Part shown: piece by piece, positions 1-64,000 of the stretch | Layout: each line of letters begins with the position of its first letter | How positions within the stretch are numbered: position 1 is the stretch's first letter | NCBI GenBank assembly: GCA_011523425.1 | Contig: WTGU01000046.1 | Span: 1 to 64,000, forward strand | Direction: 5' to 3' | DNA length: 64,000 bases | Origin: Alphaproteobacteria bacterium | GTDB lineage: Bacteria; Pseudomonadota; Alphaproteobacteria; UBA828 | Notes under the pieces: generated by a model | The model's input: the letters and a program-made list of their open reading frames with translations, nothing else | The model's database searches: none | What the model was told of the DNA's origin: nothing | Position numbers and translations under genes: made by a program

Positions 1-372
1 GGCCACTCGGTGATGATGGCGCTCAACTGCAACAAGGACATCCCGGAGGCCGACTACGAGTCGGAGATCGGCGTCGAGGCCGGCTACTGCTATCACTGCC
101 ACACCGGCCGCTGCCCGGTGGGCGTCGCCACGCAGGATCCGGAGCTGCGCCAGAGACTCGACCCCGACGAGGCGGCGGAGCGGGTCTACAACTTCCTGCA
201 CACGCTGACGCTGGAGTGCCAGATGATGGCGCGCGCCTGCGGCAAGACCGACGTGCACAGCCTGGAGCCGGAGGACCTCGCGGCGCTCACCATGGAGGCC
301 TCGGCCATGGCCCAGGTGCCGCTCGCAGGCTCGCAGCACACCGTCGGCCGCCCTGACATGAACCGCTACTAG
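1..372 (+). CDS. Glutamate synthase-like FMN-binding protein, 3' part only
   Basis: This is the C-terminal end of a GltB-type (glutamate synthase alpha/FMN domain) protein. The reading frame is open from base 1 and continues upstream of the window. The visible 123 residues contain the cysteine-rich CYHCHTGRCPVGVATQ segment typical of the iron-sulfur region of this family, and end in a helical tail with ACGK and LEPEDLAALT. Related proteins transfer ammonia or an amide-derived amino group onto 2-oxoglutarate-type acceptors in the cytoplasm. The tail resembles the short stand-alone FMN subunit of N-methylglutamate synthase (GlxD/MgsC branch) more than full-length GltB, but the upstream subunits lie outside the window. 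It is followed after 15 bases by an unknown 130-aa gene and is probably cotranscribed with it. Confidence 0.85.
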   Translation, partial: GHSVMMALNCNKDIPEADYESEIGVEAGYCYHCHTGRCPVGVATQDPELRQRLDPDEAAERVYNFLHTLTLECQMMARACGKTDVHSLEPEDLAALTMEASAMAQVPLAGSQHTVGRPDMNRY

Positions 373-387
373 GACCGGAGAGGCGCC

Positions 388-780
388 ATGAGCGAAAAGA
401 CCGGCGATGTCGACTACTACCTGAGCCAGAGCGGCCTCGACAGCGAGCGCGAGAAGGAGATCGGCCAGCACATCGGCTATCGCTACGACGTGAACCTGGT
501 GCCGGACTACGAGCGGATCACCCCCTTCCTCAAGCGCTATGTCGAGACCATGGGCTGGACCGACCTGAACTGGCTCGAAGACGTCCACATGGGCTACGAG
601 GAAGGCCGGCCGGCAGTGTTTGACCGCAACATCAACGGCTGGGTCTCGGTGCCGGCGGACCTGGAGCTGCCGGACAATCAGCAGGACCGCGACATGCTCG
701 CCCGCGAGCTGCTGGTGAAGTTCCAGATGTCGCCCCGGCACCCCATGTCCGACCTCAACGGGGCCTATCGGAAGTTCTAG
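388..780 (+). CDS. Hypothetical protein, 130 aa, downstream of glutamate synthase-like gene
   Basis: I do not recognise this family. The product is acidic and soluble, with no signal peptide or membrane segment. It is rich in Tyr, Asp and Glu (an early DYYLSQSGLD stretch, a central YVETMGWTDLNWLEDV stretch, a late HPMSDLNGAYRKF end). The ATG has a purine-rich upstream region (ggagaggc), and the gene begins 15 bases after the glutamate synthase-like stop, so the two are probably one transcript. An accessory or small-subunit role for that enzyme is a guess from position only. Confidence 0.7.
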   Translation: MSEKTGDVDYYLSQSGLDSEREKEIGQHIGYRYDVNLVPDYERITPFLKRYVETMGWTDLNWLEDVHMGYEEGRPAVFDRNINGWVSVPADLELPDNQQDRDMLARELLVKFQMSPRHPMSDLNGAYRKF

Positions 781-783
781 ACG

Positions 784-1365
784 CTAGCGTGCGCGCCCCT
801 CGGGCGAGGGGTCCGCGCTTCCTTCCAGCCAGCGGGGCGTGAACGCCAGCACCGCGATATCGGGCGGGAGCTGCGGGTTGAAGAGCGCGTTGTGCCACCA
901 GGTCTCCTCGCGGTGCGCGTCGCCCGTCGGCAGCAGGGTCACCGCACATGGCAGCGCGTAGCGCTGGCCGTCCTGGGCGAACGCCAGCACGCAGCGCCCC
1001 TCGCGCGCGAGCGCGGCGGCGAGCGCGGAGTTGGCCGCGAAGGTCGCCGTCAGCAGGCCGCTGAAATCGCGCCCATGCTGGTAGTAGCGCTCGGCCAGCA
1101 GGGTCAGCGCCGCCTCGCGCCTGGTGCGCGGGTCGTGGGTGCGCCGGGCCAGATGGCGGAACTCGGGCGCGAACGATTCCGCCTCGTGGCGGACCAGCAG
1201 GGTCGTGACCGCCGGCGCCAGCACCGTGCCGCCTGCGTCCAGCAGTTGCGGCTGCATGCCGGGCGCCGGCCGGCCTTCGCGGCGTCGCATGGCGTCCGCG
1301 CGTATCCGGCACTGCCAGCCGATGAAGTGATCGCGCAGGCGCTCCGCTCGCGGGGTGGCAGTCAC
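784..1365 (-). CDS. Conserved hypothetical protein, 193 aa
   Basis: A soluble, Arg-rich protein that I know only as an unnamed conserved alphaproteobacterial type. It starts with GTG (MTATPRAERL) and an early WQCRIRADAMR motif. There is a Trp/His-rich centre (ETWWHNALFNPQLPPDIAVLAF) and no signal peptide or transmembrane helix. It converges tail to tail with the 130-aa gene, with only three bases between the stops, so it is a separate unit. No function can be assigned. The minus frame is preferred over overlapping plus frames because those give only low-complexity Arg/Gly translations. Confidence 0.65.
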   Translation of the reverse strand: MTATPRAERLRDHFIGWQCRIRADAMRRREGRPAPGMQPQLLDAGGTVLAPAVTTLLVRHEAESFAPEFRHLARRTHDPRTRREAALTLLAERYYQHGRDFSGLLTATFAANSALAAALAREGRCVLAFAQDGQRYALPCAVTLLPTGDAHREETWWHNALFNPQLPPDIAVLAFTPRWLEGSADPSPEGRAR

Positions 1366-1554
1366 GGCCCGTCAGCCCTGTTCGTCACGATCCGCCCGCC
1401 AGGTCCGCCCGCATGATGCGCCCACGATGGTAGCCGCGGCACCGCTGCGCAGCCACCGTAGCCAACGCTGGTCGCGCCCCCGGCGCGCCGTTGTCGGTGA
1501 CGCGGCGGCAGCCTAGGATCGAACGCCATACCCATCAGCCGAGACGAGGCCACC

Positions 1555-3120
1555 ATGTCGCGCGGCCCTGAGCTGCCCTCCATCAATCAACTGGCCGAGA
1601 TCGCGGACGATTTCGGGCTCGACATGTCGCTCGAGGATCTCACCAACCAGCGCGAGGCCATGCGCGGCGCCATCGCGAGCCTGCGCCACGTCGACGACAT
1701 GCCGGAGGAGCGCCCGCAGGTGGCATACCCGCGTACCCCCGGCTACCGCCCGCACCCGGACGAGAACCCCTACAACGCCTGGTACTGGCGGGCCGAGGTG
1801 AAGGGCGCGGACGCGGGCCCGCTCGCCGGCGAGGAGGTCGGCGTCAAGGACGTGGTCTCGCTGGCCGGCGTGCCGATGATGAACGGTGCGCGCGCCCTCG
1901 AAGGCTACGTGCCGACCATCGACGCCACCATCGTGACCCGCCTGCTCGACGCCGGCGCCACCATCGTCGGCAAGACGGCCTGCGCCGACTTCTCCTTCTC
2001 GGGCGGCGGCCACACCAGCGGCTACGGCCCGGTGCGCAATCCGCGCAAGCCGACGCATGCGCCCGGCGGCTCGTCGAAGGGGAGCGCCGCGGCGGTGGCT
2101 GCCGGCGACGTGGCGATGGCGATCGGCGGCGATCAGGGCGGGTCGATCCGCATCCCCGCTTCGTGGTGCGGCGTTGTCGGCCACAAGGCGACCTACGGGC
2201 TCATCCCCTATACCGGCTGCCTCGCGATCGAGATGACCCTCGATCACATCGGCCCGATGACGGACACCGTCGAGAACTGCGCCCGCATGCTCTCCGTGCT
2301 CGCCGGCCCCGACCCGCTCGACCCGCGCCAGCGGGGCGTGATCCCCGAGAACTACGTGCAGGACTACGCGCCCGCAATCGGCGCGGGCTGCGAGGGCATT
2401 CGCATCGGCGTGCTCACCGAGGGCTTCGGCCAGACGGAGGAGACCTGGCCCGAGTTCGGCCTGCCGGGGAGCGTGCCGGCGGTAGACGAGTCCGTGCACG
2501 CGGCCTTGCGCCGGCTGGAGGAACGTGGCGCGCAGGTGAGCGAGGTCTCCGTGCCCGCGCACTACCACGGGCTCAGGCTCTGGTTCGCCATCGCCGCCGA
2601 GGGCGCGACCGAGTTCATGCTCAAGGCAGGCGGCGTCGGCACGGGCTGGATCGGCTACTACGACACCCAGTTCCTGGAACATGCGTCGCGGGCGGCGCTC
2701 GCCCGCCAGAACGACTATCCCCACACCGTGAAGAACGTCCTCCTGCTCGGCGGGTATCTCAAGCGCTACTACCACGGCACCTACTACGCCAAGGCGCAGA
2801 ACCAGCGCCGCCGGCTCACTGCCGACTATGACGAGGCGCTCCGGGATGTGGACGTGCTGGTGCTGCCGACCATTCCGCACCTGTCTGCACCGATCCCGAG
2901 CCTCGATGCCGAGTTCGGGGAATACATGTCCCGGGCGCTGAGCATGATCAACAACACGCCGCAGTTCAATCTGACCGGCCATCCGGCCATCAGCGTGCCT
3001 TGCGGCGTGAGCGACGGGCTCCCCATCGGCTGCCAGATCGTCGGCCGCCACTTCGACGATCTCACGGTGCTGAAGGTCGCCGATGCGCTGGAGAAGAGCG
3101 CCGACTGGCAGAGCCTGTAG
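1555..3120 (+). CDS. Amidase (amidase-signature family)
   Basis: A 521-aa amidase-signature hydrolase that cleaves carboxamides to acid and ammonia. The catalytic Ser-cisSer-Lys triad is visible: Lys98 in VGVKD, cis-Ser173 in GGSSKGSAA, and nucleophile Ser197 in GGDQGGSIRIPA. Length and triad spacing match the Rhodococcus enantioselective amidase type, which has an N-terminal helical extension of about 80 residues before the core; the same extension is present here. There is no signal peptide, so it is cytoplasmic. It is followed by a gamma-glutamyltransferase 30 bases on and an Asp/Glu racemase, suggesting a nitrogen-scavenging or amide-degrading operon. The true substrate cannot be read from sequence. 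Confidence 0.9.
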   Translation: MSRGPELPSINQLAEIADDFGLDMSLEDLTNQREAMRGAIASLRHVDDMPEERPQVAYPRTPGYRPHPDENPYNAWYWRAEVKGADAGPLAGEEVGVKDVVSLAGVPMMNGARALEGYVPTIDATIVTRLLDAGATIVGKTACADFSFSGGGHTSGYGPVRNPRKPTHAPGGSSKGSAAAVAAGDVAMAIGGDQGGSIRIPASWCGVVGHKATYGLIPYTGCLAIEMTLDHIGPMTDTVENCARMLSVLAGPDPLDPRQRGVIPENYVQDYAPAIGAGCEGIRIGVLTEGFGQTEETWPEFGLPGSVPAVDESVHAALRRLEERGAQVSEVSVPAHYHGLRLWFAIAAEGATEFMLKAGGVGTGWIGYYDTQFLEHASRAALARQNDYPHTVKNVLLLGGYLKRYYHGTYYAKAQNQRRRLTADYDEALRDVDVLVLPTIPHLSAPIPSLDAEFGEYMSRALSMINNTPQFNLTGHPAISVPCGVSDGLPIGCQIVGRHFDDLTVLKVADALEKSADWQSL

Positions 3121-3150
3121 CGGCTGCGCCGGCGGCGCGCGCCCTTCGAG

Positions 3151-4731
3151 ATGCACGGATCGGTGGCGACGATGGAAGGGTCGGAGCGCTGGGCCGTCCG
3201 CAAGCCCGTCGTGACGAGCAGCGGGGGCGTGGTCGCGACGCAGCATCAGGCCGCCTCCGAGGTCGGCGCCCGCGTGCTGGCAGACGGCGGCAATGCCGTG
3301 GATGCCGCCATCGCCGCGAGCGTCGCGCTGGCCGCGGTCGAGCCCTGGATGAGCGGACTCGGCGGCGGCGGCTACATGCTCGTCCGCTCCGCCGGCGAGG
3401 ACCGCACCTGGACGATCTCGTTCGGGATGGTGGCGCCGGGCGCGCTGGACCCGGCGGACTACCCGCTCACCGGCGAGACCGGCGCGGACATGTTCGGCTG
3501 GCCGGCGGTGCTGGACGATCGCAACCTGCGGGGCCCGCTCGCGGTGGCGGTGCCGGGCCAGGTCGCGGGCCTCGCCCTGGCGGCGGAGCGCTTCGGCACC
3601 TGGCGCTGGGCCGATCTGCTGGCGCCCGCGTGCGCGCTCGCCGAGCAGGGCCTGGCGGTCGACTGGCATACGACGCTGGCAATCGCGGCGACCGCGCAGG
3701 AGCTCGCCGGGGACCCGGTCTGCGCCGCGATCTACATGCCGGACGGATTGCCGCTGGCCGCACCCTGGACCGGGTCCGCACCCCGCATCCGCCTGGGATC
3801 GCTGTCTGAGACACTCCGCCGGCTCGTCGAGGCGGGGCCCGAGGACTTCTATTCCGGCGAGATCGCCCGTGCCGTATGCGCCGACATGGCGGCGCTCGGC
3901 GGGCGCCTTTCGGCGGCCGATCTCGCTTCCTACGAGGCCCGGGTCGAGGAGGCGCCCGCGGCCCGCTACCGGGACGCCCTGGTGCGGACGGCACCGGGGC
4001 TCACCGCCGGCGCGACGCTGGTCGACGTGCTGAACCGCCTCTCGGGCTCGCTCGATCCCGCCGCCGCAACGGAGGGCGAGACCTACTGTGCCTATGCCGA
4101 AGCGTTGCGCGGCGCCTATGCCGCGCGGCTGCGGGCGCTCGGCGACAGCGCGAGCGCAGATCGCGCCTCCTGCACCAGCCATCTCGGCGCGGTCGACCGG
4201 GACGGCACCGTCGTCGCGCTGACCCAGACCCTGCTCTCGCCCTTCGGTGCCAAGGTGATGCTGCCGGAGACCGGGATCCTGATGAACAACGGCATCATGT
4301 GGTTCGATCCCCGGCCCGGCGGACCCAACTCGATCGCTCCCGGTAAGCGCCCGCTCTCCAACATGTGCCCGACGATCGTCGAGTTCGAGGACGGCCGCTG
4401 TGCAGGCCTCGGCGCATCGGGCGGGCGCCGCATCCTGCCTGCCGTGGCGCAACTGCTCTCCTTCCTCGCGGACTTCGGCATGAGCCTGGACGAGGCCGTG
4501 CACAGCCCGCGGATCAATGTCGACGGACCCGGCCTCGTCGAGGCGGACGCACGGCTGCCGGCAGGCACTCTCGCCATGCTCGAGACCCGGTTCGACCTCG
4601 CGGTCCGGCCCTACGGGGTCCATCCCTCGTCCTATGCCTGCCCGAACGCGGTCGTCTGGGAGCCTGCGACGGGCACAGCAGCAGGCGCCGCCCACGTCAT
4701 GTCACCCAATGCATGCGTCGGCGCGCCCTGA
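3151..4731 (+). CDS. Gamma-glutamyltransferase family protein (cytosolic type)
   Basis: A 526-aa Ntn-hydrolase of the gamma-glutamyltranspeptidase family. The large-subunit region has GGNAVDAAIAAS (about residues 46-57) and the SGLGGGGYMLV loop. The autoprocessing nucleophile is Thr342 in SCTSHLGAVD, followed by the oxyanion and substrate motifs PLSNMCPTIV and GASGGRR. Unlike E. coli Ggt there is no signal peptide, and the overall length resembles the shorter cytoplasmic YwrD-like members. Two in-frame ATGs (3151 and 3172) are possible starts. The gene lies between an amidase and an Asp/Glu racemase-family gene. Hydrolysis of gamma-glutamyl amides or similar compounds is a reasonable inference. 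Confidence 0.88.
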   Translation: MHGSVATMEGSERWAVRKPVVTSSGGVVATQHQAASEVGARVLADGGNAVDAAIAASVALAAVEPWMSGLGGGGYMLVRSAGEDRTWTISFGMVAPGALDPADYPLTGETGADMFGWPAVLDDRNLRGPLAVAVPGQVAGLALAAERFGTWRWADLLAPACALAEQGLAVDWHTTLAIAATAQELAGDPVCAAIYMPDGLPLAAPWTGSAPRIRLGSLSETLRRLVEAGPEDFYSGEIARAVCADMAALGGRLSAADLASYEARVEEAPAARYRDALVRTAPGLTAGATLVDVLNRLSGSLDPAAATEGETYCAYAEALRGAYAARLRALGDSASADRASCTSHLGAVDRDGTVVALTQTLLSPFGAKVMLPETGILMNNGIMWFDPRPGGPNSIAPGKRPLSNMCPTIVEFEDGRCAGLGASGGRRILPAVAQLLSFLADFGMSLDEAVHSPRINVDGPGLVEADARLPAGTLAMLETRFDLAVRPYGVHPSSYACPNAVVWEPATGTAAGAAHVMSPNACVGAP

Positions 4732-4768
4732 CCGGGGACGGGCACACCGGGGAGGAACGGAGGAATCG

Positions 4769-5527
4769 ATGCAGAGCCGAACGCGCATCGGCATGATCAC
4801 GCCGTCGCTCAACACGGTGCTGGAGCCCGTGACCTACGCCATGCTCGCGGGCCTGCCCGACGTGACCGCGCATTTCAGCCGGCTCTCGGTGAGCAGCATC
4901 GCGCTCGACGAGGAGGCGACGGCGCAGTTCGCCGACGAGCCGATGCTCGCCGCCGCGCGCCTGCTGGCCGATGCCCGCGTCCATGCGATCTGCTGGAACG
5001 GCACCGCCGGAAGCTGGCTCGGCCCCGACTTTGACCGGCGGCTCTGCGAAGCGATCGCGCGCGAGACCGGGATCCCGGCGACGAGCGCCACGCTGGCGCT
5101 GGCGGAGCTCTTCCGCAGTCGGGGGGTCAGGCGCTTCGCCCTGGTGACGCCGTTCGAGGACGCTCTGCAGGAGGCGATCATCGACACCTACCGGCGCGAA
5201 GGCTTCGAGTGCGTGGCCGAGCGCCACCTCGACAGCGACGACACCTTCGGCTACGCCGCCGTCCCGCCGGCGGATACCGAGGAGATGATCCGCGCCGTCG
5301 CCGACGCCCGGCCGGAGGCCATCGCCGCGGTCTGCACGAACATGATGGGCGCCCCCCACGCCCAAGCCATGGAGGCGGAGGCCGGCCGGCCGGTCTACGA
5401 CAGCGTGGCGGCAGCGCTCTGGGGCACGCTTGCGCTCGCGGGCGTCGATCCGGGCCGGGTCGAAGGCTGGGGCGAGCTGTTCTCCGTCACGCCCGCCTCG
5501 CTGGAGCGTCTCGGCGCCCTCGTTTGA
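4769..5527 (+). CDS. Asp/Glu racemase superfamily protein (maleate isomerase/arylmalonate decarboxylase-like)
   Basis: A 252-aa member of the Asp/Glu/hydantoin racemase superfamily. It has the two expected active-site cysteines, one in HAICWNGTAGSW (about residue 77) and one in AAVCTNMMGAP (about residue 191). The opening IGMITPSLNTVLEP is typical of the maleate cis-trans isomerase/arylmalonate decarboxylase branch. The ATG at 4769 is preferred because a strong ribosome-binding site (ggaggaacggagg) precedes it; the open frame extends further upstream only inside the preceding gene. It probably isomerises or racemises a small dicarboxylate or amino-acid derivative released by the amidase and GGT-like enzymes (inference). 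Confidence 0.82.
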   Translation: MQSRTRIGMITPSLNTVLEPVTYAMLAGLPDVTAHFSRLSVSSIALDEEATAQFADEPMLAAARLLADARVHAICWNGTAGSWLGPDFDRRLCEAIARETGIPATSATLALAELFRSRGVRRFALVTPFEDALQEAIIDTYRREGFECVAERHLDSDDTFGYAAVPPADTEEMIRAVADARPEAIAAVCTNMMGAPHAQAMEAEAGRPVYDSVAAALWGTLALAGVDPGRVEGWGELFSVTPASLERLGALV

Positions 5528-5552
5528 GAGGGACCGGGGCGGCCCGCCCTGC

Positions 5553-6485
5553 TCAGGCGCTCGCTGCCTGCTCCTCCGGCGGCTCCAGCAGGTCGGCCAC
5601 CGGCGTCGCGTGCCAGCCGTCGGCCCGCTTGGACCAGTAGAGGTCGGCGAGCCGGCCGGTGGTGATGCCCGGTGCGCCGTTGCCGATCGGCTTGTCGTTG
5701 ACCCGGACGACCGGCATCACGCCGCCGCCGGACGACGAGATGAAGGCCTCGCTCGCCTGCTCCAGGTCTTCCGCCCGCAGGTCCGCCGCCTCGGCCTCGA
5801 GGCCGATGGCCTGGCAGAGGTCGAACACGGTCTTGCGGGTGATGCCTTCCAGCAGGTTTTCGCCGGGCGTCAACGCCTTGCCGTCGCGGATGATCCACAC
5901 GTTGAAGCCGGGCCCTTCCGTCAGGTAGCCCTCGGTCGACAGCAGCACCGGCTGGTCGGCGCCGGCATCGAGCGCCTCGAAGTGGGCGGCGGTGAGGTCC
6001 ATCCGGTTGAAGTTCTTGCAGCGCTGGTTGATGGCGGCGTCCGGCGCGCGGCGGGTCTCGGCGATCCAGAGATGCGCGCCCGACTTCACCTTCGGCTCCG
6101 GCACGATGGTGTAGTAGGGCACCGCATAGGCGATCAGCTCGTTCTCGGACGAGCGCGGGTCGCCGAAGGCGGCGCCGCCGGCATAGCGCCCGCGGGTGCA
6201 GAGCACGTAGACGATCGAATCGGTGAAGCCCGCACGGTCGACGCATTGCGCCATGATGTGCCTGATCTCGGCGTCCGCCAGCGGCGGCGTGAGCCGTACC
6301 AGCGCGCAGGAATCGTAGAAGCGCTTCATGTGGTCTTCGAGCCTGAAGAAGATGCCGTCGCAGACCGTGACCGCGTCGAACACCACGTCGCTCTTGTGGA
6401 AGGCCGGGTCGAGGATCGGTATCGATGCCTCCTCGATCGGCACGTAGCGACCCTGGCAATAGGCGATTCCCTTCGATTCGGACAT
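5553..6485 (-). CDS. Class IV PLP aminotransferase (D-amino acid/branched-chain/(R)-amine type)
   Basis: A 310-aa fold-type IV PLP enzyme. The cofactor lysine is Lys157 in NQRCKNFNRMDL, followed by the Glu/phosphate-binding features TEGYLTEGPGFNVW and LLEGITRKTV. The N-terminal YVPIEEASIPILDPAF is the usual substrate-loop region. The family includes IlvE, D-alanine aminotransferase, aminodeoxychorismate lyase and (R)-selective amine transaminases. The length and the RC-K context suggest the last or the D-amino acid group, but substrate choice cannot be settled by eye. It converges with the racemase-family gene, 25 bases stop to stop, and has its own upstream region of about 235 bases. Confidence 0.85.
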   Translation of the reverse strand: MSESKGIAYCQGRYVPIEEASIPILDPAFHKSDVVFDAVTVCDGIFFRLEDHMKRFYDSCALVRLTPPLADAEIRHIMAQCVDRAGFTDSIVYVLCTRGRYAGGAAFGDPRSSENELIAYAVPYYTIVPEPKVKSGAHLWIAETRRAPDAAINQRCKNFNRMDLTAAHFEALDAGADQPVLLSTEGYLTEGPGFNVWIIRDGKALTPGENLLEGITRKTVFDLCQAIGLEAEAADLRAEDLEQASEAFISSSGGGVMPVVRVNDKPIGNGAPGITTGRLADLYWSKRADGWHATPVADLLEPPEEQAASA

Positions 6486-6646
6486 GGCTGCGGCCTCCCG
6501 GACGGCGTTGTGCGGACTGGTCGGGACCCTACGGCGGCGCGGCGCCTGCGGTCAATGTCTCCGGCGCTGGGTTTCCACCCGCCACAAATATCGCCCGAGC
6601 GGCCGGAAGGGTGCAGAAACGAATCGGGCAAGGCGGCGGAAGCCGC

Positions 6647-6652
6647 TATGAT
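6647..6652 (+). promoter_or_regulatory. Possible -10 element upstream of the cold-shock gene
   Basis: TATGAT lies in the non-coding gap 6486-6720 and would give a leader of about 60 nt before the cold-shock ATG. No convincing -35 hexamer is seen 17 bases upstream, so this is a weak call. The rest of the gap shows no other clear signal. Confidence 0.25.
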
Positions 6653-6720
6653 TGGGCTGCGTGACGAAGCGGGGCGAACCCGCCGCAGCGCCGGTCTCAC
6701 AGAAAGCAAGTTGGTCCATC

Positions 6721-7269
6721 ATGTCAGACATCAGTTCACCGCCTCCCTCCGGCGACCCGATCACGGCCTCGGTCAAGTGGTTCAATCCGACCAAGGGCTT
6801 CGGCTTCCTCGTTCCCGACGACGGCTCGCCCGACGTCTTTTGCCACGTGTCCGCGGTCGAGCGGGCCGGCTACGACACGCTCGCGCAGGGGGCCACGGTC
6901 ACCTGCGAAATCGTGCAGGGGCAGAAGGGTCCGCAGGTCTCGCAAATCCTGAACGTCGATACCTCGACCGCGACCGCTCCGCTGCCGCGCAGCGACCGGC
7001 CGCGCCGCGCCGGTCCGGGCGGCTACCAGGCCCGGCGTTTCAACGAGCCGATGGGCCCGACAGAGGAAATCGAGGGCACGGTCAAGTTCTACAACGTGAG
7101 CAAGAGCTACGGCTTCGCGACGCCCGACGGCGGCGGGCAGGACGTGTTCATTCATGCCAAGGTGCTGGCCCGCTCCGGCCTCGACGACCTGGAGCCCCAG
7201 CAGCGGGTGCGGCTGACGATCACCCAGGGCCCGCGCGGGCCACAGGCGACCAATATCGAGCTGATCTGA
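6721..7269 (+). CDS. Double cold-shock-domain protein
   Basis: A 182-aa protein with two cold-shock (OB-fold, single-strand nucleic acid-binding) domains. Domain 1 (about residues 15-80) has ASVKWFNPTKGFGFL and VFCHVSAV. Domain 2 (about 118-182) has EGTVKFYNVSKSYGFA and DVFIHAKVL. They carry RNP1- and RNP2-like motifs and are joined by an Arg/Gly/Pro-rich linker. Duplicated cold-shock proteins of this size are typical of Alphaproteobacteria and probably act as RNA chaperones. The ATG at 6721 gives the family-like start; an in-frame GTG at 6652 would add an unlikely N terminus. A long upstream gap is compatible with leader-mediated regulation. Confidence 0.9.
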   Translation: MSDISSPPPSGDPITASVKWFNPTKGFGFLVPDDGSPDVFCHVSAVERAGYDTLAQGATVTCEIVQGQKGPQVSQILNVDTSTATAPLPRSDRPRRAGPGGYQARRFNEPMGPTEEIEGTVKFYNVSKSYGFATPDGGGQDVFIHAKVLARSGLDDLEPQQRVRLTITQGPRGPQATNIELI

Positions 7270-7555
7270 GCCAGCCCGCTCGCGGCGCGCGACCCCGCCC
7301 GGCGGGCCGCGTCGTGACACGGGGAGGCGGCCTCCGCCGGGCCGCAAGAAGCGAACGTGGGCGCCACCGGAGCGTCACCCGTGTGTGGCTCAGTCCTTGG
7401 CGGTGTTTTTCTCGGTGGCGAAGTCGGCGCTTCACGACGGGCGTTGCCGCACGCCATGCAAGACTCGCTTCCGGCTGGCGGGCTGCGCCTTTGCCGGGCG
7501 GGAGTCGAACCCGCTGGATCGCTACGAGAGGTTTCAGCTCGTGGCATCCTCCTCT
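7270..7555. other. Intergenic stretch downstream of the FGE-type gene
   Basis: This 286-base gap lies between the cold-shock stop and the hairpin at the end of the minus-strand FGE-type gene. It holds a GC-rich potential hairpin just after the cold-shock stop (CCCGCCCGGCGGG region near 7297-7310, no T tract) and a T-arm-like palindrome at 7498-7514. On the minus strand an AGGAGG followed by ATG (about 7552-7545) could start a 131-aa frame, but the predicted protein is Pro/Ser/Arg-rich and overlaps the cold-shock gene, so I do not call it. Confidence 0.5.
7498..7514 (-). repeat. T-arm-like stem-loop (GCGGG TTCGACT CCCGC)
   Basis: On the minus strand this is a perfect 5-bp stem with a 7-base TTCGACT loop, the form of a tRNA T arm. 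It lies about 50 bases downstream of the FGE-type gene stop. No matching D arm, anticodon arm or acceptor stem was found at tRNA distances, so it is not called as a tRNA. It could be a remnant of an integration site or part of a structured 3' flank. Confidence 0.45.
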
Positions 7556-7571
7556 CCAGGGCTTACCCTGG
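7556..7571 (-). repeat. Inverted repeat spanning the stop codon of the FGE-type gene
   Basis: CCAGGG-CTTA-CCCTGG is a perfect 6-bp stem with a 4-base loop, and the TAA stop (7563-7565) lies in it. It sits directly after the proposed variable repeat. In known diversity-generating retroelements a short GC-rich hairpin or cruciform just downstream of the variable repeat helps target mutagenic homing. The position fits, but the loop (TAAG on the coding strand) is not the GRNA loop described for the Bordetella phage system. It could also serve as a weak terminator, although no T tract follows. Confidence 0.5.
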
Positions 7572-8519
7572 CGCAATAAGCGTCCGGGCAACGCGGAAGC
7601 CGAAGGTGACGACCCGGTTCCCGACGCTGTACCCGAGGCGGATGGCGGAACGGAGGAACCACGGTATGTTGCTCCACGAACCGCCGCGCAATACGCGCTG
7701 CCCGCAATCACCGCCCGCCACCCAAGCGCTGCCGTCCGACGGCGCGCCCGCATAGTCATTGTGCCAGCAGTCCTCGACCCATTCCGATACATTGCCCGAC
7801 ATGTCATGCAAGCCGAAACCGTTCGCCGCAAACGAACCCGCCGGAGCCGTTTCACGGCCGTCCCAGCGGCTGCCGCAGCCGCGGCAGTTCGCCCGGTTCC
7901 GACCCACCGAATCCCCCCAGCTATAGCGCGTCCGCGTCTTCGCGCGCGCCGCATATTCCCACTCCGCCTCCGTCAACAGCCGGTACTCCTTCCCCGTCTT
8001 CCGCGACAGCCACGCGACATACGACCGCGCTTCGTTCCAGGTCACATGGATGACCGGCCGACTTCCACGGCCCCAGCCCTTGTCATCGGGGCGATACCCG
8101 TCGCACCCGCCAGCGGATACGCAGGTATCCCATTCCGCAAACGTCACCTCGTGTTTGCCCACCGCAAAGGGTTGCGAGATCGTCACCTCATGCTGCAGGA
8201 CTTCATCTCCGTCACGGCCTTCTTCCGACCTCGGCGAGCCCATGACGAACGAACCCGCCGGCACCACCACCATTTCTGGGCAGGACGGGCAATCCCGGAA
8301 TGTTTCCCCCGCCTTCGGCCCCACTTCCGCTTCGGCCAGCAGCGCCGTCGGCACAAACCCCGCACGCCCGCCTGCCTCGACACGGCCCGCTGCGTCATGC
8401 AACGCAATCTCTTCTGCTGCCTTTACAACATCATCCACGCTTCCGGCTGTTCCGTGGCTGGCAAGAAGCGAAGCGGCTACGAAGGCCACGGCGGAGAGGG
8501 TACGGGCTATGAGTTTCAT
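7563..8519 (-). CDS. Secreted FGE/SUMF1-type domain protein with DGR-like variable C terminus
   Basis: A 318-aa protein. Residues 1-26 form a signal peptide (MKLIARTLSAVAFVAASLLA, then a small-residue region). An FGE-sulfatase/C-type-lectin-like fold spans about 82-314, with VVVPAGSFVMGS, PVIHVTWNEA, LLTEAEWEYAARA, NGFGLHDMSGNVSEWVED and RVLRGGSW (276-282). The end, residues 283-306, holds Ser, Asn, Ile, Trp, Phe, Leu, Tyr, Val and Thr at the positions where related proteins have Asn runs, and most of these codons are NNC. That is the signature of AAC codons altered at A, as in DGR target proteins. It probably acts as a periplasmic or surface ligand-binding protein rather than a true formylglycine-generating enzyme (inference). 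The start is the ATG before the signal peptide; the frame is open further upstream. Confidence 0.85.
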   Translation of the reverse strand: MKLIARTLSAVAFVAASLLASHGTAGSVDDVVKAAEEIALHDAAGRVEAGGRAGFVPTALLAEAEVGPKAGETFRDCPSCPEMVVVPAGSFVMGSPRSEEGRDGDEVLQHEVTISQPFAVGKHEVTFAEWDTCVSAGGCDGYRPDDKGWGRGSRPVIHVTWNEARSYVAWLSRKTGKEYRLLTEAEWEYAARAKTRTRYSWGDSVGRNRANCRGCGSRWDGRETAPAGSFAANGFGLHDMSGNVSEWVEDCWHNDYAGAPSDGSAWVAGGDCGQRVLRGGSWSNIPWFLRSAIRLGYSVGNRVVTFGFRVARTLIAPG

Positions 8520-8576
8520 GTTGGCACCATCATCTGATCGTTTGTCGTCGGCGCGATATAGCGCGACAATCTGGAT

Positions 8577-8750
8577 GAGAGCCGCCTCCGCCGCCCCGTA
8601 GCACAAGACAAGTCGGCTACCCTGTTCCTCCAGCGCCTTCGCAAGCGCCTTCAGACTGCCGTGCAACCACCAGCGCGACGCGACCCCGAGGGCAGTATCG
8701 CCTGCCTCTTCGTCCAGCATAAACAACGGAACAACGGGCCGCCCAGCGCC
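8577..8750 (-). pseudogene. Deoxyribodipyrimidine photolyase, N-terminal fragment
   Basis: The minus strand encodes about 58 residues of a photolyase N-terminal domain: GRPVVPLFMLDEE, then LGVASRWWLHGSLKALAKAL and EEQGSRLVLCYG. This is the pattern of the alpha/beta antenna-binding domain of class I photolyases (VLPVYVLDDE, GGASRWWLHHSL, GSRLVLRRG). The true N terminus and everything after the domain's first half are missing. The fragment is open in frame with the FGE-type gene but is preceded by Arg/Pro-rich non-protein-like sequence. It meets a hydantoinase B fragment on the opposite strand at about 8748-8757. It is interpreted as a decayed, rearranged remnant. Confidence 0.7.
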
Positions 8751-9188
8751 GGCGCCGGGCGCTGGCGCGGGGCGCCGGCGGCGGAAGTCGTCTACGGCCC
8801 GACGCACGGCTCCCTCACCGCCGTCATCCCGTCGGACGGCCACCGCGTCGCGCCCAGGGGCGTGCGCGGCGGCGCCGACGCGACGCCCGGCCGGACCGTC
8901 AGGATCGACAGCGGTGGCCGCGAGACGGTGCTGCCCAACTTCGTGCGCCTCACCCTCGAGCCCGGCGAGCGTTTGCGCGCGGTGGAAGGCGGCGGGGCCG
9001 GCTACGGCGACCCGCTCGCGCGAGAGCCCGCGCATGTGCTGCGGGACGTGGAGGAGGGGTGGGAGACGCAGGCGCGGGCGCGCGACGTCTACGGCGTGGC
9101 GCTCGCCGCGCCGGACGCGAAGGCGCCGCTCGCCGTCGACCGGGCCGCAACCCGCGCCCTGCGCGAGAGGCTCGGCGCGCTGGCGTAG
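8748..9188 (+). pseudogene. Hydantoinase B/oxoprolinase, C-terminal fragment
   Basis: The last 146 or so codons of a HyuB-type gene: RWRGAPAAEVVYG, then HRVAPRGVRGGADATPGR, LPNFVRLTLEPGERLR, GGGAGYGDPLAREP, HVLRDVEEGW and ARDVYGVAL. These match the C-terminal half of the subunit that completes ATP-dependent opening of hydantoin or 5-oxoproline rings. The N-terminal 350-400 residues are absent, and the upstream frame runs into photolyase antisense sequence. No hyuA lies nearby. It is a remnant left by a deletion or rearrangement, not a functional gene. Confidence 0.75.
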
Positions 9189-9236
9189 TGCCCCGTTCCG
9201 GACGTTTCTATCCTTGTGCGCCACCCCTAACTCGTC

Positions 9237-9330
9237 ATGGCCGGCCCCGGAACACGTCCGGGGGTGTCCCGGCCATCCACGTCCCTCCGCCTCGCCTGAC
9301 CGATGGAGATGCCCGAAACGAGTTCGGGCA
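9237..9330. repeat. REP/BIME-like palindromic element pair
   Basis: The first palindrome has nested arms ATGGCCGG/CCGGCCAT (9237-9244 with 9269-9276) and CCCCGG/CCGGGG (9245-9250 with 9258-9263). The second is TGCCCGAA-acgag-TTCGGGCA (9310-9330), followed by a CGGGCATGACGG tail. The pattern 'ATGGCCGG..CCGGCCAT' then 'TGCCCG..CGGGCAtgacg' resembles intergenic palindromic repeats common in alphaproteobacterial genomes. It lies between two convergent units, next to gene remnants. Confidence 0.65.
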
Positions 9331-9420
9331 GGTCCGGGCATGACGGCAACGGTGGTCGGGCGACGGGGCCGGTCGGGCGCGGGGGCGCAAAGTGGCACAC
9401 CCCGCAAATTAACTTTGGGC

Positions 9421-9470
9421 GGCACAATCCGGCACAATCCGGCACAAAGTGGCACAAACCGGCACGGCCG
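9421..9470. repeat. 10-bp tandem repeat, five units
   Basis: The units are GGCACAATCC, GGCACAATCC, GGCACAAAGT, GGCACAAACC and GGCACGGCCG, so GGCAC begins every tenth base. A related AAAGTGGCAC lies at about 9389-9398. The 10-base spacing places each unit on the same face of the helix. No function is evident; it may be a variable-number minisatellite or a cluster of protein-binding sites. Confidence 0.7.
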
Positions 9471-9668
9471 AAGCCGGGCGGCGGCGAGGCGGAGCGCTCG
9501 CGGCGGGCGGGAGCGCCGGCGCGGAAGAAGGCCGTGCCTTCACGCTCGTGCCGCCTGTCGTGGACCGCTGGTCATTACCCTGCATGGCGCGATTCTGACG
9601 CAGGCGTCGCGCGCCGTGCACCGCACCATGGTCCGGGGTCCGCGCCAAGCCCTCTCCGCGCGGAGAGG

Positions 9669-10712
9669 TCAGCGGCAGTCCATCTCGCGGATGGGGTGCT
9701 CGGGAAAGCGCGCGGCCCAGGCCTCGCTCAGCGCGGCCGCCGTGCCGCCGATGCGCGCCTCGATCGCCATGAGCTCTTCGGTCGCCGTCGCGTAGCCGGC
9801 CGAGCGGACGGCGTAGCCGAGCTCGCCTAGCCTCGTCATGCGCCGCTCCAGATTCGCCTTGCGGCCGTAGACGCCGAACGAGACCCCGTTCGCCAGCGCG
9901 CCCGTCGGGATCACGCCCACGTCGCTCACGCCCCGCGCGCGAATCTCGCGCACCTTCTCCTCGGCCTCGGCGCGACTCTCCAGGGGCGGCAGGTAGACGA
10001 TATGGTTCTTGAACGTCTCGCGCGTCTCGCGGGCGAGGCCGAGGATGTCCGCGTCCTGCGCGAGCAGCCATTGCTCGGCCTCCTCGAGGGAGGCCGGGTC
10101 GCCGAACGCGCCCGCCACGACGCAAGCCTCGTCGGCGTCCGCAGCCTCGCGCGCCGGCCGATCGGGCACGGCGGGCGGCTCGGCCTCCTTCACGGGCGGA
10201 GAGGGCGGCTCGGGCGGCTCAGGCGTCACGCTCCCGTCCTCGCTCGTCGCTCCGGCGGCGCGGAGCTCGCGGCCCCGGTCGTAGGCGCGGCGCGCGAGCA
10301 GCGTGTAGATGCCGCCCAGGTTCTCGTAGCCGAGGGCCTCGTCCCGGCGCTCCAGTATGTCGAGCATGACCACGCGCGCCTCTTCGAGCCGGCCCTCCTT
10401 GACGTAGAGCACCGCCAGGTTGTTGTAGGCCTCGAACATGTCCGGATGGTCGCGCGTGATCGCGCGGAAGATCCCGATCGCGTCTTCCGTGTCGCCCTCG
10501 TGCACGCGGAGTGCGCCATGCAGGAGCCGCACGCGGACGTTGTCCGGTTCGCGCTCCAGCAGCGGGTCGAGAAGGTCGCGGGCTTCCTCGTAGCGCTGCT
10601 CCTTGGTCAGGGAGAGCGCGCGATCGAGCGCATCGTCGGCGATGGCGGCGGCGGACCACATGAGCGCCGCCAGCGACGCGAGCGCGATCAGGACCCCGCC
10701 GATCCGCGTCAT
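9669..10712 (-). CDS. TPR protein with SPOR-like C-terminal region, exported
   Basis: A 347-aa protein. Residues 1-26 form a signal peptide (MTRIGGVLIALASLAALMWSAAAIA). TPR repeats follow (about 30-140, with EEARDLLDPLLEREPDN, GDTEDAIGIFRAITRDHPD and YNNLAVLYVKEGRLEEAR), then a Pro/Glu-rich linker (about 165-200). The C-terminal portion resembles SPOR-type peptidoglycan-binding folds (ACVVAGAFGDPASLEEAEQW; KVREIRARGVSDVGVIP). It probably acts in the periplasm in envelope or cell-division functions. The ATG at 10712 is chosen because an agaggaag ribosome-binding site precedes it and the signal peptide starts there. It lies downstream of the EamA gene on the same strand, 88 bases away. Confidence 0.75.
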   Translation of the reverse strand: MTRIGGVLIALASLAALMWSAAAIADDALDRALSLTKEQRYEEARDLLDPLLEREPDNVRVRLLHGALRVHEGDTEDAIGIFRAITRDHPDMFEAYNNLAVLYVKEGRLEEARVVMLDILERRDEALGYENLGGIYTLLARRAYDRGRELRAAGATSEDGSVTPEPPEPPSPPVKEAEPPAVPDRPAREAADADEACVVAGAFGDPASLEEAEQWLLAQDADILGLARETRETFKNHIVYLPPLESRAEAEEKVREIRARGVSDVGVIPTGALANGVSFGVYGRKANLERRMTRLGELGYAVRSAGYATATEELMAIEARIGGTAAALSEAWAARFPEHPIREMDCR

Positions 10713-10800
10713 GTCTTCCTCTCTCGCAGTAAAGGCGGCGCACCCCCTTTTTACCCTCATCGGCCGGCGGGCGCTTGTCCTCAATCCTGCTTCCCGGCGC

Positions 10801-11703
10801 TCAATCCGCGCGGGCCGAGCGGCCGCGCGACTGGATCGAGCCGATCACCATCATCACGAAGGCTGCGAGCATGAGCCCGGCCGCGCCCCACACGTAGGCC
10901 GAGTGGGTCTCGTCGAAGAAGAGGATCCCCCAGCCGATGCCGCCCACAACGCCGATGATGGTCATGATGGAGAAGAGCGAGGCGCCTGCGCGGCGCACGA
11001 TCACGTAGAACATCGGCCACATGATCGCGTTGATGGCGACCGCGGCGAGCAGCGCCAGGTCGCCGTCCTGGTCGGGGCCGGGGAACAGGTAGAGCTGGCC
11101 GGTCGCCGGCAGGAAGGGGAGGAGCAGCAGCGCGCCGGCGAACAGGTTGCCGATCGCGAGCCCCAGCGACGATGCCTCGGGCGGGCGGAAGCGCTCGACG
11201 ATGACGTTGAGCGCGCCGAAGCCGAAGGGAATCAGCAGCGCGATGAGGAACCAGACGGCCATGCTGGGCGCCGGCAGGCTGTCTCCCGGAATGACGATGA
11301 GGAGGACGCCCGCGATGCCCGCCAGCAGGCCGATCGCGCAGATCGGCCTGAAGCGCTCCAGGCGGGCGAGGACGGCCAAGGAATAGGTGAAGAGCGGTGT
11401 CAGCGTGATCAGGAGAACGGTGACGCCGGAGGGCAGCTTGGTCGCCACGAAGGCGAGCAGCGCGAAGGGGAAGGCGAAGCCGAGCGCGGCGCTGACGAAG
11501 TAGAGCCTGAGATGCGCTGGTGAGAGGGAGGGCAGCTCGCGCCGGATGGCTGCCGGCACCAGCAGGATCAGCCCGGCGCCGAGCGCGTACCAGAACACGT
11601 AGGCGAAATGGGGGAACCCCGCATCGCCGGCGATCTTGTTGACCGGGATCAGCAGACTGAAGTTGAGACCGGCAATGAGGATGAGGAGGAGCGAGAGGGC
11701 CAT
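10801..11703 (-). CDS. EamA/DMT-family transporter
   Basis: A 300-aa integral membrane protein of the drug/metabolite transporter superfamily. About ten hydrophobic helices are arranged as two EamA halves. The first half ends near ILLITLTPLFTYSLAVLARLE with the conserved Pro in helix 4; the second ends near GAAGLMLAAFVMMVIG. The substrate is unknown; such proteins usually export small metabolites. It starts 8 bases after the lpxB stop on the same strand, so it is probably read through from the lipid A operon, though no functional link is known. Confidence 0.82.
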   Translation of the reverse strand: MALSLLLILIAGLNFSLLIPVNKIAGDAGFPHFAYVFWYALGAGLILLVPAAIRRELPSLSPAHLRLYFVSAALGFAFPFALLAFVATKLPSGVTVLLITLTPLFTYSLAVLARLERFRPICAIGLLAGIAGVLLIVIPGDSLPAPSMAVWFLIALLIPFGFGALNVIVERFRPPEASSLGLAIGNLFAGALLLLPFLPATGQLYLFPGPDQDGDLALLAAVAINAIMWPMFYVIVRRAGASLFSIMTIIGVVGGIGWGILFFDETHSAYVWGAAGLMLAAFVMMVIGSIQSRGRSARAD

Positions 11704-11711
11704 GGCGGCCG

Positions 11712-12902
11712 TCAGGATGCGGCGGGGCGGCGCGCGTGGTCCGCGCGCCTCTCCGCCAGGTTCAGGATCGCCTGCGCGGCGCGCTCGCTCGGCGGGGGGC
11801 CGCCGCGCCCGAGCCGGGCGGCGATTTCCCCGAAGCTCTCGATCTGCTCCTGCCTGCGCCCGGCGTCGAGCAGCAGCTCTTCCATCGCCGGCACGAGCCG
11901 CCGGGGCGCACACTCACTCTGTACGAACTCCGGCGCTGCCCTGCGCTCGGCGATGATGTTCGGCATGGCGATGTGCTGCACCAGCAGGACCCGCCGCGCG
12001 ATCGCCGCCGTCAGCGGGTTGACCCGGTAGCAGACGATCATGGGCACGGCGGCCAGCGCGAGCTCGAGCGTCGCCGTGCCGGAGACGGTCAGCGCCGCGT
12101 CGCTCGCGGCGAAGGCCGCGTACTTCTCCGCCTTGCCGTCGATGACGGTCACGGGCGCACTCCAGGACGCCGTCTCGGCGGCGACGGCAGCGCGATGCTG
12201 CGGCAGCGTCGGCACCAGGACGTGGAGGCCCTCGATGCGCCGGGCAAGCGCACGGACGGTCGCGCCGAACACGGGCTGATGGCGGCGCAGCTCGCTCGCC
12301 CGGCTGCCGGGCAGGGCGGCGATCACCCGCTGCCCGGGCTCGATGCCGTGGCGCCGGCGAAAACCAGGCCCGTCGGCGCTCTCGATGGGCTCCTCGACCA
12401 GGGGATGGCCGACGAAGCTCGCGTCCAGACCCTCGGCCTCGAAATAGGGCGGCTCGAACGGGAACAGGCAGAGCACGTGATCGAGATAGCGCGCGACCTC
12501 CCGTGCGCGGCCCGGCCGGTAGGCCCAGACCGTCGGTGCCACGTAGTGAACGAGGGGAAAGCCCGCGCCGCTCAGCCTGCGGGCGACACGGAGCGCGAAC
12601 TCCGGCACGTCGACCGAGACGAAGGCCGCCGGCCGCAGCCTGCGCGCGGTGCGGGCCGTGGCCCGGATGCGCCCGAGCATGCGCGGCACGTGCGGCACCA
12701 CCTCCAGAAACCCCACCAGCGACAGCTCGGAGAAGGGAAACAGACTCTCCAGCCCCTGCTCCGCCATGAGCGGGCCGCCGATGCCGGCGAAGCGCACGCG
12801 GCCGCCGGTCTGCCGCTTGAGCGCGACCATCAGCCGGGAAGCGATGAGGTCGCCGGACGGCTCGCCCGCGATCAGGAAGATCAGCGGCGCATCGCGATCC
12901 AT
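11712..12902 (-). CDS. lpxB: Lipid-A-disaccharide synthase
   Basis: A 396-aa GT19 glycosyltransferase. It joins UDP-2,3-diacylglucosamine to lipid X to make the lipid A disaccharide on the inner face of the inner membrane. Family motifs seen: FLIAGEPSGDLIASRLM (near residue 10), FPFSELSLVGFLEVVPH, PTVWAYRPGRA, FVGHPLVEE, LPGSRASELRRH and SGTATLELALAAVPMIVCYRVNPLTA. The start is ATG. It lies directly downstream of lpxI in the rseP-bamA-skp-lpxD-fabZ-lpxA-lpxI-lpxB unit. Confidence 0.95.
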   Translation of the reverse strand: MDRDAPLIFLIAGEPSGDLIASRLMVALKRQTGGRVRFAGIGGPLMAEQGLESLFPFSELSLVGFLEVVPHVPRMLGRIRATARTARRLRPAAFVSVDVPEFALRVARRLSGAGFPLVHYVAPTVWAYRPGRAREVARYLDHVLCLFPFEPPYFEAEGLDASFVGHPLVEEPIESADGPGFRRRHGIEPGQRVIAALPGSRASELRRHQPVFGATVRALARRIEGLHVLVPTLPQHRAAVAAETASWSAPVTVIDGKAEKYAAFAASDAALTVSGTATLELALAAVPMIVCYRVNPLTAAIARRVLLVQHIAMPNIIAERRAAPEFVQSECAPRRLVPAMEELLLDAGRRQEQIESFGEIAARLGRGGPPPSERAAQAILNLAERRADHARRPAAS

Positions 12903-12910
12903 TCCGGCCG

Positions 12911-13729
12911 TCAACCCACGCCGACGATGAAGACGCCGTGCGCATCGGCGCGCGCGATCGCCTGGCTGCGCTCTAGGATCAGCGTCTCGCCCGCCTCGAC
13001 CGCCACGCCGCTGAAGCCGGCTTCGGCGAGCTTCTCGATGGTCGTCGCCCCGATGGTCGGCAGGTCGGCCCGACGCTCCTGGCCTGGCTTCCTCACCTTC
13101 ACCAGCACGGCACCCGGCCCCGGTTGCTGGAACGCGGCGCAGCGTGCGATCAGCCCGTCTGTGCCCTCGGCCCCTTCGACGCCGAGCACCCGCCCCGCCT
13201 GCACCACGACGGCCTGCCCGATGTCCTGGGCGCCGAGCGCGCGGGCGGCCTCGATGCCGATGGCGATGTCGCGCTCGGCGTCGGCGTCGGGCGCGCGCTC
13301 GCCGATGATACCCTCCGGCGCGCGCAGGGCCGCGATCAGGTCGTCGGCGCCGACCACGGTGAAACCCTCGGCCTCGAGCTCGTCGATCACCAGTGAGAGG
13401 AGTGCGTCGTCGCCCTTGCCCCGGGTGCGCGCGATCCGCCCCATGAGGCGCATGCCGCGCAGGTCGACCTTGAGGGTGGAGAGGGCCGGCCGGCGGATCG
13501 ATCCGGCGAGCACCACCTCGCGGCAGTCCGCCTGCCGCAGCGCCTTGAGCAGGGCGCCCACCGCCCCCAGCCCCAGCCAGCGGTGGGGAACGTCCGCGCA
13601 GGTCTCCGGATCCGTCTCGCCCTCGAAGGCGATGACCAGCACCTCGCGGCCTTCGCTCCTGCACGCCCGTACGATGAGGCCCGGCAGCCGCCCGCCGCCG
13701 GCGAGAATTCCTAATCTATTCCCCGCCAT
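12911..13729 (-). CDS. lpxI: UDP-2,3-diacylglucosamine pyrophosphatase, LpxI type
   Basis: A 272-aa DUF1009-family protein. LpxI hydrolyses UDP-2,3-diacylglucosamine to lipid X and is the usual alphaproteobacterial replacement for LpxH. Visible features are the N-terminal LGILAGGGRLPGLI, REVVLAGSIRRPAL, the C-terminal DLPTIGATTIEKLAEAGFSGVAVEAG block, and a VVVQAGRVLGVEGAEGTDGLI segment holding the conserved acidic residues. It overlaps the end of lpxA by 14 bases and precedes lpxB, consistent with consecutive steps of lipid A synthesis. Confidence 0.93.
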   Translation of the reverse strand: MAGNRLGILAGGGRLPGLIVRACRSEGREVLVIAFEGETDPETCADVPHRWLGLGAVGALLKALRQADCREVVLAGSIRRPALSTLKVDLRGMRLMGRIARTRGKGDDALLSLVIDELEAEGFTVVGADDLIAALRAPEGIIGERAPDADAERDIAIGIEAARALGAQDIGQAVVVQAGRVLGVEGAEGTDGLIARCAAFQQPGPGAVLVKVRKPGQERRADLPTIGATTIEKLAEAGFSGVAVEAGETLILERSQAIARADAHGVFIVGVG

Positions 13730-14516
13730 CGTCCCGGGGCTGGCAAATCGAGCGCTCGCGGTCGATCCGCATGAAGTCGACGATGTCCATGACCGGCTCG
13801 TTGTCGCGAAACAGCTCGGCCACGTCGGCAAGGCGCTCGGACATGGTTCCCTCCTGCGCGAAGAGCAGCCGGAAGGCCCGTCTGAGATCGTGCACGATGT
13901 CGCGGTTGAAGCCGCGCCGCTTGAGGCCGATCAGGTTCAGCCCGGTGAGCCGGGCCCGGTCGCCCGAAGCCGAGCCGTAGGGAATGAGATCGTGCTCGAT
14001 CCCGGACATGCCGCCGACGATCGCGTGGCGCCCGATGCGGACGAACTGGTGCACCGCGGCGAGGCCGCCGAGGATCGCCCAGTCGTCGATCGCCACGTGG
14101 CCGCCCAGCGTCGCGTTGTTGGCCATGACGACGTGATCGCCGATGGTGCAGTCGTGCGCGACGTGGGTCGCGATCATGAACAGGCAGTGATTGCCGACGC
14201 GGGTCAGCATGCGGCCGTGGGGCGTGCCCGGGCTCATGGTGACGTGCTCGCGGATCACGTTGTCGGCGCCGATCTCGAGCCGCGACGGCTCGCCCCTGTA
14301 CTTGGTGTCCTGCGGCGGCTGGCCGATCGAGGCGAAGGGATAGATGCTGGTGCGCGGGCCTACGGTCGTGCGTCCGGCGACGACGGCGTGGGAGATCAGC
14401 CGGACGTTGTCGCCGAGGACCACGTTCTCGCCGACGATGCAGTAGGGGCCGATGCTGACGCCTTCGCCGAGCTCGGCGCCCGCTTCGACGATCGCCGTGG
14501 GGTGAATGTCCGTCAC
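13716..14516 (-). CDS. lpxA: UDP-N-acetylglucosamine acyltransferase
   Basis: A 266-aa left-handed beta-helix acyltransferase that transfers a 3-hydroxyacyl chain from ACP to UDP-GlcNAc, the first step of lipid A synthesis. Hexapeptide repeats run through about residues 1-190. The catalytic His (about residue 121) lies in ATHVAHDC, and the GSASGDRARLTGLNLIGLKRRG segment leads into the helical C-terminal domain. The start codon is GTG, one base after the fabZ stop, so translation is probably coupled. Confidence 0.95.
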   Translation of the reverse strand: MTDIHPTAIVEAGAELGEGVSIGPYCIVGENVVLGDNVRLISHAVVAGRTTVGPRTSIYPFASIGQPPQDTKYRGEPSRLEIGADNVIREHVTMSPGTPHGRMLTRVGNHCLFMIATHVAHDCTIGDHVVMANNATLGGHVAIDDWAILGGLAAVHQFVRIGRHAIVGGMSGIEHDLIPYGSASGDRARLTGLNLIGLKRRGFNRDIVHDLRRAFRLLFAQEGTMSERLADVAELFRDNEPVMDIVDFMRIDRERSICQPRDDGGE

Positions 14517-14517
14517 G

Positions 14518-14988
14518 TCAGGTGTCTTCCAGGATCATGGCCGCGTAGGTCGCATCCGCGACCGTCTCCCCTTCGACGGCGGCACGCGCGGTGAACTTCC
14601 ACACGTTCTGGCGCCGCTGCTTCTTGGTCACGTGGATGAAGAGCTGGTCGCCCGGCACGACCGGCCGCCGGAAGCGGCAGGTGTCGACCGACATGAAGTA
14701 GACCAGCTTGCCCGCCATGGCCGGGCCGAGGGTCGCCACCACGAGGACCGCCGCCGTCTGCGCCATCGATTCGATGATGAGCACGCCCGGCATGACGTGC
14801 CGGCGCGGAAAGTGGCCCTGGAAGTAGGATTCGTTGATCGATACGTTCTTGATGCCCGTCGCGCACTCGTCCGGGGTCACGTCCACCACGCGGTCGATCA
14901 TCAGGAACGGGTAGCGGTGCGGGATCGCATGGAGGATCTCCTCGATGTCCATGCGCTCGATGGTCTGCTTGGGTGTCGCGTCGTTCAT
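14518..14988 (-). CDS. fabZ: 3-hydroxyacyl-ACP dehydratase
   Basis: A 156-aa hot-dog-fold dehydratase of fatty acid synthesis. The catalytic His lies in [24 protein letters not shown] (about residues 54-77), followed by the conserved Glu. The [13 protein letters not shown] start of the domain is clear. ATG at 14988 overlaps the lpxD stop in an ATGA arrangement, and lpxA follows after one base. It links acyl-chain supply to lipid A assembly in the same operon. Confidence 0.95.
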
Positions 14989-16013
14989 TCCGGGCTCGCC
15001 TTGCCTCTCGCCAGCCGCGCGAGATGCGCGCTCTGGCGGTGCCATTGCCGGATCGGCACGGCGGGCGTGCCGCCGTAGGTTCCGCCCGGCTCGATATCGC
15101 GGATCACGCCGGTCTGGCCGGCGATCTGCGCACCGTCGCCCACCGTGAGGTGGCCCGCCACGCCCACCTGCCCGGCGATCATCACGAAATCGCCGATCGT
15201 GACGCTGCCGGCCAGTGCGGTCTGGGCCGCGATCACGGTGCCGCGCCCGATGCGGACGTTGTGGGCGATCTGCACCAGATTGTCGATCCTGCAACCCTGG
15301 CCGACGACCGTGTCAGGGCCCGCCCCGCGGTCGATGGTGGTGTTCGCGCCGATCTCCACGTCGTCCTCGATCAGGACCCGGCCGAGCTGGGGCACGTTCA
15401 CGTGGCCGCCCCGGTCGATCGCGAAGCCGAATCCCTCCTGGCCGATCCGCACGCCTGGAAAGATCGAGACCCGGGCGCCGATCAGGCAGTGGCTGAGGGA
15501 GGAGCCGGCCCCGATGCGCGTGTCGTCGCCGATTTCGACGGCCGGCCCGATCGTGGCGTTGGCCCCGACGAAGCAACGGGCGCCGATCTGCGCGCCGACG
15601 CCGATCGCGACGCCGGCCTCGATGCGGCATCCCTCGCCGAGCACGGCTGCCGGATCGACGACCGCCGCCGGGTGCACCCCCGGTGCCGGCGCCGGGACGG
15701 GGTAGAACAGCGCGGCTGCCTGTGCGTACGACTTGTAGGGGTAATCGCTGGTGAGCACGGCCACGCCGTCCGGCGCACGGTCGGCAAGCGCGGCCGGCGC
15801 GATGCAGGCGCCGGCGCGGCACACGACGAACGCGTCGACATACTTTCGATTGTCGAGAAAGCTCAGGTGCTGAGGCTCGGCCTTCCCGAGCGGGGCCACG
15901 TCGGAGAGACGCATGGCCGGGTCGGCTCCCGCCGCCAGCCGGGCGCCGGCGGCTTCGGCTATCTCGACCAGCGTGAACGGCCCCGCCGCGGTGAAGAAGC
16001 GTGGATCGGGCAT
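14985..16013 (-). CDS. lpxD: UDP-3-O-(3-hydroxyacyl)glucosamine N-acyltransferase
   Basis: A 342-aa acyltransferase for the third step of lipid A synthesis. The N-terminal uridine-binding domain (about 1-105, with [20 protein letters not shown]) is followed by a left-handed beta-helix of hexapeptide repeats (about 110-310). The catalytic His is in [14 protein letters not shown], and the C-terminal helix is Arg/His-rich. The ATG overlaps the skp stop by one base (TGATG), and its own stop overlaps fabZ, indicating tight coupling. Confidence 0.95.
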
Positions 16014-16573
16014 CAGTTCTCGTCGAACGACAGCGCGATCTCGGGGAACGCTTCGTTCATCCGTTCGATCACCTGATCGGTCAGATCGAACTCGGCGACG
16101 GCGAATATCGAATTGTGGACCGGCAGCACGATGTCGATGGCGTGCCGTTCCGCCACCTCCGCCACCACGGTGCCGAGGGCTATGCGGAACTGGATCTCGC
16201 CTTCCTGCACGGCGCGCTGCAACGCCTGGCCGCGCAGCCTGGCCCTCTCGTCGGCTGCCGTCAGCTCGGCATTGAAGGCGCGCTGCCGCTCCTCCATCGC
16301 TTCAGCCGTGAGAAGTGCCTGCTGCTGCTGCAACTCTTCCTGGAACGCACGCAGCCGCTCCGCCTCGCGCATGGATTCCTCTTCGAACACCCTGCGCTGG
16401 GCCTCGCCCTGAGCCTGTATCGAGGCGATCGCCACCGCCTCGCCGATAATCCGCTCCATCTCGATGATGGCGACGCGCGTGCCGCGCTCGTCCGCCCAGA
16501 GGCCGGTGCTCCCGCCGGCGACAAGGCCGAAGGCGAGGGCGAGGGCGAGCCCGATCCGCTTGAATTCCGTCAT
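16013..16573 (-). CDS. skp: OmpH/Skp-family periplasmic chaperone
   Basis: A 186-aa OmpH-family protein. A signal peptide covers about residues 1-27. A long charged coiled-coil (about 45-125, Glu/Gln/Arg/Ala-rich, with [19 protein letters not shown]) forms the tentacle-like helices that hold unfolded outer-membrane proteins. Its place between bamA and lpxD is the conserved one. It delivers barrel proteins to the BamA complex. Confidence 0.88.
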
Positions 16574-16575
16574 TC

Positions 16576-18891
16576 CTAGAACCTCGTTCCGAAGCTGAAG
16601 CGGAATGTCTCGGTCCGGTCGAAGTCCTCTTTGACCAGGGCCCGCGCAAAGTCGAGGCGGATCGGCCCGAGCGGCGACCGGAAGTTGATGCCGGCGCCGA
16701 CCGAGAGCCTCGGCGAGCCTTCTTCCAGAATTCCGGGTCCGGTGTCGTCGGTCTTGGCGAGGCTGCCGACGTCGGTGAAGAGCGCTCCCCGCATGTTGAG
16801 CGCCTCGTCGAGGCCGAGCGGGATGCTCATCTCGCCCGTCACCGAGTAGAACACGTTACCGCCGAGCGCATCGCCGGACCTCTCGTCGCGTGGACCGACC
16901 CCGCTCGGCTCGAAGCCTCTAAGCCTGTGGCCGCCGAGGAAGAAGCGGTCGACGATCCGCACGTCGTCGTCGAGGCCGACGATGTGGCCGGTGCGGGTGA
17001 GCGCGCTCAATATCCATCCATCCCCGAGGGGGTGGTAGTAGCCGTAGTTGAGGGTGTGCCGGAGATACCTGGCGTCGCCGCCGATCCCGGCCAGCTCCTG
17101 CGAGACGCGGGCGGAGTAGCCGGAGGTCGGGTCGATGCGGCTGTCGCGCAGATCGTAGTGCAGCGTCTGCGAGACCGACGAAGTCGTCGTCGTACCCTCT
17201 TGCCGGGAGATGAAGAGGGACGAATCGTCGGGAACGTCGCTGACGATGTCGGTCCTGAGTCCGTACGAGACGGTGTGCTGCAGCCGCTCTGCCAGCGGAT
17301 AGCCGGCCCGGAGCGCAAAACCGGTGGTCCTTCGATCGTAGGAGCTCTCCGCCTGCAGATCCACGGTCCGGCGGAACAGGTCGAAGCCGGCGGCCAGGTT
17401 GCGATCCATGAAGTAGGGCTCGGTGAAGCCCAGGTCGATCTCCTGGCGGCGCCCGGAGATCACGAAACCGAGCCGGAGATCCTGACCCTTGCCGAACAGG
17501 TTGCGCTCCCGCAGGGAGATATCGCCGAGCAGGCCGTCCGACGACGAGACGCCGGCGCCGAAGCTGAGCTCGCCCGTGGGGACCTCGTCGACATCCACGG
17601 AGACCACGGTCCGGTCCGCCGCCGTGCCCTCGCTGGTCTCCAGGTCGACCCTGTCGAAGTAGCCGAGGTTCATGATGCGCTGCCGGGAGCGGCGGATGAG
17701 GGCCGAGTTGAAGGCATCGCCCTCCACCAGCCGGAACTCGCGCCGGATCACGTCGTCATGGGTGCGGACGTTGCCGCTGATGTCGATGCGCTCGACATAG
17801 ACCCGCGGGCCCTCTCCGATCTCGAAGGTCACGTCGACCGTGGCGGCTTCGAGATCGCGCCGCGTTCGGGGCCGTACGTTGACGAAGGCGTAGCCGCGGC
17901 TGCCGACCGCCTCGGTGAGCGCCACCAGCGTGTCCTCGACACGGTCCGCGTCGTACCATTCGCCCTCTTCGAGCGTGACGACGGGGAGGAGCTGCTCGGT
18001 CGACAGGTCCCGCAACTGGTTGTCGATGTCGATGGCGCCGTAGCGATAGCGCTGCCCTTCCTCCAGAGAGAAGGTGATCACGAAATCGTCGCGCTCGGGC
18101 GTGAGCTCGGCGACCGCCGAAATCACGCGGAAATCGACATAGCCGTTGGCGAGATAGAAGCGACGCAGCAGCTCCTGATCGAAGGTCAGCCGGTCGGGGT
18201 CATAGGTGTCGGCGCTGGTGAAGATGCGATACCAGGCGCTCTCCCGGGTCTGGATCTCGTCCCGCAGCGCGTTGTCGCTGAAATGGCTGTTGCCGATGAA
18301 GTTGATGCGCCGGACCCCGGTCACCGGTCCCTCGTCCACCTCGAAGATCAGATCGACCCGGTTCTGGGGGAGCTGGATCACCTTGGGCTCGATGGTGGCG
18401 GCGAAGCGGCCGCTGCGCCTGTAGATCTCGGTCAGGCGCTGCAGGTCCGACTGCACCCGTGGCCGGGTGTAGACCACGCGCGGCCGCAGCTGGACCTCGG
18501 CCTCGAGGTCGCTGTCCTCGAGCGCTTCGTTGCCCTCGAAGACCACCCGGTTGATGATCGGGTTCTCGACCACGCTGACGATCAGGACGTCCCCGTCACG
18601 CCGGATGGCGACGTCGGCGAAGAGTCCGGTCGCGAACAGGTCCTTGAGGGACTGGTTGACGACGTCGGCATCGAACCGGTCGCCGGGAGCGATCGACAGG
18701 TGGGAGCGCACGGTATCCGCCTCGATGCGCTCGTTGCCTTCGACGAGCACGGAGTCGATCACCCGCTCCTGCGCCGTCGCGGCGCCGACCCACACGCAGA
18801 GGACGATCGCTACCAGCCAGGGAACGTGTCGTGCCCGTCCGACCCGCCGCGTCGCGGCGACGCCCGATGCCCGCCTCGTCCGCCCCGTCAT
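16576..18891 (-). CDS. bamA: Outer membrane protein assembly factor BamA
   Basis: A 771-aa Omp85-family protein. Residues 1-40 carry a signal peptide (hydrophobic VPWLVAIVLCVWVGAATAQ after an Arg-rich start). Five POTRA domains follow (about 42-440; for example VIDSVLVEGNERIEADTV and GVRRINFIGNSHFSD), then a 16-strand barrel (about 460-771) with FFLGGHRLRGFE (the VRGF-type lid loop motif) and a C-terminal Phe (FSFGTRF). It inserts beta-barrel proteins into the outer membrane. The ATG overlaps the rseP stop (ATGA). Confidence 0.95.
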   Translation of the reverse strand: MTGRTRRASGVAATRRVGRARHVPWLVAIVLCVWVGAATAQERVIDSVLVEGNERIEADTVRSHLSIAPGDRFDADVVNQSLKDLFATGLFADVAIRRDGDVLIVSVVENPIINRVVFEGNEALEDSDLEAEVQLRPRVVYTRPRVQSDLQRLTEIYRRSGRFAATIEPKVIQLPQNRVDLIFEVDEGPVTGVRRINFIGNSHFSDNALRDEIQTRESAWYRIFTSADTYDPDRLTFDQELLRRFYLANGYVDFRVISAVAELTPERDDFVITFSLEEGQRYRYGAIDIDNQLRDLSTEQLLPVVTLEEGEWYDADRVEDTLVALTEAVGSRGYAFVNVRPRTRRDLEAATVDVTFEIGEGPRVYVERIDISGNVRTHDDVIRREFRLVEGDAFNSALIRRSRQRIMNLGYFDRVDLETSEGTAADRTVVSVDVDEVPTGELSFGAGVSSSDGLLGDISLRERNLFGKGQDLRLGFVISGRRQEIDLGFTEPYFMDRNLAAGFDLFRRTVDLQAESSYDRRTTGFALRAGYPLAERLQHTVSYGLRTDIVSDVPDDSSLFISRQEGTTTTSSVSQTLHYDLRDSRIDPTSGYSARVSQELAGIGGDARYLRHTLNYGYYHPLGDGWILSALTRTGHIVGLDDDVRIVDRFFLGGHRLRGFEPSGVGPRDERSGDALGGNVFYSVTGEMSIPLGLDEALNMRGALFTDVGSLAKTDDTGPGILEEGSPRLSVGAGINFRSPLGPIRLDFARALVKEDFDRTETFRFSFGTRF

Positions 18892-20234
18892 GACGTGAGC
18901 CCGATGATGTCCTTCGTTGTCACCCAAACCATCAAGGCGACGACCAGCATGAGCCCGACCGTCGTGCCGATCTGCTGGAGCCGGGCGGTCAGCGGGCGCC
19001 GGCACACCGCCTCCACGGCATTGTACAGAAGGTGGCCGCCGTCGAGCGGCGGGATCGGGAAGAGGTTGATCAGGCCGAGGGCGATGGAGATGAGCGCCGC
19101 GAACTCGATGAAGCCCGCGACCCCGCGCTCGAGCACGCCGCGCGACATGACGGCGATGCCGACCGGTCCGCTCAGTTGCTCGGTGGAGCGGGTGCCCACG
19201 ATCATCTGGCCTACCGCGCGCAGGTTGGCGGCGGCGAGGGTGTAGGTGTGCTCGATCCCGGACCAGATCGATTCGCCGAAGCCGAGATCCCGCAGCGCAG
19301 ACGGCTCCTCGGGATAGACACCGATCCGCCCGATCCCGTTCACGTCGTCCGGCGTCACCGTGAGCGTCTCTTCGCGACCGTCCCGCAGGACGACGAAGGC
19401 AAGCGGCACTGCTGCGTTCTGTTCGACGACAGTGCGCAGGTCGTCGAAGCCGGTGATCTCCGTGTCGCCGATGCGGACGATCGTATCGCCCGGCAGGAGC
19501 CCGCCTCTCTCTGCCGGGCTGCCGACGACGACCTGGGAGATGGCGGCGGAAATGAACGGCCGCACGCCGATGTCGCCGAGCTCCTGCGGCCGGTCGAAGG
19601 GATCCAGCACCTCGACGATCTCCGGCGTCACCGTGAACGCCAGCAGCGCGTCGCCGCGTTCGACCGCGAGCGCGATCGGCTCTCCCAGATTCTGGAGCAG
19701 GGCGAACTCCAGCTCCTCGAAGCGCTCGATGCGGCTGCCGTTGAGCTCGACCAGCCTGTCGCCCGGCTCGATTCCGGCTATGGCGGCGGGGCTGCCGTCG
19801 CGCACGGAGCCGATCTCGACCGGCGTGTAGCGCTGGCCGACCACCATGAAGAAGACGGCGAAGATCACCGCCGCCAGCAGCAGGTTGGCGAAGGGGCCGG
19901 CGAATGCGATGGCCGAGCGCTGGCCGACATTCTTGGCGAAGAACGAGTTGGGCGGGAGCGGTTCGTCTGCCGCCTCGGCGCTCGTGCTGGCGATGTCGGC
20001 GTCGCCGTGGAACTTCACATAGCCGCCGAGCGGCAGCGCGCAGAGTTTCCAGCGCGTTCCGAACCGGTCGCTGATGCCGATCAGCTCGGGCCCGAAACCG
20101 ACCGAGAACACCTCCACGCGAACCCCGTTGATCCGCGCCACGAGGTAATGGCCGAGCTCGTGGAAGAACACCACGGGTGTAATCACCGCGAGAAACGGCC
20201 AAATATAGTTCAGTTTGTCGACGATCAGGTCCAT
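18888..20234 (-). CDS. rseP: Site-2 protease RseP
   Basis: A 448-aa intramembrane zinc metalloprotease that cleaves anti-sigma factors and remnant signal peptides. HELGH (residues 25-29) is in the first transmembrane helix. Two PDZ domains follow (about 125-205 and 215-290, each with a G(I/L)xPGD turn), and a second zinc/active-site motif, PIPPLDGGHLLYN, lies near residue 395. It is the first gene of the minus-strand envelope operon here; the dxr/cdsA genes often found upstream are not present, and glnD lies divergently instead. Confidence 0.94.
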   Translation of the reverse strand: MDLIVDKLNYIWPFLAVITPVVFFHELGHYLVARINGVRVEVFSVGFGPELIGISDRFGTRWKLCALPLGGYVKFHGDADIASTSAEAADEPLPPNSFFAKNVGQRSAIAFAGPFANLLLAAVIFAVFFMVVGQRYTPVEIGSVRDGSPAAIAGIEPGDRLVELNGSRIERFEELEFALLQNLGEPIALAVERGDALLAFTVTPEIVEVLDPFDRPQELGDIGVRPFISAAISQVVVGSPAERGGLLPGDTIVRIGDTEITGFDDLRTVVEQNAAVPLAFVVLRDGREETLTVTPDDVNGIGRIGVYPEEPSALRDLGFGESIWSGIEHTYTLAAANLRAVGQMIVGTRSTEQLSGPVGIAVMSRGVLERGVAGFIEFAALISIALGLINLFPIPPLDGGHLLYNAVEAVCRRPLTARLQQIGTTVGLMLVVALMVWVTTKDIIGLTS

Positions 20235-20326
20235 GACGATGAGCGAGCGGCTGTGAGCGAACGCGGCGGCGGGGCCGAGCCATACCGAGCGTTCGGTTCG
20301 GCGGGGCGATCCGTTTACTGCGACAG

Positions 20327-20359
20327 ATTATACATGACGATGCCGCTATCGCCGGTCAA
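20327..20359 (-). promoter_or_regulatory. Possible promoter for the rseP-bamA-lpx operon
   Basis: On the minus strand a perfect TATAAT (20327-20332) lies about 95 bases upstream of rseP, with a TTGACC (20354-20359) upstream of it. The 21-base spacer is longer than the ideal 17, so the -35 assignment is uncertain. This AT-richer patch is the only one in the 251-base gap between rseP and glnD. Confidence 0.4.
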
Positions 20360-20485
20360 GTCGCTGTGTGCTTGCGGGCCGTGTGTATTCGGGGCAAGTT
20401 GCGCGGTCATGGGACCCGGCTGTGCGTGCCGTTCGCGTTCCGGCGGGGTGCGGCTTGCGGCGGCCCGCGGCCGACGTGTGCGGCG

Positions 20486-23287
20486 ATGAACGCGCACGCT
20501 TCGCAGCCGGCCCCTTCCGAGCCGTCGGCTCTCGCCGACGCGGTCGCCCGGGTAGCGCGGGATGACCGCGCCGCCGTCCTCGGGCTGATGCGGCGCGCCC
20601 TCGACGATGGCCAGAGCGCGCTGAGCAAGCGCCTCGAAGCCGGCGCCTCGGGCGCCGAGATCGTCGCGGAGCGGACGACCCTGATCGACCGGCTGTTGCG
20701 CATCATGCTCGATCGGGCGGCGCTCGTCGTCTACCCGGAGCCCAACCCGACCACCGCCAGCCGCCTGTCGCTGGTGGCGGTCGGCGGCTACGGCCGGGGC
20801 GATCTGGCACCCCATTCCGATGTCGACGTGCTCTTCCTGCATCCTTACAAGCTGACCGGACGCGGGGAGCAGATCGTCGAGTACCTGCTCCACATGATGT
20901 GGGATCTCGGCCTCGCGGTGGGCCACGCCACGCGCTCGGTCGCCGATTGCCTCAGGCGGGCTCGCGCGGACATGACGATCAGGACCTCGGTGCTCGAATC
21001 CCGCCAGGTGTGGGGCGACGAGGCCCTCTTCGGCGACTTTCGCCGGCGCTTCCTCACCGAGCTGATCCCCGGGACCGAGGCCGAGTTCGTCGCCGCCAAG
21101 CTCGGTGAGCGCGACGCCCGTCACGTGCGCACGGGTGATTCGCGCTACCTCCTCGAGCCGGACGTGAAGGACGGCAAGGGCGGCCTGCGCGACCTCCACG
21201 TGCTGTTCTGGATCGCCAAGTATCTCTTTCGCGTCGACGGATTCGGCGATCTCGTGGAACGCGGCGTGTTGAGCGGGGACGAGCACGTCCGCTTCGCGCG
21301 GGCCGAGGACTTCCTGTGGCGTGTCCGCGCCCACCTTCATACCGTCAGCGGTCGTGCCGAGAACCGGCTTACCTTCGACGTGCAGCCCGAGATCGCCGTG
21401 CGCATGGGTTACGGGCCGCGCCGCGGCAATCTGGCGGTCGAGCGCTTCATGAAGCACTACTTCCTGGTCGCGAAGACGGTCGGCGAGCTCACGCGGGTCT
21501 TCTGCGCCGTGCTGGAGGCGGAGCGGCTCCACAGCGCGCCGGTCCGCCACGCCGGCGCGCCCACCGGGCCCGCCCGCGACGGGATGCTGGTCTCCGGCGG
21601 TCGCATCGCAGCAGTCGGGGAGGCCACGTTCAGCGAGCGTCCGGCGCGCCTCGTGACGATATTCCGCCGCGCCCAGATCGAGGGGCGGGACATTCATCCG
21701 GCCACGCTGCGGATGATCCACCAGGGCCACGGACTGCTCGGCCCGTCGGTGCGCGACGACCCCGAGGCCAACCGCGCGTTTCGCGCGATCCTCACCGATC
21801 GCCGCGATCCGGAGAGGGTCCTGCGGATGATGAACGAGGCGGGCGTGCTCGGCCGCTTCCTGCCGGACTTCGGCCGGGTCGTGGGACAGACCCAGCTCGA
21901 CCTCTACCACGTCTACACGGTCGACGAGCACAGCATCCGCGCCATCGGCGTGCTCTCCGCCATCGAGCGCGGCGCGCTTGCCGACGAGCTGCCGCTTGCC
22001 AGCACCCTCGTTCACCACCTGCGGATGCGGGAGGTGCTCTATCTGGCGCTGCTCCTGCACGACGTGGCGAAGGGACGCGGCGGCGACCACTCGAAGATCG
22101 GCGCCGAGATCGCGCGCGACGTCGCCCGCCGGCTCGAGTTCGAGCCGGACGAGGCCGACACGGCTGCCTGGCTGGTGCGCTGGCACCTCCTGTTCAGCAT
22201 GACCGCGTTCAAGCGCGATCCCAACGATCCGCGCACCGTCGACGACTTCGTCGGCCGCGTCCGCTCGCTCGAGCGCCTGCGCCTCCTGCTGGTGCTGACC
22301 GCCGCCGACATCACCGCCGTCGGGCCGGGCCGCATGAACGCCTGGAAGAGCTCGCTGCTGCGCATGCTCTACCACCGCGCCGAGGCGGTGCTGGCCGGCG
22401 GTCGCGAGGCGGAGGATCGAGAGGCGCGCGTGGCGAAGGCCCGGCAGGCGCTGCGTGCCCGCCTCGGCGACTGGCCCGAGGCCGACATCGCGCAGTTCGA
22501 GACGCGCCTCCCCGATACCTACTGGCTCTCCACCGACAGCGCGATGCAGGAGCGTCATGCGCGCCTCGTGCGGGGCGGGGGCAGGGGGCCCCTGGTCGAG
22601 ACCCGCATCGACCGCGCCAGGGACGCAACCGAAATGACGCTCTACACGCCGGATTACATCGGCCTGTTCGCCGCCATCGCTGGCGCGATGGTGGAGTCGG
22701 GAGCGAACGTCGTCGATGCCCGCGTCTACACCACCAGCGACGGCATGGCCGTCGACACGATCTGGCTCCAGGCCGCGGACGGCGGCGCGTTCCGCGACGA
22801 AGGGCGCCTGAAGCGGCTCAAGCAGGGCGTCGTCCGCGCGCTGGCCGACGATGGCGGTGCGAGAGCCGGAGGGGCGGCTAAAGCGGCCGTCGCGGCCCCG
22901 CCGCAGCCGGCGCGGACCGCGGCGATCGTCCTCGAGCCCCATGTCCTCGTCGACAACGGCGCGAGCCGCGGCTACACGGTGATCGAGGTCAGCGCGCGCG
23001 ACAGGCCGGGGCTCCTCTACGACATCACGCGGACGCTCAGCGCCTGCGGCGTCTCGATCGGCTCGGCGCATATCTCGACGGTCGGCTCGCGCGCCGTCGA
23101 TGTCTTCTACGTGCGGGATCGCTTCGGCCTGAAGCTCTCCCGCGACGCCCAGATCGCGCAGGTGCAGGGCCGCCTGACGGAGATGCTCGAGCGCGAGTCC
23201 GGCGTCGCGCCGGGCAGGCGCGCGGGAGAAGACTCGCCCGGCAGGCGCGCGGACGAAGACTCGCCCAGCCGCCGCGCGGCCGTCTGA
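20486..23287 (+). CDS. glnD: Bifunctional uridylyltransferase/uridylyl-removing enzyme GlnD
   Basis: A 933-aa nitrogen sensor that uridylylates and de-uridylylates PII proteins according to glutamine level. Domains in order: nucleotidyltransferase with GGYGRGDLAPHSDVDVLFL (about residues 97-115), the GlnD linker domain, an HD phosphohydrolase (LVHHLRMREVLYL, then LLLHDVAKGRGGDHS), and two C-terminal ACT domains (DYIGLFAAIAGAMVESG and ARDRPGLLYDITRTLSACG). ATG at 20486 gives the family-like start. The last 25 residues contain a short tandem repeat not expected in the family. murJ follows 34 bases on. Confidence 0.94.
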   Translation: MNAHASQPAPSEPSALADAVARVARDDRAAVLGLMRRALDDGQSALSKRLEAGASGAEIVAERTTLIDRLLRIMLDRAALVVYPEPNPTTASRLSLVAVGGYGRGDLAPHSDVDVLFLHPYKLTGRGEQIVEYLLHMMWDLGLAVGHATRSVADCLRRARADMTIRTSVLESRQVWGDEALFGDFRRRFLTELIPGTEAEFVAAKLGERDARHVRTGDSRYLLEPDVKDGKGGLRDLHVLFWIAKYLFRVDGFGDLVERGVLSGDEHVRFARAEDFLWRVRAHLHTVSGRAENRLTFDVQPEIAVRMGYGPRRGNLAVERFMKHYFLVAKTVGELTRVFCAVLEAERLHSAPVRHAGAPTGPARDGMLVSGGRIAAVGEATFSERPARLVTIFRRAQIEGRDIHPATLRMIHQGHGLLGPSVRDDPEANRAFRAILTDRRDPERVLRMMNEAGVLGRFLPDFGRVVGQTQLDLYHVYTVDEHSIRAIGVLSAIERGALADELPLASTLVHHLRMREVLYLALLLHDVAKGRGGDHSKIGAEIARDVARRLEFEPDEADTAAWLVRWHLLFSMTAFKRDPNDPRTVDDFVGRVRSLERLRLLLVLTAADITAVGPGRMNAWKSSLLRMLYHRAEAVLAGGREAEDREARVAKARQALRARLGDWPEADIAQFETRLPDTYWLSTDSAMQERHARLVRGGGRGPLVETRIDRARDATEMTLYTPDYIGLFAAIAGAMVESGANVVDARVYTTSDGMAVDTIWLQAADGGAFRDEGRLKRLKQGVVRALADDGGARAGGAAKAAVAAPPQPARTAAIVLEPHVLVDNGASRGYTVIEVSARDRPGLLYDITRTLSACGVSIGSAHISTVGSRAVDVFYVRDRFGLKLSRDAQIAQVQGRLTEMLERESGVAPGRRAGEDSPGRRADEDSPSRRAAV
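23213..23266 (+). repeat. 27-bp tandem repeat in the 3' end of glnD
   Basis: Two 27-base units, 23213-23239 and 23240-23266, differ at two positions. They encode GRRAGEDSP then GRRADEDSP, followed by a degenerate partial unit (SRRAAV). The repeat lies after the last ACT domain, so changes in copy number would keep the frame and alter only a charged tail. Confidence 0.8.
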
Positions 23288-23321
23288 GCCGCGGGTCCGC
23301 CGCCGGCCGCGCGCACACGCC

Positions 23322-24887
23322 ATGGCCCTCGCCCGCTGGGCCGCCACGGTCGGCGGCTATACCATGGGCTCCCGCGTCCTCGGGTTCGCACGCGACATTC
23401 TGATCGCCTCGATCCTCGGCGCAGGCCCGGTGGCCGACGCCTTCTTCGTCGCCTTCAAGCTCCCCAACTTCCTGCGGCGGCTGTTCGCCGAGGGGGCATT
23501 CAACGCGGCGTTCGTGCCTCTCTTCGCCGGCACGCTGGAGCGCGACGGGCGGGCGGCGGCCAAGTCCTTCGCCGAGGACGTTCTGACCGTCCTGCTATGG
23601 GCGCTGCTGCTGCTGGTCGTCGTCGCCCAGATCGTGATGCCGTGGCTCATGCACGTGCTCGCACCGGGCTTTGCCGACGAGCCGGGCAAGCTCGATCTCA
23701 CCGTGCAGCTCACGCGGCTCACCTTCCCTTACATCCTGCTGATCTCGCTCGTGTCGCTCCTCGGCGGGGTGCTGAACTCGCTCTACCGCTTCGCCGCGGT
23801 CGCCGCCACGCCGATCCTCCTCAATCTCTGCCTGATCGCGGCCCTGCTCGGGCTTTCGCGCTGGACCGAGACCCCGGGGCATGCGCTCGCGGTGGGGGTG
23901 ACGGTCGGCGGCATCGTCCAATTCGTCTGGCTGATCGTCGCGGCGAGGCGCGCCGGCATGTCGCTCCGCCTGCGCATGCCGCGGCTCACGCCGGGCGTGA
24001 AGCGCTTGCTCGTCCTTGCCGCACCGGCGGCGCTCGGCGCCGGCGTCGCCCAGGTCAACCTGGTGGTCGACATCATCATTGCCTCCCTGCTGCCGCCGGG
24101 CTCGGTGTCCTTCCTCTATTATGCCGACCGCGTGAACCAGCTGCCGCTGGGCGTGGTCGGCGTCGCGGTGGGCACCGCCCTGCTGCCGCTGCTCAGCCGC
24201 CAGCTCAGGGCGGGCGAGGCGGACGAGGCGCTAAAGAGCATGAACCGGGCGATCGAGATGGCGCTGCTTCTGGCTGTGCCGGCGGCGGCGGCGCTCATCG
24301 TCGTCGCCGGCCCCGTGATCGCGGTCCTGTTCGAGCGCGGCGCGTTCGGCGCGACGGAGAGCGGCGCGACCGCCGGCGCGCTCGTCGCCTATGCCGCCGG
24401 GCTGCCGGCGTTCATCCTGATCAAGGTGCTGGCGCCCGGCTACTTCGCGCGCCAGGACACCCGCACGCCGGTGCGGATCGCCATTCTCTGCCTCGCGGTC
24501 AACATCGCGCTCAACCTCATCCTCATGGGGCCGCTCGCCCACGTCGGCATCGCGCTGGCGACGACGCTTGCCGGCTGGCTCAACGTGGGGCTGCTGGCGG
24601 CGGGTCTCGCGCGGCGCGGCTTTCTCAGGCCCGATGCCCGGCTCAGGCGGCGGCTGCCGCGGATGGTTGCCGCCGCGGCCGTCATGGCGGCCTTGCTCTG
24701 GGGCGTCGCCTTCGCCCTCGAAGCGCCATTGGGCACCGACGGTCTGCGCATCGCCGCGCTCGCCGCTCTCGTCGTCGCGGGCCTCGCGGGCTACGCCGCC
24801 GCCGCTGCCGCGCTGCGGGTCCTGTCGCTGAGCGAAATGCGTGCCTTGCTCCGGCGCCCGCCAAGCGAGGAGCAAGGCCAAGGTTGA
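23322..24887 (+). CDS. murJ: Lipid II flippase MurJ
   Basis: A 521-aa MOP-superfamily membrane protein with about 14 transmembrane helices. It moves lipid II to the periplasmic side for peptidoglycan synthesis. The conserved N terminus TMGSRVLGFARDILIA and the loop FFVAFKLPNFLRRLFAEGAFNAAFVPLF (split here by position, about residues 43-70) are diagnostic. It lies between glnD and trpS, an order seen in other Alphaproteobacteria. Confidence 0.94.
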   Translation: MALARWAATVGGYTMGSRVLGFARDILIASILGAGPVADAFFVAFKLPNFLRRLFAEGAFNAAFVPLFAGTLERDGRAAAKSFAEDVLTVLLWALLLLVVVAQIVMPWLMHVLAPGFADEPGKLDLTVQLTRLTFPYILLISLVSLLGGVLNSLYRFAAVAATPILLNLCLIAALLGLSRWTETPGHALAVGVTVGGIVQFVWLIVAARRAGMSLRLRMPRLTPGVKRLLVLAAPAALGAGVAQVNLVVDIIIASLLPPGSVSFLYYADRVNQLPLGVVGVAVGTALLPLLSRQLRAGEADEALKSMNRAIEMALLLAVPAAAALIVVAGPVIAVLFERGAFGATESGATAGALVAYAAGLPAFILIKVLAPGYFARQDTRTPVRIAILCLAVNIALNLILMGPLAHVGIALATTLAGWLNVGLLAAGLARRGFLRPDARLRRRLPRMVAAAAVMAALLWGVAFALEAPLGTDGLRIAALAALVVAGLAGYAAAAAALRVLSLSEMRALLRRPPSEEQGQG

Positions 24888-24938
24888 CGGCGCCGCGCGG
24901 GAGCGCGATAAGGCGCGCCCCGGCGGAGCGTTCCAGGC

Positions 24939-25931
24939 ATGAAGCGGGTCTTTTCCGGCGTACAGCCGACCGGCAATCTGCACCTCGGCAACTATCTCGG
25001 CGCGATCAAGAATTGGGTCGCGATGCAGCGCGAGCACGATTGCCTCTACTGCATCGTCGATCTGCACGCGATCACCGTGGCGCAGGCGCCCGACGAGCTC
25101 ACGGACAACACCCGCGAGGTCACGGCGGGGCTCATCGCGGCCGGCCTCGATCCCAAGACCTGCATCATCTTCAACCAGAGCCGGGTAGCGGCGCACGCGG
25201 AGCTAGCCTGGATCCTCAACTGCTTCACCCCGCTCGGCTGGCTCAACCGCATGACCCAGTTCAAGGAAAAGGCGGGGAAGCAGCGCGACAAGGCGCTTCT
25301 CGGCCTCTATGCCTACCCGGTGCTGATGGCGGCCGACATCCTGCTCTACCATGCGACCGGGGTGCCGGTGGGCGAGGACCAGAAGCAGCATCTCGAGCTC
25401 TCGCGCGATATCGCCGGCGCCTTCAACCGGGCCTACGATGTCGAATTCTTCCCTCTGCCGGAGCCGATGATCTTCGGTGCGGCGACGCGGGTGATGAGCC
25501 TGCGCGACGGCCGCAGGAAGATGAGCAAGTCCGACGGGTCCGACTACGCCCGGATCAACCTGACCGACGACGCCGACACGCTGGCGCTCAAGATCAAGCG
25601 CGCGAAGACCGATTCCGAGCCGGGCCTCTCCTACGATCCGGAGCGCCGGCCCGAGGCCGCGAACCTGCTCAGCATCTACGCCGCGCTGGCGGGCGAGCCC
25701 GTCGAGAGGGTGGTCGCGGAGCACGCCGGGGTGGGCTTCGCCGCGTTCAAGGGCAGGCTCGCCGATCTCGCGATCGAGACGCTCGGCCCGATCGCCCAGC
25801 GCATGCGCGAGCTGCTCGCCGACCCCGCCTACATCGACGGCGTGCTGGCGGACGGTGCCGAGCGGGCCCGCCGCATCGGCGATGCGAATCTCGCCGAGGT
25901 GCGGCGCATCATGGGGCTGCTCGACGCCTGA
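24939..25931 (+). CDS. trpS: Tryptophanyl-tRNA synthetase
   Basis: A 330-aa class I aminoacyl-tRNA synthetase. The HIGH-type signature is TGNLHLGNY (about residues 11-19), and KMSKS is present in [11 protein letters not shown] (about 190). The ATP/Trp pocket motifs [12 protein letters not shown] and [15 protein letters not shown] are intact. The length is normal for the family. A GC-rich stem-loop follows the stop. Confidence 0.95.
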
Positions 25932-25938
25932 GCCCGCC

Positions 25939-25957
25939 GGGCGGCGTCCGGCCGCCC
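25939..25957 (+). terminator. Stem-loop after trpS, possible terminator
   Basis: GGGCGGC-GTCCG-GCCGCCC forms a perfect 7-bp stem with a 5-base loop, starting eight bases after the trpS stop. No T tract follows, so intrinsic termination is uncertain; it may be a Rho-assisted or RNA-stabilising hairpin. Confidence 0.4.
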
Positions 25958-26060
25958 GAATCGCCCAGGAAGCGCACGTTCCGGGACTTTTCCCTTGCGC
26001 CGGTCGCGCGGGAGGCGCATGTAGCGGGCGCGCTCCCGCAGGCATGACACGACCCAGCCG

Positions 26061-26978
26061 ATGGAGATTTATCTCCCGATCGCCGAGCTTTCAGCCAATG
26101 CGCTGATTCTGCTCGTGCTCGGCGGCGGCGTCGGCCTGCTGTCGGGCATGTTCGGCGTGGGCGGCGGATTCCTGATGACGCCGCTTCTGATCTTCCTCGG
26201 TGTGACGCCCTCGGTCGCCGTCGGCACCGGCACCAACCTGATCATCGCTTCGTCCGTCTCGGGCACGATGGCGCACTGGCGCCGGGGCAACGTCGACTTC
26301 CAGATCGGCGCGCTGATCTCCTGCGGCGGCGTCGGCGGCGCCTGGCTCGGCGCCTTCCTCTTCAAGCTGCTCAGGGACGCCGGCCAGGTCGACCTCGTGG
26401 TCTCGCTCTCCTACGTGGTGTTCCTCACGGTCGTCGGCTGCCTGATGGGGGTCGAGAGCATCAGGGCCACGGTTCACCGGCAGCGCACGGCCCGCCGCAA
26501 GGCCCACCACCACACCTGGATACACGGCCTGCCGCTGAAGTTCCGGTTCCGTCGATCGCGCCTCTACGTCAGTGCGATACCTCCCTTCGCGCTCGGCTTC
26601 CTGATGGGCATTCTCGCCTCCATCATGGGCGTCGGCGGCGGCTTCTTCATGGTGCCCGCCATGATCTACCTCATCGGGATGCCGACTGCGGTGGTGGTCG
26701 GCACGTCGCTGCTCAGCATCATCGTGATCAGCTCGGTCTCCTGCTTCGCCCATGCCGTCAACAACAACAATGTCGACATCATTCTCGGCCTGCTGCTGGC
26801 GGTCGGTGCCGTTATCGGCGCGCAGTACGGCACGCGTATCGGCGGGCGCATCCGCGCCGAGCACCTGCGCGGTCTGCTTGCGCTCATGGTGCTCGCGGTC
26901 GGCGGCCGGCTGGCCTTCTCGCTGGTGGTGATGCCGGACGATCCCTTCGCGGTGGCGCCGTTGTGGGGGACTCCATGA
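26061..26978 (+). CDS. TauE/SafE-family (DUF81) sulfite or organic anion exporter
   Basis: A 305-aa membrane protein with two homologous halves, each with the GGGVG/GVGGGF glycine motif (GMFGVGGGFLMTPLL near residue 32 and MGVGGGFFMVPAMIYL near 192). About eight helices are separated by a basic His-rich cytoplasmic loop (about 135-165). The family exports sulfite, sulfoacetate or related anions; the substrate here is unknown. The stop overlaps the ATG of the following TIGR02186 gene, showing coupling. Confidence 0.88.
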   Translation: MEIYLPIAELSANALILLVLGGGVGLLSGMFGVGGGFLMTPLLIFLGVTPSVAVGTGTNLIIASSVSGTMAHWRRGNVDFQIGALISCGGVGGAWLGAFLFKLLRDAGQVDLVVSLSYVVFLTVVGCLMGVESIRATVHRQRTARRKAHHHTWIHGLPLKFRFRRSRLYVSAIPPFALGFLMGILASIMGVGGGFFMVPAMIYLIGMPTAVVVGTSLLSIIVISSVSCFAHAVNNNNVDIILGLLLAVGAVIGAQYGTRIGGRIRAEHLRGLLALMVLAVGGRLAFSLVVMPDDPFAVAPLWGTP

Positions 26979-27754
26979 AACGCGCACCCGGATTGGCAAG
27001 GATCGCGCTCGCGCTCGGTCTCATGGCCTGGTTCGCTGCCGGCGTCAGCGCGACGCAGGCGGTGGCGGCGGAGCACGAGGAGCCGCTGCTGATCGCGCTC
27101 TCCACGCAGCGCATCGAGATCGATTCGAGCTTCGCCGGCACCTCGATCATCCTGTTCGGCGCGACCGACGTGGCGGGCGACGTGGTGATCTCCGTGCGGG
27201 GACCCGAGGAGCCGGTCGTCGTGCGCCGCAAGCGGCAGTCCGCCGGTGTGTGGATCAACCGCGAGGCGATCGCCTTCCGCAACGTGCCCGGCTACTACAC
27301 CGTCGCCGCGTCGCGTCCGCTCGAGGAGATCGTACCGGCCGAGCTGCTCGACCGGGCGCAGCTCGGCAGCGACCGCCTGCTGCTGGAGGTGATCTGGTTC
27401 GAGACACCGGGCGATGCGGACGATTTTCGCGCTGCCCTGCACCGCCACCGCGAACGGGATTCCCTCTATCGCTCGGAGCCTGCCGTGATCGATTTCATCG
27501 ACGAGAGGCTCTTCCGCACGGAGATCGAGCTTCCCGCCCACGTGCCGACCGGCGAGTACACGGTGGAGGCGTTGCTCGTCGTGGACGGCGAGGTGCTCAG
27601 CACCCGGACCGCGGCGCTGAGCATCGAGAAGGGCGGCTTCTCGGCCGACATTTTCGCCTTCGCGCGGGAGGACGAGGCGCTCTACGGCATCGTTGCCATC
27701 GCGCTCGCGCTGGTGGCAGGATGGCTGGGCAGCTTCGCCTTTCGCAAGGGCTAG
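26975..27754 (+). CDS. TIGR02186-family alphaproteobacterial membrane-anchored protein
   Basis: A 259-aa protein with an N-terminal signal sequence (residues 1-29), a beta-rich extracytoplasmic domain (about 35-225, beginning EPLLIALSTQRIEIDSSFAGTS in outline), and one C-terminal transmembrane helix (IVAIALALVAGWLGSFAF) ending in a short basic tail. This architecture, and its place directly after a DUF81/TauE gene, fits TIGR02186, a family of unknown function restricted to Alphaproteobacteria. ATG at 26975 overlaps the TauE stop by four bases. It probably works with the transporter on the periplasmic side (inference). Confidence 0.82.
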   Translation: MKRAPGLARIALALGLMAWFAAGVSATQAVAAEHEEPLLIALSTQRIEIDSSFAGTSIILFGATDVAGDVVISVRGPEEPVVVRRKRQSAGVWINREAIAFRNVPGYYTVAASRPLEEIVPAELLDRAQLGSDRLLLEVIWFETPGDADDFRAALHRHRERDSLYRSEPAVIDFIDERLFRTEIELPAHVPTGEYTVEALLVVDGEVLSTRTAALSIEKGGFSADIFAFAREDEALYGIVAIALALVAGWLGSFAFRKG

Positions 27755-27775
27755 GAGCGCCGCGGGGTCTATGCC

Positions 27776-28282
27776 ATGAGCGAGCAGACGCCGCCGGAAT
27801 CGGGCGCAGCCCACGTTGCCGGCCAGGTCACGTTCCTGGTCTGCGTCGCGGACGATGGCCATTCCGAGGTCGCGGCGCGGTTCGCCGCGCTGCGGGCGCG
27901 CAATTCGGGCGGGCGCGTGGCGCTCCTTCATGTCGTGCAACCGCCGGAGTTCCAGCACTGGGCCGCGGTCGGCGAGCTCATGCGTCAGGAGACGCGAGAG
28001 GAGGCGGACATCCTCCTGCAGACCATGGCCGACAAGGTGGTGGAGGTCGCCGGGCAGGCGCCGAGCATGACGGTGCGAGAGGGCGGCATCGGCGACGAGA
28101 TACTGAGCCACATCGCCGAGAACGAGGAGATCAACCTGCTGGTGGTCGGCGCGGCTCCGCCCGATCAGGGGCGGGGGTCGCTGATCTCCTGGCTGGCCGG
28201 CCAGCTCGCCGGTCAGCTCAATATCCCGCTGGTGGTGGTTCCCGGCAACCTGGACGACGAGCAGCTGCGAGACCTGACATAG
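27776..28282 (+). CDS. Universal stress protein (UspA family)
   Basis: A 168-aa single-domain Usp protein. The fold starts at TFLVCVADDGHSEVAARFA and ends with the nucleotide-binding type motif LLVVGAAPPDQGRGSLISWLAGQLAG, with LNIPLVVVPG as the last strand. The G-x2-G-x9-G(S) pattern is partly conserved, so ATP binding is plausible. It follows the TauE/TIGR02186 pair by 21 bases and may be cotranscribed. Confidence 0.88.
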   Translation: MSEQTPPESGAAHVAGQVTFLVCVADDGHSEVAARFAALRARNSGGRVALLHVVQPPEFQHWAAVGELMRQETREEADILLQTMADKVVEVAGQAPSMTVREGGIGDEILSHIAENEEINLLVVGAAPPDQGRGSLISWLAGQLAGQLNIPLVVVPGNLDDEQLRDLT

Positions 28283-28387
28283 GCGCCCGAGCGGGCAAGC
28301 GCCGCGGGCGCACGATGCGGGCCGTTCCGGCGCCGAAATTGGGTCAATTCGGCTTCTCCAATAGTTGGGGAAAACCGAGGAGATTCT

Positions 28388-28400
28388 TCTTGAATCAAGA
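28388..28400. promoter_or_regulatory. Small palindrome in the nfuA upstream region
   Basis: TCTTGA-A-TCAAGA is a perfect 13-bp palindrome about 78 bases before the nfuA ATG, in a locally AT-richer patch. It may be an operator, but it does not match the IscR, Fur or Irr consensus that I know. No strong -35/-10 pair was recognised around it. Confidence 0.3.
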
Positions 28401-28478
28401 GCTTGCCGATCCTACTTGACCTCATAGGCACTCTGACGCACGCTCCGGGCGCCCATTCTGGGCAGGGTTGGGAAAGAC

Positions 28479-29036
28479 ATGTTCATCCAGACCGAGCGGA
28501 CTCCGAATCCGGCGACATTGAAATTTCTGCCCGGAGAGGCGGTGATGTCGTCCGGGACCGCGGACTTCCGCGATTCCGACTCCGCGGAGCGTTCGCCGCT
28601 GGCGCGGCGGCTGTTTCAGGTCGAGGGAGTCACCGGGGTGTTCTTCGGTGGCGACTTCGTCTCCGTCTCCAAGTCCGACGATGCCGACTGGCAGTCGCTC
28701 AAGCCCGTGATCCTCGGCGTGATCATGGAGCACTTCGTGGCGGGCCATCCGCTTCTCCTCGACGATGCCGGGCAGGTGCCCGAGGAGGAGGGTGACGACG
28801 GTGCCGACGCGGAAATCGTCTCCCAGATCAAGGAGCTGCTCGATACTCGGGTGCGGCCGGCGGTCGCGCAGGACGGCGGAGACATCATCTATCGCGGATT
28901 CCAGAACGGCATCGTGATGCTTCAACTCCAGGGCTCGTGCCAGGGCTGTCCCAGCTCCACGATGACCCTGAAGATGGGCATCGAGAACATGTTGAAGCAC
29001 TACATCCCGGAAGTCGTGGAGGTGCGCGCCGTCTAG
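28479..29036 (+). CDS. NfuA-type iron-sulfur cluster carrier
   Basis: A 185-aa protein with the N-terminal Nfu domain (MFIQTERTPNPATLKFLPG; about 1-90) and a C-terminal NifU-like scaffold domain (about 110-185) containing the cluster-binding CxxC in GSCQGCPSST. The family receives and transfers 4Fe-4S clusters to target enzymes. Its own upstream region is about 195 bases long. The gene precedes a Bax-like hydrolase; tsaB/rimI, often adjacent in relatives, come after an insertion of cell-wall genes. Confidence 0.9.
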   Translation: MFIQTERTPNPATLKFLPGEAVMSSGTADFRDSDSAERSPLARRLFQVEGVTGVFFGGDFVSVSKSDDADWQSLKPVILGVIMEHFVAGHPLLLDDAGQVPEEEGDDGADAEIVSQIKELLDTRVRPAVAQDGGDIIYRGFQNGIVMLQLQGSCQGCPSSTMTLKMGIENMLKHYIPEVVEVRAV

Positions 29037-29072
29037 CACGGCCCGTGCGTCCCGGCCGAGCCGGGGAGGGAG

Positions 29073-30548
29073 ATGGTTTTGACAAGTGCCGTGGGGCAGG
29101 CCTCCGCGCGCGAGCGCGCGAGCGGCAGCCCGAGCCATCGGCGGAGCATGCCCGTCGCGCCATCGGCTGGCGCTCGGGCGAGCGACGGGCGGAGGGGCCG
29201 CCTGTCGGCACTCGGTGTGCTGACGGTGGCGACGCTCGCCGCCTTTGGCATGGCGGCCGTCGGAACGGGCGGTATCGCGCCGGCCGCCGCCCGCGGTGCG
29301 CCGACGCCACTGGGACTCGCTGCCGGCCAGCTCGCGCCTGCCGTGGTCATGCCGGCCGCGCCATCCCGAATCGCGCTTGTCTTCGCGCTGTCCGAGCCGC
29401 TACCGCCTGATCGCCGCGCGCCTGCCGCGCCGGACCGGGCCTCGGCGCAGCCGCCCCTGCCTCCGGACAACCCGCTGCACGATACATGGCAGGAGGCGGT
29501 GGTGGTGCCGGATCGGCCGGAGACCGTCGCTCCCGTACCGGCGTCCGCGGTCGCGATGCCTGCGGATCCGCCCGCGAGCAAGGCGGCGACGGCGAGGCCC
29601 GTGCAGAAGCCGATCGTGGTGGCCCATGCCGACGCGGCCGACGCGCCGCCGCCCGTGGTGCACAAGCCGGCCGCCGGCGCATCGTCGGCCGCTTCGGGTG
29701 CCGCTGGCGATGGGGAGGAAGCGCGCTCGCTGCGATCGGTGAAGACCGTCGCTGCGGTGACCGCGCACTTCGCGTCGCTCGGCTACGACCTCGACGCCGT
29801 GCGCTCGGCCGCTCGTCCGGTGCCGCGCATCTATCTCGAGTCGCTGCCGCGCGATCTCGCTCGCATCGGGCATGTCGCCACGAAGAAGACCCTGTTCGTG
29901 CAGGCGGTCCTCCCGGTCGTTCTGCGGGTCAACGAGGAGCTCGTCGCTGAGCGCTGGCGTGCCGAGCACCTGGGAAACAGGCTTGCGCGGCATGGCACGC
30001 TCTCGTCTGCCGACCGCAAGTGGCTGCTGGATGCCGCCGAGCTCTACGGCACGAAACCGCTCGACGTGCCGGCCCTGCTGAACCGGATGGATATCGTGCC
30101 GCCCTCGCTGGCGATCGCACAGGCGGCGGAGGAGTCCGGGTGGGGCACCTCGCGCTTCGTGCTGGAGGGGAACGCCCTCTTCGGCCAATACACCTACAAG
30201 TCCAAGACGGGCATGGTGCCGATGCGCCGCGACGCCGACCGTCAGCACCGCGTGCGCCGCTACGAGGACCTGCTCGACGCGGCACGCTCCTACGCCCACA
30301 ACCTCAACACCCATTGGGCTTACGAGGACTTCCGTCGCCACCGGAGCGGCATGCGTCGTGCCGGCAGTCTCATCGGCGGCTACGAGCTGGCCGGGAAGCT
30401 GTGGAAGTATTCGGAGCGCCGGGCGGCCTACATTGAGACCATCCGTCGAATCATCCGCCAGAACCGGCTCGACGACTTCGACAGGGCATGGCTGGGCGAT
30501 CGCCGGTGGACGGCGCTGACCGTCTCGCCCCGCCGGTACCCCATCTGA
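29073..30548 (+). CDS. Bax-like glucosaminidase, membrane-anchored
   Basis: A 491-aa protein with an uncleaved signal/anchor helix (about residues 48-75, LGVLTVATLAAFGMAAVG) and a long Ala/Pro-rich linker (about 80-220). The C-terminal glucosaminidase domain (about 310-470) carries SLAIAQAAEESGWGTSRF with the catalytic Glu, then GNALFGQYTY and SYAHNLNTHWAYEDFR. Such proteins cleave N-acetylglucosaminyl bonds in peptidoglycan. The ATG at 29073 has a ggggaggg ribosome-binding site. It lies opposite a deacetylase and a VanX-type dipeptidase, forming a cell-wall cluster. Confidence 0.85.
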   Translation: MVLTSAVGQASARERASGSPSHRRSMPVAPSAGARASDGRRGRLSALGVLTVATLAAFGMAAVGTGGIAPAAARGAPTPLGLAAGQLAPAVVMPAAPSRIALVFALSEPLPPDRRAPAAPDRASAQPPLPPDNPLHDTWQEAVVVPDRPETVAPVPASAVAMPADPPASKAATARPVQKPIVVAHADAADAPPPVVHKPAAGASSAASGAAGDGEEARSLRSVKTVAAVTAHFASLGYDLDAVRSAARPVPRIYLESLPRDLARIGHVATKKTLFVQAVLPVVLRVNEELVAERWRAEHLGNRLARHGTLSSADRKWLLDAAELYGTKPLDVPALLNRMDIVPPSLAIAQAAEESGWGTSRFVLEGNALFGQYTYKSKTGMVPMRRDADRQHRVRRYEDLLDAARSYAHNLNTHWAYEDFRRHRSGMRRAGSLIGGYELAGKLWKYSERRAAYIETIRRIIRQNRLDDFDRAWLGDRRWTALTVSPRRYPI

Positions 30549-30586
30549 CCCGCCAATTCCCCTGAACGCGCGGGCGGCAGCGGCTC

Positions 30587-31654
30587 TCAGGAATCCCGAG
30601 GCGCGACGAGCTGGAGCCCGAACCAGCGCCAGCGCCCGGCCTCGGCCGGGGCGGTGCAGTTGAGGCGCGCCCGTCCCGGCGGGAATGGTCGGTCGAACCT
30701 GATCCGAACCCGGCCGTCCTCCTCGTGCGCGAGCGTGGCGGCAACGCCGCCCGAGGCGTAGCAGGCCAGCGCCTCGCGCCGCGGCAGCGGCGGCTCGATC
30801 GTGAAGCTCACCGTGGGCGGATTCTCCGTCATGATCGGATCGTCCGGCGTTACCGAGCGGGCGCCCAGCGGCAGGGTGTCCACGATCAGCCTGAAGCGAT
30901 CGATCGCGCCGTAGTTCTCGTTGAGTGCGAAGCGCGGCAGCGTGAGCATGTCCGAGTGCGCCGCGACGACGCCCGAGTGCTGTCCGAATGCGGCGGTGAA
31001 GCCGAGCTCCGCCGCGAGCGCGCGGAGCGCAGCGTTCCATTCGCCGAAGGGGTAGGCGAAGAGCGCCGCGTCCACGCCGAGCTCTTCCGCCAGCCGCCGG
31101 CGAGCCCGCAGCAGGTCGGCCCGGTTGGCGTCGTCGTCGCCCTGCCACATGTAGCGGTGGGCGGCGCTGTGGTTGCCGATGGTCACGCCAGCCGCAACCA
31201 GCCGGCGAAGCTCGTCCCAGCTCATGATGCCGGCGTGTCCCTCGTCGACCGGATCGGTGGAGACGAACACGGAGAAGGGAAAACCTGCCTCCGCCAGGCG
31301 GGGCCACGCGACCTCGAAGGTCGACCGCGTCGCGTCGTCGACGGTGATGCCGACGGTTCGGTCCGGCAGCGGCCGCCCTTCCCCGAGCGCGGCGAGAATG
31401 TCGGGAACCGGAAGAACGCTGTAGCCGCCGTCGACCAAGTGGTCGATCTGCGCCTCGAACTGGGCGATGGTGACGTTCGTCGACGGGTACCGATCCTCGC
31501 CGAAGCGGTGATACATGAGGATGACCGCGGACTCGGCGGCGATCGCCGCTCCGCCACCCGCCGCGAGGGTGATCGCAACTGCGAGGGCGGCGCACGCAGC
31601 GCGGCCGGCCCGGCGCGCCGCAGCGAAGGCGTTGCCGATCGCGCCGGCGCTCAC
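30587..31654 (-). CDS. Polysaccharide deacetylase family protein, exported
   Basis: A 355-aa NodB-homology (CE4) protein. A signal peptide (about residues 1-40) is followed by VILMYHRFGED, the catalytic/metal motif ITVDDATRST, the His pair in GNHSAAHRYMW, and FAYPFGEW (motif 4). A further C-terminal extension of about 100 residues may bind substrate. It probably removes acetyl groups from a periplasmic or exported polysaccharide or peptidoglycan. GTG at 31654 overlaps the stop of the dipeptidase gene by four bases (GTGA), which decides the start. Confidence 0.85.
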   Translation of the reverse strand: MSAGAIGNAFAAARRAGRAACAALAVAITLAAGGGAAIAAESAVILMYHRFGEDRYPSTNVTIAQFEAQIDHLVDGGYSVLPVPDILAALGEGRPLPDRTVGITVDDATRSTFEVAWPRLAEAGFPFSVFVSTDPVDEGHAGIMSWDELRRLVAAGVTIGNHSAAHRYMWQGDDDANRADLLRARRRLAEELGVDAALFAYPFGEWNAALRALAAELGFTAAFGQHSGVVAAHSDMLTLPRFALNENYGAIDRFRLIVDTLPLGARSVTPDDPIMTENPPTVSFTIEPPLPRREALACYASGGVAATLAHEEDGRVRIRFDRPFPPGRARLNCTAPAEAGRWRWFGLQLVAPRDS

Positions 31655-32214
31655 GGCGTCATCAGCCTGGTGCCCGCCGCGCTGTCCCAGAGCAGGGGAT
31701 AGCGGCGCGGCGCGAACATCTGATAGTGCCACCATTCATTGAGATAGTGATCCCAGCCGGCCGAGGCCATGAGGCCGAGCAGCAGCATCCGGTTGCGCCG
31801 GGCCGCCGGCGTGGGCGCGTCGCTGCCGTGGAAGGCGCGCGGCGTCAGGTCGTCGAAGCCGGTGCCCATGTCGAGGGCCGCGCCGGTCTCCCGGTCCGTG
31901 AGACTGAGATCGACCGCGACGCCCCGCGAGTGGGGCGAGCCGCGCCTCGGGTCCGCGAGAAAGGTCGGGTCCGGGCACTGCCGCCAGAGCGCCCATTGCG
32001 CCTCCACCGGGCGGAAGGCGTCGAAGATGATCAGCTTCAGGCCCTGCGCGGCGGCGAGTCGGGCGGCGCGCTCGAGCAGCTCCGCCGCGTCCCGGTGCAG
32101 ATAGCATGCGGCCCTCCGGTAGATGCGCCGGCCCGTGACATTGTCGTCGGTGGCGTAGGCGAGCGCCAGCGACACGTCGAAACGGGGCGGAGCGATCTCG
32201 ACCAGACCGGTCAT
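31651..32214 (-). CDS. D-alanyl-D-alanine dipeptidase (VanX/DdpX family)
   Basis: A 187-aa peptidase M15D-family protein. Zinc ligands are His and Asp in SPHSRGVAVDLSL and His in EWWHYQMF; the catalytic Glu is in the same EWWHY, and FDAFRP carries the transition-state Arg. It hydrolyses D-Ala-D-Ala, usually for recycling peptidoglycan-derived dipeptide. There is no signal peptide, so it is cytoplasmic. ATG at 32214 is chosen; 13 upstream codons are open but not family-like. It is coupled to the deacetylase downstream. Confidence 0.88.
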   Translation of the reverse strand: MTGLVEIAPPRFDVSLALAYATDDNVTGRRIYRRAACYLHRDAAELLERAARLAAAQGLKLIIFDAFRPVEAQWALWRQCPDPTFLADPRRGSPHSRGVAVDLSLTDRETGAALDMGTGFDDLTPRAFHGSDAPTPAARRNRMLLLGLMASAGWDHYLNEWWHYQMFAPRRYPLLWDSAAGTRLMTP

Positions 32215-32358
32215 GGGCGCCGTCCTGCTGCGGCCGGGGGCGTTCGGCACCATAGCACCGCAGCGGCCGGTGATGCATGGTTCCGCGGCGACCCGGTTGC
32301 GAACGCCGCTGGGCGGGTGCTAGAGGCGCGGCAGAGCGAGGCCCAGGGTCTGGTACGG

Positions 32359-33057
32359 ATGATGCTGCTCGGATTCGACACGGCGACGACCGCCTGCTCG
32401 GCCGCCCTCTGGGCGGAGGGCGCGGTGAGGGCGCACAGGCGCATCGAGGCGGCAGGGACGCATGCCGAGGCGCTCGTGCCCATGCTCTGCGAGGTCGCGG
32501 CCGAGGCGGGCGCCGAACTCGGCCGGATGGATCGGTTCGCGGTCACGGTCGGCCCCGGCTCCTTCACCGGAATTCGCATCGGCCTGGCAACGGCGCGCGG
32601 CCTCGCGCTCGCCCTGGGGCGGCCCCTGGTCGGCCTTTCCACGCTCGAAGTCCTCGCTGCCGGCGTTCCCGCGCACGAGCGCGACGGGCCCGTACTCGCC
32701 GCCCTCGATGCAGGAGGCGGCCGGCTCTACGCCCAGCTCTTCGATCGCTCCTTGCGTCCTCTTCGCGCGCCCGAGGCAGTGACGACAGAGGCGTTGCCGG
32801 GCCTTCTGGCGGACGCGACGGAGGGGGAACCGCTTATCGTGGCGGGCACCGGGCGCGATGCCGTGCTGGCGGCGCTACCGCCCGAGATCGGTGCAAGGGC
32901 TGCGTCCGGGTCCCCCACGCCCGACGCCCGCGTTCTGGTGCGCCGCGCCGCTGCCGCCGCCGGGGACGATGCGGGCGCCGTGCGGCCCCTCTACCTGCGG
33001 GAGGCCGGGGCGCGGCCGCGGGCCGGCTCCGCCGCCGGCGGGCCGGCGCGTGCGTGA
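32359..33057 (+). CDS. tsaB: tRNA threonylcarbamoyladenosine biosynthesis protein TsaB
   Basis: A 232-aa ASKHA-fold protein. It opens with LLGFDTATTACSAALW and has the VTVGPGSFTGIRIGLATARGLAL motif (about residues 67-89). TsaB partners with TsaD and TsaE to make t6A37 in tRNAs reading ANN codons. Two adjacent ATGs (32359 and 32362) are possible. The gene overlaps rimI by eight bases, the common tsaB-rimI arrangement. Confidence 0.92.
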   Translation: MMLLGFDTATTACSAALWAEGAVRAHRRIEAAGTHAEALVPMLCEVAAEAGAELGRMDRFAVTVGPGSFTGIRIGLATARGLALALGRPLVGLSTLEVLAAGVPAHERDGPVLAALDAGGGRLYAQLFDRSLRPLRAPEAVTTEALPGLLADATEGEPLIVAGTGRDAVLAALPPEIGARAASGSPTPDARVLVRRAAAAAGDDAGAVRPLYLREAGARPRAGSAAGGPARA

Positions 33058-33547
33058 GTCGGCTGCCGGCGCCCAGGCGTCGATCGAGACGGTCCGTCAG
33101 ACCGACCTCGCGGCGGTGGCCGCGCTCCATGCGCGCTGTTTCGACGAGCGGTGGCAGCCGGAGCTGATCGCGCGCATCGCCGTCGGGCCCGCCGGCTTCG
33201 GTCTCCTCTGGCGCCATGAGGAAGAGACACAGGGATTCGTGCTCTGCCGCACGAATGACGCGCGCGGCGAGGTTCTGTCGCTCGGCGTGGCGCCTGGCGC
33301 GCGCAAGCGCGGCATCGCCCGCGCCCTGATGACCGCAGCCATCGACGCGGTCGGCGAGCGCGGAGTCCCGGCTCTCTACCTGGAGGTCGCCGAGGACAAC
33401 GCCGCCGCGCGTCATCTCTACCGGACCCTCGGCTTCGCCCAGATCAGGCGCCGCCCCGGCTACTATGCGAGGCCCGAGGCCGAGACGGTGGACGCGCTCA
33501 CGCTGCGCCGCGTGATCGTGCCTGCAGCGAGCGGCTGCAGCGGCTGA
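33050..33547 (+). CDS. rimI: Ribosomal protein alanine N-acetyltransferase RimI-like
   Basis: A 165-aa GNAT acetyltransferase. The acetyl-CoA pyrophosphate-binding motif is in LSLGVAPGARKRGIARALM, followed by LYLEVAEDNAAARHLYRTLGF, which matches the RimI pattern (EVRxSNxxAxxLYxxxGF). RimI acetylates the N-terminal Ala of S18. GTG at 33050 overlaps the tsaB stop; no better in-frame start exists before the conserved region. Confidence 0.85.
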   Translation: MRESAAGAQASIETVRQTDLAAVAALHARCFDERWQPELIARIAVGPAGFGLLWRHEEETQGFVLCRTNDARGEVLSLGVAPGARKRGIARALMTAAIDAVGERGVPALYLEVAEDNAAARHLYRTLGFAQIRRRPGYYARPEAETVDALTLRRVIVPAASGCSG

Positions 33548-33596
33548 CGACGGCCGAGACCCCCCTCGGACGCACGCTACCGCCCGCGCCGGCGCC

Positions 33597-34406
33597 TCAG
33601 GCGGGCTTGGGCGCCCAAAAACGCTTCTTGATGGGCGGCGAGAGCTTGCCGCTGATGGCGCGGGAGACGCCGTCGGCGATGGTGGCCTGGCACGCTTCCG
33701 CCATCGCCTTGCGGGAGCCGAAGTCCTCGATGGTCACCGGCGGGTGGAACTGGATCGCGATCGTGGCGTTGCCGAGGCCGGCGACGTTCCAGAGATGGCT
33801 CGCGAGCTCCATGTCGCCGTACCAGGCATAGAACGGCCTGTAGGGCCGCCCCATGGGAATCCCGTTCAGGCGCGTATAGGCGATCGAGACCGGCTGAACC
33901 ACCAGCGGCTTGCCCCGGATCGGCTTCTCGGCGATGCCGAAGAAGGCGCTCTTGAACGGGAGCACCCGGTTGCCGTCGTTGCTGGTCCCCTCCGGGAACA
34001 GGATCAGGTTGTCGCCGTGCTCGAGCCGCCCGGTCATGTCGTCGCGGTGGTGGGCGGTGCGCGACGCACGACGCTCCACGAACACCGTCCGCTGCAGTCT
34101 CGCCAGGAATCCGAAGACCGGCCAGCCGCGCACCTCGGCCTTGGCGACGAAGCTGCCCGGCACCACGGCGCCAAGTGCGCTGATGTCGAGATAGGAGGTG
34201 TGGTTGCAGACGAAGAGAGTGGGCGCGTTCCGCGACATGGTGCCGTAGCGCTCGATCCTGAAGCCCAGGATGCGGCAGACGCCGCGGTGCCAGACCATCG
34301 GCAGATGCTTGGAGAGCGGCGCCCGGAGCGCCATCAGGACAAGCTGAAAGGGGACCAGGCAGATCGTCCAGCCGAAGAAGCGCAGCAGCACCGCGGCGGC
34401 GATCAT
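33597..34406 (-). CDS. 1-acyl-sn-glycerol-3-phosphate acyltransferase family (OlsA/PlsC-like)
   Basis: A 269-aa acyltransferase with an N-terminal membrane helix. The HX4D catalytic motif is in FVCNHTSYLDISAL, and the substrate motif is in LILFPEGTSNDG. PlsC acylates lysophosphatidate, while OlsA acylates lyso-ornithine lipid. Its ATG overlaps the stop of an OlsB-like N-acyltransferase by four bases, which favours an OlsA role in this genome. This assignment rests on context. Confidence 0.85.
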   Translation of the reverse strand: MIAAAVLLRFFGWTICLVPFQLVLMALRAPLSKHLPMVWHRGVCRILGFRIERYGTMSRNAPTLFVCNHTSYLDISALGAVVPGSFVAKAEVRGWPVFGFLARLQRTVFVERRASRTAHHRDDMTGRLEHGDNLILFPEGTSNDGNRVLPFKSAFFGIAEKPIRGKPLVVQPVSIAYTRLNGIPMGRPYRPFYAWYGDMELASHLWNVAGLGNATIAIQFHPPVTIEDFGSRKAMAEACQATIADGVSRAISGKLSPPIKKRFWAPKPA

Positions 34407-35182
34407 GTCAGCTTGTCCCGATAGCGCTGGGTCACGAGATCGGTCTTGACGACGATGCTGACGTCGACGCTGCCCCATTGCCGGTCGATGACCGCGCCGT
34501 CGCCGACGAATCCGTTGAGCCTGAGATAGCCCTTGATCAGCGGCGGCACCGCCTTGAGCGCCGCCCGCCTGTCCACCTCGTCCTTGGCCACCAGGTTCAT
34601 GTTCACGTAGTGCTCGTCGCGCGCGCGCGCACACAGCGCCGGCGGCGCGCGGTGGAAGTGGTGCAGGTAGGAGAGGGGCTGTGCATGGTCGGCCGGGTCG
34701 GTGCCGGGAAAGCTGGCGCAGCCGAACATGAGGGCGACGTCGTAGTGCAGCACGTAGGCCGCGTTGCCCCGCCAGAGCAGGGTCATGGTGGTGCCGTTGC
34801 GGTAGGCGGGATCGACGCAGGAACGACCCAGTTCCAGCAGCTCGCCCGGGTGGGCGACGATCGCGTCGATGTCGTATTCCCAGGTCGAGTAGAAGCCGCC
34901 GTGGGCGTCCGCCACCGAGCGCCTGAGCAGGCGGTAGGTGCCGACCACCCTGTCGCCGGCGCTGCGGTCATTATCGATCACCAGCAGATGGTCGGAATAG
35001 GCGTCGAAGCGGTCGAAGTCGCGCTCGCGGGCCGCCATCTCGCCGCTCGGATCGGCCGCCATCTCCTCGTAGAAGACGCGGTAGCGAAGCGCCTGGGCGG
35101 CGTCGACGTCCGCCGGCGAGCGTGCCAGGCGAACCTCGAGGCTCCCGGCGACGATCCCGTCCATGAAATCATCGTCGGACAT
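34403..35182 (-). CDS. OlsB-like GNAT family hydroxyacyl-ACP:ornithine N-acyltransferase
   Basis: A 259-aa acetyltransferase-fold protein of the hemolysin/OlsB group. Motifs: VRLARSPADVDAAQALRYRVFYEE, VVGTYRLLRRSVADAHGGFYS, LLELGRSCVDPAYRNG and FGCASFPGTDPADHAQPLSYLHHFH. OlsB makes lyso-ornithine lipid from ornithine and 3-hydroxyacyl-ACP. It is coupled to the downstream PlsC/OlsA-like gene. Ornithine lipids usually replace phospholipids under phosphate limitation, but no Pho box was identified here. Confidence 0.82.
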   Translation of the reverse strand: MSDDDFMDGIVAGSLEVRLARSPADVDAAQALRYRVFYEEMAADPSGEMAARERDFDRFDAYSDHLLVIDNDRSAGDRVVGTYRLLRRSVADAHGGFYSTWEYDIDAIVAHPGELLELGRSCVDPAYRNGTTMTLLWRGNAAYVLHYDVALMFGCASFPGTDPADHAQPLSYLHHFHRAPPALCARARDEHYVNMNLVAKDEVDRRAALKAVPPLIKGYLRLNGFVGDGAVIDRQWGSVDVSIVVKTDLVTQRYRDKLT

Positions 35183-35197
35183 GGGCTTTCGCGCGCG

Positions 35198-35620
35198 CTA
35201 GTCCTCGGGCGTGTCCAGCGGAACCGCGTAGAGCTCCAGCCGGTGATCCACGAGCTTGTAGCCGAGCGCCTTGGCGACCGCCGCCTGGAGCGCCTCGATC
35301 TCCTCGTTCTGGAACTCCACCACCTTGCCCGTCGTGAGGTCGATCAGATGGTCGTGGTGTTCGTCGGGGTGCTCCTCGTAGCGCGCCCGCCCGTCGCGGA
35401 AGTCGTGACGTTCCAGCAGGCCGCATTCCTCGAAGAGCCGCACCGTGCGGTAGACGGTCGCCAGGCTGATACGCGGATCAATTTCCGTCGCCCGCCGATA
35501 AAGACCCTCGACGTCGGGATGGTCCGTCGCATCCGAGAGGACGCGCGCGATCACGCGCCGCTGCTCGGTCATCTTCAGGCCGATCTCGGCGCACCGCCGC
35601 TCTAGGGTCGATGACGGCAC
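35198..35620 (-). CDS. fur: Fur-family transcriptional regulator (Fur/Mur type)
   Basis: A 140-aa metal-responsive repressor. The winged-helix part has LKMTEQRRVIARVL and ISLATVYRTVRLFEE. The metal site is in EEHPDEHHDHLIDLTTGKVVEFQNEEIE, without the CxxC zinc site of E. coli Fur, as in alphaproteobacterial Mur/Fur proteins that often respond to manganese. GTG at 35620 is preferred because a GGAGGAG ribosome-binding site lies nine bases upstream. An in-frame ATG at 35653 would add 11 residues but coincides with a -10-like box. Confidence 0.88.
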   Translation of the reverse strand: MPSSTLERRCAEIGLKMTEQRRVIARVLSDATDHPDVEGLYRRATEIDPRISLATVYRTVRLFEECGLLERHDFRDGRARYEEHPDEHHDHLIDLTTGKVVEFQNEEIEALQAAVAKALGYKLVDHRLELYAVPLDTPED

Positions 35621-35656
35621 GTGGTCCCGCTCCTCCTCGGCCGCTTCCCGCATCGC

Positions 35657-35662
35657 ATTATA
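35657..35662 (-). promoter_or_regulatory. Possible -10 element of the fur promoter
   Basis: A perfect TATAAT on the minus strand lies 37 bases upstream of the GTG start. It is three bases before the in-frame ATG at 35653, which would leave that ATG essentially leaderless. This supports the downstream GTG as the start. No clear TTGACA-like -35 is seen. Confidence 0.4.
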
Positions 35663-35797
35663 GGCGAGGGTGCGAGCCGTGGCGACCACTGCGGCCCGAA
35701 GTGCGGCCCGTAGGGGCCCGCGCGGTGGCAATCGCGCCTCAATTGCCCTAGGTTCGGCGCCAACGACTGTCACGCGCCGGCCCGCCGGCAAGCGCCC

Positions 35798-36214
35798 ATG
35801 ACCGACCAGAAGCCCCGCGACGACCGTTCGACGGAAGAGATCATGGAATCGATCGGCCGGATCGTCTCCGAGGGCGAGAGCCGCGGGCCCGTCCCGGACG
35901 CGAGCGCGCCGCCCCCGGCCGCCTCGCGGCACGCCGGAGACGAGGACGTGCTCGACCTGACGGAGATGGTGGACGAGCAAGGCAACGCGATCCCGCCGGG
36001 GCGGGCGGCGGGCGCCCCGGCGTTCTCCTTTCCGCCGTCCGGCGGCCGACCGACGTCGCGGCCTGCAGGCGGCGCCCCGGTCAGCGACGAGAAGCTGCTG
36101 GAGGCGCTCCGGCCGATGCTCCAGACCTGGCTCGACACGCACATGCCGCCGATCGTCGAGCGTCTCGTGCAGCGCGAGCTCGACCGCGCCGCGCGCCGCT
36201 CAGAGCCGGAGTGA
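35798..36214 (+). CDS. PopZ-like DUF2497 protein
   Basis: A 138-aa low-complexity protein. It has a conserved N-terminal helix (RSTEEIMESIGRIVSEGE), a Pro/Ala/Glu-rich disordered middle, and a C-terminal helical block (LLEALRPMLQTWLDTHMPPIVERLVQREL). This architecture matches the DUF2497/PopZ family, which forms polar microdomains and anchors chromosome and cell-cycle proteins in Alphaproteobacteria. The position directly upstream of valS is the usual one. Confidence 0.88.
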   Translation: MTDQKPRDDRSTEEIMESIGRIVSEGESRGPVPDASAPPPAASRHAGDEDVLDLTEMVDEQGNAIPPGRAAGAPAFSFPPSGGRPTSRPAGGAPVSDEKLLEALRPMLQTWLDTHMPPIVERLVQRELDRAARRSEPE

Positions 36215-36273
36215 GGCGATCCCGCAGCGCGCCGCCCCGGCGCCGATCCCCCTGAAACGGTTACGAGACGACG

Positions 36274-38925
36274 ATGCTGGACAAGACCTACCGGCCTGCC
36301 GATTTCGAGGGCCGTCTCTACGATCTGTGGGAGCGGAGCGGGAGCTTCGCCGGGCGCCCCGGCGGCGGTGCGCCGTGGTGCGTGATGATGCCGCCGCCCA
36401 ACGTCACCGGCAGCCTGCACATGGGCCACGCCCTCAACAACACGCTGCAGGACGTGCTCACCCGCTACCGGCGGAAGACCGGCCGCGACGCGCTCTGGCA
36501 GCCGGGCATGGACCATGCCGGGATCGCGACGCAGATGGTGGTCGAGCGTCAGCTCGCCGCCGACGGCACGGACCGGCGTGCCCTCGGCCGCGAGGCCTTC
36601 ATCGACCGCGTCTGGGACTGGAAGGCGGAATCGGGCGGCGCGATCGGGCGCCAGCTCCGTCGTCTCGGCGCCTCTCCCGACTGGGCGCGCGAGCGCTTCA
36701 CCATGGACGAGGGCCTGAGCCGCGCGGTGCTCGAGGTCTTCGTCACCCTCTACCGCCAGGGCCTCATCTATCGGGACAAGCGCCTGGTCAACTGGGATCC
36801 GGTGCTGGGCACCGCGATCTCCGACCTGGAGGTAGAACAGCGCGAGATGGCGGACGGCAAGCTCTGGCACGTCCGCTACCCGCTGGAGGGCCGAGAGGGC
36901 GAGCACATCGTCGTCGCGACCACGCGGCCCGAGACGATGCTCGGCGATACCGCCGTCGCCGTGCACCCGGAAGACGAGCGCTATCGCGGCCTCGTAGGCA
37001 GCCGCGCGGTGCTGCCGCTGGTCGGCCGCTCCCTGCCGATCGTCGCCGACGACTACGCCGACCCGGCGCAGGGCTCGGGCGCGGTGAAGATCACGCCCGC
37101 GCACGACTTCAACGATTTCGAGGTCGGCCGACGGCACGGCCTGGAAATCGTCAACGTGTTCGACGCCGAGGCCCGGATCAACGAGAACGCACCCGAGGCC
37201 TACCGCGGTCTCGACCGGATGGAGGCGCGCGCGCGCGTGCTCGCCGATCTCGAGGCCGAGGGTCTGATCGAGCGGGTCGAGCCGCATCTCCACACCGTGC
37301 CCCACGGCGACCGCTCGGGCGCGGTGATCGAGCCGTGGCTCACCGACCAGTGGTACGTCGACGCCGAGACGCTCGCCAGGCCCGCGATCGAGGCGGTGGA
37401 GGCGGGCCGCATCCGCTTCGTGCCCGCGCGCTGGGAGAGCACCTATTTCGAGTGGATGCGCAACATCCAGCCCTGGTGCATCTCGCGTCAGCTCTGGTGG
37501 GGCCATCGCATCCCGGCCTGGTACGGCCCCGACGGCCACGTCTTCGTCGCCGTCTCCGAGGCCGAGGCCGAAGAGCAGGCGGCGCGGCATTACGGCAGGC
37601 CTGAGCCGCTCACGCGCGACGAGGACGTGCTGGACACCTGGTTCAGCTCGGGCCTCTGGCCTTTCTCGACCCTCGGCTGGCCGGAGCGCACCGAGGCGCT
37701 GGAGACCTACTATCCCAACAGCGACCTGATCACCGGCTTCGACATCATCTTCTTCTGGGTGGCCCGGATGGTGATGCTCGGCATGCACTTCATGGGCGAT
37801 GTCCCCTTCCGCACCGTCTACATCCACGCGCTGGTGCGCGACGAGAAGGGGCAGAAGATGTCCAAGAGCAAGGGCAACGTGATCGACCCGCTCGCGCTCA
37901 TCGACGAGTACGGCGCCGATGCGCTCCGCTTCACGCTGGCGGCGATGGAGGCACAGGGGCGCGACATCAAGCTCGCCGAGAGCCGCGTCGCGGGCTACCG
38001 CAACTTCGCCACCAAGCTGTGGAACGCCGCGCGCTTCTGCGAGGCCAACGGCTGTGCGCCGGATCCCGGCTTCGATCCGGCGACGTGCCGCGACCGGGTG
38101 AACCGCTGGATCGTCGGCGAGGCCGCGTCTGCCGCCCGCGCCGTGACCGAGGCCCTCGACGCCTACCGCTTCGATGCGGCCGCGGGCGCCGTCTACCACT
38201 TCACCTGGGATGTCTTCTGCGACTGGTACCTGGAGTTCTCGAAGCCGGTGCTGGCGGGCGCCGACGGGCCGGCCAAGGCGGAGACCCGGGCGACCTGCGC
38301 CTGGGTGCTGGATACGATCCTGGGCCTCCTCCATCCTTTCATGCCCTTCGTCACCGAGGAGCTCTGGGGCCGGATTGACGAGGCGCGCGAGGGCACCCTG
38401 ATCACGGCGCCCTGGCCGGCGCTGGACGACGGCATCGGCGACGCGGACGCAACCCGGGAGATGGACTGGGTGGTGCGGCTCGTCACGGCCGTGCGCGCCG
38501 TGCGCGCGGAGATGAACGTGCCGGCGGGTGCGCGCATCGCGCTCAGGCTCCGCGCTGCGGCGCCGGAGACGGCGACGCGCCTGGAGCGCCACGGCGCCGT
38601 GGTCGCCCGCCTCGCCCGTCTCGAAGACGCGGCGCTGCTGGAGGGCGAGGTGCCGCCGGGCGCGGTGCAGATGATGCTGGACGAGGCGACCGTGGTGCTG
38701 CCGCTTGCCGGCGTCATCGAGTTCGACAAGGAGCGCGCCCGGCTCGACCGGGAGTTGGGCAAGGTCGGCAAGGAGATGGCGGCGCTGGAGCGCAAGCTCG
38801 ACAACGAGAAGTTCCTCGCGCGGGCGCCGGCCCACGTGGTCGAGGAGCAGCGCGGGCGTCTCGACGAGGCGCGCAGGGCGCAGGCCCGGCTGGAGGCGGC
38901 GCTGGAGCGGATCGCGGCATCGTGA
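36274..38925 (+). CDS. valS: Valyl-tRNA synthetase
   Basis: An 883-aa class I aminoacyl-tRNA synthetase. [21 protein letters not shown] carries the HIGH motif (about residues 46-50), the CP1 editing domain spans about 150-370 (with [19 protein letters not shown] in outline), KMSKSKGNV follows near residue 529, then the anticodon-binding domain. A C-terminal coiled-coil arm (about 810-875) is typical of ValRS. It lies 59 bases after the PopZ-like gene. Confidence 0.96.
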
Positions 38926-39025
38926 GCCCTGCGGGGCGACGTTCGCCGCTTGACCGCAGCCCACCCCACGAGTAAGCCCATCGCGCCGCCGCGAGAGGGT
39001 GGGCGGTGCGAGGGAGAAGGGCGCC

Positions 39026-40747
39026 ATGAGCACGAGATTCGACAAGTCGAAGCTGCCGAGCAGGCACATCACCGAAGGCGCGAAGAGCGCGGCGCACAGG
39101 TCGTTCTTCTATGCCATGGGCGTCTCCCGCCAGGCGATGAGCCGGCCCATCGTGGGTGTGGCGACGACCTGGAACGAGACCGCACCCTGCAACATCACGC
39201 TGCGCCGCCAGGCGCAGGCGGCGAAGACCGGCGTCGACGAGGCCGGCGGCACGCCGCGCGAGTTCACCACGATCACCGTGACCGACGGCATCGCCATGGG
39301 CCATCAGGGCATGAAGTCGTCGCTCGTCTCGCGCGACGTGATCGCGGATTCGGTCGAGCTCACCATGCGCGGCCACTCCTACGACGCGCTGGTGGGGATC
39401 GCCGGCTGCGACAAGTCGCTGCCGGGGATGATGATGGCGCTCGTGCGACTCAACGTGCCGGGCGTCTTCCTCTATGGCGGCTCGATCCTGCCGGGGCGCT
39501 TCCGGGGCCGCGACGTCACGGTGATGGACGTCTACGAGTACTACGGCAAGCTCAACGAGGGCGAGGTCACGGAAGAGGATCTCGCCGAGATCGAGGCGGT
39601 GGCGTGCCCCTCCGGCGGCTCCTGCGGCGGCCAGTTCACCGCCAACACCATGGCCTGCGTCTCGGAGGCGATCGGGCTGGCGCTGCCGCATTCGGCAGGC
39701 GCGCCGGCGGTCTACGAGTCCCGCGACGAGTTCGCCGTGGCGTCCGGCAACTGCGTCATGGACCTGCTCGAGAAGAACATCCGCCCGCGCGACATCGTCA
39801 CCCGCAAGGCGATGGAGAACGCGGCCACCGTGGTAGCGGCCACCGGCGGCTCCACCAACGCCGGGCTGCATCTGCCCGCGATCGCGAACGAGGCGGGGAT
39901 CGACTTCGACCTCGCGGCGGTCGCCGAGGTGTTCAAGCGCACGCCCTATATCGCCGACCTCAAGCCCGGCGGCCGCTACGTGGCGAAGGACCTGTTCGAG
40001 GCGGGCGGCGTGCCGATCGTGCTCAAGGCGCTGCTCGAGGGCGGCTACCTGCACGGCGACTGCCTGACCGTGACCGGCAGGACGCTCGCCGAGAACCTCG
40101 CCGACGTGGCGTTCCCCACCGAGCAGGACGTGGTGGTGCCGACGTCCGCGCCGCTGTCCCCCACCGGCGGCGTGGTGGGGCTCAGCGGCAATCTCGCGCC
40201 GGAAGGGGCGATCGTGAAGGTGGCCGGCCTCACGCGGCTCCGCCATGTCGGGCCCGCGCGCTGCTTCGATACCGAAGAGGAGGCGATGAAGGCCGTGGTC
40301 AGCCGCGACTACCGCTCCGGCGACGTGATCGTCATCCGCTACGAGGGGCCCAAGGGCGGCCCCGGCATGCGCGAGATGCTGGCCGTCACCTCGCAGATCT
40401 ACGGCCAGGGCAAGGGCGAGGAGGTCGCGCTCATCACCGACGGCCGCTTCTCCGGCGCGACGCGGGGCTTCTGCATCGGCCATGTCGGGCCCGAGGCGGC
40501 GCTGGGCGGCCCCATCGCGCTGCTCCGCGACGGCGACGAGGTGACGATCGACGCGACCAGCGGCGAGCTCAGCGTCGCGCTCTCGGACGCCGAGCTCGCG
40601 GAGCGCCACAAGGGCTGGGCGCCGCGCACGACCGACTATCAGGCAGGCGTGCTCTGGAAGTACGCCGCCACCGTCGGCCCCGCCTACCAGGGAGCGGTGA
40701 CGCATCCCGGCGGCGCGGCGGAAACCCACTGCTTCGCGGACCTGTGA
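39026..40747 (+). CDS. ilvD: Dihydroxy-acid dehydratase
   Basis: A 573-aa IlvD/Edd-family iron-sulfur enzyme that dehydrates dihydroxy-acids in valine, leucine and isoleucine synthesis. Cluster cysteines are in TAPCNITL, GIAGCDKSLPGMMMA and PSGGSCGGQFTANTM. The C-terminal TDGRFSGATRGFCIGHVGPEA loop is intact. The ATG at 39026 has an agggagaag ribosome-binding site; nine upstream codons are open but not family-like. Confidence 0.95.
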   Translation: MSTRFDKSKLPSRHITEGAKSAAHRSFFYAMGVSRQAMSRPIVGVATTWNETAPCNITLRRQAQAAKTGVDEAGGTPREFTTITVTDGIAMGHQGMKSSLVSRDVIADSVELTMRGHSYDALVGIAGCDKSLPGMMMALVRLNVPGVFLYGGSILPGRFRGRDVTVMDVYEYYGKLNEGEVTEEDLAEIEAVACPSGGSCGGQFTANTMACVSEAIGLALPHSAGAPAVYESRDEFAVASGNCVMDLLEKNIRPRDIVTRKAMENAATVVAATGGSTNAGLHLPAIANEAGIDFDLAAVAEVFKRTPYIADLKPGGRYVAKDLFEAGGVPIVLKALLEGGYLHGDCLTVTGRTLAENLADVAFPTEQDVVVPTSAPLSPTGGVVGLSGNLAPEGAIVKVAGLTRLRHVGPARCFDTEEEAMKAVVSRDYRSGDVIVIRYEGPKGGPGMREMLAVTSQIYGQGKGEEVALITDGRFSGATRGFCIGHVGPEAALGGPIALLRDGDEVTIDATSGELSVALSDAELAERHKGWAPRTTDYQAGVLWKYAATVGPAYQGAVTHPGGAAETHCFADL

Positions 40748-40778
40748 GCGGGCCCCCGACGGCCTGCGCGAGCGAGCG

Positions 40779-41990
40779 ATGACGAAGGAGAGCGGCGACA
40801 AGGGCCGCTACCGGGACGAGACGCTGCTCTCGGTGCTCGGCCGCGACCCGGCCGCGAACCACGGCGTCGTCAACCCGCCCGTCTACCACGCGTCCACGAT
40901 CCTTCACGAGACCGCGGCGGCGCTGAAGGAAGCCACCTTCGGCCCGCGCGAGTACGGCAAGACCTATTACGGGCGCTACGGCACGCCGACGACCTTCCCG
41001 CTCCAGGACTCCATCGCCGCCCTCGAGCGGGGCTACCGCACCTACCTCTTCGGCTCCGGCAAGGCGGCGATCGTCGCGTCGCTGCTCGCCTTCGTGAAGA
41101 GCGGCGACCACGTGCTGATGACCGACAGCGCCTACGGCCCGACACGCGCTCTCGCGCGGGGGCTGCTCGCCCGCATGGGGGTGGAAACCACCTTCTACGA
41201 CCCCTGCATCGGCGCCGGCATCGCCGCCCTGATGCAGCCCAACACCAGCGTGGTGGTGGGCGAATCGCCGGGCTCGATCACCTTCGAGATCCAGGACTTT
41301 CCGGCGCTCGCGGCTGCCGCGCACGAGCGGGGCGCCGTGTTGATCGTGGACAACACCTGGGCCTCGCCGCTGTTCTGTCAGCCTCTCGCTCTCGGCGCCG
41401 ACGTCTCGATCCAAGCCTGCACCAAGTACATCGTGGGCCATTCGGACGCCATGCTCGGCGCGGTCACCACCACCGAGGCCCATGTCGAGGCGCTGCGCCG
41501 CATCTTCGAGGAGCTCGGCGCGGCACCGGGGCCCGACGACTGCTACCTGGGCCTGCGCGGCCTGCGCACACTCTCCGTCCGCCTGCACCGGCACCAGGAG
41601 ACGGGGCTCAAGCTCGCCCGCTGGCTGCAGGGCCGCCCCGAGGTGAGCCGGGTGCTCCATCCCGCGCTGGAGGACGATCCCGGCCATGCGCTCTGGAAGC
41701 GCGACTTCTCCGGCGCTTCCAGCCTCTTCGGCGTGGTACTGGAGCCGATGCCGGAGCCTGCCGTCGACGCCTTCCTCGATTCGCTCGCGCTCTTCGGCCT
41801 CGGCTATTCCTGGGGCGGCTACGAGAGCCTGGCGCTGCCGACCTATCCCTGGAAGCTGCGCGACGCGACGCGCTGGGACCCGGCGTGCCCGCTGCTCCGC
41901 ATCTATGCCGGCCTCGAGGATGCCGACGACCTCATCGCCGACTTGGAGCGGGGGTTCGAGCGCATGGCCGAGGCGCGCGCGGCGGAATAG
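40779..41990 (+). CDS. metC: Cystathionine beta-lyase (Cys/Met PLP family)
   Basis: A 403-aa gamma-family PLP enzyme. The cofactor Lys is in SIQACTKYIVGHSDAMLG, and YGRYGTPT and SGKAAI mark the substrate and PLP loops. Overall features (WASPLFCQPLALGADVSI; SWGGYESLALP) fit cystathionine beta-lyase, which converts cystathionine to homocysteine, rather than MetB or MetZ. It follows ilvD by 31 bases and precedes a MaoC-domain gene. Confidence 0.88.
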   Translation: MTKESGDKGRYRDETLLSVLGRDPAANHGVVNPPVYHASTILHETAAALKEATFGPREYGKTYYGRYGTPTTFPLQDSIAALERGYRTYLFGSGKAAIVASLLAFVKSGDHVLMTDSAYGPTRALARGLLARMGVETTFYDPCIGAGIAALMQPNTSVVVGESPGSITFEIQDFPALAAAAHERGAVLIVDNTWASPLFCQPLALGADVSIQACTKYIVGHSDAMLGAVTTTEAHVEALRRIFEELGAAPGPDDCYLGLRGLRTLSVRLHRHQETGLKLARWLQGRPEVSRVLHPALEDDPGHALWKRDFSGASSLFGVVLEPMPEPAVDAFLDSLALFGLGYSWGGYESLALPTYPWKLRDATRWDPACPLLRIYAGLEDADDLIADLERGFERMAEARAAE

Positions 41991-42013
41991 CCGCTCGCCA
42001 GCAGGAGGAGCGC

Positions 42014-42487
42014 ATGTACAACTGGTATTTCGAGGATCTGGAGCCGGGTCTGCGCTTCGAGACCAGGGGCAAGACCCTGAGCGAGCCGGAGATCCTGGAC
42101 TTCGCCTTCCGCTACGACCCGCAGCCCTTCCATATGGACGTCGCCTACGCCGAGGCTGGGCCCTACGGCGGGCTCATCGCGAGCGGCATCCAGACCATCG
42201 CCGTGGCGCTCCGCATGTTCTTCCAGACCCCGGTGTTCGCGCCCGAGATCAGCATCGGCTCGCCGGGGGTCGACGAGCTGCGCTGGCTCCAGCCGGTCCG
42301 CCCCGGCGATACCATCCGCGCCACCGGCGAGATCCTCGAGGTGCGGGCATCGCGCTCCAAGCCGGACCGCGGCATCGTGCGCTACCGGATGGAAGTCCTC
42401 AACCAGCGGGACGAGGTGGTGATGACCATGCTCAGTGCCGCGATCGTCCGGCGCCAGCCGGCGGCGGCCGGCGGCGACCCCGCGTAG
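42014..42487 (+). CDS. MaoC-family acyl dehydratase
   Basis: A 157-aa single hot-dog-fold protein. The Asp-His catalytic pair lies in RYDPQPFHMDVAYA, with GGLIASGIQT as the next conserved element (about residues 37-60). Members hydrate enoyl-CoA or enoyl-thioester substrates. The strong aggaggag ribosome-binding site fixes the ATG at 42014. Its partner pathway is not clear from the neighbours, although an acyl-CoA cluster lies 1.1 kb on. Confidence 0.85.
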   Translation: MYNWYFEDLEPGLRFETRGKTLSEPEILDFAFRYDPQPFHMDVAYAEAGPYGGLIASGIQTIAVALRMFFQTPVFAPEISIGSPGVDELRWLQPVRPGDTIRATGEILEVRASRSKPDRGIVRYRMEVLNQRDEVVMTMLSAAIVRRQPAAAGGDPA

Positions 42488-42490
42488 GCC

Positions 42491-42985
42491 TTGAGCGCGG
42501 CGCTGCAGCGGTGGGTTAGCGGCAGCGCCCTTCCGCTGCTCGTCGCGGCGGCGAGCGCCGCGCTGCTGCTCGGCGCCTATCTCTCCCAGCACGTGGGCGG
42601 GCTCGCGCCCTGTCCGCTCTGCCTGATTCAGCGCTACCCCCACTTCGCCGTCATGGGCCTGGGGCTTGCCGCCGTCGCCGTTGGCGGCCGGGCCCGGATG
42701 GCGCTGCTCGCGCTTTCGGGCCTCGCGCTCCTGGTGAGCGCCGGCTACGGGGTCTACCATGCGGGCGTCGAGCAGGGCTGGTTCGCGAGCGGCTGCGCCG
42801 CCCAAATCGGCGGCAGCGTCGACGACATCAGGGCACAGGTGATGGCGGCGCCGCTTACGCGCTGCGACGAGGTGCCCTGGTCGCTCGTCGGCGTGTCGCT
42901 GGCGGGGTGGAACGCGATCGCCTCCGTCGCGGTGGCCGCCCTCGCGTTCTACGGCGCGGGCCGGCTGTGGAGGGCGGGCACATGA
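42491..42985 (+). CDS. dsbB: Disulfide bond formation protein DsbB
   Basis: A 164-aa four-helix membrane protein that reoxidises DsbA and passes electrons to quinone. The first redox pair is CPLC in GLAPCPLCLIQRYPH (about residues 41-44). The second pair is the periplasmic Cys in FASGCAAQIG and the Cys in LTRCDEVPWSL. It starts with TTG three bases after the MaoC stop and overlaps coq7 by ATGA. Confidence 0.9.
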   Translation: MSAALQRWVSGSALPLLVAAASAALLLGAYLSQHVGGLAPCPLCLIQRYPHFAVMGLGLAAVAVGGRARMALLALSGLALLVSAGYGVYHAGVEQGWFASGCAAQIGGSVDDIRAQVMAAPLTRCDEVPWSLVGVSLAGWNAIASVAVAALAFYGAGRLWRAGT

Positions 42986-43566
42986 GCGAGGACGAGAAGC
43001 GCAGGGACGCACGGCCCGCAGTCACGGGCGAGGATCGGCTGCCCGGCGATCCCGATCGCGACGAGCTGATCGCCCGCATGCTCCGGGTCGATCACGCCGG
43101 CGAGTACGGCGCCCGGCGAATCTACGACGGCCAGCTCGCGGTGCTGGGTCGCGGCCCGGCGGCGCCCGTGATCCGCGAGATGGCTGAGGCCGAGCAGGCG
43201 CACCTGGATGCCTTCGACGCGCTGCTGGTGGAGCGGCGCGTGCGGCCGACCGCGCTCAGTCCCCTCTGGCACGTCGCCGGCTACGCGCTCGGTGCCGCCA
43301 GCGGGCTGCTGGGCGAGCGGGCGGCCATGGCGTGCACCGTCGCCGTCGAGGAGGTGATCGAGGAGCATTACGCGGCGCAGGTGCGGCGTCTCGGCGAGGA
43401 CGAGGCGCCGCTGCGCGAGACCCTCGAGGAGTTCGGCGCCGACGAGGCCCGGCACCGCGAGACCGGCCTTGCCCACGGGGCGGAGCAGGCGCCGGGCTAC
43501 GAGGCGCTGGCGGCGGCGGTCAAGCGGGGCACCCGGCTCGCCATCTGGCTCTCGGAACGGATATAG
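42982..43566 (+). CDS. coq7: Demethoxyubiquinone hydroxylase Coq7
   Basis: A 194-aa di-iron ferritin-like monooxygenase of ubiquinone synthesis. ML-RVDHAGEYGARRIYDGQ begins the core, and the ExxH iron ligands appear in EMAEAEQAHLDAF, VEEVIEEHYAAQ and FGADEARHRETG. The coupling to dsbB is notable because both proteins work around ubiquinone: DsbB reduces it and Coq7 helps make it. Confidence 0.93.
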   Translation: MSEDEKRRDARPAVTGEDRLPGDPDRDELIARMLRVDHAGEYGARRIYDGQLAVLGRGPAAPVIREMAEAEQAHLDAFDALLVERRVRPTALSPLWHVAGYALGAASGLLGERAAMACTVAVEEVIEEHYAAQVRRLGEDEAPLRETLEEFGADEARHRETGLAHGAEQAPGYEALAAAVKRGTRLAIWLSERI

Positions 43567-43579
43567 CGCGGGGGCCGGA

Positions 43580-44368
43580 CTACCGCCCGGTGAACTTGGG
43601 CCTGCGCTTCTCCATGAACGCGGTGCGTCCCTCGGTGTAGTCGGCGCTGGTGAAGCAGGCCGTCACCAGGTCCTCGCAGAGGGCCGCGTCGACGCCGTCG
43701 CCGGCGGCCCGTGCGAGCTCCCCGATCATGTGCTTGCTCGCCCGCATGGAGAGCGGCGCGTTGGCGGCGATGGCGGCGCAGTAGCGCTCGACCTCCTCGG
43801 CCAGCGTATCCGTGGGCACGGTCCGGTTGACGAGGCCGATGCGCTCCGCCTCGCTGGCGTCGAAGCGGCGCGCGGTGATGAGGATCTCCTTGGCGAAGGC
43901 GGGCCCGACGAGGTCGGTCAGCAGCTTGAGCGAGCCGACGCGGTAGCCGACCCCCAGTCTTGCGGCCGGAATCGCGAAGGTCGCGTCGGTTGCGGCGATC
44001 CGCATGTCGCAGGCGATGGCGAGGCCGAGTCCCCCGCCCATGCAGTAGCCGCGGATCATGGCGATCGTCGGCCGGTCGGCGCCCTTCAACCGGTGGGTAG
44101 CACCCTCGGCAAGCGCGTCGTAGGCCGCGACCGCCTCTTCGCTCGCGCGCGCGGTCGCGAACTCGGAGATGTCGGCGCCCGAGACGAAGGCCTTCTCGCC
44201 GGCGCCCCGCAGCACGATCACGCGGACCGCGGGGTCCGCCTCCAGCTCATCCAGCGCCTGCGGCAGCGCACGCCACATGGCGACGGAGAGCGCGTTGTGC
44301 TTCGCCGGGTTGTTGAAGGTGATCCAGCCGACGGCGCCGGCGGTCTCGACAAGCAGTTGATCGGTCAT
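43580..44368 (-). CDS. Enoyl-CoA hydratase/isomerase family protein
   Basis: A 262-aa crotonase-fold protein. The oxyanion-hole segments are FVSGADISEFA and GYCMGGGLGLAIACDMRIA. The Glu positions of true hydratases are only partly conserved (FAIPAARLGVGY replaces the usual FGxPEvxLG), so the reaction may differ from simple hydration. It lies downstream of a CoA transferase and a PrpB-like lyase on the same strand. Confidence 0.85.
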   Translation of the reverse strand: MTDQLLVETAGAVGWITFNNPAKHNALSVAMWRALPQALDELEADPAVRVIVLRGAGEKAFVSGADISEFATARASEEAVAAYDALAEGATHRLKGADRPTIAMIRGYCMGGGLGLAIACDMRIAATDATFAIPAARLGVGYRVGSLKLLTDLVGPAFAKEILITARRFDASEAERIGLVNRTVPTDTLAEEVERYCAAIAANAPLSMRASKHMIGELARAAGDGVDAALCEDLVTACFTSADYTEGRTAFMEKRRPKFTGR

Positions 44369-44380
44369 GTCATTCCCACG

Positions 44381-45574
44381 TCAGACAACACCGCGACCCC
44401 GCAGGTCCTCGATCGCCGCATCGTCGTAGCCGAGCGCCCCCAGAATCTCGCCGGTGTGGGCGCCGAGCTCGGGCGTCGCCGCATGGACGTTGAACGGCGT
44501 GCGGCTGAGCCGGGTCGCCTGGGAGACGATGCGGGTCGGCCCGAGGACCGGGTGCTCGACCGGATGTGCCATGCCGAGATGCTGTACCTGCGGGTCGTCG
44601 AACATCTCGTCGATGGCGTAGATCGGCCCGCAGGGCACGCCGGCCCGGTTGAGCGCGTCGACCCAGGCGGCGCTCGGCTTCGTGCGGGTGCGCCCGTTGA
44701 TGAGGCCGTTGAGCGCGGCGCGGTTCTCGGAGCGGGCCTCGCCGGTGGCGAAGCGTTCGTCGGTGATCAGTTCCGGCATGCCGAGCGCCTCGCACAGGCG
44801 CTCGTAGATGGCGCCGCCCGAGGTCGCGATGTTGATGTGGCCGTCGGCGGTCTCGAACACGCCGGTGGGGATGCTGGTGGGGTGGTCGTTGCCGGCCTGC
44901 CCCGGCGCCTCGCCCTCGAACAGGTAGCGCGCGGCCTGAAAGTCGAGCTGGGCGATCATCGCCTGCAGCAGGGAGGACTGCACCCACTGCCCCTTGCCCG
45001 AGCGCTCGCGCTCGAGCAGCGCGACGAGGATGCCGATCGCAGTGTAGAGGCCGGCGCTCAGGTCGGCGACCGGGATGCCGACGCGCATCGGCCCGCGGCC
45101 GGGCTCGCCGGTGATCGACATCAGCCCGCCCATGCCCTGGGCGATCTGGTCGAAGCCCGGGCGTTTCGCGTACGGCCCGTCCTGGCCGAAGCCGGAGAGG
45201 CTGGCGTAGACGAGGCGGGGGTTGAGCGCGCTCAGCGTCTCGTAGTCGATCCCCAGCCGCTGCTTCACGTCGGGCCGGTAGTTCTCCACCACCACGTCGG
45301 CGCCCGTCGCGAGCCGCTTGAAGATGGCGATGCCGTCCGGGTCCTTGAGGTTGAGGGTGAGGCTCCGCTTGTTGCGGTGCAGGTTCTGGAAGTCGGGGCC
45401 GTGGCGGCTCTTGATCGGGTCGTTCGCCGGCCCCGGCGTCCACGGCGCCTCGATCTTGATGACGTCGGCGCCCCAGTCCGCGAGCTGGCGCGCCGCGGTC
45501 GGTCCCGCCCGGTAGCGGGTGAGGTCGAGCACGGTGAAGCGCGCGAGCGCGCCGTCTGCCGGGGGATGCGTCAT
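44381..45574 (-). CDS. CaiB/BaiF family CoA transferase
   Basis: A 397-aa family III CoA transferase. Motifs: FTVLDLTRYRAGPTAARQLADWGADVIKIE, HRNKRSLTLNLKDPDG, and the catalytic Asp in RPGFDQIAQGMGGLM. The family moves CoA between carboxylic acids. ATG at 45574 is chosen because it gives the usual distance to VLDLTR. A GTG at 45622, overlapping the upstream stop, would add 16 residues. It shares a unit with a methylisocitrate-lyase-like gene. Confidence 0.88.
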   Translation of the reverse strand: MTHPPADGALARFTVLDLTRYRAGPTAARQLADWGADVIKIEAPWTPGPANDPIKSRHGPDFQNLHRNKRSLTLNLKDPDGIAIFKRLATGADVVVENYRPDVKQRLGIDYETLSALNPRLVYASLSGFGQDGPYAKRPGFDQIAQGMGGLMSITGEPGRGPMRVGIPVADLSAGLYTAIGILVALLERERSGKGQWVQSSLLQAMIAQLDFQAARYLFEGEAPGQAGNDHPTSIPTGVFETADGHINIATSGGAIYERLCEALGMPELITDERFATGEARSENRAALNGLINGRTRTKPSAAWVDALNRAGVPCGPIYAIDEMFDDPQVQHLGMAHPVEHPVLGPTRIVSQATRLSRTPFNVHAATPELGAHTGEILGALGYDDAAIEDLRGRGVV

Positions 45575-45618
45575 CGGAACCGTTCTACCGCCACCACTGC
45601 CGTCTTGGTAGTGCCCGC

Positions 45619-46512
45619 TCACTCCTCCGAGAAGTCGCGGACCGCGCTGTCGAAGCGGCCGTAGCCGGCATAGTCCACGATCTCGTAGAGGTGCGCCCTG
45701 GTCATCATGCGCGGCACGAGGCCCGGCTGGTCGTCGGATTCGTCGAGCTCGCGGAGCCCGTCCTCGACGGCCTTCATGGCGAGCCGGAAGGCGGTGACCG
45801 GGTAGATCACCAGATTGTAGCCGAGCTCCGCCAGGGTACGGCGCGACAGCAGCGGCGACTTGCCGAACTCGGTCATGTTGGCCATCAGCGGCACGTTCAG
45901 GGCGGCGCGGAAGGCCTCGAACTCGCGCTCGTCCTGCAGCGCCTCGGGGAAGATCATGGCGGCGCCGGCATCGACATAGGCCTTGGCGCGGTAGATCGCC
46001 TTCTCCAGGCCCTCGGGACCGCGGGCGTCGGTGCGGGCGATGAGCAGGAAGTTCGGGTCGGTCCGGGCCTCGGCGGCGGCGCGCACGCGGCGCACCATCT
46101 CGGGCACCGGCACCAGGGTCTTGCGGTCGAGGTGGCCGCAGCGCTTGGGCGCCTCCTGGTCCTCGAGGTGGCAGCCGGCGAGGCCCGCCTCCTCCAGCAG
46201 GGCGACGGTGCGGGCGGCGTTGAGGGGCGCGCCGAAGCCGGTGTCGATGTCCACGATGACGGGCAGCGTGCAGGCGCGCACGATCGCCTGCGCGCGGGCC
46301 GTGACCTCGCTCTGCGTCACCAGCCCGATATCGGGCAGGCCGAGATCGGCGGCGAGCGCCGCGCCCGAGACGTAGACGCCGTCGAAGCCCTGGCGCTCGA
46401 TCAGCTTCGCGACGATCGGCGCAAACGCGCCGGGGAAGCGCAGCAGGCCGCCGCGGTCGAGCGCCTCCCGCAGAGCGCGGCGGCGCGCCGGCGCGGGTGC
46501 CGCCGCGATCAC
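45619..46512 (-). CDS. Isocitrate lyase/PEP mutase superfamily protein (methylisocitrate lyase-like)
   Basis: A 297-aa TIM-barrel enzyme. The catalytic loop motif is EAPKRCGHLDRK (KRCGH as in PrpB), with metal-binding Asp in VDIDTGFGAP and the LEDQ motif. PrpB cleaves 2-methylisocitrate to pyruvate and succinate, but oxaloacetate decarboxylases and related lyases share these motifs. No prpC or prpD lies nearby, so the exact substrate is open. The start is GTG at 46512. Confidence 0.85.
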   Translation of the reverse strand: MIAAAPAPARRRALREALDRGGLLRFPGAFAPIVAKLIERQGFDGVYVSGAALAADLGLPDIGLVTQSEVTARAQAIVRACTLPVIVDIDTGFGAPLNAARTVALLEEAGLAGCHLEDQEAPKRCGHLDRKTLVPVPEMVRRVRAAAEARTDPNFLLIARTDARGPEGLEKAIYRAKAYVDAGAAMIFPEALQDEREFEAFRAALNVPLMANMTEFGKSPLLSRRTLAELGYNLVIYPVTAFRLAMKAVEDGLRELDESDDQPGLVPRMMTRAHLYEIVDYAGYGRFDSAVRDFSEE

Positions 46513-46652
46513 GGGCGGGCTTCCGGCTGCGGGCGTGCCCGGCCGATCAGGGTGCAGCCCTGTATGCGATGGTATATGGTGCGGCGGGCCGCCCCGCCAC
46601 GGGCAGGGCAGGCACGCGTGCGCGCGGCGCTGTGGGGCAGAGGAGGAGATCG

Positions 46653-47756
46653 ATGAAGCTGGGCCTTTTCATGATGCCGATCCATAACCACGAGAGGGAC
46701 TATCACACGACCCTCATGGAGGATATCGAAGCGATCGTCCATGCTGATCGGCTCGGCTTCTCGGAGGCCTGGGTGGGCGAGCATTACAGCTCCAAGTCGG
46801 AGCAGATCACCTCGCCGCTGCTCTTCCTCGCGCATGTGCTGCCCCACACCAAGCAGATCGTCGCCGGCACGGGCGTCATCTGCCTGCCGCAGTACCACCC
46901 GGCGGTGACCGCCGGGCAGATCGCCATGTTCGACCACCTGGCGAAGGGGCGCTACATCGCGGGCGTCGGCCCCGGCGGGCTGCCGCCGGACTTCGAGATC
47001 TTCGGCGTCATGGATGCGGACCGCAACGCCATGATGGTCGAGGCCATCGACATCATGGTCGACATCTGGACCTCCGACCCGCCCTACGAGTTCAACGGCG
47101 AGCACTGGCAGATCTCCCTCAAGGACTGGATCTACGAGGATATCGGGCTGGGCTACATGGCCAAGCCCTATCAGAAGCCCTATCCGCCGCTCGCCATCTC
47201 CGCCATGAGCCCCTTCTCGGGCTCGATCAAGTTCGCGGGCTCGCGCGGCTACATCCCGATCTCGGCCAACTTCATCGGCACCTGGTCGGCGAAGTCCCAC
47301 TGGCAGGTCTATGCCGAGGCGGCGGCCAAGGCAGGGCATGCGACCGATCCGGAGATCTGGCGCGTCGCCCGCAACGTCCACGTGGACGAGACCGACGAGG
47401 CGGCCGAGGCCTTCGTCAAGAAGGCCGATGACAGCACCGACTGGTACTTCAGCTACCTCTTCAGGATCTTCGAGCGGGCGGAGATGAAGGGCCCCTTCGT
47501 CGTCAACCAGGGGGACGACCCGGCGGCGCTGACCCACGAATCGATCCGCGACAACTACACGATCTACGGCAGTCCGGAGACGGTGGCCGAGAAGATCCTG
47601 GCGCTGCGCGACGAGATCGGCCACTTCGGCACGCTGATGCTGACGGCGCAGGACTGGACCGACAAGGAGCGGATGAAGCGTTCCATGTCGCTGCTCGCCG
47701 AAGAGGTCATGCCCAAGGTCAACGCCGCCATCGGCGCGCGGGCGGCGGCCGAGTAG
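46653..47756 (+). CDS. LLM-class flavin-dependent oxidoreductase
   Basis: A 367-aa luciferase-like monooxygenase. It opens with KLGLFMMPIHNHERDYHTTLMED and shows WVGEHYSSKSEQITSPLLFLA, GTGVICLPQYHP, and LAKGRYIAGVGPGGLPPDFEIFG in outline, the FMNH2-binding barrel features of the LimB/bacterial luciferase group. It probably oxygenates an organic substrate with reduced flavin supplied elsewhere. A strong aggaggag ribosome-binding site precedes ATG 46653. It is divergent from the PrpB-like gene and upstream of an SDR gene. Confidence 0.9.
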   Translation: MKLGLFMMPIHNHERDYHTTLMEDIEAIVHADRLGFSEAWVGEHYSSKSEQITSPLLFLAHVLPHTKQIVAGTGVICLPQYHPAVTAGQIAMFDHLAKGRYIAGVGPGGLPPDFEIFGVMDADRNAMMVEAIDIMVDIWTSDPPYEFNGEHWQISLKDWIYEDIGLGYMAKPYQKPYPPLAISAMSPFSGSIKFAGSRGYIPISANFIGTWSAKSHWQVYAEAAAKAGHATDPEIWRVARNVHVDETDEAAEAFVKKADDSTDWYFSYLFRIFERAEMKGPFVVNQGDDPAALTHESIRDNYTIYGSPETVAEKILALRDEIGHFGTLMLTAQDWTDKERMKRSMSLLAEEVMPKVNAAIGARAAAE

Positions 47757-47790
47757 GCCCACCCGGCCGGCGCACGCCGGAGGGCGGGCG

Positions 47791-48519
47791 ACGAGCGACC
47801 ACGCGCTCATCACCGGCGGCGCACGGGGGATCGGCCGGGCCACGGCGGCCCGGCTCCGTGCCGACGGCTGCCGGGTCGTGGTCCTCGACCGGCTGGAGCC
47901 CGAAGACCCGGTGGACGCGTTCGTCGCCGTCGACCTTGCCGATGCGGATGCGACCGCAGGCGCCCTGGAGCGCGTGCTCGCTGGCCCCGCCATCACCCGG
48001 CTCGTCAACAATGTGGGCGCCGTGCGCCCGGCCCTGCTCGACGACGCGACGCTCGACGACTTCGACTACCTGATGGCGCTCAACGTGCGCTCGGCCATCC
48101 AGTGCACCAAGGCGCTGGCGCCGGGGATGCGCGCCGCCGGCTTCGGGCGGATCGTCAACGTCTCCAGCCGCTCGGTGCGCGGCAAGGAGCTTCGCACAAA
48201 CTACGCCGCGACCAAGGCGGCGCTGATCGGGCTGACCCGCACCTGGGCGCTGGAGCTCGGCGCAGACGGCATCACGGTCAACTGCATCTGCCCGGGGCCG
48301 ACGGCGACGGAGCTCTACGTCGAGGCCAATCCGCCGGAGTCGCCGCGCACCAAGGGCGCGCTCGCCGCCATCCCCGTCGGCCGCATCGGCACGCCCGAGG
48401 ACATGGCCCACGCCATCGCCTTCTTCCTCAGCAAGGACAGCGGCTTCGTCACCGGCCAGGCGCTGATGGTCTGCGGCGGCTCCAGCCTCGGTGCCCGCGA
48501 GAGCCTGGCGCCGGGCTGA
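47791..48519 (+). CDS. Short-chain dehydrogenase/reductase with probable ACG start
   Basis: A 242-aa SDR enzyme. The NAD(P)-binding motif is TGGARGIGRATAARL at the very start, with LVNNVGAV as the NNAG equivalent, catalytic Ser in NVSSRS and YAATK as YxxxK. The first conventional start codon in frame is GTG 47878, but it would remove the whole Gly-rich motif. The family-like start is ACG at 47791, encoding (M)SDHALITGGARGIG, eight bases after a GGAGGG Shine-Dalgarno-like run. This may be a rare ACG start or a point mutation of ATG that weakens the gene. Confidence 0.75.
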   Translation, partial: TSDHALITGGARGIGRATAARLRADGCRVVVLDRLEPEDPVDAFVAVDLADADATAGALERVLAGPAITRLVNNVGAVRPALLDDATLDDFDYLMALNVRSAIQCTKALAPGMRAAGFGRIVNVSSRSVRGKELRTNYAATKAALIGLTRTWALELGADGITVNCICPGPTATELYVEANPPESPRTKGALAAIPVGRIGTPEDMAHAIAFFLSKDSGFVTGQALMVCGGSSLGARESLAPG

Positions 48520-48537
48520 CTCTCCCGATTGGCGCAT

Positions 48538-49640
48538 TCACAATAGTTTGCAGCGCCGATCAGTCTTGACCCCCTCAGTCGAACTAGAGGCTAATGGAAT
48601 GATAGAGTTCGTCTATACTTGTTGAACAATTCTCTACAAGTGAGATTTGTGTCCATATTGACGTACATGGGTGAGCCGCAGAGTTCTTGAAGCTCTGGAG
48701 TGATAACCCGCAGGTCTTCATCAGAAATGCCGAATGCGGTTCCGTAAAAATTGCACACCTTGTTTAGTAACTTTATTTCATCAGAAGATGACTTCAGCAG
48801 TTCTATATTTTGTGGATGATAAGCAAAGCCTAGGAAAACTAAAGTGTCGGAAGTTACCACCCGTTTTCTAATTCTCACTATATCGCTCGCTTCCGTGTCC
48901 GTTCCCTCGGTAAACGTTTTGATTTGCTGTGCGAGCGTCACTAGGTCTTGGGCGCCCGGCTCAGCGCCAAAATCCATTTGAGCTGGTCCGTCGGTCCAAG
49001 GGAGTGAGCCCACCGCACCATAAGGATGAAATATATCCATTTCGTTGACAAGAGACACGGCAGCGTCGGCGCTTAGTCCGTAATAGTTCTGTATTGAATG
49101 ATAGAGAAAGTGCTCTATACAACGGTCATAGTTGAAGATAATGAGTGTGATTGCAGAGAGGCGTTCTTTAAGCCCCTCTGCTTGACAGTTCTCGGAGATG
49201 CATTGCCAGAATACATTGAACCAAGTCTCTTCGAGAGACTTAAAATTCAACGTATTGTCTGAATTGTTACGATCAATGAATAGGAGACTTTTCTTTTCCG
49301 CGTCCAAGATCGATCTGACGATGGCCAGCTTTCCACAGAACTCAATTTTCTCATTTCCTCGATGAGAATCTATGAAGTTGTCGATTGACATTGCTTGCGG
49401 TAGAGCGTCACGCATTTTCCAGCAAGCGTGAAGGTGCGGGTTGATATCACGAAAGCAAGCACCGAGTGATGCTGCAATTGTTCGATCTCCAGAAATTTGC
49501 TCTATAAGTTGAAACCTAACGTCAAGAATTCTTGCTATGGATGTTTTTAGGTCAGCGCTGGTTGGAAGGCCGGCTTCCTGACTCGCTCCGGCCCCGACCA
49601 CGATCACTGTCTTCTTTGGTTGCATGGCAAACTCCAAGGA
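48538..49640. other. AT-rich single-gene island
   Basis: Base composition changes abruptly here: lines between about 48540 and 49560 are near 40% GC by eye, against about 70% on both sides. The island contains one gene, a SIR2-like protein. No integrase, transposase, tRNA or clear direct repeats at the edges were found. The boundaries are approximate. Confidence 0.7.
48591..49625 (-). CDS. SIR2-like domain protein, candidate defence NADase
   Basis: A 344-aa protein with SIR2-like superfamily features. GAGAS plus AGLPT are at residues 11-22, the NYD motif is at 165-167 in LIIFNYDRCIEHF, HPYG is at 200-203, and LVFLGFAYHPQN is at 262-273. The Asn and His expected for NAD cleavage are present. 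Proteins of this type are effectors in several antiphage systems (for example Thoeris, DSR), where NAD depletion stops infection. No partner gene is adjacent. The codon use is AT-rich, unlike every neighbour, which indicates recent transfer. ATG 49625 has GGAG six bases upstream. Confidence 0.7.
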   Translation of the reverse strand: MQPKKTVIVVGAGASQEAGLPTSADLKTSIARILDVRFQLIEQISGDRTIAASLGACFRDINPHLHACWKMRDALPQAMSIDNFIDSHRGNEKIEFCGKLAIVRSILDAEKKSLLFIDRNNSDNTLNFKSLEETWFNVFWQCISENCQAEGLKERLSAITLIIFNYDRCIEHFLYHSIQNYYGLSADAAVSLVNEMDIFHPYGAVGSLPWTDGPAQMDFGAEPGAQDLVTLAQQIKTFTEGTDTEASDIVRIRKRVVTSDTLVFLGFAYHPQNIELLKSSSDEIKLLNKVCNFYGTAFGISDEDLRVITPELQELCGSPMYVNMDTNLTCRELFNKYRRTLSFH

Positions 49641-49742
49641 CCGGTGTTTGAACGACGACCGACCTGTCTGAAGGATCGCCGATGCTGCGCTTCAGACCGG
49701 ACGGACGAAGGCGCCGGTGCCGGGGACCACCGAGCCGCCCCC

Positions 49743-50114
49743 TCAGTCTTCCGGCAGCGCGTAGTAGTCGCCGGCGAAGGCGGTGTAGATGTGACGCTCG
49801 ATGGCGAGCCCGGTGGCGCCGTCGAGCGTGCCCGCGGTGATCGAGATGCGCTCCTCGCCCGCCGGATCCCAGAACAGGTTGCCGCCGCAGCGGTTGCAGA
49901 AGCCGCGCCGCGCGGACTCCGATGAGTCGTACCAGACGAGGGTCTCGTCCGCCTCGATGGCGAAGCGGTCGTTCGGCACCGAGGTCATGGCCGCGTGGTG
50001 GCCGGACGTCTTGCGGCACTGAATGCAGTGGCAGGCGACGACCGGGCGCAGGGGGCCGGTCGCCCGGTATCTGACGCCGCCGCAAAGGCAGCCTCCGGTG
50101 TGCACCTCGCTCAC
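49743..50114 (-). CDS. GFA/CENP-V-family zinc protein
   Basis: A 123-aa protein of the glutathione-dependent formaldehyde-activating enzyme fold. The zinc-binding cysteines are in GGCLCGGVRY, VACHCIQCRKTSG and FCNRCGGNLFW. The family binds zinc and sometimes glutathione adducts, but most members have no proven reaction. GTG at 50114 is chosen because GGGGGAGG lies just before it. Confidence 0.85.
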   Translation of the reverse strand: MSEVHTGGCLCGGVRYRATGPLRPVVACHCIQCRKTSGHHAAMTSVPNDRFAIEADETLVWYDSSESARRGFCNRCGGNLFWDPAGEERISITAGTLDGATGLAIERHIYTAFAGDYYALPED

Positions 50115-50146
50115 GTCCTCCCCCTGTCGCCGTCGCGCTCCGCCCG

Positions 50147-50389
50147 TCAGCTCCGGGGCTGGACCATGGTGCAGGTGATGACCTCCTCGCCGAGGGCCTT
50201 GCACGCTTCCAGGCGGTGCAGGCCTTCCACGAGCACGTAGCGGGCGCCGTCCTCGCGCACCAGGATCGGCACCTTCAGCCCGTCCTCGAGGATGCTCTCG
50301 GCGAGCGCGTCGACCGTCGCCTGCTTGAGCGTGCGGCGGCGCTTGGCCGGCACGTAGATGTCGACGATGGCGAGGTCCTTGTTCTCCAG
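50147..50389 (-). CDS. Small ParB-N-terminal-domain-like protein
   Basis: An 80-aa protein made only of a ParB/sulfiredoxin-like nuclease fold: IYVPAKRRRTLKQATVDALAESILEDG, then VPILVREDGARYVLVEGLHRLEACKALGEEVI. It lacks the helix-turn-helix and C-terminal domains of chromosome ParB. The start is uncertain. CTG at 50389 (family-like length, after an AGGGAGGAG run) or GTG at 50464 (adds an Arg-rich 25-residue tail) are the options; no ATG fits. Stand-alone ParB-N proteins may bind nucleotides or act as small regulators; this one is unassigned. Confidence 0.7.
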   Translation of the reverse strand: MENKDLAIVDIYVPAKRRRTLKQATVDALAESILEDGLKVPILVREDGARYVLVEGLHRLEACKALGEEVITCTMVQPRS

Positions 50390-50584
50390 TAGCGGCGTCG
50401 TCTCCTCCCTGCTCCGGCGGCGTCTCAGTCGCGTGCCGCACCGACTCTCGCAAAGCCGCTCCACCCGCGCAATGTCGCCCCGCGGCCGCGAGCGCCCGGC
50501 GCCGGGGGGATATGAAAAACGCACTCTCCGCGGCATGATGGGCAGGCGAGGAATGAAGGTTCTCGACGCTCCGGGGAGGCGACG

Positions 50585-51997
50585 ATGACTGCGACCGTGA
50601 TACGGAACGGGCGGATCGTGACCGCCGTGGACGACTACACGGCCGACATCCTGATGGAGGACGGCCGCGTGCGCATGATCGGCACCGACCTGCCCGTGGG
50701 CGAGGGCGTGGCGGCGCACGATGCTGAAGGTCTGCTCGTGCTGCCGGGCGGCGTCGACGTGCATACCCACCTCGACTGGGACTTCGGGCCCGCGCGCACG
50801 GCGGACACCTTCTACACGGGCTCCCAGGCGGCCGCTTTCGGCGGCACCACCACGCTCGTCGACTTCGCCGCCCAGGTGAAGGGCACCAGCCCGCTCGCCG
50901 GCCTCGCCGACTGGCACGAGCGCGCTTCGGTCGCCGCCATCGATGTCGGCGCGCACATGATCATGACCGACGTGAACGACCAGACCCTCGTCGACATGAA
51001 GAGCCTGATCCACGACGAGGGCGTGACCACCTTCAAGCTCTTCACCGCCTATCCCGACGTGCTGATGATCGACGACGGCCAGATCTTCAGGACCATGCGG
51101 CTGGTCGGCGCCAACGGCGGCATGGTGCAGGTCCATGCGGAGAACGGCCACGTCATCGACGTGCTGGTGCAGGAGGCGCTCGACGCCGGCAACACCAGCC
51201 CCAAGTGGCACATGCTGACGCGACCGACCCTGATGGAGGGCGAGGCGACGCACCGGGTGATCCGCATCGCCGAGCTTGCCGAGGCGCCGGTCTACCTCGT
51301 GCATCTCTCGGCCGGCGAGGCGCTGGACGCGGTGACGGAAGCGCGCGACCGCGGGCTCCCGGTCCATGCCGAGACCTGCCCGCACTATCTCTTCCTCACC
51401 GACGAGGAATACGACCGGCCGGGCTTCGAGAGCGCGAAGTTCGTGATGACGCCGCCGCTGCGCGGCGCCGCGCACCAGCACGCGCTCTGGCGCGGGCTGA
51501 AGACCGACGACCTGCAGGTGATCGCCACCGATCACTGCCCCTTCTGCTTCAGCGAGAACGTGCTGGGCGTGCGCTTCTCCAAGGAGCTCGGGCGCGACGA
51601 CTTCAGCAAGATCCCCAACGGCGCACCGGGGCTCGAGACTCGCATGCCGCTGGTCTACGACGGCGGCGTGCGCAGCAACGGCATGTCGCTCAACCGCTAC
51701 GTGGAGCTCACCGCCACCGCGCCGGCGAAGCTCTTCGGCCTCTTCCCGCGCAAGGGCACCATCGCGGTCGGCTCCGATGCCGACATCGTGCTCTTCGATC
51801 CCGACGAGACCTGGACCATCCGCGCCGCCGAGCACCACAGCCGGGTCGAGTACTCGATGTTCGAGGGGCGCGAGGTCACCGGCCGGGTGAGCAAGGTGTT
51901 CCTCAGGGGCGAGCTCATCGTCGACGGGCGCGAGTGGCTCGGCCGCGAGGGCGGTGGCCAATTCGTGAAGCGCGGCCAGGCGGGGAAGGCGAAATAG
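50585..51997 (+). CDS. Dihydropyrimidinase/hydantoinase
   Basis: A 470-aa cyclic amidohydrolase. Zinc ligands: HTHLD near residue 60, the carboxylated Lys in TTFKLFTAY (about 148), His in VQVHAENG and VHLSAGEA, and Asp in VIATDHCPFCF. It hydrolyses dihydropyrimidines or hydantoins to N-carbamoyl amino acids. It has normal length and an ATG after ggggaggcgac. With the nearby isochorismatase-family amidase it suggests a carbamoyl-compound pathway. Confidence 0.88.
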   Translation: MTATVIRNGRIVTAVDDYTADILMEDGRVRMIGTDLPVGEGVAAHDAEGLLVLPGGVDVHTHLDWDFGPARTADTFYTGSQAAAFGGTTTLVDFAAQVKGTSPLAGLADWHERASVAAIDVGAHMIMTDVNDQTLVDMKSLIHDEGVTTFKLFTAYPDVLMIDDGQIFRTMRLVGANGGMVQVHAENGHVIDVLVQEALDAGNTSPKWHMLTRPTLMEGEATHRVIRIAELAEAPVYLVHLSAGEALDAVTEARDRGLPVHAETCPHYLFLTDEEYDRPGFESAKFVMTPPLRGAAHQHALWRGLKTDDLQVIATDHCPFCFSENVLGVRFSKELGRDDFSKIPNGAPGLETRMPLVYDGGVRSNGMSLNRYVELTATAPAKLFGLFPRKGTIAVGSDADIVLFDPDETWTIRAAEHHSRVEYSMFEGREVTGRVSKVFLRGELIVDGREWLGREGGGQFVKRGQAGKAK

Positions 51998-52024
51998 GGA
52001 AGGCGGGCGCGAGCCGACGCGACG

Positions 52025-53053
52025 CTAAGGCACCAGCACCATCTTGCCGAAGACGTCGCGCTCGGCGGTCTTGCGCGCGGCCTTCTGGACGTCGGCGAGC
52101 GGATAGACCGAATCGATCACAGGGCTAAGCCGCCCTTCCGCCATCAACGCGAACACGCGGGCGATCTCGCGGCGGCCGCAGAAGTGGCTGCCGTGGATCG
52201 TCATGTGCTTGCGGAAGAGCTCGATCACGTTGAGCGGCACCTCCTCGCCGGCATGCGCGCCGCAGGTGACGAGGCGGCCGTTGAAGCAGACCGCGTCGAT
52301 GCTCTGGCGCAGCACGTCGCCGCCGACGCTCTCGATCACGAGGTCGACGCCGCGGCCTTGCGTGAGCCTCAGCGCCTCGTCCCGGATGCTCTGGCGGGTG
52401 TAGTCGATCACCTCCACCGCGCCGAGCTCGCGCGCCTTCTCGAGCTTCGCCGGCGTGCCGGCGCTCGCGATCACCCGCGCGCCGTGCAGGAGCGCGACCT
52501 GGATCGCGGACGAGCCGACGACGCTGCCGGCGGCGTTGACCAGCACCGTCTGCCCGGCCTGCACGCGACCGAGCGCCACCGTCATGTGCCAGGCGGTGCC
52601 GAGCCCGATCATGCCGGCGGCGGCGGTCTCGAAGGCCAGCCCGTCGGGCAGCGGGATCACCGAGAGCGCGTGGGAGACGCAGTACTCCGCATGCGTGCCC
52701 CACTGGCCCGCGCCGATGCGGCCGTGGGTGAAGTCCACGCCGTCGAGGCCGCTCAGCCAGGGCTCCGACAGCGGATCGCCTTGCGCGAAGTCGATGGCGA
52801 CGCGGGTGCCGGGCGGCGGCCCATCGGTGCCGGGGCCGAGCGCCGCCACCTCGCCCACGCCCTCGCAGCCGGGCACGTGCGGCAGCGCGACCGGGATTCC
52901 GGAGACCCCCTCGCGCACGTCGTGGTCCAGGTGGTTGACGCCGCTCGCGCGGATCCGCACCAGCAGCTCGCCGGGCCCGGGCTCGGGCGTCTCGATCTCC
53001 TCGTAGAGCAGCTTCTCGACGCCGCCGTGGGCGCGGATGACGACCGCCTTCAC
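52025..53053 (-). CDS. Zinc-type alcohol dehydrogenase/quinone oxidoreductase (MDR family)
   Basis: A 342-aa medium-chain dehydrogenase/reductase. The N-terminal GroES-like domain has ASGVNHLDHDVREG and PHVPGCEGVGEV. The Rossmann domain follows with VLVNAAGSVVGSSAIQVA (the Gly-rich motif with Ser in place of one Gly). GHExxG and the structural Cys tetrad of classical ADH are not intact, so it is closer to quinone oxidoreductases and uses NADPH (inference). GTG at 53053 gives KAVVIRAHGG, the usual start. Confidence 0.85.
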   Translation of the reverse strand: MKAVVIRAHGGVEKLLYEEIETPEPGPGELLVRIRASGVNHLDHDVREGVSGIPVALPHVPGCEGVGEVAALGPGTDGPPPGTRVAIDFAQGDPLSEPWLSGLDGVDFTHGRIGAGQWGTHAEYCVSHALSVIPLPDGLAFETAAAGMIGLGTAWHMTVALGRVQAGQTVLVNAAGSVVGSSAIQVALLHGARVIASAGTPAKLEKARELGAVEVIDYTRQSIRDEALRLTQGRGVDLVIESVGGDVLRQSIDAVCFNGRLVTCGAHAGEEVPLNVIELFRKHMTIHGSHFCGRREIARVFALMAEGRLSPVIDSVYPLADVQKAARKTAERDVFGKMVLVP

Positions 53054-53087
53054 GGGAGCGACCTCTCGACGGGGTGGGGGCCGGACC

Positions 53088-53732
53088 CTACTCGGCCGCT
53101 TCGGCCGCGATGGCGCCGGAGAGCGCGGCAATCGCATCCGCGCTCGTGATGATGTCCGCGTATTTCTGGCCCATGTCGAAGAGGTTCGCCTCGTGGGGTC
53201 CGAGCGCCCGGTCGCCGACGCAGTCGCTGAGCACCACCGGGCGGAAGCCGTGGCACATGGCGTCCAGCACGCTCGCGCGCACGCAGCCGGACGTGGTGCA
53301 GCCCGCGACCATCACCGTGTCCACCCGCAGCCTGGCGAATGCAGGCGCGAGGTCGGTGCCGAAGAAGGCCGACGGCACGCGCTTGCGCACCACGATCTCG
53401 CCCGGCGCAGGCGCCAGCGCATCGACGATCTGGCTCTCCGGCGCGTCCTCGACGAGCGTCGTGAGCGAGGGCACCTTCATGCACATGATGTTCGCGTCCG
53501 CCGCATCGTCGGCGAAGATGACGCGGGTATGCGCGACCGGCACGCCGCACTCGCGACAGAAGGCGAGGATGCCCACCGTCGCGTCGATGGCCTCCTGGAT
53601 GTTGCCGCCGCCAAACTTCGCCGGGTCGGTGAAGCCGTTGACGAAGTCGACGACGAGCAGCGCCGCCTTCTCGCCGAAGCCGAGCCGGTTGCCGAAGTTC
53701 TGCGTCTTGTAGATGTCGATGTCCGATGACAT
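53088..53732 (-). CDS. Isochorismatase-family amidohydrolase (N-carbamoylsarcosine amidase/maleamate amidase-like)
   Basis: A 214-aa cysteine hydrolase. The Asp-Lys-Cys triad is visible: Asp in LLVVDFVNGF (about residue 29), Lys in VVRKRVPSAFFGT, and Cys in VAGCTTSGCVRAS (about 157). The FGTDL and SGCVRAS features fit the N-carbamoylsarcosine amidase/maleamate amidase branch more than nicotinamidase. The gene is near a dihydropyrimidinase, so hydrolysis of a carbamoyl or amide intermediate is plausible. Confidence 0.86.
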   Translation of the reverse strand: MSSDIDIYKTQNFGNRLGFGEKAALLVVDFVNGFTDPAKFGGGNIQEAIDATVGILAFCRECGVPVAHTRVIFADDAADANIMCMKVPSLTTLVEDAPESQIVDALAPAPGEIVVRKRVPSAFFGTDLAPAFARLRVDTVMVAGCTTSGCVRASVLDAMCHGFRPVVLSDCVGDRALGPHEANLFDMGQKYADIITSADAIAALSGAIAAEAAE

Positions 53733-53815
53733 GGCGCACCCCCTGCCGCCGCCGTTGGCCCCCGGAGAACAGACGGTTACTCGCCCCGTGTCAAGCAGCG
53801 CTCGCGGCGGTCGGA

Positions 53816-54238
53816 TCAGGCCGGCGGGCCGCCGGCATCGCCATCGTCGCAGTCGACCGCGACCTCCGCCAGCTTGCCGTTCACGAGGCGGAAGGCGGCG
53901 CTGCCTGCGCTCTTCCTCACCCGGCCCTCCGCATCCTCGAGGCGAAGCGTGAAGCGGCAGGCGAGCCGCTGCCCCTCCTCGTCCGCCTCGCAGGCGATCA
54001 CCTCGTGCCGGATCAGCGGATGGGCCGCGAGCAGGCCCTCCAGATACTGCTTGATCCCGCTGTCCCGGCCGCGGTGGTCGCGGCCCGGGACCGAGAGCAC
54101 GGCGTCGCGGGCGAAGCAGTCCAGCACCGTGCCGAGACGCCGATAATCGATGTTGCTGAAGTAGCTGTGCTCGACCAGATTGATCATCTGGGCGCGCCTG
54201 AGTCTCACCACCGGCGCCTCCTCACCCGTTCGTTCCAT
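53816..54238 (-). CDS. NTF2-like/SnoaL-type protein
   Basis: A 140-aa protein with the NTF2-like pattern: an N-terminal helix pair (LVEHSYFSNIDYRRLGTVLDCFARDAVLSVPGRD in outline), then HPLIRHEVIACEADEEGQRLACRFTLRLED strands and a final FRLVNGKLAEVAVD strand. The cone-shaped fold is used by isomerases, dehydratases and stress proteins. No catalytic set can be assigned. It stands alone between the isochorismatase gene and an oppositely oriented CoxM-type gene. Confidence 0.7.
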   Translation of the reverse strand: MERTGEEAPVVRLRRAQMINLVEHSYFSNIDYRRLGTVLDCFARDAVLSVPGRDHRGRDSGIKQYLEGLLAAHPLIRHEVIACEADEEGQRLACRFTLRLEDAEGRVRKSAGSAAFRLVNGKLAEVAVDCDDGDAGGPPA

Positions 54239-54343
54239 CGTAGCCGGGGCCGGCGGCGACCCGAAAGGGCGCCGGCGACGGACGCCGCCCTGCTGGCCAA
54301 AACGGCGCGAAGGTCATAGTCTGAGCGAGAAGGAGCGCTCGCC

Positions 54344-55135
54344 ATGCATGCATTCACCTACCGCCGCGCGACATCGGTGGCGGACGCGGTCGCCGCGTTC
54401 AAGAGCGCGGACGACGGCGCCTATCTCTCGGGCGGCCACACGCTGCTGCCGGCGATGAAGCAGCGGCTCGCGGCGCCCTCCGACGTGATCGACCTGGCGG
54501 GGCTCGACGAGCTGAGCGGTATCGCCGTGGATGCGGACGCGGTGAGCATCGGCGCGCTGACGCCGCACGCGGTCGTGGCGGCATCGGCCGAGGTGCGGGC
54601 GGCGATTCCGGCGCTTGCCGCGCTCGCCGGCAAGATCGGCGACCCCCAGGTGCGTAACAAGGGCACCATCGGCGGGTCCATCGCCAACAACGACCCGGCG
54701 GCGGACTATCCGGCGGCACTGGTGGGGCTCGATGCCACGGTGGTCACCGAGCGGCGTTCGATCGCGGCGGACGAATTCTTCACCGGCCTCTTCGAGACGG
54801 CGCTGGAGGAGGGCGAGATCGTGACCGCGGTGCGCTTTCCGCGGCCCCGGCGCGCGGGCTATGCGAAGTTCCCGAACCCGGCGTCGCGCTATGCCATCGT
54901 CGGCGTGATGGCGGCGGAGACGGCGGGCGGCGTGCGCATCGCCGTGACCGGTGCGGGCCCGTGCGTCTTTCGCGCCACCGCCATGGAGGCCGCGCTCGGC
55001 GGCCGGCTCGATGCGGAGGCTGCGCTGCCGGCGCTCTCGCCAGACGGGCTCAACGCCGACATTCACGCGAGCGCCGAGTACCGCGCCCACATGGTGGGAG
55101 TCATGACCCAGCGCGCGATGGCCGCGGCCGGCTGA
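54344..55135 (+). CDS. Xanthine dehydrogenase/CO dehydrogenase FAD-binding subunit (CoxM-like), orphan
   Basis: A 263-aa medium subunit of molybdenum hydroxylases. FAD-binding motifs are YLSGGHTLLPAMKQRL (about residues 27-42) and GDPQVRNKGTIGGSIANNDPAADYP (about 99-123, split in outline). The C-terminal CO_deh_flav_C domain is complete. The large molybdopterin and small 2Fe-2S subunits are not encoded next to it, which is unusual. They may be elsewhere, or the gene may be a leftover. A gaaggagcg ribosome-binding site precedes the ATG. Confidence 0.88.
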   Translation: MHAFTYRRATSVADAVAAFKSADDGAYLSGGHTLLPAMKQRLAAPSDVIDLAGLDELSGIAVDADAVSIGALTPHAVVAASAEVRAAIPALAALAGKIGDPQVRNKGTIGGSIANNDPAADYPAALVGLDATVVTERRSIAADEFFTGLFETALEEGEIVTAVRFPRPRRAGYAKFPNPASRYAIVGVMAAETAGGVRIAVTGAGPCVFRATAMEAALGGRLDAEAALPALSPDGLNADIHASAEYRAHMVGVMTQRAMAAAG

Positions 55136-55361
55136 GTCGAGACGTTCGCCCGGATCGCGACCGACGCAGAGCGGCAAAATCGCAAAACGAAACCAATTTA
55201 TCATAACCCGTTGTTGTAAAATAGGAATATGGAGTTCGACTGCCGCCTGGGACGCCAAGCCGATGCGGTGCAGGCCCGTCACGACAAGTTGAAGCATCGC
55301 GACTGGCGCCGAGCGCCGGGAGTGCTGACATTTCACCCGTCACAGGACGGAGGACGGCACG

Positions 55362-56366
55362 ATGCGGCGCATCGCTCTCTTGGCTTTCGCACTCCCCGCT
55401 GTCGCGCTCGTTGCGGCGATTACGCTTCATTCCGCACCGGCGCGCGAGGCGCCGTCTCACTGGTTGTACGAATGGGGCGCGACCGATTTCTCCAAGGCGT
55501 CGATCGAGTTCGACGAGATCATGTCCGGCGGGCCGCCCAAGGACGGCATCCCCGCCATCGACGATCCGCTCTTCGCGCCCGCCGCCGAGGTCGAGGGTCT
55601 CGCCGACACCGAGCCCGTGATCAGCTTCTTCGTCGGCGACGACCAGCGCGCCTATCCGCTGCAGATCCTCATGTGGCACGAGATCGTCAACGACACGATC
55701 GGCGGCATTCCGGTCGCCGTCACCTTCTGCCCGCTCTGCAATTCGGCGGTGGTCTACGACCGCCGGGTGGGCGACGCGGTGCTTGATTTCGGCACCACCG
55801 GCAAGCTCCGCAACTCCGACCTCGTGATGTACGACCGCCAGACCGAGAGCTGGTGGCAGCAGTTCACCGGCGAAGGGATTGTCGGCGAGCATACCGGCAC
55901 CTGGCTCAAGCGGCTGCCGTCGCGGGTCGAATCCTTCGCACTCTTCAAGGAGCGCGCCGGTGCCGCCGCCAGCGTCCTGATGCCGCGCCACGCGGGTGCC
56001 CGCGCCTACGGCGCCAACCCCTATGGCGGCTACGATTCCAGCTCCCGCCCGTTCCTCTACGACGGCGCCCTGCCGGAGGGCATCGCACCGCTCGCCCGCG
56101 TGGTGGTGGTGGACGGCGAGGCCTGGAGCCTCGCGCTGATCCGCGAGGCGGGCCGCTATGAGCGGGACGACCTGGTCATCACCTGGGAGGCCGGCCAGAA
56201 CTCCGCGCTCGACAGCCGCTCGATCGCCGACGGCATGGACATCGGCAACGTGGTGGTCCAGCGTGCCGGCGACGAAGGTCTGGAAGACGTGCCCTATGAC
56301 GTCAGCTTCGCCTTCGCCTTCCACGCCTTCCACCCGGAGGCGCCGATCCACACGAACACGGAGTGA
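55362..56366 (+). CDS. DUF3179-domain exported protein
   Basis: A 334-aa protein with a signal peptide (about residues 1-28) and a DUF3179 domain (about 85-300). It has YPLQILMWHEIVND, the Cys pair in VTFCPLCNSAVVYDR, and ESWWQQFTGEGIVG followed by a long conserved C-terminal half. The family is widespread in bacteria and archaea and has no established function. The CPLC motif suggests metal binding or redox chemistry (inference). A ggacggagga ribosome-binding site precedes the ATG. The 226-base upstream gap includes an AT-rich patch (about 55175-55230). Confidence 0.8.
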   Translation: MRRIALLAFALPAVALVAAITLHSAPAREAPSHWLYEWGATDFSKASIEFDEIMSGGPPKDGIPAIDDPLFAPAAEVEGLADTEPVISFFVGDDQRAYPLQILMWHEIVNDTIGGIPVAVTFCPLCNSAVVYDRRVGDAVLDFGTTGKLRNSDLVMYDRQTESWWQQFTGEGIVGEHTGTWLKRLPSRVESFALFKERAGAAASVLMPRHAGARAYGANPYGGYDSSSRPFLYDGALPEGIAPLARVVVVDGEAWSLALIREAGRYERDDLVITWEAGQNSALDSRSIADGMDIGNVVVQRAGDEGLEDVPYDVSFAFAFHAFHPEAPIHTNTE

Positions 56367-56455
56367 GCGGCGACCTATTCATATCCCTCAGGCGCCGGGC
56401 GCTCGCTCCGCTCGCTTGGCTACGCGCCTATCGGCGCGCGGCGCAGTCGCGCCGT

Positions 56456-56472
56456 CCGGTCCTGCGGACCGG
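56456..56472. terminator. Stem-loop between convergent genes
   Basis: CCGGTCC-TGC-GGACCGG is a perfect 7-bp stem with a 3-base loop, in the 129-base gap between the DUF3179 gene (plus) and the hydrolase gene (minus). It could act on either transcript. No T tract is present, so the call is tentative. Confidence 0.4.
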
Positions 56473-56495
56473 CTCATCCGATGCCCGCACGGCCT

Positions 56496-57281
56496 TCAGT
56501 GGGCCGCGAGGAACTCCCTCACGGCGGCCGTGAACGCCGGCGCCTGCTCGATGTTCGAGAGATGCGCGGTGTCCAGCTCGAGATAGCGGGAGCCGGCGAT
56601 GCGCTCGTGCATCATGCGCATGCCGGCCGGCGGCGTGCCGGCGTCCTGCGCGCCGGCGATCAGCAACACGGGGTGGTCGAGCGTTTCCAGCCGGTCGAGA
56701 TAGGCGAGCCCCTGGATGGCGCGCGCGCATCCCGTATACCCGGCGACCGAGGTGGTGAGGATCATTCTCCGCACGTCGTCGATCCGTGCGGCGCCGCTTG
56801 CCCGGTAGCTCTCGGTGAACCAGCGCTCGATGGTCGAGTCGACGACTGCCTCCATGCCGCCGTCTGCGACCGCCGCGACGCGCGCATCGAACGCGGCGAA
56901 GAAATCGTCGCTGCAGTGTGCCGTGGTGTTCGCCATGACGGAGGCAGCGACCCGGTCGGCGTGGCGGAGCAGCAGCCCCTGCGCCGTCATCCCGCCGATC
57001 GAGAGGCCGACGAAATGGCTCTTCCCGATACCCAGATGGTCCCACAGGCCGACGATGTCGCCGATGAGGTCGTCGAACGAGTACGGGCCTTCGACGGGCG
57101 CCGACCTGCCGTGCCCGCGCTTGTCGTAGCGGAGGATGCGGAAATCTCCGGCAAGCGCCGCTTCCTGCTCGTCCCACATGTGCAGGTTCGTGGCCAGCGA
57201 ATTGGAGAAGGTGAGCCACGGGCCGTTCTCGTTGCCTGAAATCTCGTAGTTGATCGTCACTCCTCCGATATCGGCACGCAT
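56496..57281 (-). CDS. Alpha/beta-fold hydrolase (3-oxoadipate enol-lactonase-like)
   Basis: A 261-aa serine hydrolase. The nucleophile elbow is FVGLSIGGMTAQG (about residue 95), the oxyanion region is FSNSLATNLHMWDEQ, and RYDKRGHGRSAPVEGPYS is conserved with PcaD. The catalytic Asp and His are in AGAQDAGTPPAG and DTAHLSNIE. PcaD converts 3-oxoadipate enol-lactone in the protocatechuate pathway, but no other pca gene is in the window, so the substrate is uncertain. The ATG at 57281 follows AGGGAGACT. Confidence 0.85.
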   Translation of the reverse strand: MRADIGGVTINYEISGNENGPWLTFSNSLATNLHMWDEQEAALAGDFRILRYDKRGHGRSAPVEGPYSFDDLIGDIVGLWDHLGIGKSHFVGLSIGGMTAQGLLLRHADRVAASVMANTTAHCSDDFFAAFDARVAAVADGGMEAVVDSTIERWFTESYRASGAARIDDVRRMILTTSVAGYTGCARAIQGLAYLDRLETLDHPVLLIAGAQDAGTPPAGMRMMHERIAGSRYLELDTAHLSNIEQAPAFTAAVREFLAAH

Positions 57282-57500
57282 ATGCAGTCTCCCTGTCGGC
57301 ACGCCGTGCTCCCGGCGCAGAGCGGGTCATAACCCGGAAGTCTCGTTGGCGTCACGGCCTGCGTCGGCCGTGCTCGCGGGCCGCGTCCGGCGGCGGGAGG
57401 GTCGCGCTTGACCGCCCCGGCAATCGCTGCGAAAACCGCCGCATGGCGCGGCCGGACGCCGCCCGTCTCCGCAACATGTGCACTGATATCGGGGGGAGCT

Positions 57501-58670
57501 GTGGGGCGAGGGGACTACCTGTTCACGAGCGAATCGGTGTCTGAAGGGCACCCGGACAAGGTGTGCGACCGAATCTCGGATGCCGTGGTCGATGCCTATC
57601 TGGCGCTCGACACGAACTCTCGCGTGGCCTGCGAGACCCTGGTCACGACCAATCGGGTGGTGCTCGCCGGCGAGGTGCGCGGGCCGGAGTCGATCACGGC
57701 CGAGACCCTCGAATCGCTGGCCCGCACCTGCATCCGCGAGATCGGCTACGAGCAGGAGGGCTTCCACTGGGCCAAGGCCGATGTCGAGGTCCACGTGCAC
57801 GCCCAGTCGGCCGACATCGCCATGGGGGTGGACCAGGCCGGCAACAAGGACCAGGGCGCGGGCGATCAAGGCATCATGTTCGGCTACGCCTGCCGCGAGA
57901 CCGAGGCCCTCATGCCGGCGCCGCTCCACTACGCCCATGCGATCCTGGCCGAGCTCGCCAGGGCCAGGCACGCCGGCGACGCCCCCGGCCTCGGGCCCGA
58001 TTCCAAGAGCCAGGTCACGCTCCGCTACGAGGACGGCGTGCCTGTCGGCGCCACCTCCGTCGTGGTCTCGACCCAGCATGCGGCCGAGCTCTCCCAGGAC
58101 GACGTGCGTGCCGTCGTGCGGCCCTACGTGGTGAACGCGTTGCCCGACGGCTGGATGTGCGAGGAGGACAAGTTCTACGTGAACCCGACCGGCCGTTTCG
58201 TGATCGGCGGGCCGGACGGCGACGCCGGGGTGACCGGGCGCAAGATCATCGTCGACACCTATGGCGGGGCGGCGCCCCACGGCGGCGGCGCCTTCTCGGG
58301 CAAGGATCCGACCAAGGTCGACCGCTCCGCCGCCTACGCGGCCCGCTACCTGGCGAAGAACGTGGTCGCCGCCAACCTGGCGTCGCGCTGTACCATCCAG
58401 CTCGCCTATGCGATCGGCGTCGCCGAGCCGCTCGCGGTCTATGTCGATACCCACGGCACGGGCGAGATCGACGAGGCCCGGCTCGCCGGCGCGCTCAGGG
58501 CGGTGATGGACCTCACGCCGCGCGGGATCGGCGCCCATCTCGGCCTTGCCCGACCGATCTTCGAGCGCACCGCGGCCTACGGCCATTTCGGCCGGGAGCC
58601 CGAGGCCGACGGCGGCTTCTCGTGGGAGCGGACCGATCTCGTGGAGCCGCTCCTCTCGGCGGTCGGGTGA
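57501..58670 (+). CDS. metK: S-adenosylmethionine synthetase
   Basis: A 389-aa MetK. It begins [24 protein letters not shown] in outline, has [17 protein letters not shown], and the P-loop-like [19 protein letters not shown]. The start is GTG at 57501, with GGGGGGAG just upstream; this gives the family-typical short N terminus. The 219-base leader was scanned for SAM-II, SAM-V and SAM/SAH riboswitch cores and none was recognised. trmB follows immediately, as is common in Alphaproteobacteria. Confidence 0.95.
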
Positions 58671-58705
58671 GGCCCCGGCCCGGCGCCCCCCCCTCCCGCA
58701 CCGCG

Positions 58706-59407
58706 ATGGAGCACCCCAGGCGCCGCGTCTACGGGCGCCGGCTGGGCTACCGGCTCCGTCCCGCCCGCCAGGCGCTGCTCGAGCGGGTACTGCCTCGTCT
58801 GCGCATCGACCTGCCCGAGGACGAGCGAGCACAGTTAGACGTCGCGCGCCTGTTCACCGCGCCGCCCGCCGACCTCTGGCTCGAGATCGGCTTCGGCGGC
58901 GGCGAGCATCTGGCGCAACAGCTGCGCGCCAATCCGGACGTCGGGATCATCGGCTGCGAGCCCTTCGTTCAGGGCGTTGCCGCTCTCCTCAGCCGCCTGG
59001 AGGCGGACGGCACCGGCGACCGGGCGCGACTCTTTCCCGACGACGGAAGGCTCCTGCTGGAGCGCCTGCCGGACGCCAGCATCGGACGCCTCTTCGTGCT
59101 GTTTCCGGACCCCTGGCCCAAGAAGCGCCATCACAAGCGGCGCCTGATCGATGCCGAGACGCTGGCCGGCTTCGCCCGCGTGCTCAAGGACGGCGCCGAG
59201 TTCCGCTGGGCCTCCGACGATCGCGACTATGTGGCGTGGACGCTGGAGCGGGTCGCGGCGAACGGTGCGTTCGCCCGCCAGGAGATATCGGGTGGCGACG
59301 CAGGCCTGCTGCGGCCGGTCGACTGGCCCGAGACGCGCTACGAGCAGAAGGCCCGCGCCGCCGGCCGGGTGCCGGTCTTCCTCCGCTTCCTCCGCATCCC
59401 CCGATAG
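58706..59407 (+). CDS. trmB: tRNA (guanine-N7-)-methyltransferase
   Basis: A 233-aa class I SAM methyltransferase that makes m7G46 in tRNA. SAM-binding: LWLEIGFGGGEHLAQQL and IGCEPFVQG. The diagnostic LFPDPWPKKRHHKRRL lies near residue 133, and TRYEQKA is at the C terminus. ATG at 58706 is chosen. A GTG at 58667 overlapping the metK stop is an alternative that would add 13 residues and couple translation. Confidence 0.93.
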   Translation: MEHPRRRVYGRRLGYRLRPARQALLERVLPRLRIDLPEDERAQLDVARLFTAPPADLWLEIGFGGGEHLAQQLRANPDVGIIGCEPFVQGVAALLSRLEADGTGDRARLFPDDGRLLLERLPDASIGRLFVLFPDPWPKKRHHKRRLIDAETLAGFARVLKDGAEFRWASDDRDYVAWTLERVAANGAFARQEISGGDAGLLRPVDWPETRYEQKARAAGRVPVFLRFLRIPR

Positions 59408-59576
59408 GCGACGTGCGATGACGGCTCTCAAACGCGGCCGCACGGCAGAAACGCCTTGAAGCACGGGAGAATGGCCTTGAAGAATGCATGCGAGGCGCGA
59501 TAGGGTAGCGGCGCGGTGCTCGTCGAGGGCGCGGGGAGCACGGCAAGACGCGTGCCCAGGGTTTGAGCAAGGTTGT

Positions 59577-59603
59577 GGTGGGCAGGGATAGCCCGCCTTT
59601 TTT
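59577..59603 (+). terminator. Terminator-type attenuator in the rimP leader
   Basis: GGTGGGC-agggata-GCCCGCC pairs over 7 bp (one G-U) and is followed directly by TTTTTT, an intrinsic terminator placed just 12 bases before the rimP start. A conserved terminator-based 'rimP leader' has been described upstream of rimP-nusA operons in Proteobacteria. This position and form fit that family. It probably couples nusA operon expression to readthrough, giving autoregulation by NusA or related factors (inference). The upstream leader from 59408 carries no other gene. Confidence 0.75.
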
Positions 59604-59615
59604 CTGTCCTGTGGG

Positions 59616-60125
59616 TTGACGAAGATTCGAGACGTGGACACGGAACGGCAGATCGAACAGACGATCGCACCGGCGCTTGCGTCGATGGGCTACGAGGTCG
59701 TCCGAGTCCGCTTCGGCGGCGGCAGGCAGCCCGTGCTCCAGGTGATGATCGAGCGGGCCGATCGGGCGCCGCTCACGGTCGACGACTGCGCGGCCGCGAG
59801 TCGCGCGCTCTCCCTGCGACTCGAGGAGGAGTCCCTTCCCGCAAGCGACTACGCGCTGGAGGTGAGCTCGCCGGGCATCGACCGGCCGCTGGTGCGGCTG
59901 GGCGATTTCGTCCGCTTCGCCGGCTTCGAGGCCAAGGTGGAGATGAGCGAGCCGCTGGAGGGCCGGCGCCGCTTCCGCGGCCGGCTGCTGGGCGCCGGCG
60001 AGGGCTGCGTCCGCATGGCCGTGGACGATAGCGACGTGTCGCTCCCCTTCGACGGGATCCGCAATGCGAAGCTCGTGCTGACCGACGAGCTCTTGGCTGC
60101 AACCGAGGCGGCGGAGCAGGCGTGA
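59616..60125 (+). CDS. rimP: Ribosome maturation factor RimP
   Basis: A 169-aa two-domain protein for 30S assembly. The N-terminal alpha/beta domain has IAPALASMGYEVVRVRFGGG and YALEVSSPGIDRPLVRLGDF (about residues 85-104). The C-terminal Sm-like barrel contains FRGRLLGAGEGCVRMAVDD. The start is TTG at 59616 or GTG at 59634; neither has a strong ribosome-binding site and the upstream terminator may influence initiation. It overlaps nusA by one base. Confidence 0.92.
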   Translation: MTKIRDVDTERQIEQTIAPALASMGYEVVRVRFGGGRQPVLQVMIERADRAPLTVDDCAAASRALSLRLEEESLPASDYALEVSSPGIDRPLVRLGDFVRFAGFEAKVEMSEPLEGRRRFRGRLLGAGEGCVRMAVDDSDVSLPFDGIRNAKLVLTDELLAATEAAEQA

Positions 60126-61726
60126 TGGCGGAGAGCGACACCACGGGCCTCGCCCGCCTCGAGCTTCTCCAGGTCGCGGATGCCGTCGCCAGGGAGAAGG
60201 GGATCGAGCGCGAGCTCGTGCTCGAGGCCATGGAGCAGGCGATCACCCACGCCGGCAAGCGGAAGTACGGCCAGGAGCACGACATCCGCACCGACATCGA
60301 CCGCGAGACCGGCGAGATCAAGCTGATGCGCTATCTCGAGGTGGCCGACGAGATCGAGAACGAGGCCACCCAGATCCCCCTGAGCGAGGCGCAGGAGCGC
60401 AATCCGGCCGCGCAGGTGGGCGACTACCTGGCGGACCCGCTGCCGCCCATCGACTTCGGTCGCATCGCGGCGCAGACGGCGAAGCAGGTGATCGTCCAGA
60501 AGGTGCGCGAGGCCGAGCGGGCGCGTCAGTACGAGGAATACAAGGACCGCGTGCAGGAGATCGCGAACGGCCTGGTGAAGCGCACCGAGTATGGCGGGCT
60601 GACGGTCGACCTCGGGCGGGCCGAGGCGGTGATCCGGCGGGAGGACCTGCTGCCGCGCGAATCCTTCCGCAACGGCGACCGCGTGCGCGCCTACATCTAC
60701 GACGTCCGCCGCGAGCCGCGCGGGCCGCAGATCTTCATGTCGCGCACCCACCCCAACTTCATGGCCAAGCTCTTCGCCCAGGAGGTGCCCGAGATCTATG
60801 ACGGCATCATCGAGATCGATGCCGTCGCCCGCGACCCCGGCAGCCGCGCGAAGATCGCCGTGCATTCCAACGACAGCAGCATCGATCCGGTCGGCGCCTG
60901 CGTCGGCATGCGGGGCTCCCGCGTCCAGGCGGTGGTCGGCGAGCTGCAGGGCGAGAAGATCGACATCATCCAGTGGTCGCCCGATCCCGCGGCCTTCATC
61001 GTCAACGCGCTGGCGCCGGCCGAGGTCACCAAGGTCGTGCTCGACGAGGAGGCGAGGCGGATCGAGGTGGTGGTGCCGGACGAGCAACTCTCGCTCGCCA
61101 TCGGCCGGCGCGGGCAGAACGTGCGACTCGCCTCCAACCTCACGGGCTGGGACATCGACATCCTGACCGAGGCCGAGGAATCCGAGCGCCGCCAGGAGGA
61201 ATTCCGCTCGCGCTCCGAGATGTTCATGGAGGCGCTGGACGTCGACGAAGTGATCGCCCACCTGCTGGTGACGGAGGGCTTCTCCACCGTCGACGAGGTG
61301 GCCTACGTGCCGATCGAGGAGCTGGTGGCGATCGAGGGCTTCGAGGAGGAGCTGGCGATCGAGCTCGGCCAGCGCGCCGCGACCTATGTCGAGGCGGTGA
61401 ACAAGGAGCTGAACGAGCGCCGGATCGCGCTCGGCGTCAGCGACGAGGTGGCCGCCATCGACGGACTGGATGCGGCGATGGTCGTCGCCCTCGGCGAGAA
61501 CGAGGTCAAGACGCTGGACGATCTCGGCGATCTCGCCGGCGACGAGCTCGTCGAGATGCTGGGCGACATGGCGCCGTCGCTCGAAGACGCCAACGCCATC
61601 ATCATGGCGGCACGGGCCCACTGGTTCGACGACGACGAGCCGGGCGACGACGAGCCGGGCGGCGAGGAGGCTGCCGACGAGGCTGCCGAGAGCGCCGTCG
61701 AGGAGCACGAGAGAGCGAACGTTTGA
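60125..61726 (+). CDS. nusA: Transcription termination/antitermination factor NusA
   Basis: A 533-aa protein. Domains in order: N-terminal RNAP-binding domain (about 1-130), S1 domain (about 135-200), two KH domains (about 200-345; [19 protein letters not shown] and [15 protein letters not shown]), and two acidic repeats (about 360-510) separated by a helix. It ends in an Asp/Glu-rich tail of about 30 residues. It modulates pausing, termination and rRNA antitermination. A GTG immediately before the ATG is an alternative start. Confidence 0.95.
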
Positions 61727-62355
61727 CCGCACGGGCACACAAGGAGGGCCGCCCGGCCGGGCCGGGCGACGGCAGCCGGCGCTGCATCGCGAGCGGCGCC
61801 AGCAAGCCTCGCGATGCGCTGCTGCGCTTCGTGATCGACCCGGGCGGCACCGTGGTGCCGGACCTCGGCGAGGCTTTGCCCGGACGGGGGCACTGGGTCT
61901 CGGCCGAGCGTGCGGCGCTGGTGAAGGCCTGCGAGCGCGGCCTCTTCGCGCGTGCGGCGCGGCGGCCGGTTGCCGTGGCTCCCGATCTGGTCGACGAGGT
62001 CGAGCGTCAGCTCGAGGCCCGGGCGCTGGATCTGCTCGGGCTGGCGCGGCGGGCGGGCGCCCTGGTCACGGGTTTCGACCAGGTCCGCGCGGCGCTCGCC
62101 GAGCGGCGGGTTGCGGTGCTGGTCGAGGCGAGCGACGGCGCGCGGCACGGGCGCGCACGCCTCGGTGCCCTGGCGCGGGACATTCCGGTGATCGCGGAAT
62201 TCGACGGCGCCGCATTGAGCCGCAGCGTCGGCCGTGACAATGTGGTGCATGCCGCATTGTCGCCGGGCCGGCTGGCCGATCGTTTCGTACAGGAGTCCGC
62301 GCGATTTGCCCGCGTGAGGCAGGAACCCGGCGACCGGGGCAGGCACGATGAGTGA
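61723..62355 (+). CDS. YlxR-L7Ae fusion RNA-binding protein
   Basis: A 210-aa protein. The N-terminal YlxR (DUF448) domain (about residues 15-95) has [19 protein letters not shown] and [13 protein letters not shown]. The C-terminal L7Ae-like domain (about 105-195) has [24 protein letters not shown]. This fusion is common between nusA and infB in Alphaproteobacteria. The start is TTG at 61723, overlapping the nusA stop by four bases (TTGA); no better start exists before the conserved region. The stop overlaps infB by eight bases. Confidence 0.88.
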
Positions 62356-64000
62356 CGAAACCGAAGCCGGCGATCAGAGTCGGCGGAAGCCCCTCTCGCT
62401 GAAACGCCCGGGGCGGCTCGAGCTCAAGAAGACGGTCGATGCCGGCCACGTCCGGCAAAGCTTCTCCCACGGCCGCAGTCGCGCCGTCGCCGTCGAGGTG
62501 CGCAAGAAGCGGACGCTCAAGCGTGGCGCCGCCGCCGACGCCGCGCCGGTCGCACCCAAGGCCAAGGCACCGCCGCCACCGCCGCCGCCGGAGCTTGTGG
62601 AGGAGGTGGCGCCGCCGCCGGTTGACGACGTGCACCAGACCTCGTCGGCGCCCCGCACCCGGGTGGTGCTGCGTACGCTGACGAGCGACGAGAAGGCCGC
62701 GCGCGCACGCGCCGTCGAGGATGCGATGCGCGCCGAGCGCGAGGAGCGGGCGCGGGCCGAGGAAGCGGCGCGTCTCCGTGCCGAAGAGGCGGAGCGGCTG
62801 GCGGCCGAGCACGCGGAGGCCGAGCGGCGGAAGACCGAGGAGGACGCCCGCCGCAAGGCCGAGGAGGACGCCCGCAAGCGGGCGGAGGAGGACGCGGCGC
62901 GCCGGCTTCCCCAGCCGGAGGAACCGAAGCCCGAAGCCGCTACCGCCGAGACGCCCGGCACGGCGCGGCCGCGGCCGGGCGCCGCCCCGACCGAGGAGGA
63001 GCGCGGGCGGCTGCGCCGTCGTGGCGACCAACGCCGCCCCGCCAGCCCGTCGCGGCGCGACCAGCCGCGCCGGCGCGGCGGCAAGATCACGCTGTCGCAA
63101 GCACTCGACGGCACCGTCGGCGAGGAGCGCGGGCGCAGCCTCGCCTCGCTCCGCCGGCAACGCGAGCGCGAGAAGCGCCTGGCCCAGCAGGCTCTGCGCG
63201 CGGACGAGCTCAAGCCCGTGGTGCGCGAGGTCGTGGTGCCCGAGATCATCACGGTCCAGGATCTGGCGAGCCGCATGGCCGTGCGCGGCGCCGAGGTGGT
63301 GAAGCGTCTGATGGAGATGGGTAACGTCGTGACCATCACCCAGTCGATCGATGCCGACACGGCGCAGCTCGTGGTCGAGGAGTTCGGACACCGGGTCAGG
63401 CGGGTCAGCGAGGCCGACGTCGAGATCGGGCTCAAGGGCGACGTGGACACCGCCGACGCTCTGACCGCCCGCCCGCCCGTGGTCACCGTCATGGGCCATG
63501 TCGACCACGGCAAGACGTCGCTGCTCGACGCCATCCGCTCCGCCGACGTCGTCTCCGGCGAGGCGGGCGGGATCACGCAGCATATCGGCGCCTATCAGGT
63601 GGAGACGCCGAAAGGCGCCCGCATCACCTTCATCGACACCCCCGGCCATGCCGCCTTCACCGAGATGCGCGCGCGGGGCGCGAGCGTGACCGACATCGTC
63701 GTGCTCGTCGTCGCCGCGGACGACGGCGTCATGCCCCAGACCGCGGAAGCGATCAATCACGCCCGCGCGGCCGAGGTGCCGATCCTCGTCGCCATCAACA
63801 AGATCGACCGGCCGGATGCCGACCCCGGCCGCGTGCGCCAGGCCCTGCTGCAGCACGAGATCGTGACCGAGGAGATGGGCGGCGACGTGCTCGCGGTCGA
63901 GATATCGGCGACCCAGAAGCAGAACCTCGACCGGCTGGAGGAGGCGATCCTGCTGCAGGCCGAGCTTCTGGAGCTTTCCGCCAACCCCGACCGGGCGGCC
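62348..64000 (+). CDS. infB: Translation initiation factor IF-2, 5' part (runs off the window)
   Basis: The first 551 codons of IF-2, open to the window end. There is a Lys/Arg-rich N terminus ([14 protein letters not shown]), a Pro run and a long Ala/Glu/Arg coiled-coil (about residues 115-200). The IF2-N domain (about 295-350) has [25 protein letters not shown] in outline. The GTPase domain has G1 GHVDHGKT at 383-390, G3 DTPGHAAF and G4 NKID. IF-2 delivers fMet-tRNA to the 30S subunit. The ATG at 62348 lies inside the end of the ylxR-like gene. Confidence 0.95.

Follow-up and report, generated by a model that had tools for sequence, protein, structure and literature searches.

A putative diversity-generating retroelement variable repeat in an alphaproteobacterial FGE-sulfatase gene, with no cassette found in the assembly

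Diversity-generating retroelements (DGRs) are machines that change the adenines within a single short segment of a gene. Remote CLec targets of DGRs have been described in cyanobacteria (PMC7517822), and in Thiohalocapsa PB-PSB1 targets whose loci are incomplete have been reported to be diversified in trans (Dore et al., 2024, PMC10907252). DGR-diversified FGE-type domains were proposed to sense invaders as part of conflict systems (PMC7159879, PMC10907252), and caspase-FGE architectures include metacaspase-FGE-sulfatase proteins (PMC3501461) and orthocaspase-CLec variable proteins (PMC7517822). Another described system is that of TvpA of Treponema denticola (PDB 2y3c), an FGE-type C-type-lectin variable protein whose cognate DGR is known. 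The locus studied here resembles Thiohalocapsa PB-PSB1 in combining variable-repeat targets whose local reverse transcriptase (RT) or template repeat (TR) is degraded or missing with FGE/CLec sensors, but intact cassettes occur elsewhere in that genome or in strain variants, whereas none was found in the present assembly (G000) (PMC10907252).

The window, i.e., the whole 64-kb stretch of DNA analyzed, contained an FGE gene encoding a 318-aa protein. Translation and profile search indicated a signal-peptide-like N terminus followed by a single FGE-sulfatase (FGE-type C-type-lectin) domain. The features of the gene and its surroundings were as follows.

8519 to 7563, minus strand: FGE target gene, 318-aa protein (PF03781, E 5.7e-55, residues 80–312)
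7585 to 7707, minus strand: putative variable repeat (VR), positioned from its register with the 123-bp TR/VR of the relative G019
7602 to 7673, minus strand: putatively mutated codons of the VR, residues 283–306 of 318
7556 to 7571, minus strand: inverted repeat CCAGGG-TAAG-CCCTGG, read from the sequence, a candidate post-VR hairpin or cruciform
8550 to 8750, minus strand: N-terminal fragment of a photolyase (PF00875 positions 22–89 of 164), upstream of the FGE gene and running in frame into its start
8739 to 9014, plus strand: hydantoinase B, C-terminal end (PF02538 positions 426–519), likewise upstream of the FGE gene

The adjoining photolyase and hydantoinase B fragments suggest that the FGE gene may be located at a rearrangement point. 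The closest solved relative by sequence was PvdO (5hha, E 6.7e-59), with human and bacterial FGEs and TvpA (E 9.4e-14) more distant; the similarity to TvpA, the one with a known cognate DGR, was only moderate. Together, PF03781 and the TvpA match placed the protein on a C-type-lectin-like scaffold with a C-terminal variable stretch, as in DGR targets. The C terminus read QRVLRGGSW-SNIPWFLRSAIRLGYSVGNRVVTF-GFRVARTL, SNIPWFLRSAIRLGYSVGNRVVTF being residues 283–306; all 13 C-ending codons listed for these residues in the original prediction were present, and the gene translated as given there. An AlphaFold model built on a nine-sequence alignment gave a mean pLDDT of 60, too low for the VR to be interpreted.

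A protein search of genomes from the same family led to contig C8 of G019, where two short stretches were similar to the C terminus only. These were the TR and the VR of a complete DGR (L083, G019:C8), arranged as follows.

6166 to 6339: FGE target, partial, cut off by the contig end
5707 to 6075: bAvd (PF22296, E 6e-18)
ending near 4683: reverse transcriptase (PF00078, E 5e-13)
about 4490 to 4645: TR

Within G019, the 123-bp TR and the VR differed by 16 mismatches, every one of them (16/16) at a template A. This TR, WNNKPRNVRSANRNRNDIENRNNNNGFR, aligned without gaps to the gene of the 318-aa protein. The two targets shared the ending RVLRGGSW...GFR..RTL, a gap-free VR and the same AAC register, but in G019 the RT, bAvd and TR adjoined the target, whereas here none did. 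Next to the DGR of G019 (C8:20239-26339, L083) were genes for a phage-type integrase and a primase-like protein, with rodA-like housekeeping genes alongside; DGR and integrase lay on a chromosomal contig. Because of this integrase, the G019 cassette may be mobile, on an integrative element. Intact DGRs with FGE targets were present at five loci of the homologue set.

Compared with the G019 TR, the FGE gene differed at 20 of the 30 template A's and 7 of the 54 remaining bases (Fisher 1e-6). Since the A positions are naturally variable loop positions, the count was then limited to non-A bases inside A-containing codons, where 1 of 21 differed against the 20 of 30 at A (Fisher 7e-6); this within-codon test handles protein constraint only partly, and some of the A-enrichment reflects such constraint. 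The template used is that of another genus, and the ancestral template of the FGE gene was deduced from it. A set of 114 FGE C-termini, equal in length and drawn from every locus, had a median of 43% non-A mismatches in A-codons, vs. 5% in the FGE gene, which ranked third behind only the G019 template and that template's own VR.

The comparison with homologues made use of the codon register alone, with no further template sequence. Against the homologue of G002, a member of the same genus, the VR showed 13, 12, and 4 differences at codon positions 1, 2, and 3, while the gene body showed 57, 49, and 111 (Fisher 1e-4). Ten of the 11 register codons of the VR had changed their amino acid with no third-base change at all, compared with 55% of the amino-acid-changed codons of the body differing at the third base (P 4e-4); these P values treat codons as independent, and several comparisons were tried without correction. 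Each species was represented by one genome. FGE genes lacking the pattern behaved differently, with third-base changes in 4 to 5 of 10 or 11 codons between the FGE gene and L196, L219, L186 and L207, and in 3 of 5 codons in the pattern-lacking pair L207-L211. Since the third bases of the VR were kept and those of the body were not, the likeliest course is that the gene bodies diverged first and that a conserved template then served to rewrite the VR.

The original prediction had read the C terminus as a DGR variable repeat, and the differences from the G019 TR and from homologues were indeed confined to template-A positions, as expected of a DGR target, albeit against the TR of a family member and not a cognate one. 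It had also described Asn runs in relatives at these residues, which is correct for template repeats but not for most homologous proteins. Of the two findings that it had named as speaking against it, the lack of an RT and TR was found for the assembly, while differences among close homologues beyond template-A positions were not.

The C-ending codons that had first drawn attention to the gene were less telling. Aligned to the G019 TR, the AAC-equivalent positions of the VR were W282 +1, 2, 6, 11, 13, 15, 19, 21, 22, 23, and 24, and all 11 codons ended in C (P = 6e-4 vs. neighbor codon use; P = 0.01 given the amino acids). Third-position C made up 51% of the codons of eight neighboring genes, the FGE gene counted among them, so that C-ending codons alone mean little and a real template was needed; with P values of 6e-4 to 0.01, they were rejected as sufficient evidence of a DGR by themselves.

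The G000 assembly comprised 3.62 Mb in 159 contigs and was 99.25% complete. It contained no RT detectable with PF00078 or a profile of four DGR RTs, no bAvd detectable with PF22296, and no TR, as BLASTN of the VR against the assembly matched only the VR itself as TR/VR. A template signature, with three mismatches allowed, was searched in six genomes and matched G019 only, with no match in G000. The RT, bAvd and signature searches all detected the DGR of G019, which was their positive control; PF05635 was uninformative as an Avd probe, matching nowhere, and PF22296 was used instead. The best other BLASTN match, at C59 (80% over 40 bp), lay inside a HAD-like gene and was discarded as an own-genome TR, as was a match at C51, where there was no FGE or TR. 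Within the window, tblastn of four bAvd and four RT sequences revealed no convincing remnant. All components of a complete DGR (RT, matching TR, and bAvd) were thus missing from the assembly. The original prediction was right that the window has no RT, avd or TR, an absence that extends to the whole assembly, and its proposal of a remote target served by a DGR elsewhere in the genome was not borne out there.

Among relatives, PF22296 was present in G019, G054 and G060, while bAvd was absent from the seven genus genomes searched (of eight) and the TR from the two genus genomes searched. RT-like matches in other genus members were read from their sequences as pieces of non-DGR RTs (from group II introns or of other kinds) and set aside. 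G002 (99% complete) had no DGR; like G017 and G018, it carried VR-like C termini, the clearest of the three, without a DGR RT or bAvd. In the viral contigs searched, a 59%-identical gene turned up, unaccompanied by a DGR, and nothing related to the RT of G019. At L084 (G018 C159:3939-4094), a VR-like stretch stood alone (RRVLRGGSWENSPRNMRSANRNWVANGLRSNSHGFRVVRSLP), with no FGE sequence read immediately upstream. Two other relatives carried partial cassettes.

L090 6198 to 6870 (G054 C28): DGR remnant, avd followed by an internally deleted RT frame, with two DnaK-FGE targets nearby
L291 (G060 C1:1120001-1139999), L292, L293, and L184: VR genes of G060

The G054 genome, from the same class and 100% complete, had a VR in a DnaK-FGE target, behind which came an intact-looking avd. 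The RT frame ran from near the RT start to ...DRVVHH and then directly into SFGFRAASTL, similar to the end of a template repeat; the greater part of both RT and TR appears to have been lost through an internal deletion. G060, a Pseudomonadales MAG in a single 3.8-Mb chromosome record, had six FGE genes with VRs, including at least three fused to a caspase, and the C termini of the six varied almost only at the first and second positions of NNC codons. A C-terminally truncated avd followed one of these genes, and no RT was found in the 3.8-Mb record. G054 and G060 thus show cassette decay, the process by which orphan VRs arise.

The 3' end of the FGE gene is very probably a DGR variable repeat. 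With DGR scars present and the machine absent from the assembly, the gene is probably a target that was abandoned recently or is served from a distance. The explanation considered best, and held with high confidence as a whole, is that the VR was diversified in its own lineage and that the cassette (RT, bAvd, and TR), not in the current assembly, was most likely lost. An error-prone reverse transcriptase would have copied the template repeat while randomizing adenines, mostly in AAC codons, and the mutated cDNA would have replaced the 3' stretch of the FGE gene, presumably after the split from the nearest sequenced congener. Subsequent loss of the cassette in this lineage would have left a frozen orphan VR, or else, less likely, the cassette may sit on an unbinned mobile element or missing piece and still act in trans. 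If the stretch is a DGR variable repeat, a lost cassette and a frozen VR are somewhat favored, and a cassette present but unassembled or mobile is the lesser possibility. The probabilities given to the different readings overlap with one another and need not add up to one.

Ongoing rewriting in trans, by an intact DGR on a plasmid, an integrative element or an unassembled stretch, is a tentative alternative. It would fit the phage-type integrase next to the G019 DGR, the trans diversification reported in Thiohalocapsa PB-PSB1 (PMC10907252), and the lack of third-base decay at the 11 VR codons, but the 99.25%-complete assembly yielded no RT, bAvd or TR, and a DGR was likewise absent from G002 (99%) and from the single chromosome record of G060, apart from the truncated avd. 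Import of the VR by gene conversion or horizontal transfer from the active DGR target of another lineage is doubtful: similar FGE genes exist in distant phyla, and the gene fragments abutting the FGE gene suggest rearrangement, but no donor and no near-identical VR was found in the collections searched. An ordinary FGE/PvdO-like protein, its loop diverged by point mutation and selection and its C-ending codons due to high GC, is very improbable, for all its body's closeness to PvdO, a non-DGR FGE-like protein, and the common third-position C of neighboring genes, given the far higher non-A mismatch rate of other FGE C-termini and third bases conserved in the VR but not in the body.

The case shows that a DGR target is recognizable even where its DGR is missing, through third-base retention at AAC-register codons. 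The third-base test exposes such VRs in near-complete genomes of this family, where RT-based DGR searches would miss them, and makes it testable whether RT-less variable repeats are frozen relics or are still rewritten by mobile cassettes. A more speculative and rather unlikely scenario is hit-and-run hypermutation, in which DGR-bearing integrative elements like that suggested for G019 would spread through this bacterial family, alter the FGE sensors already on the chromosome in trans, and then be lost; if true, the fixed variants left behind would amount to a one-time setting of an immune repertoire.

The nearest homologues (G002, G003, G017, G018, and G060) were C14 caspase-linker-FGE fusions, the C14 domain being identified by Pfam in G002, G017 and G018 and read from the sequence in G003 and G060. 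Unlike these fusions, the 318-aa protein has no caspase, yet it keeps an apparent SH3-linker tail after the signal peptide, where it aligned with that of the fusions (...GGRAGFVPTALL...). This ties the protein to the caspase-FGE fusions, which are related as a class to the proposed hypervariable sensors of bacterial conflict systems. It is best seen as a predicted secreted binding module with one fixed specificity, whose varied surface would bind ligands.

Hairpins of phage DGRs are GC-rich, lie just after the VR, and have a stem of 7–10 bp and a GRNA loop (Guo et al., 2011, PMC3240598). The inverted repeat at 7556–7571 sits where DGR targets carry this hairpin and has a perfect 6-bp stem and a TAAG loop containing the stop codon, but its stem is shorter than published and its loop is not GRNA. 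A hairpin as good occurs at ~1% of stop-like triplets within the window, and the repeat counts weakly toward the VR reading. Elsewhere in the same genome (L003, G000 C122:10516-14280), another FGE gene is adjoined, on the opposite strand, by a gene in which Cys-Pro repeats (NPCGPC, AACNPC, etc.) form a long run.
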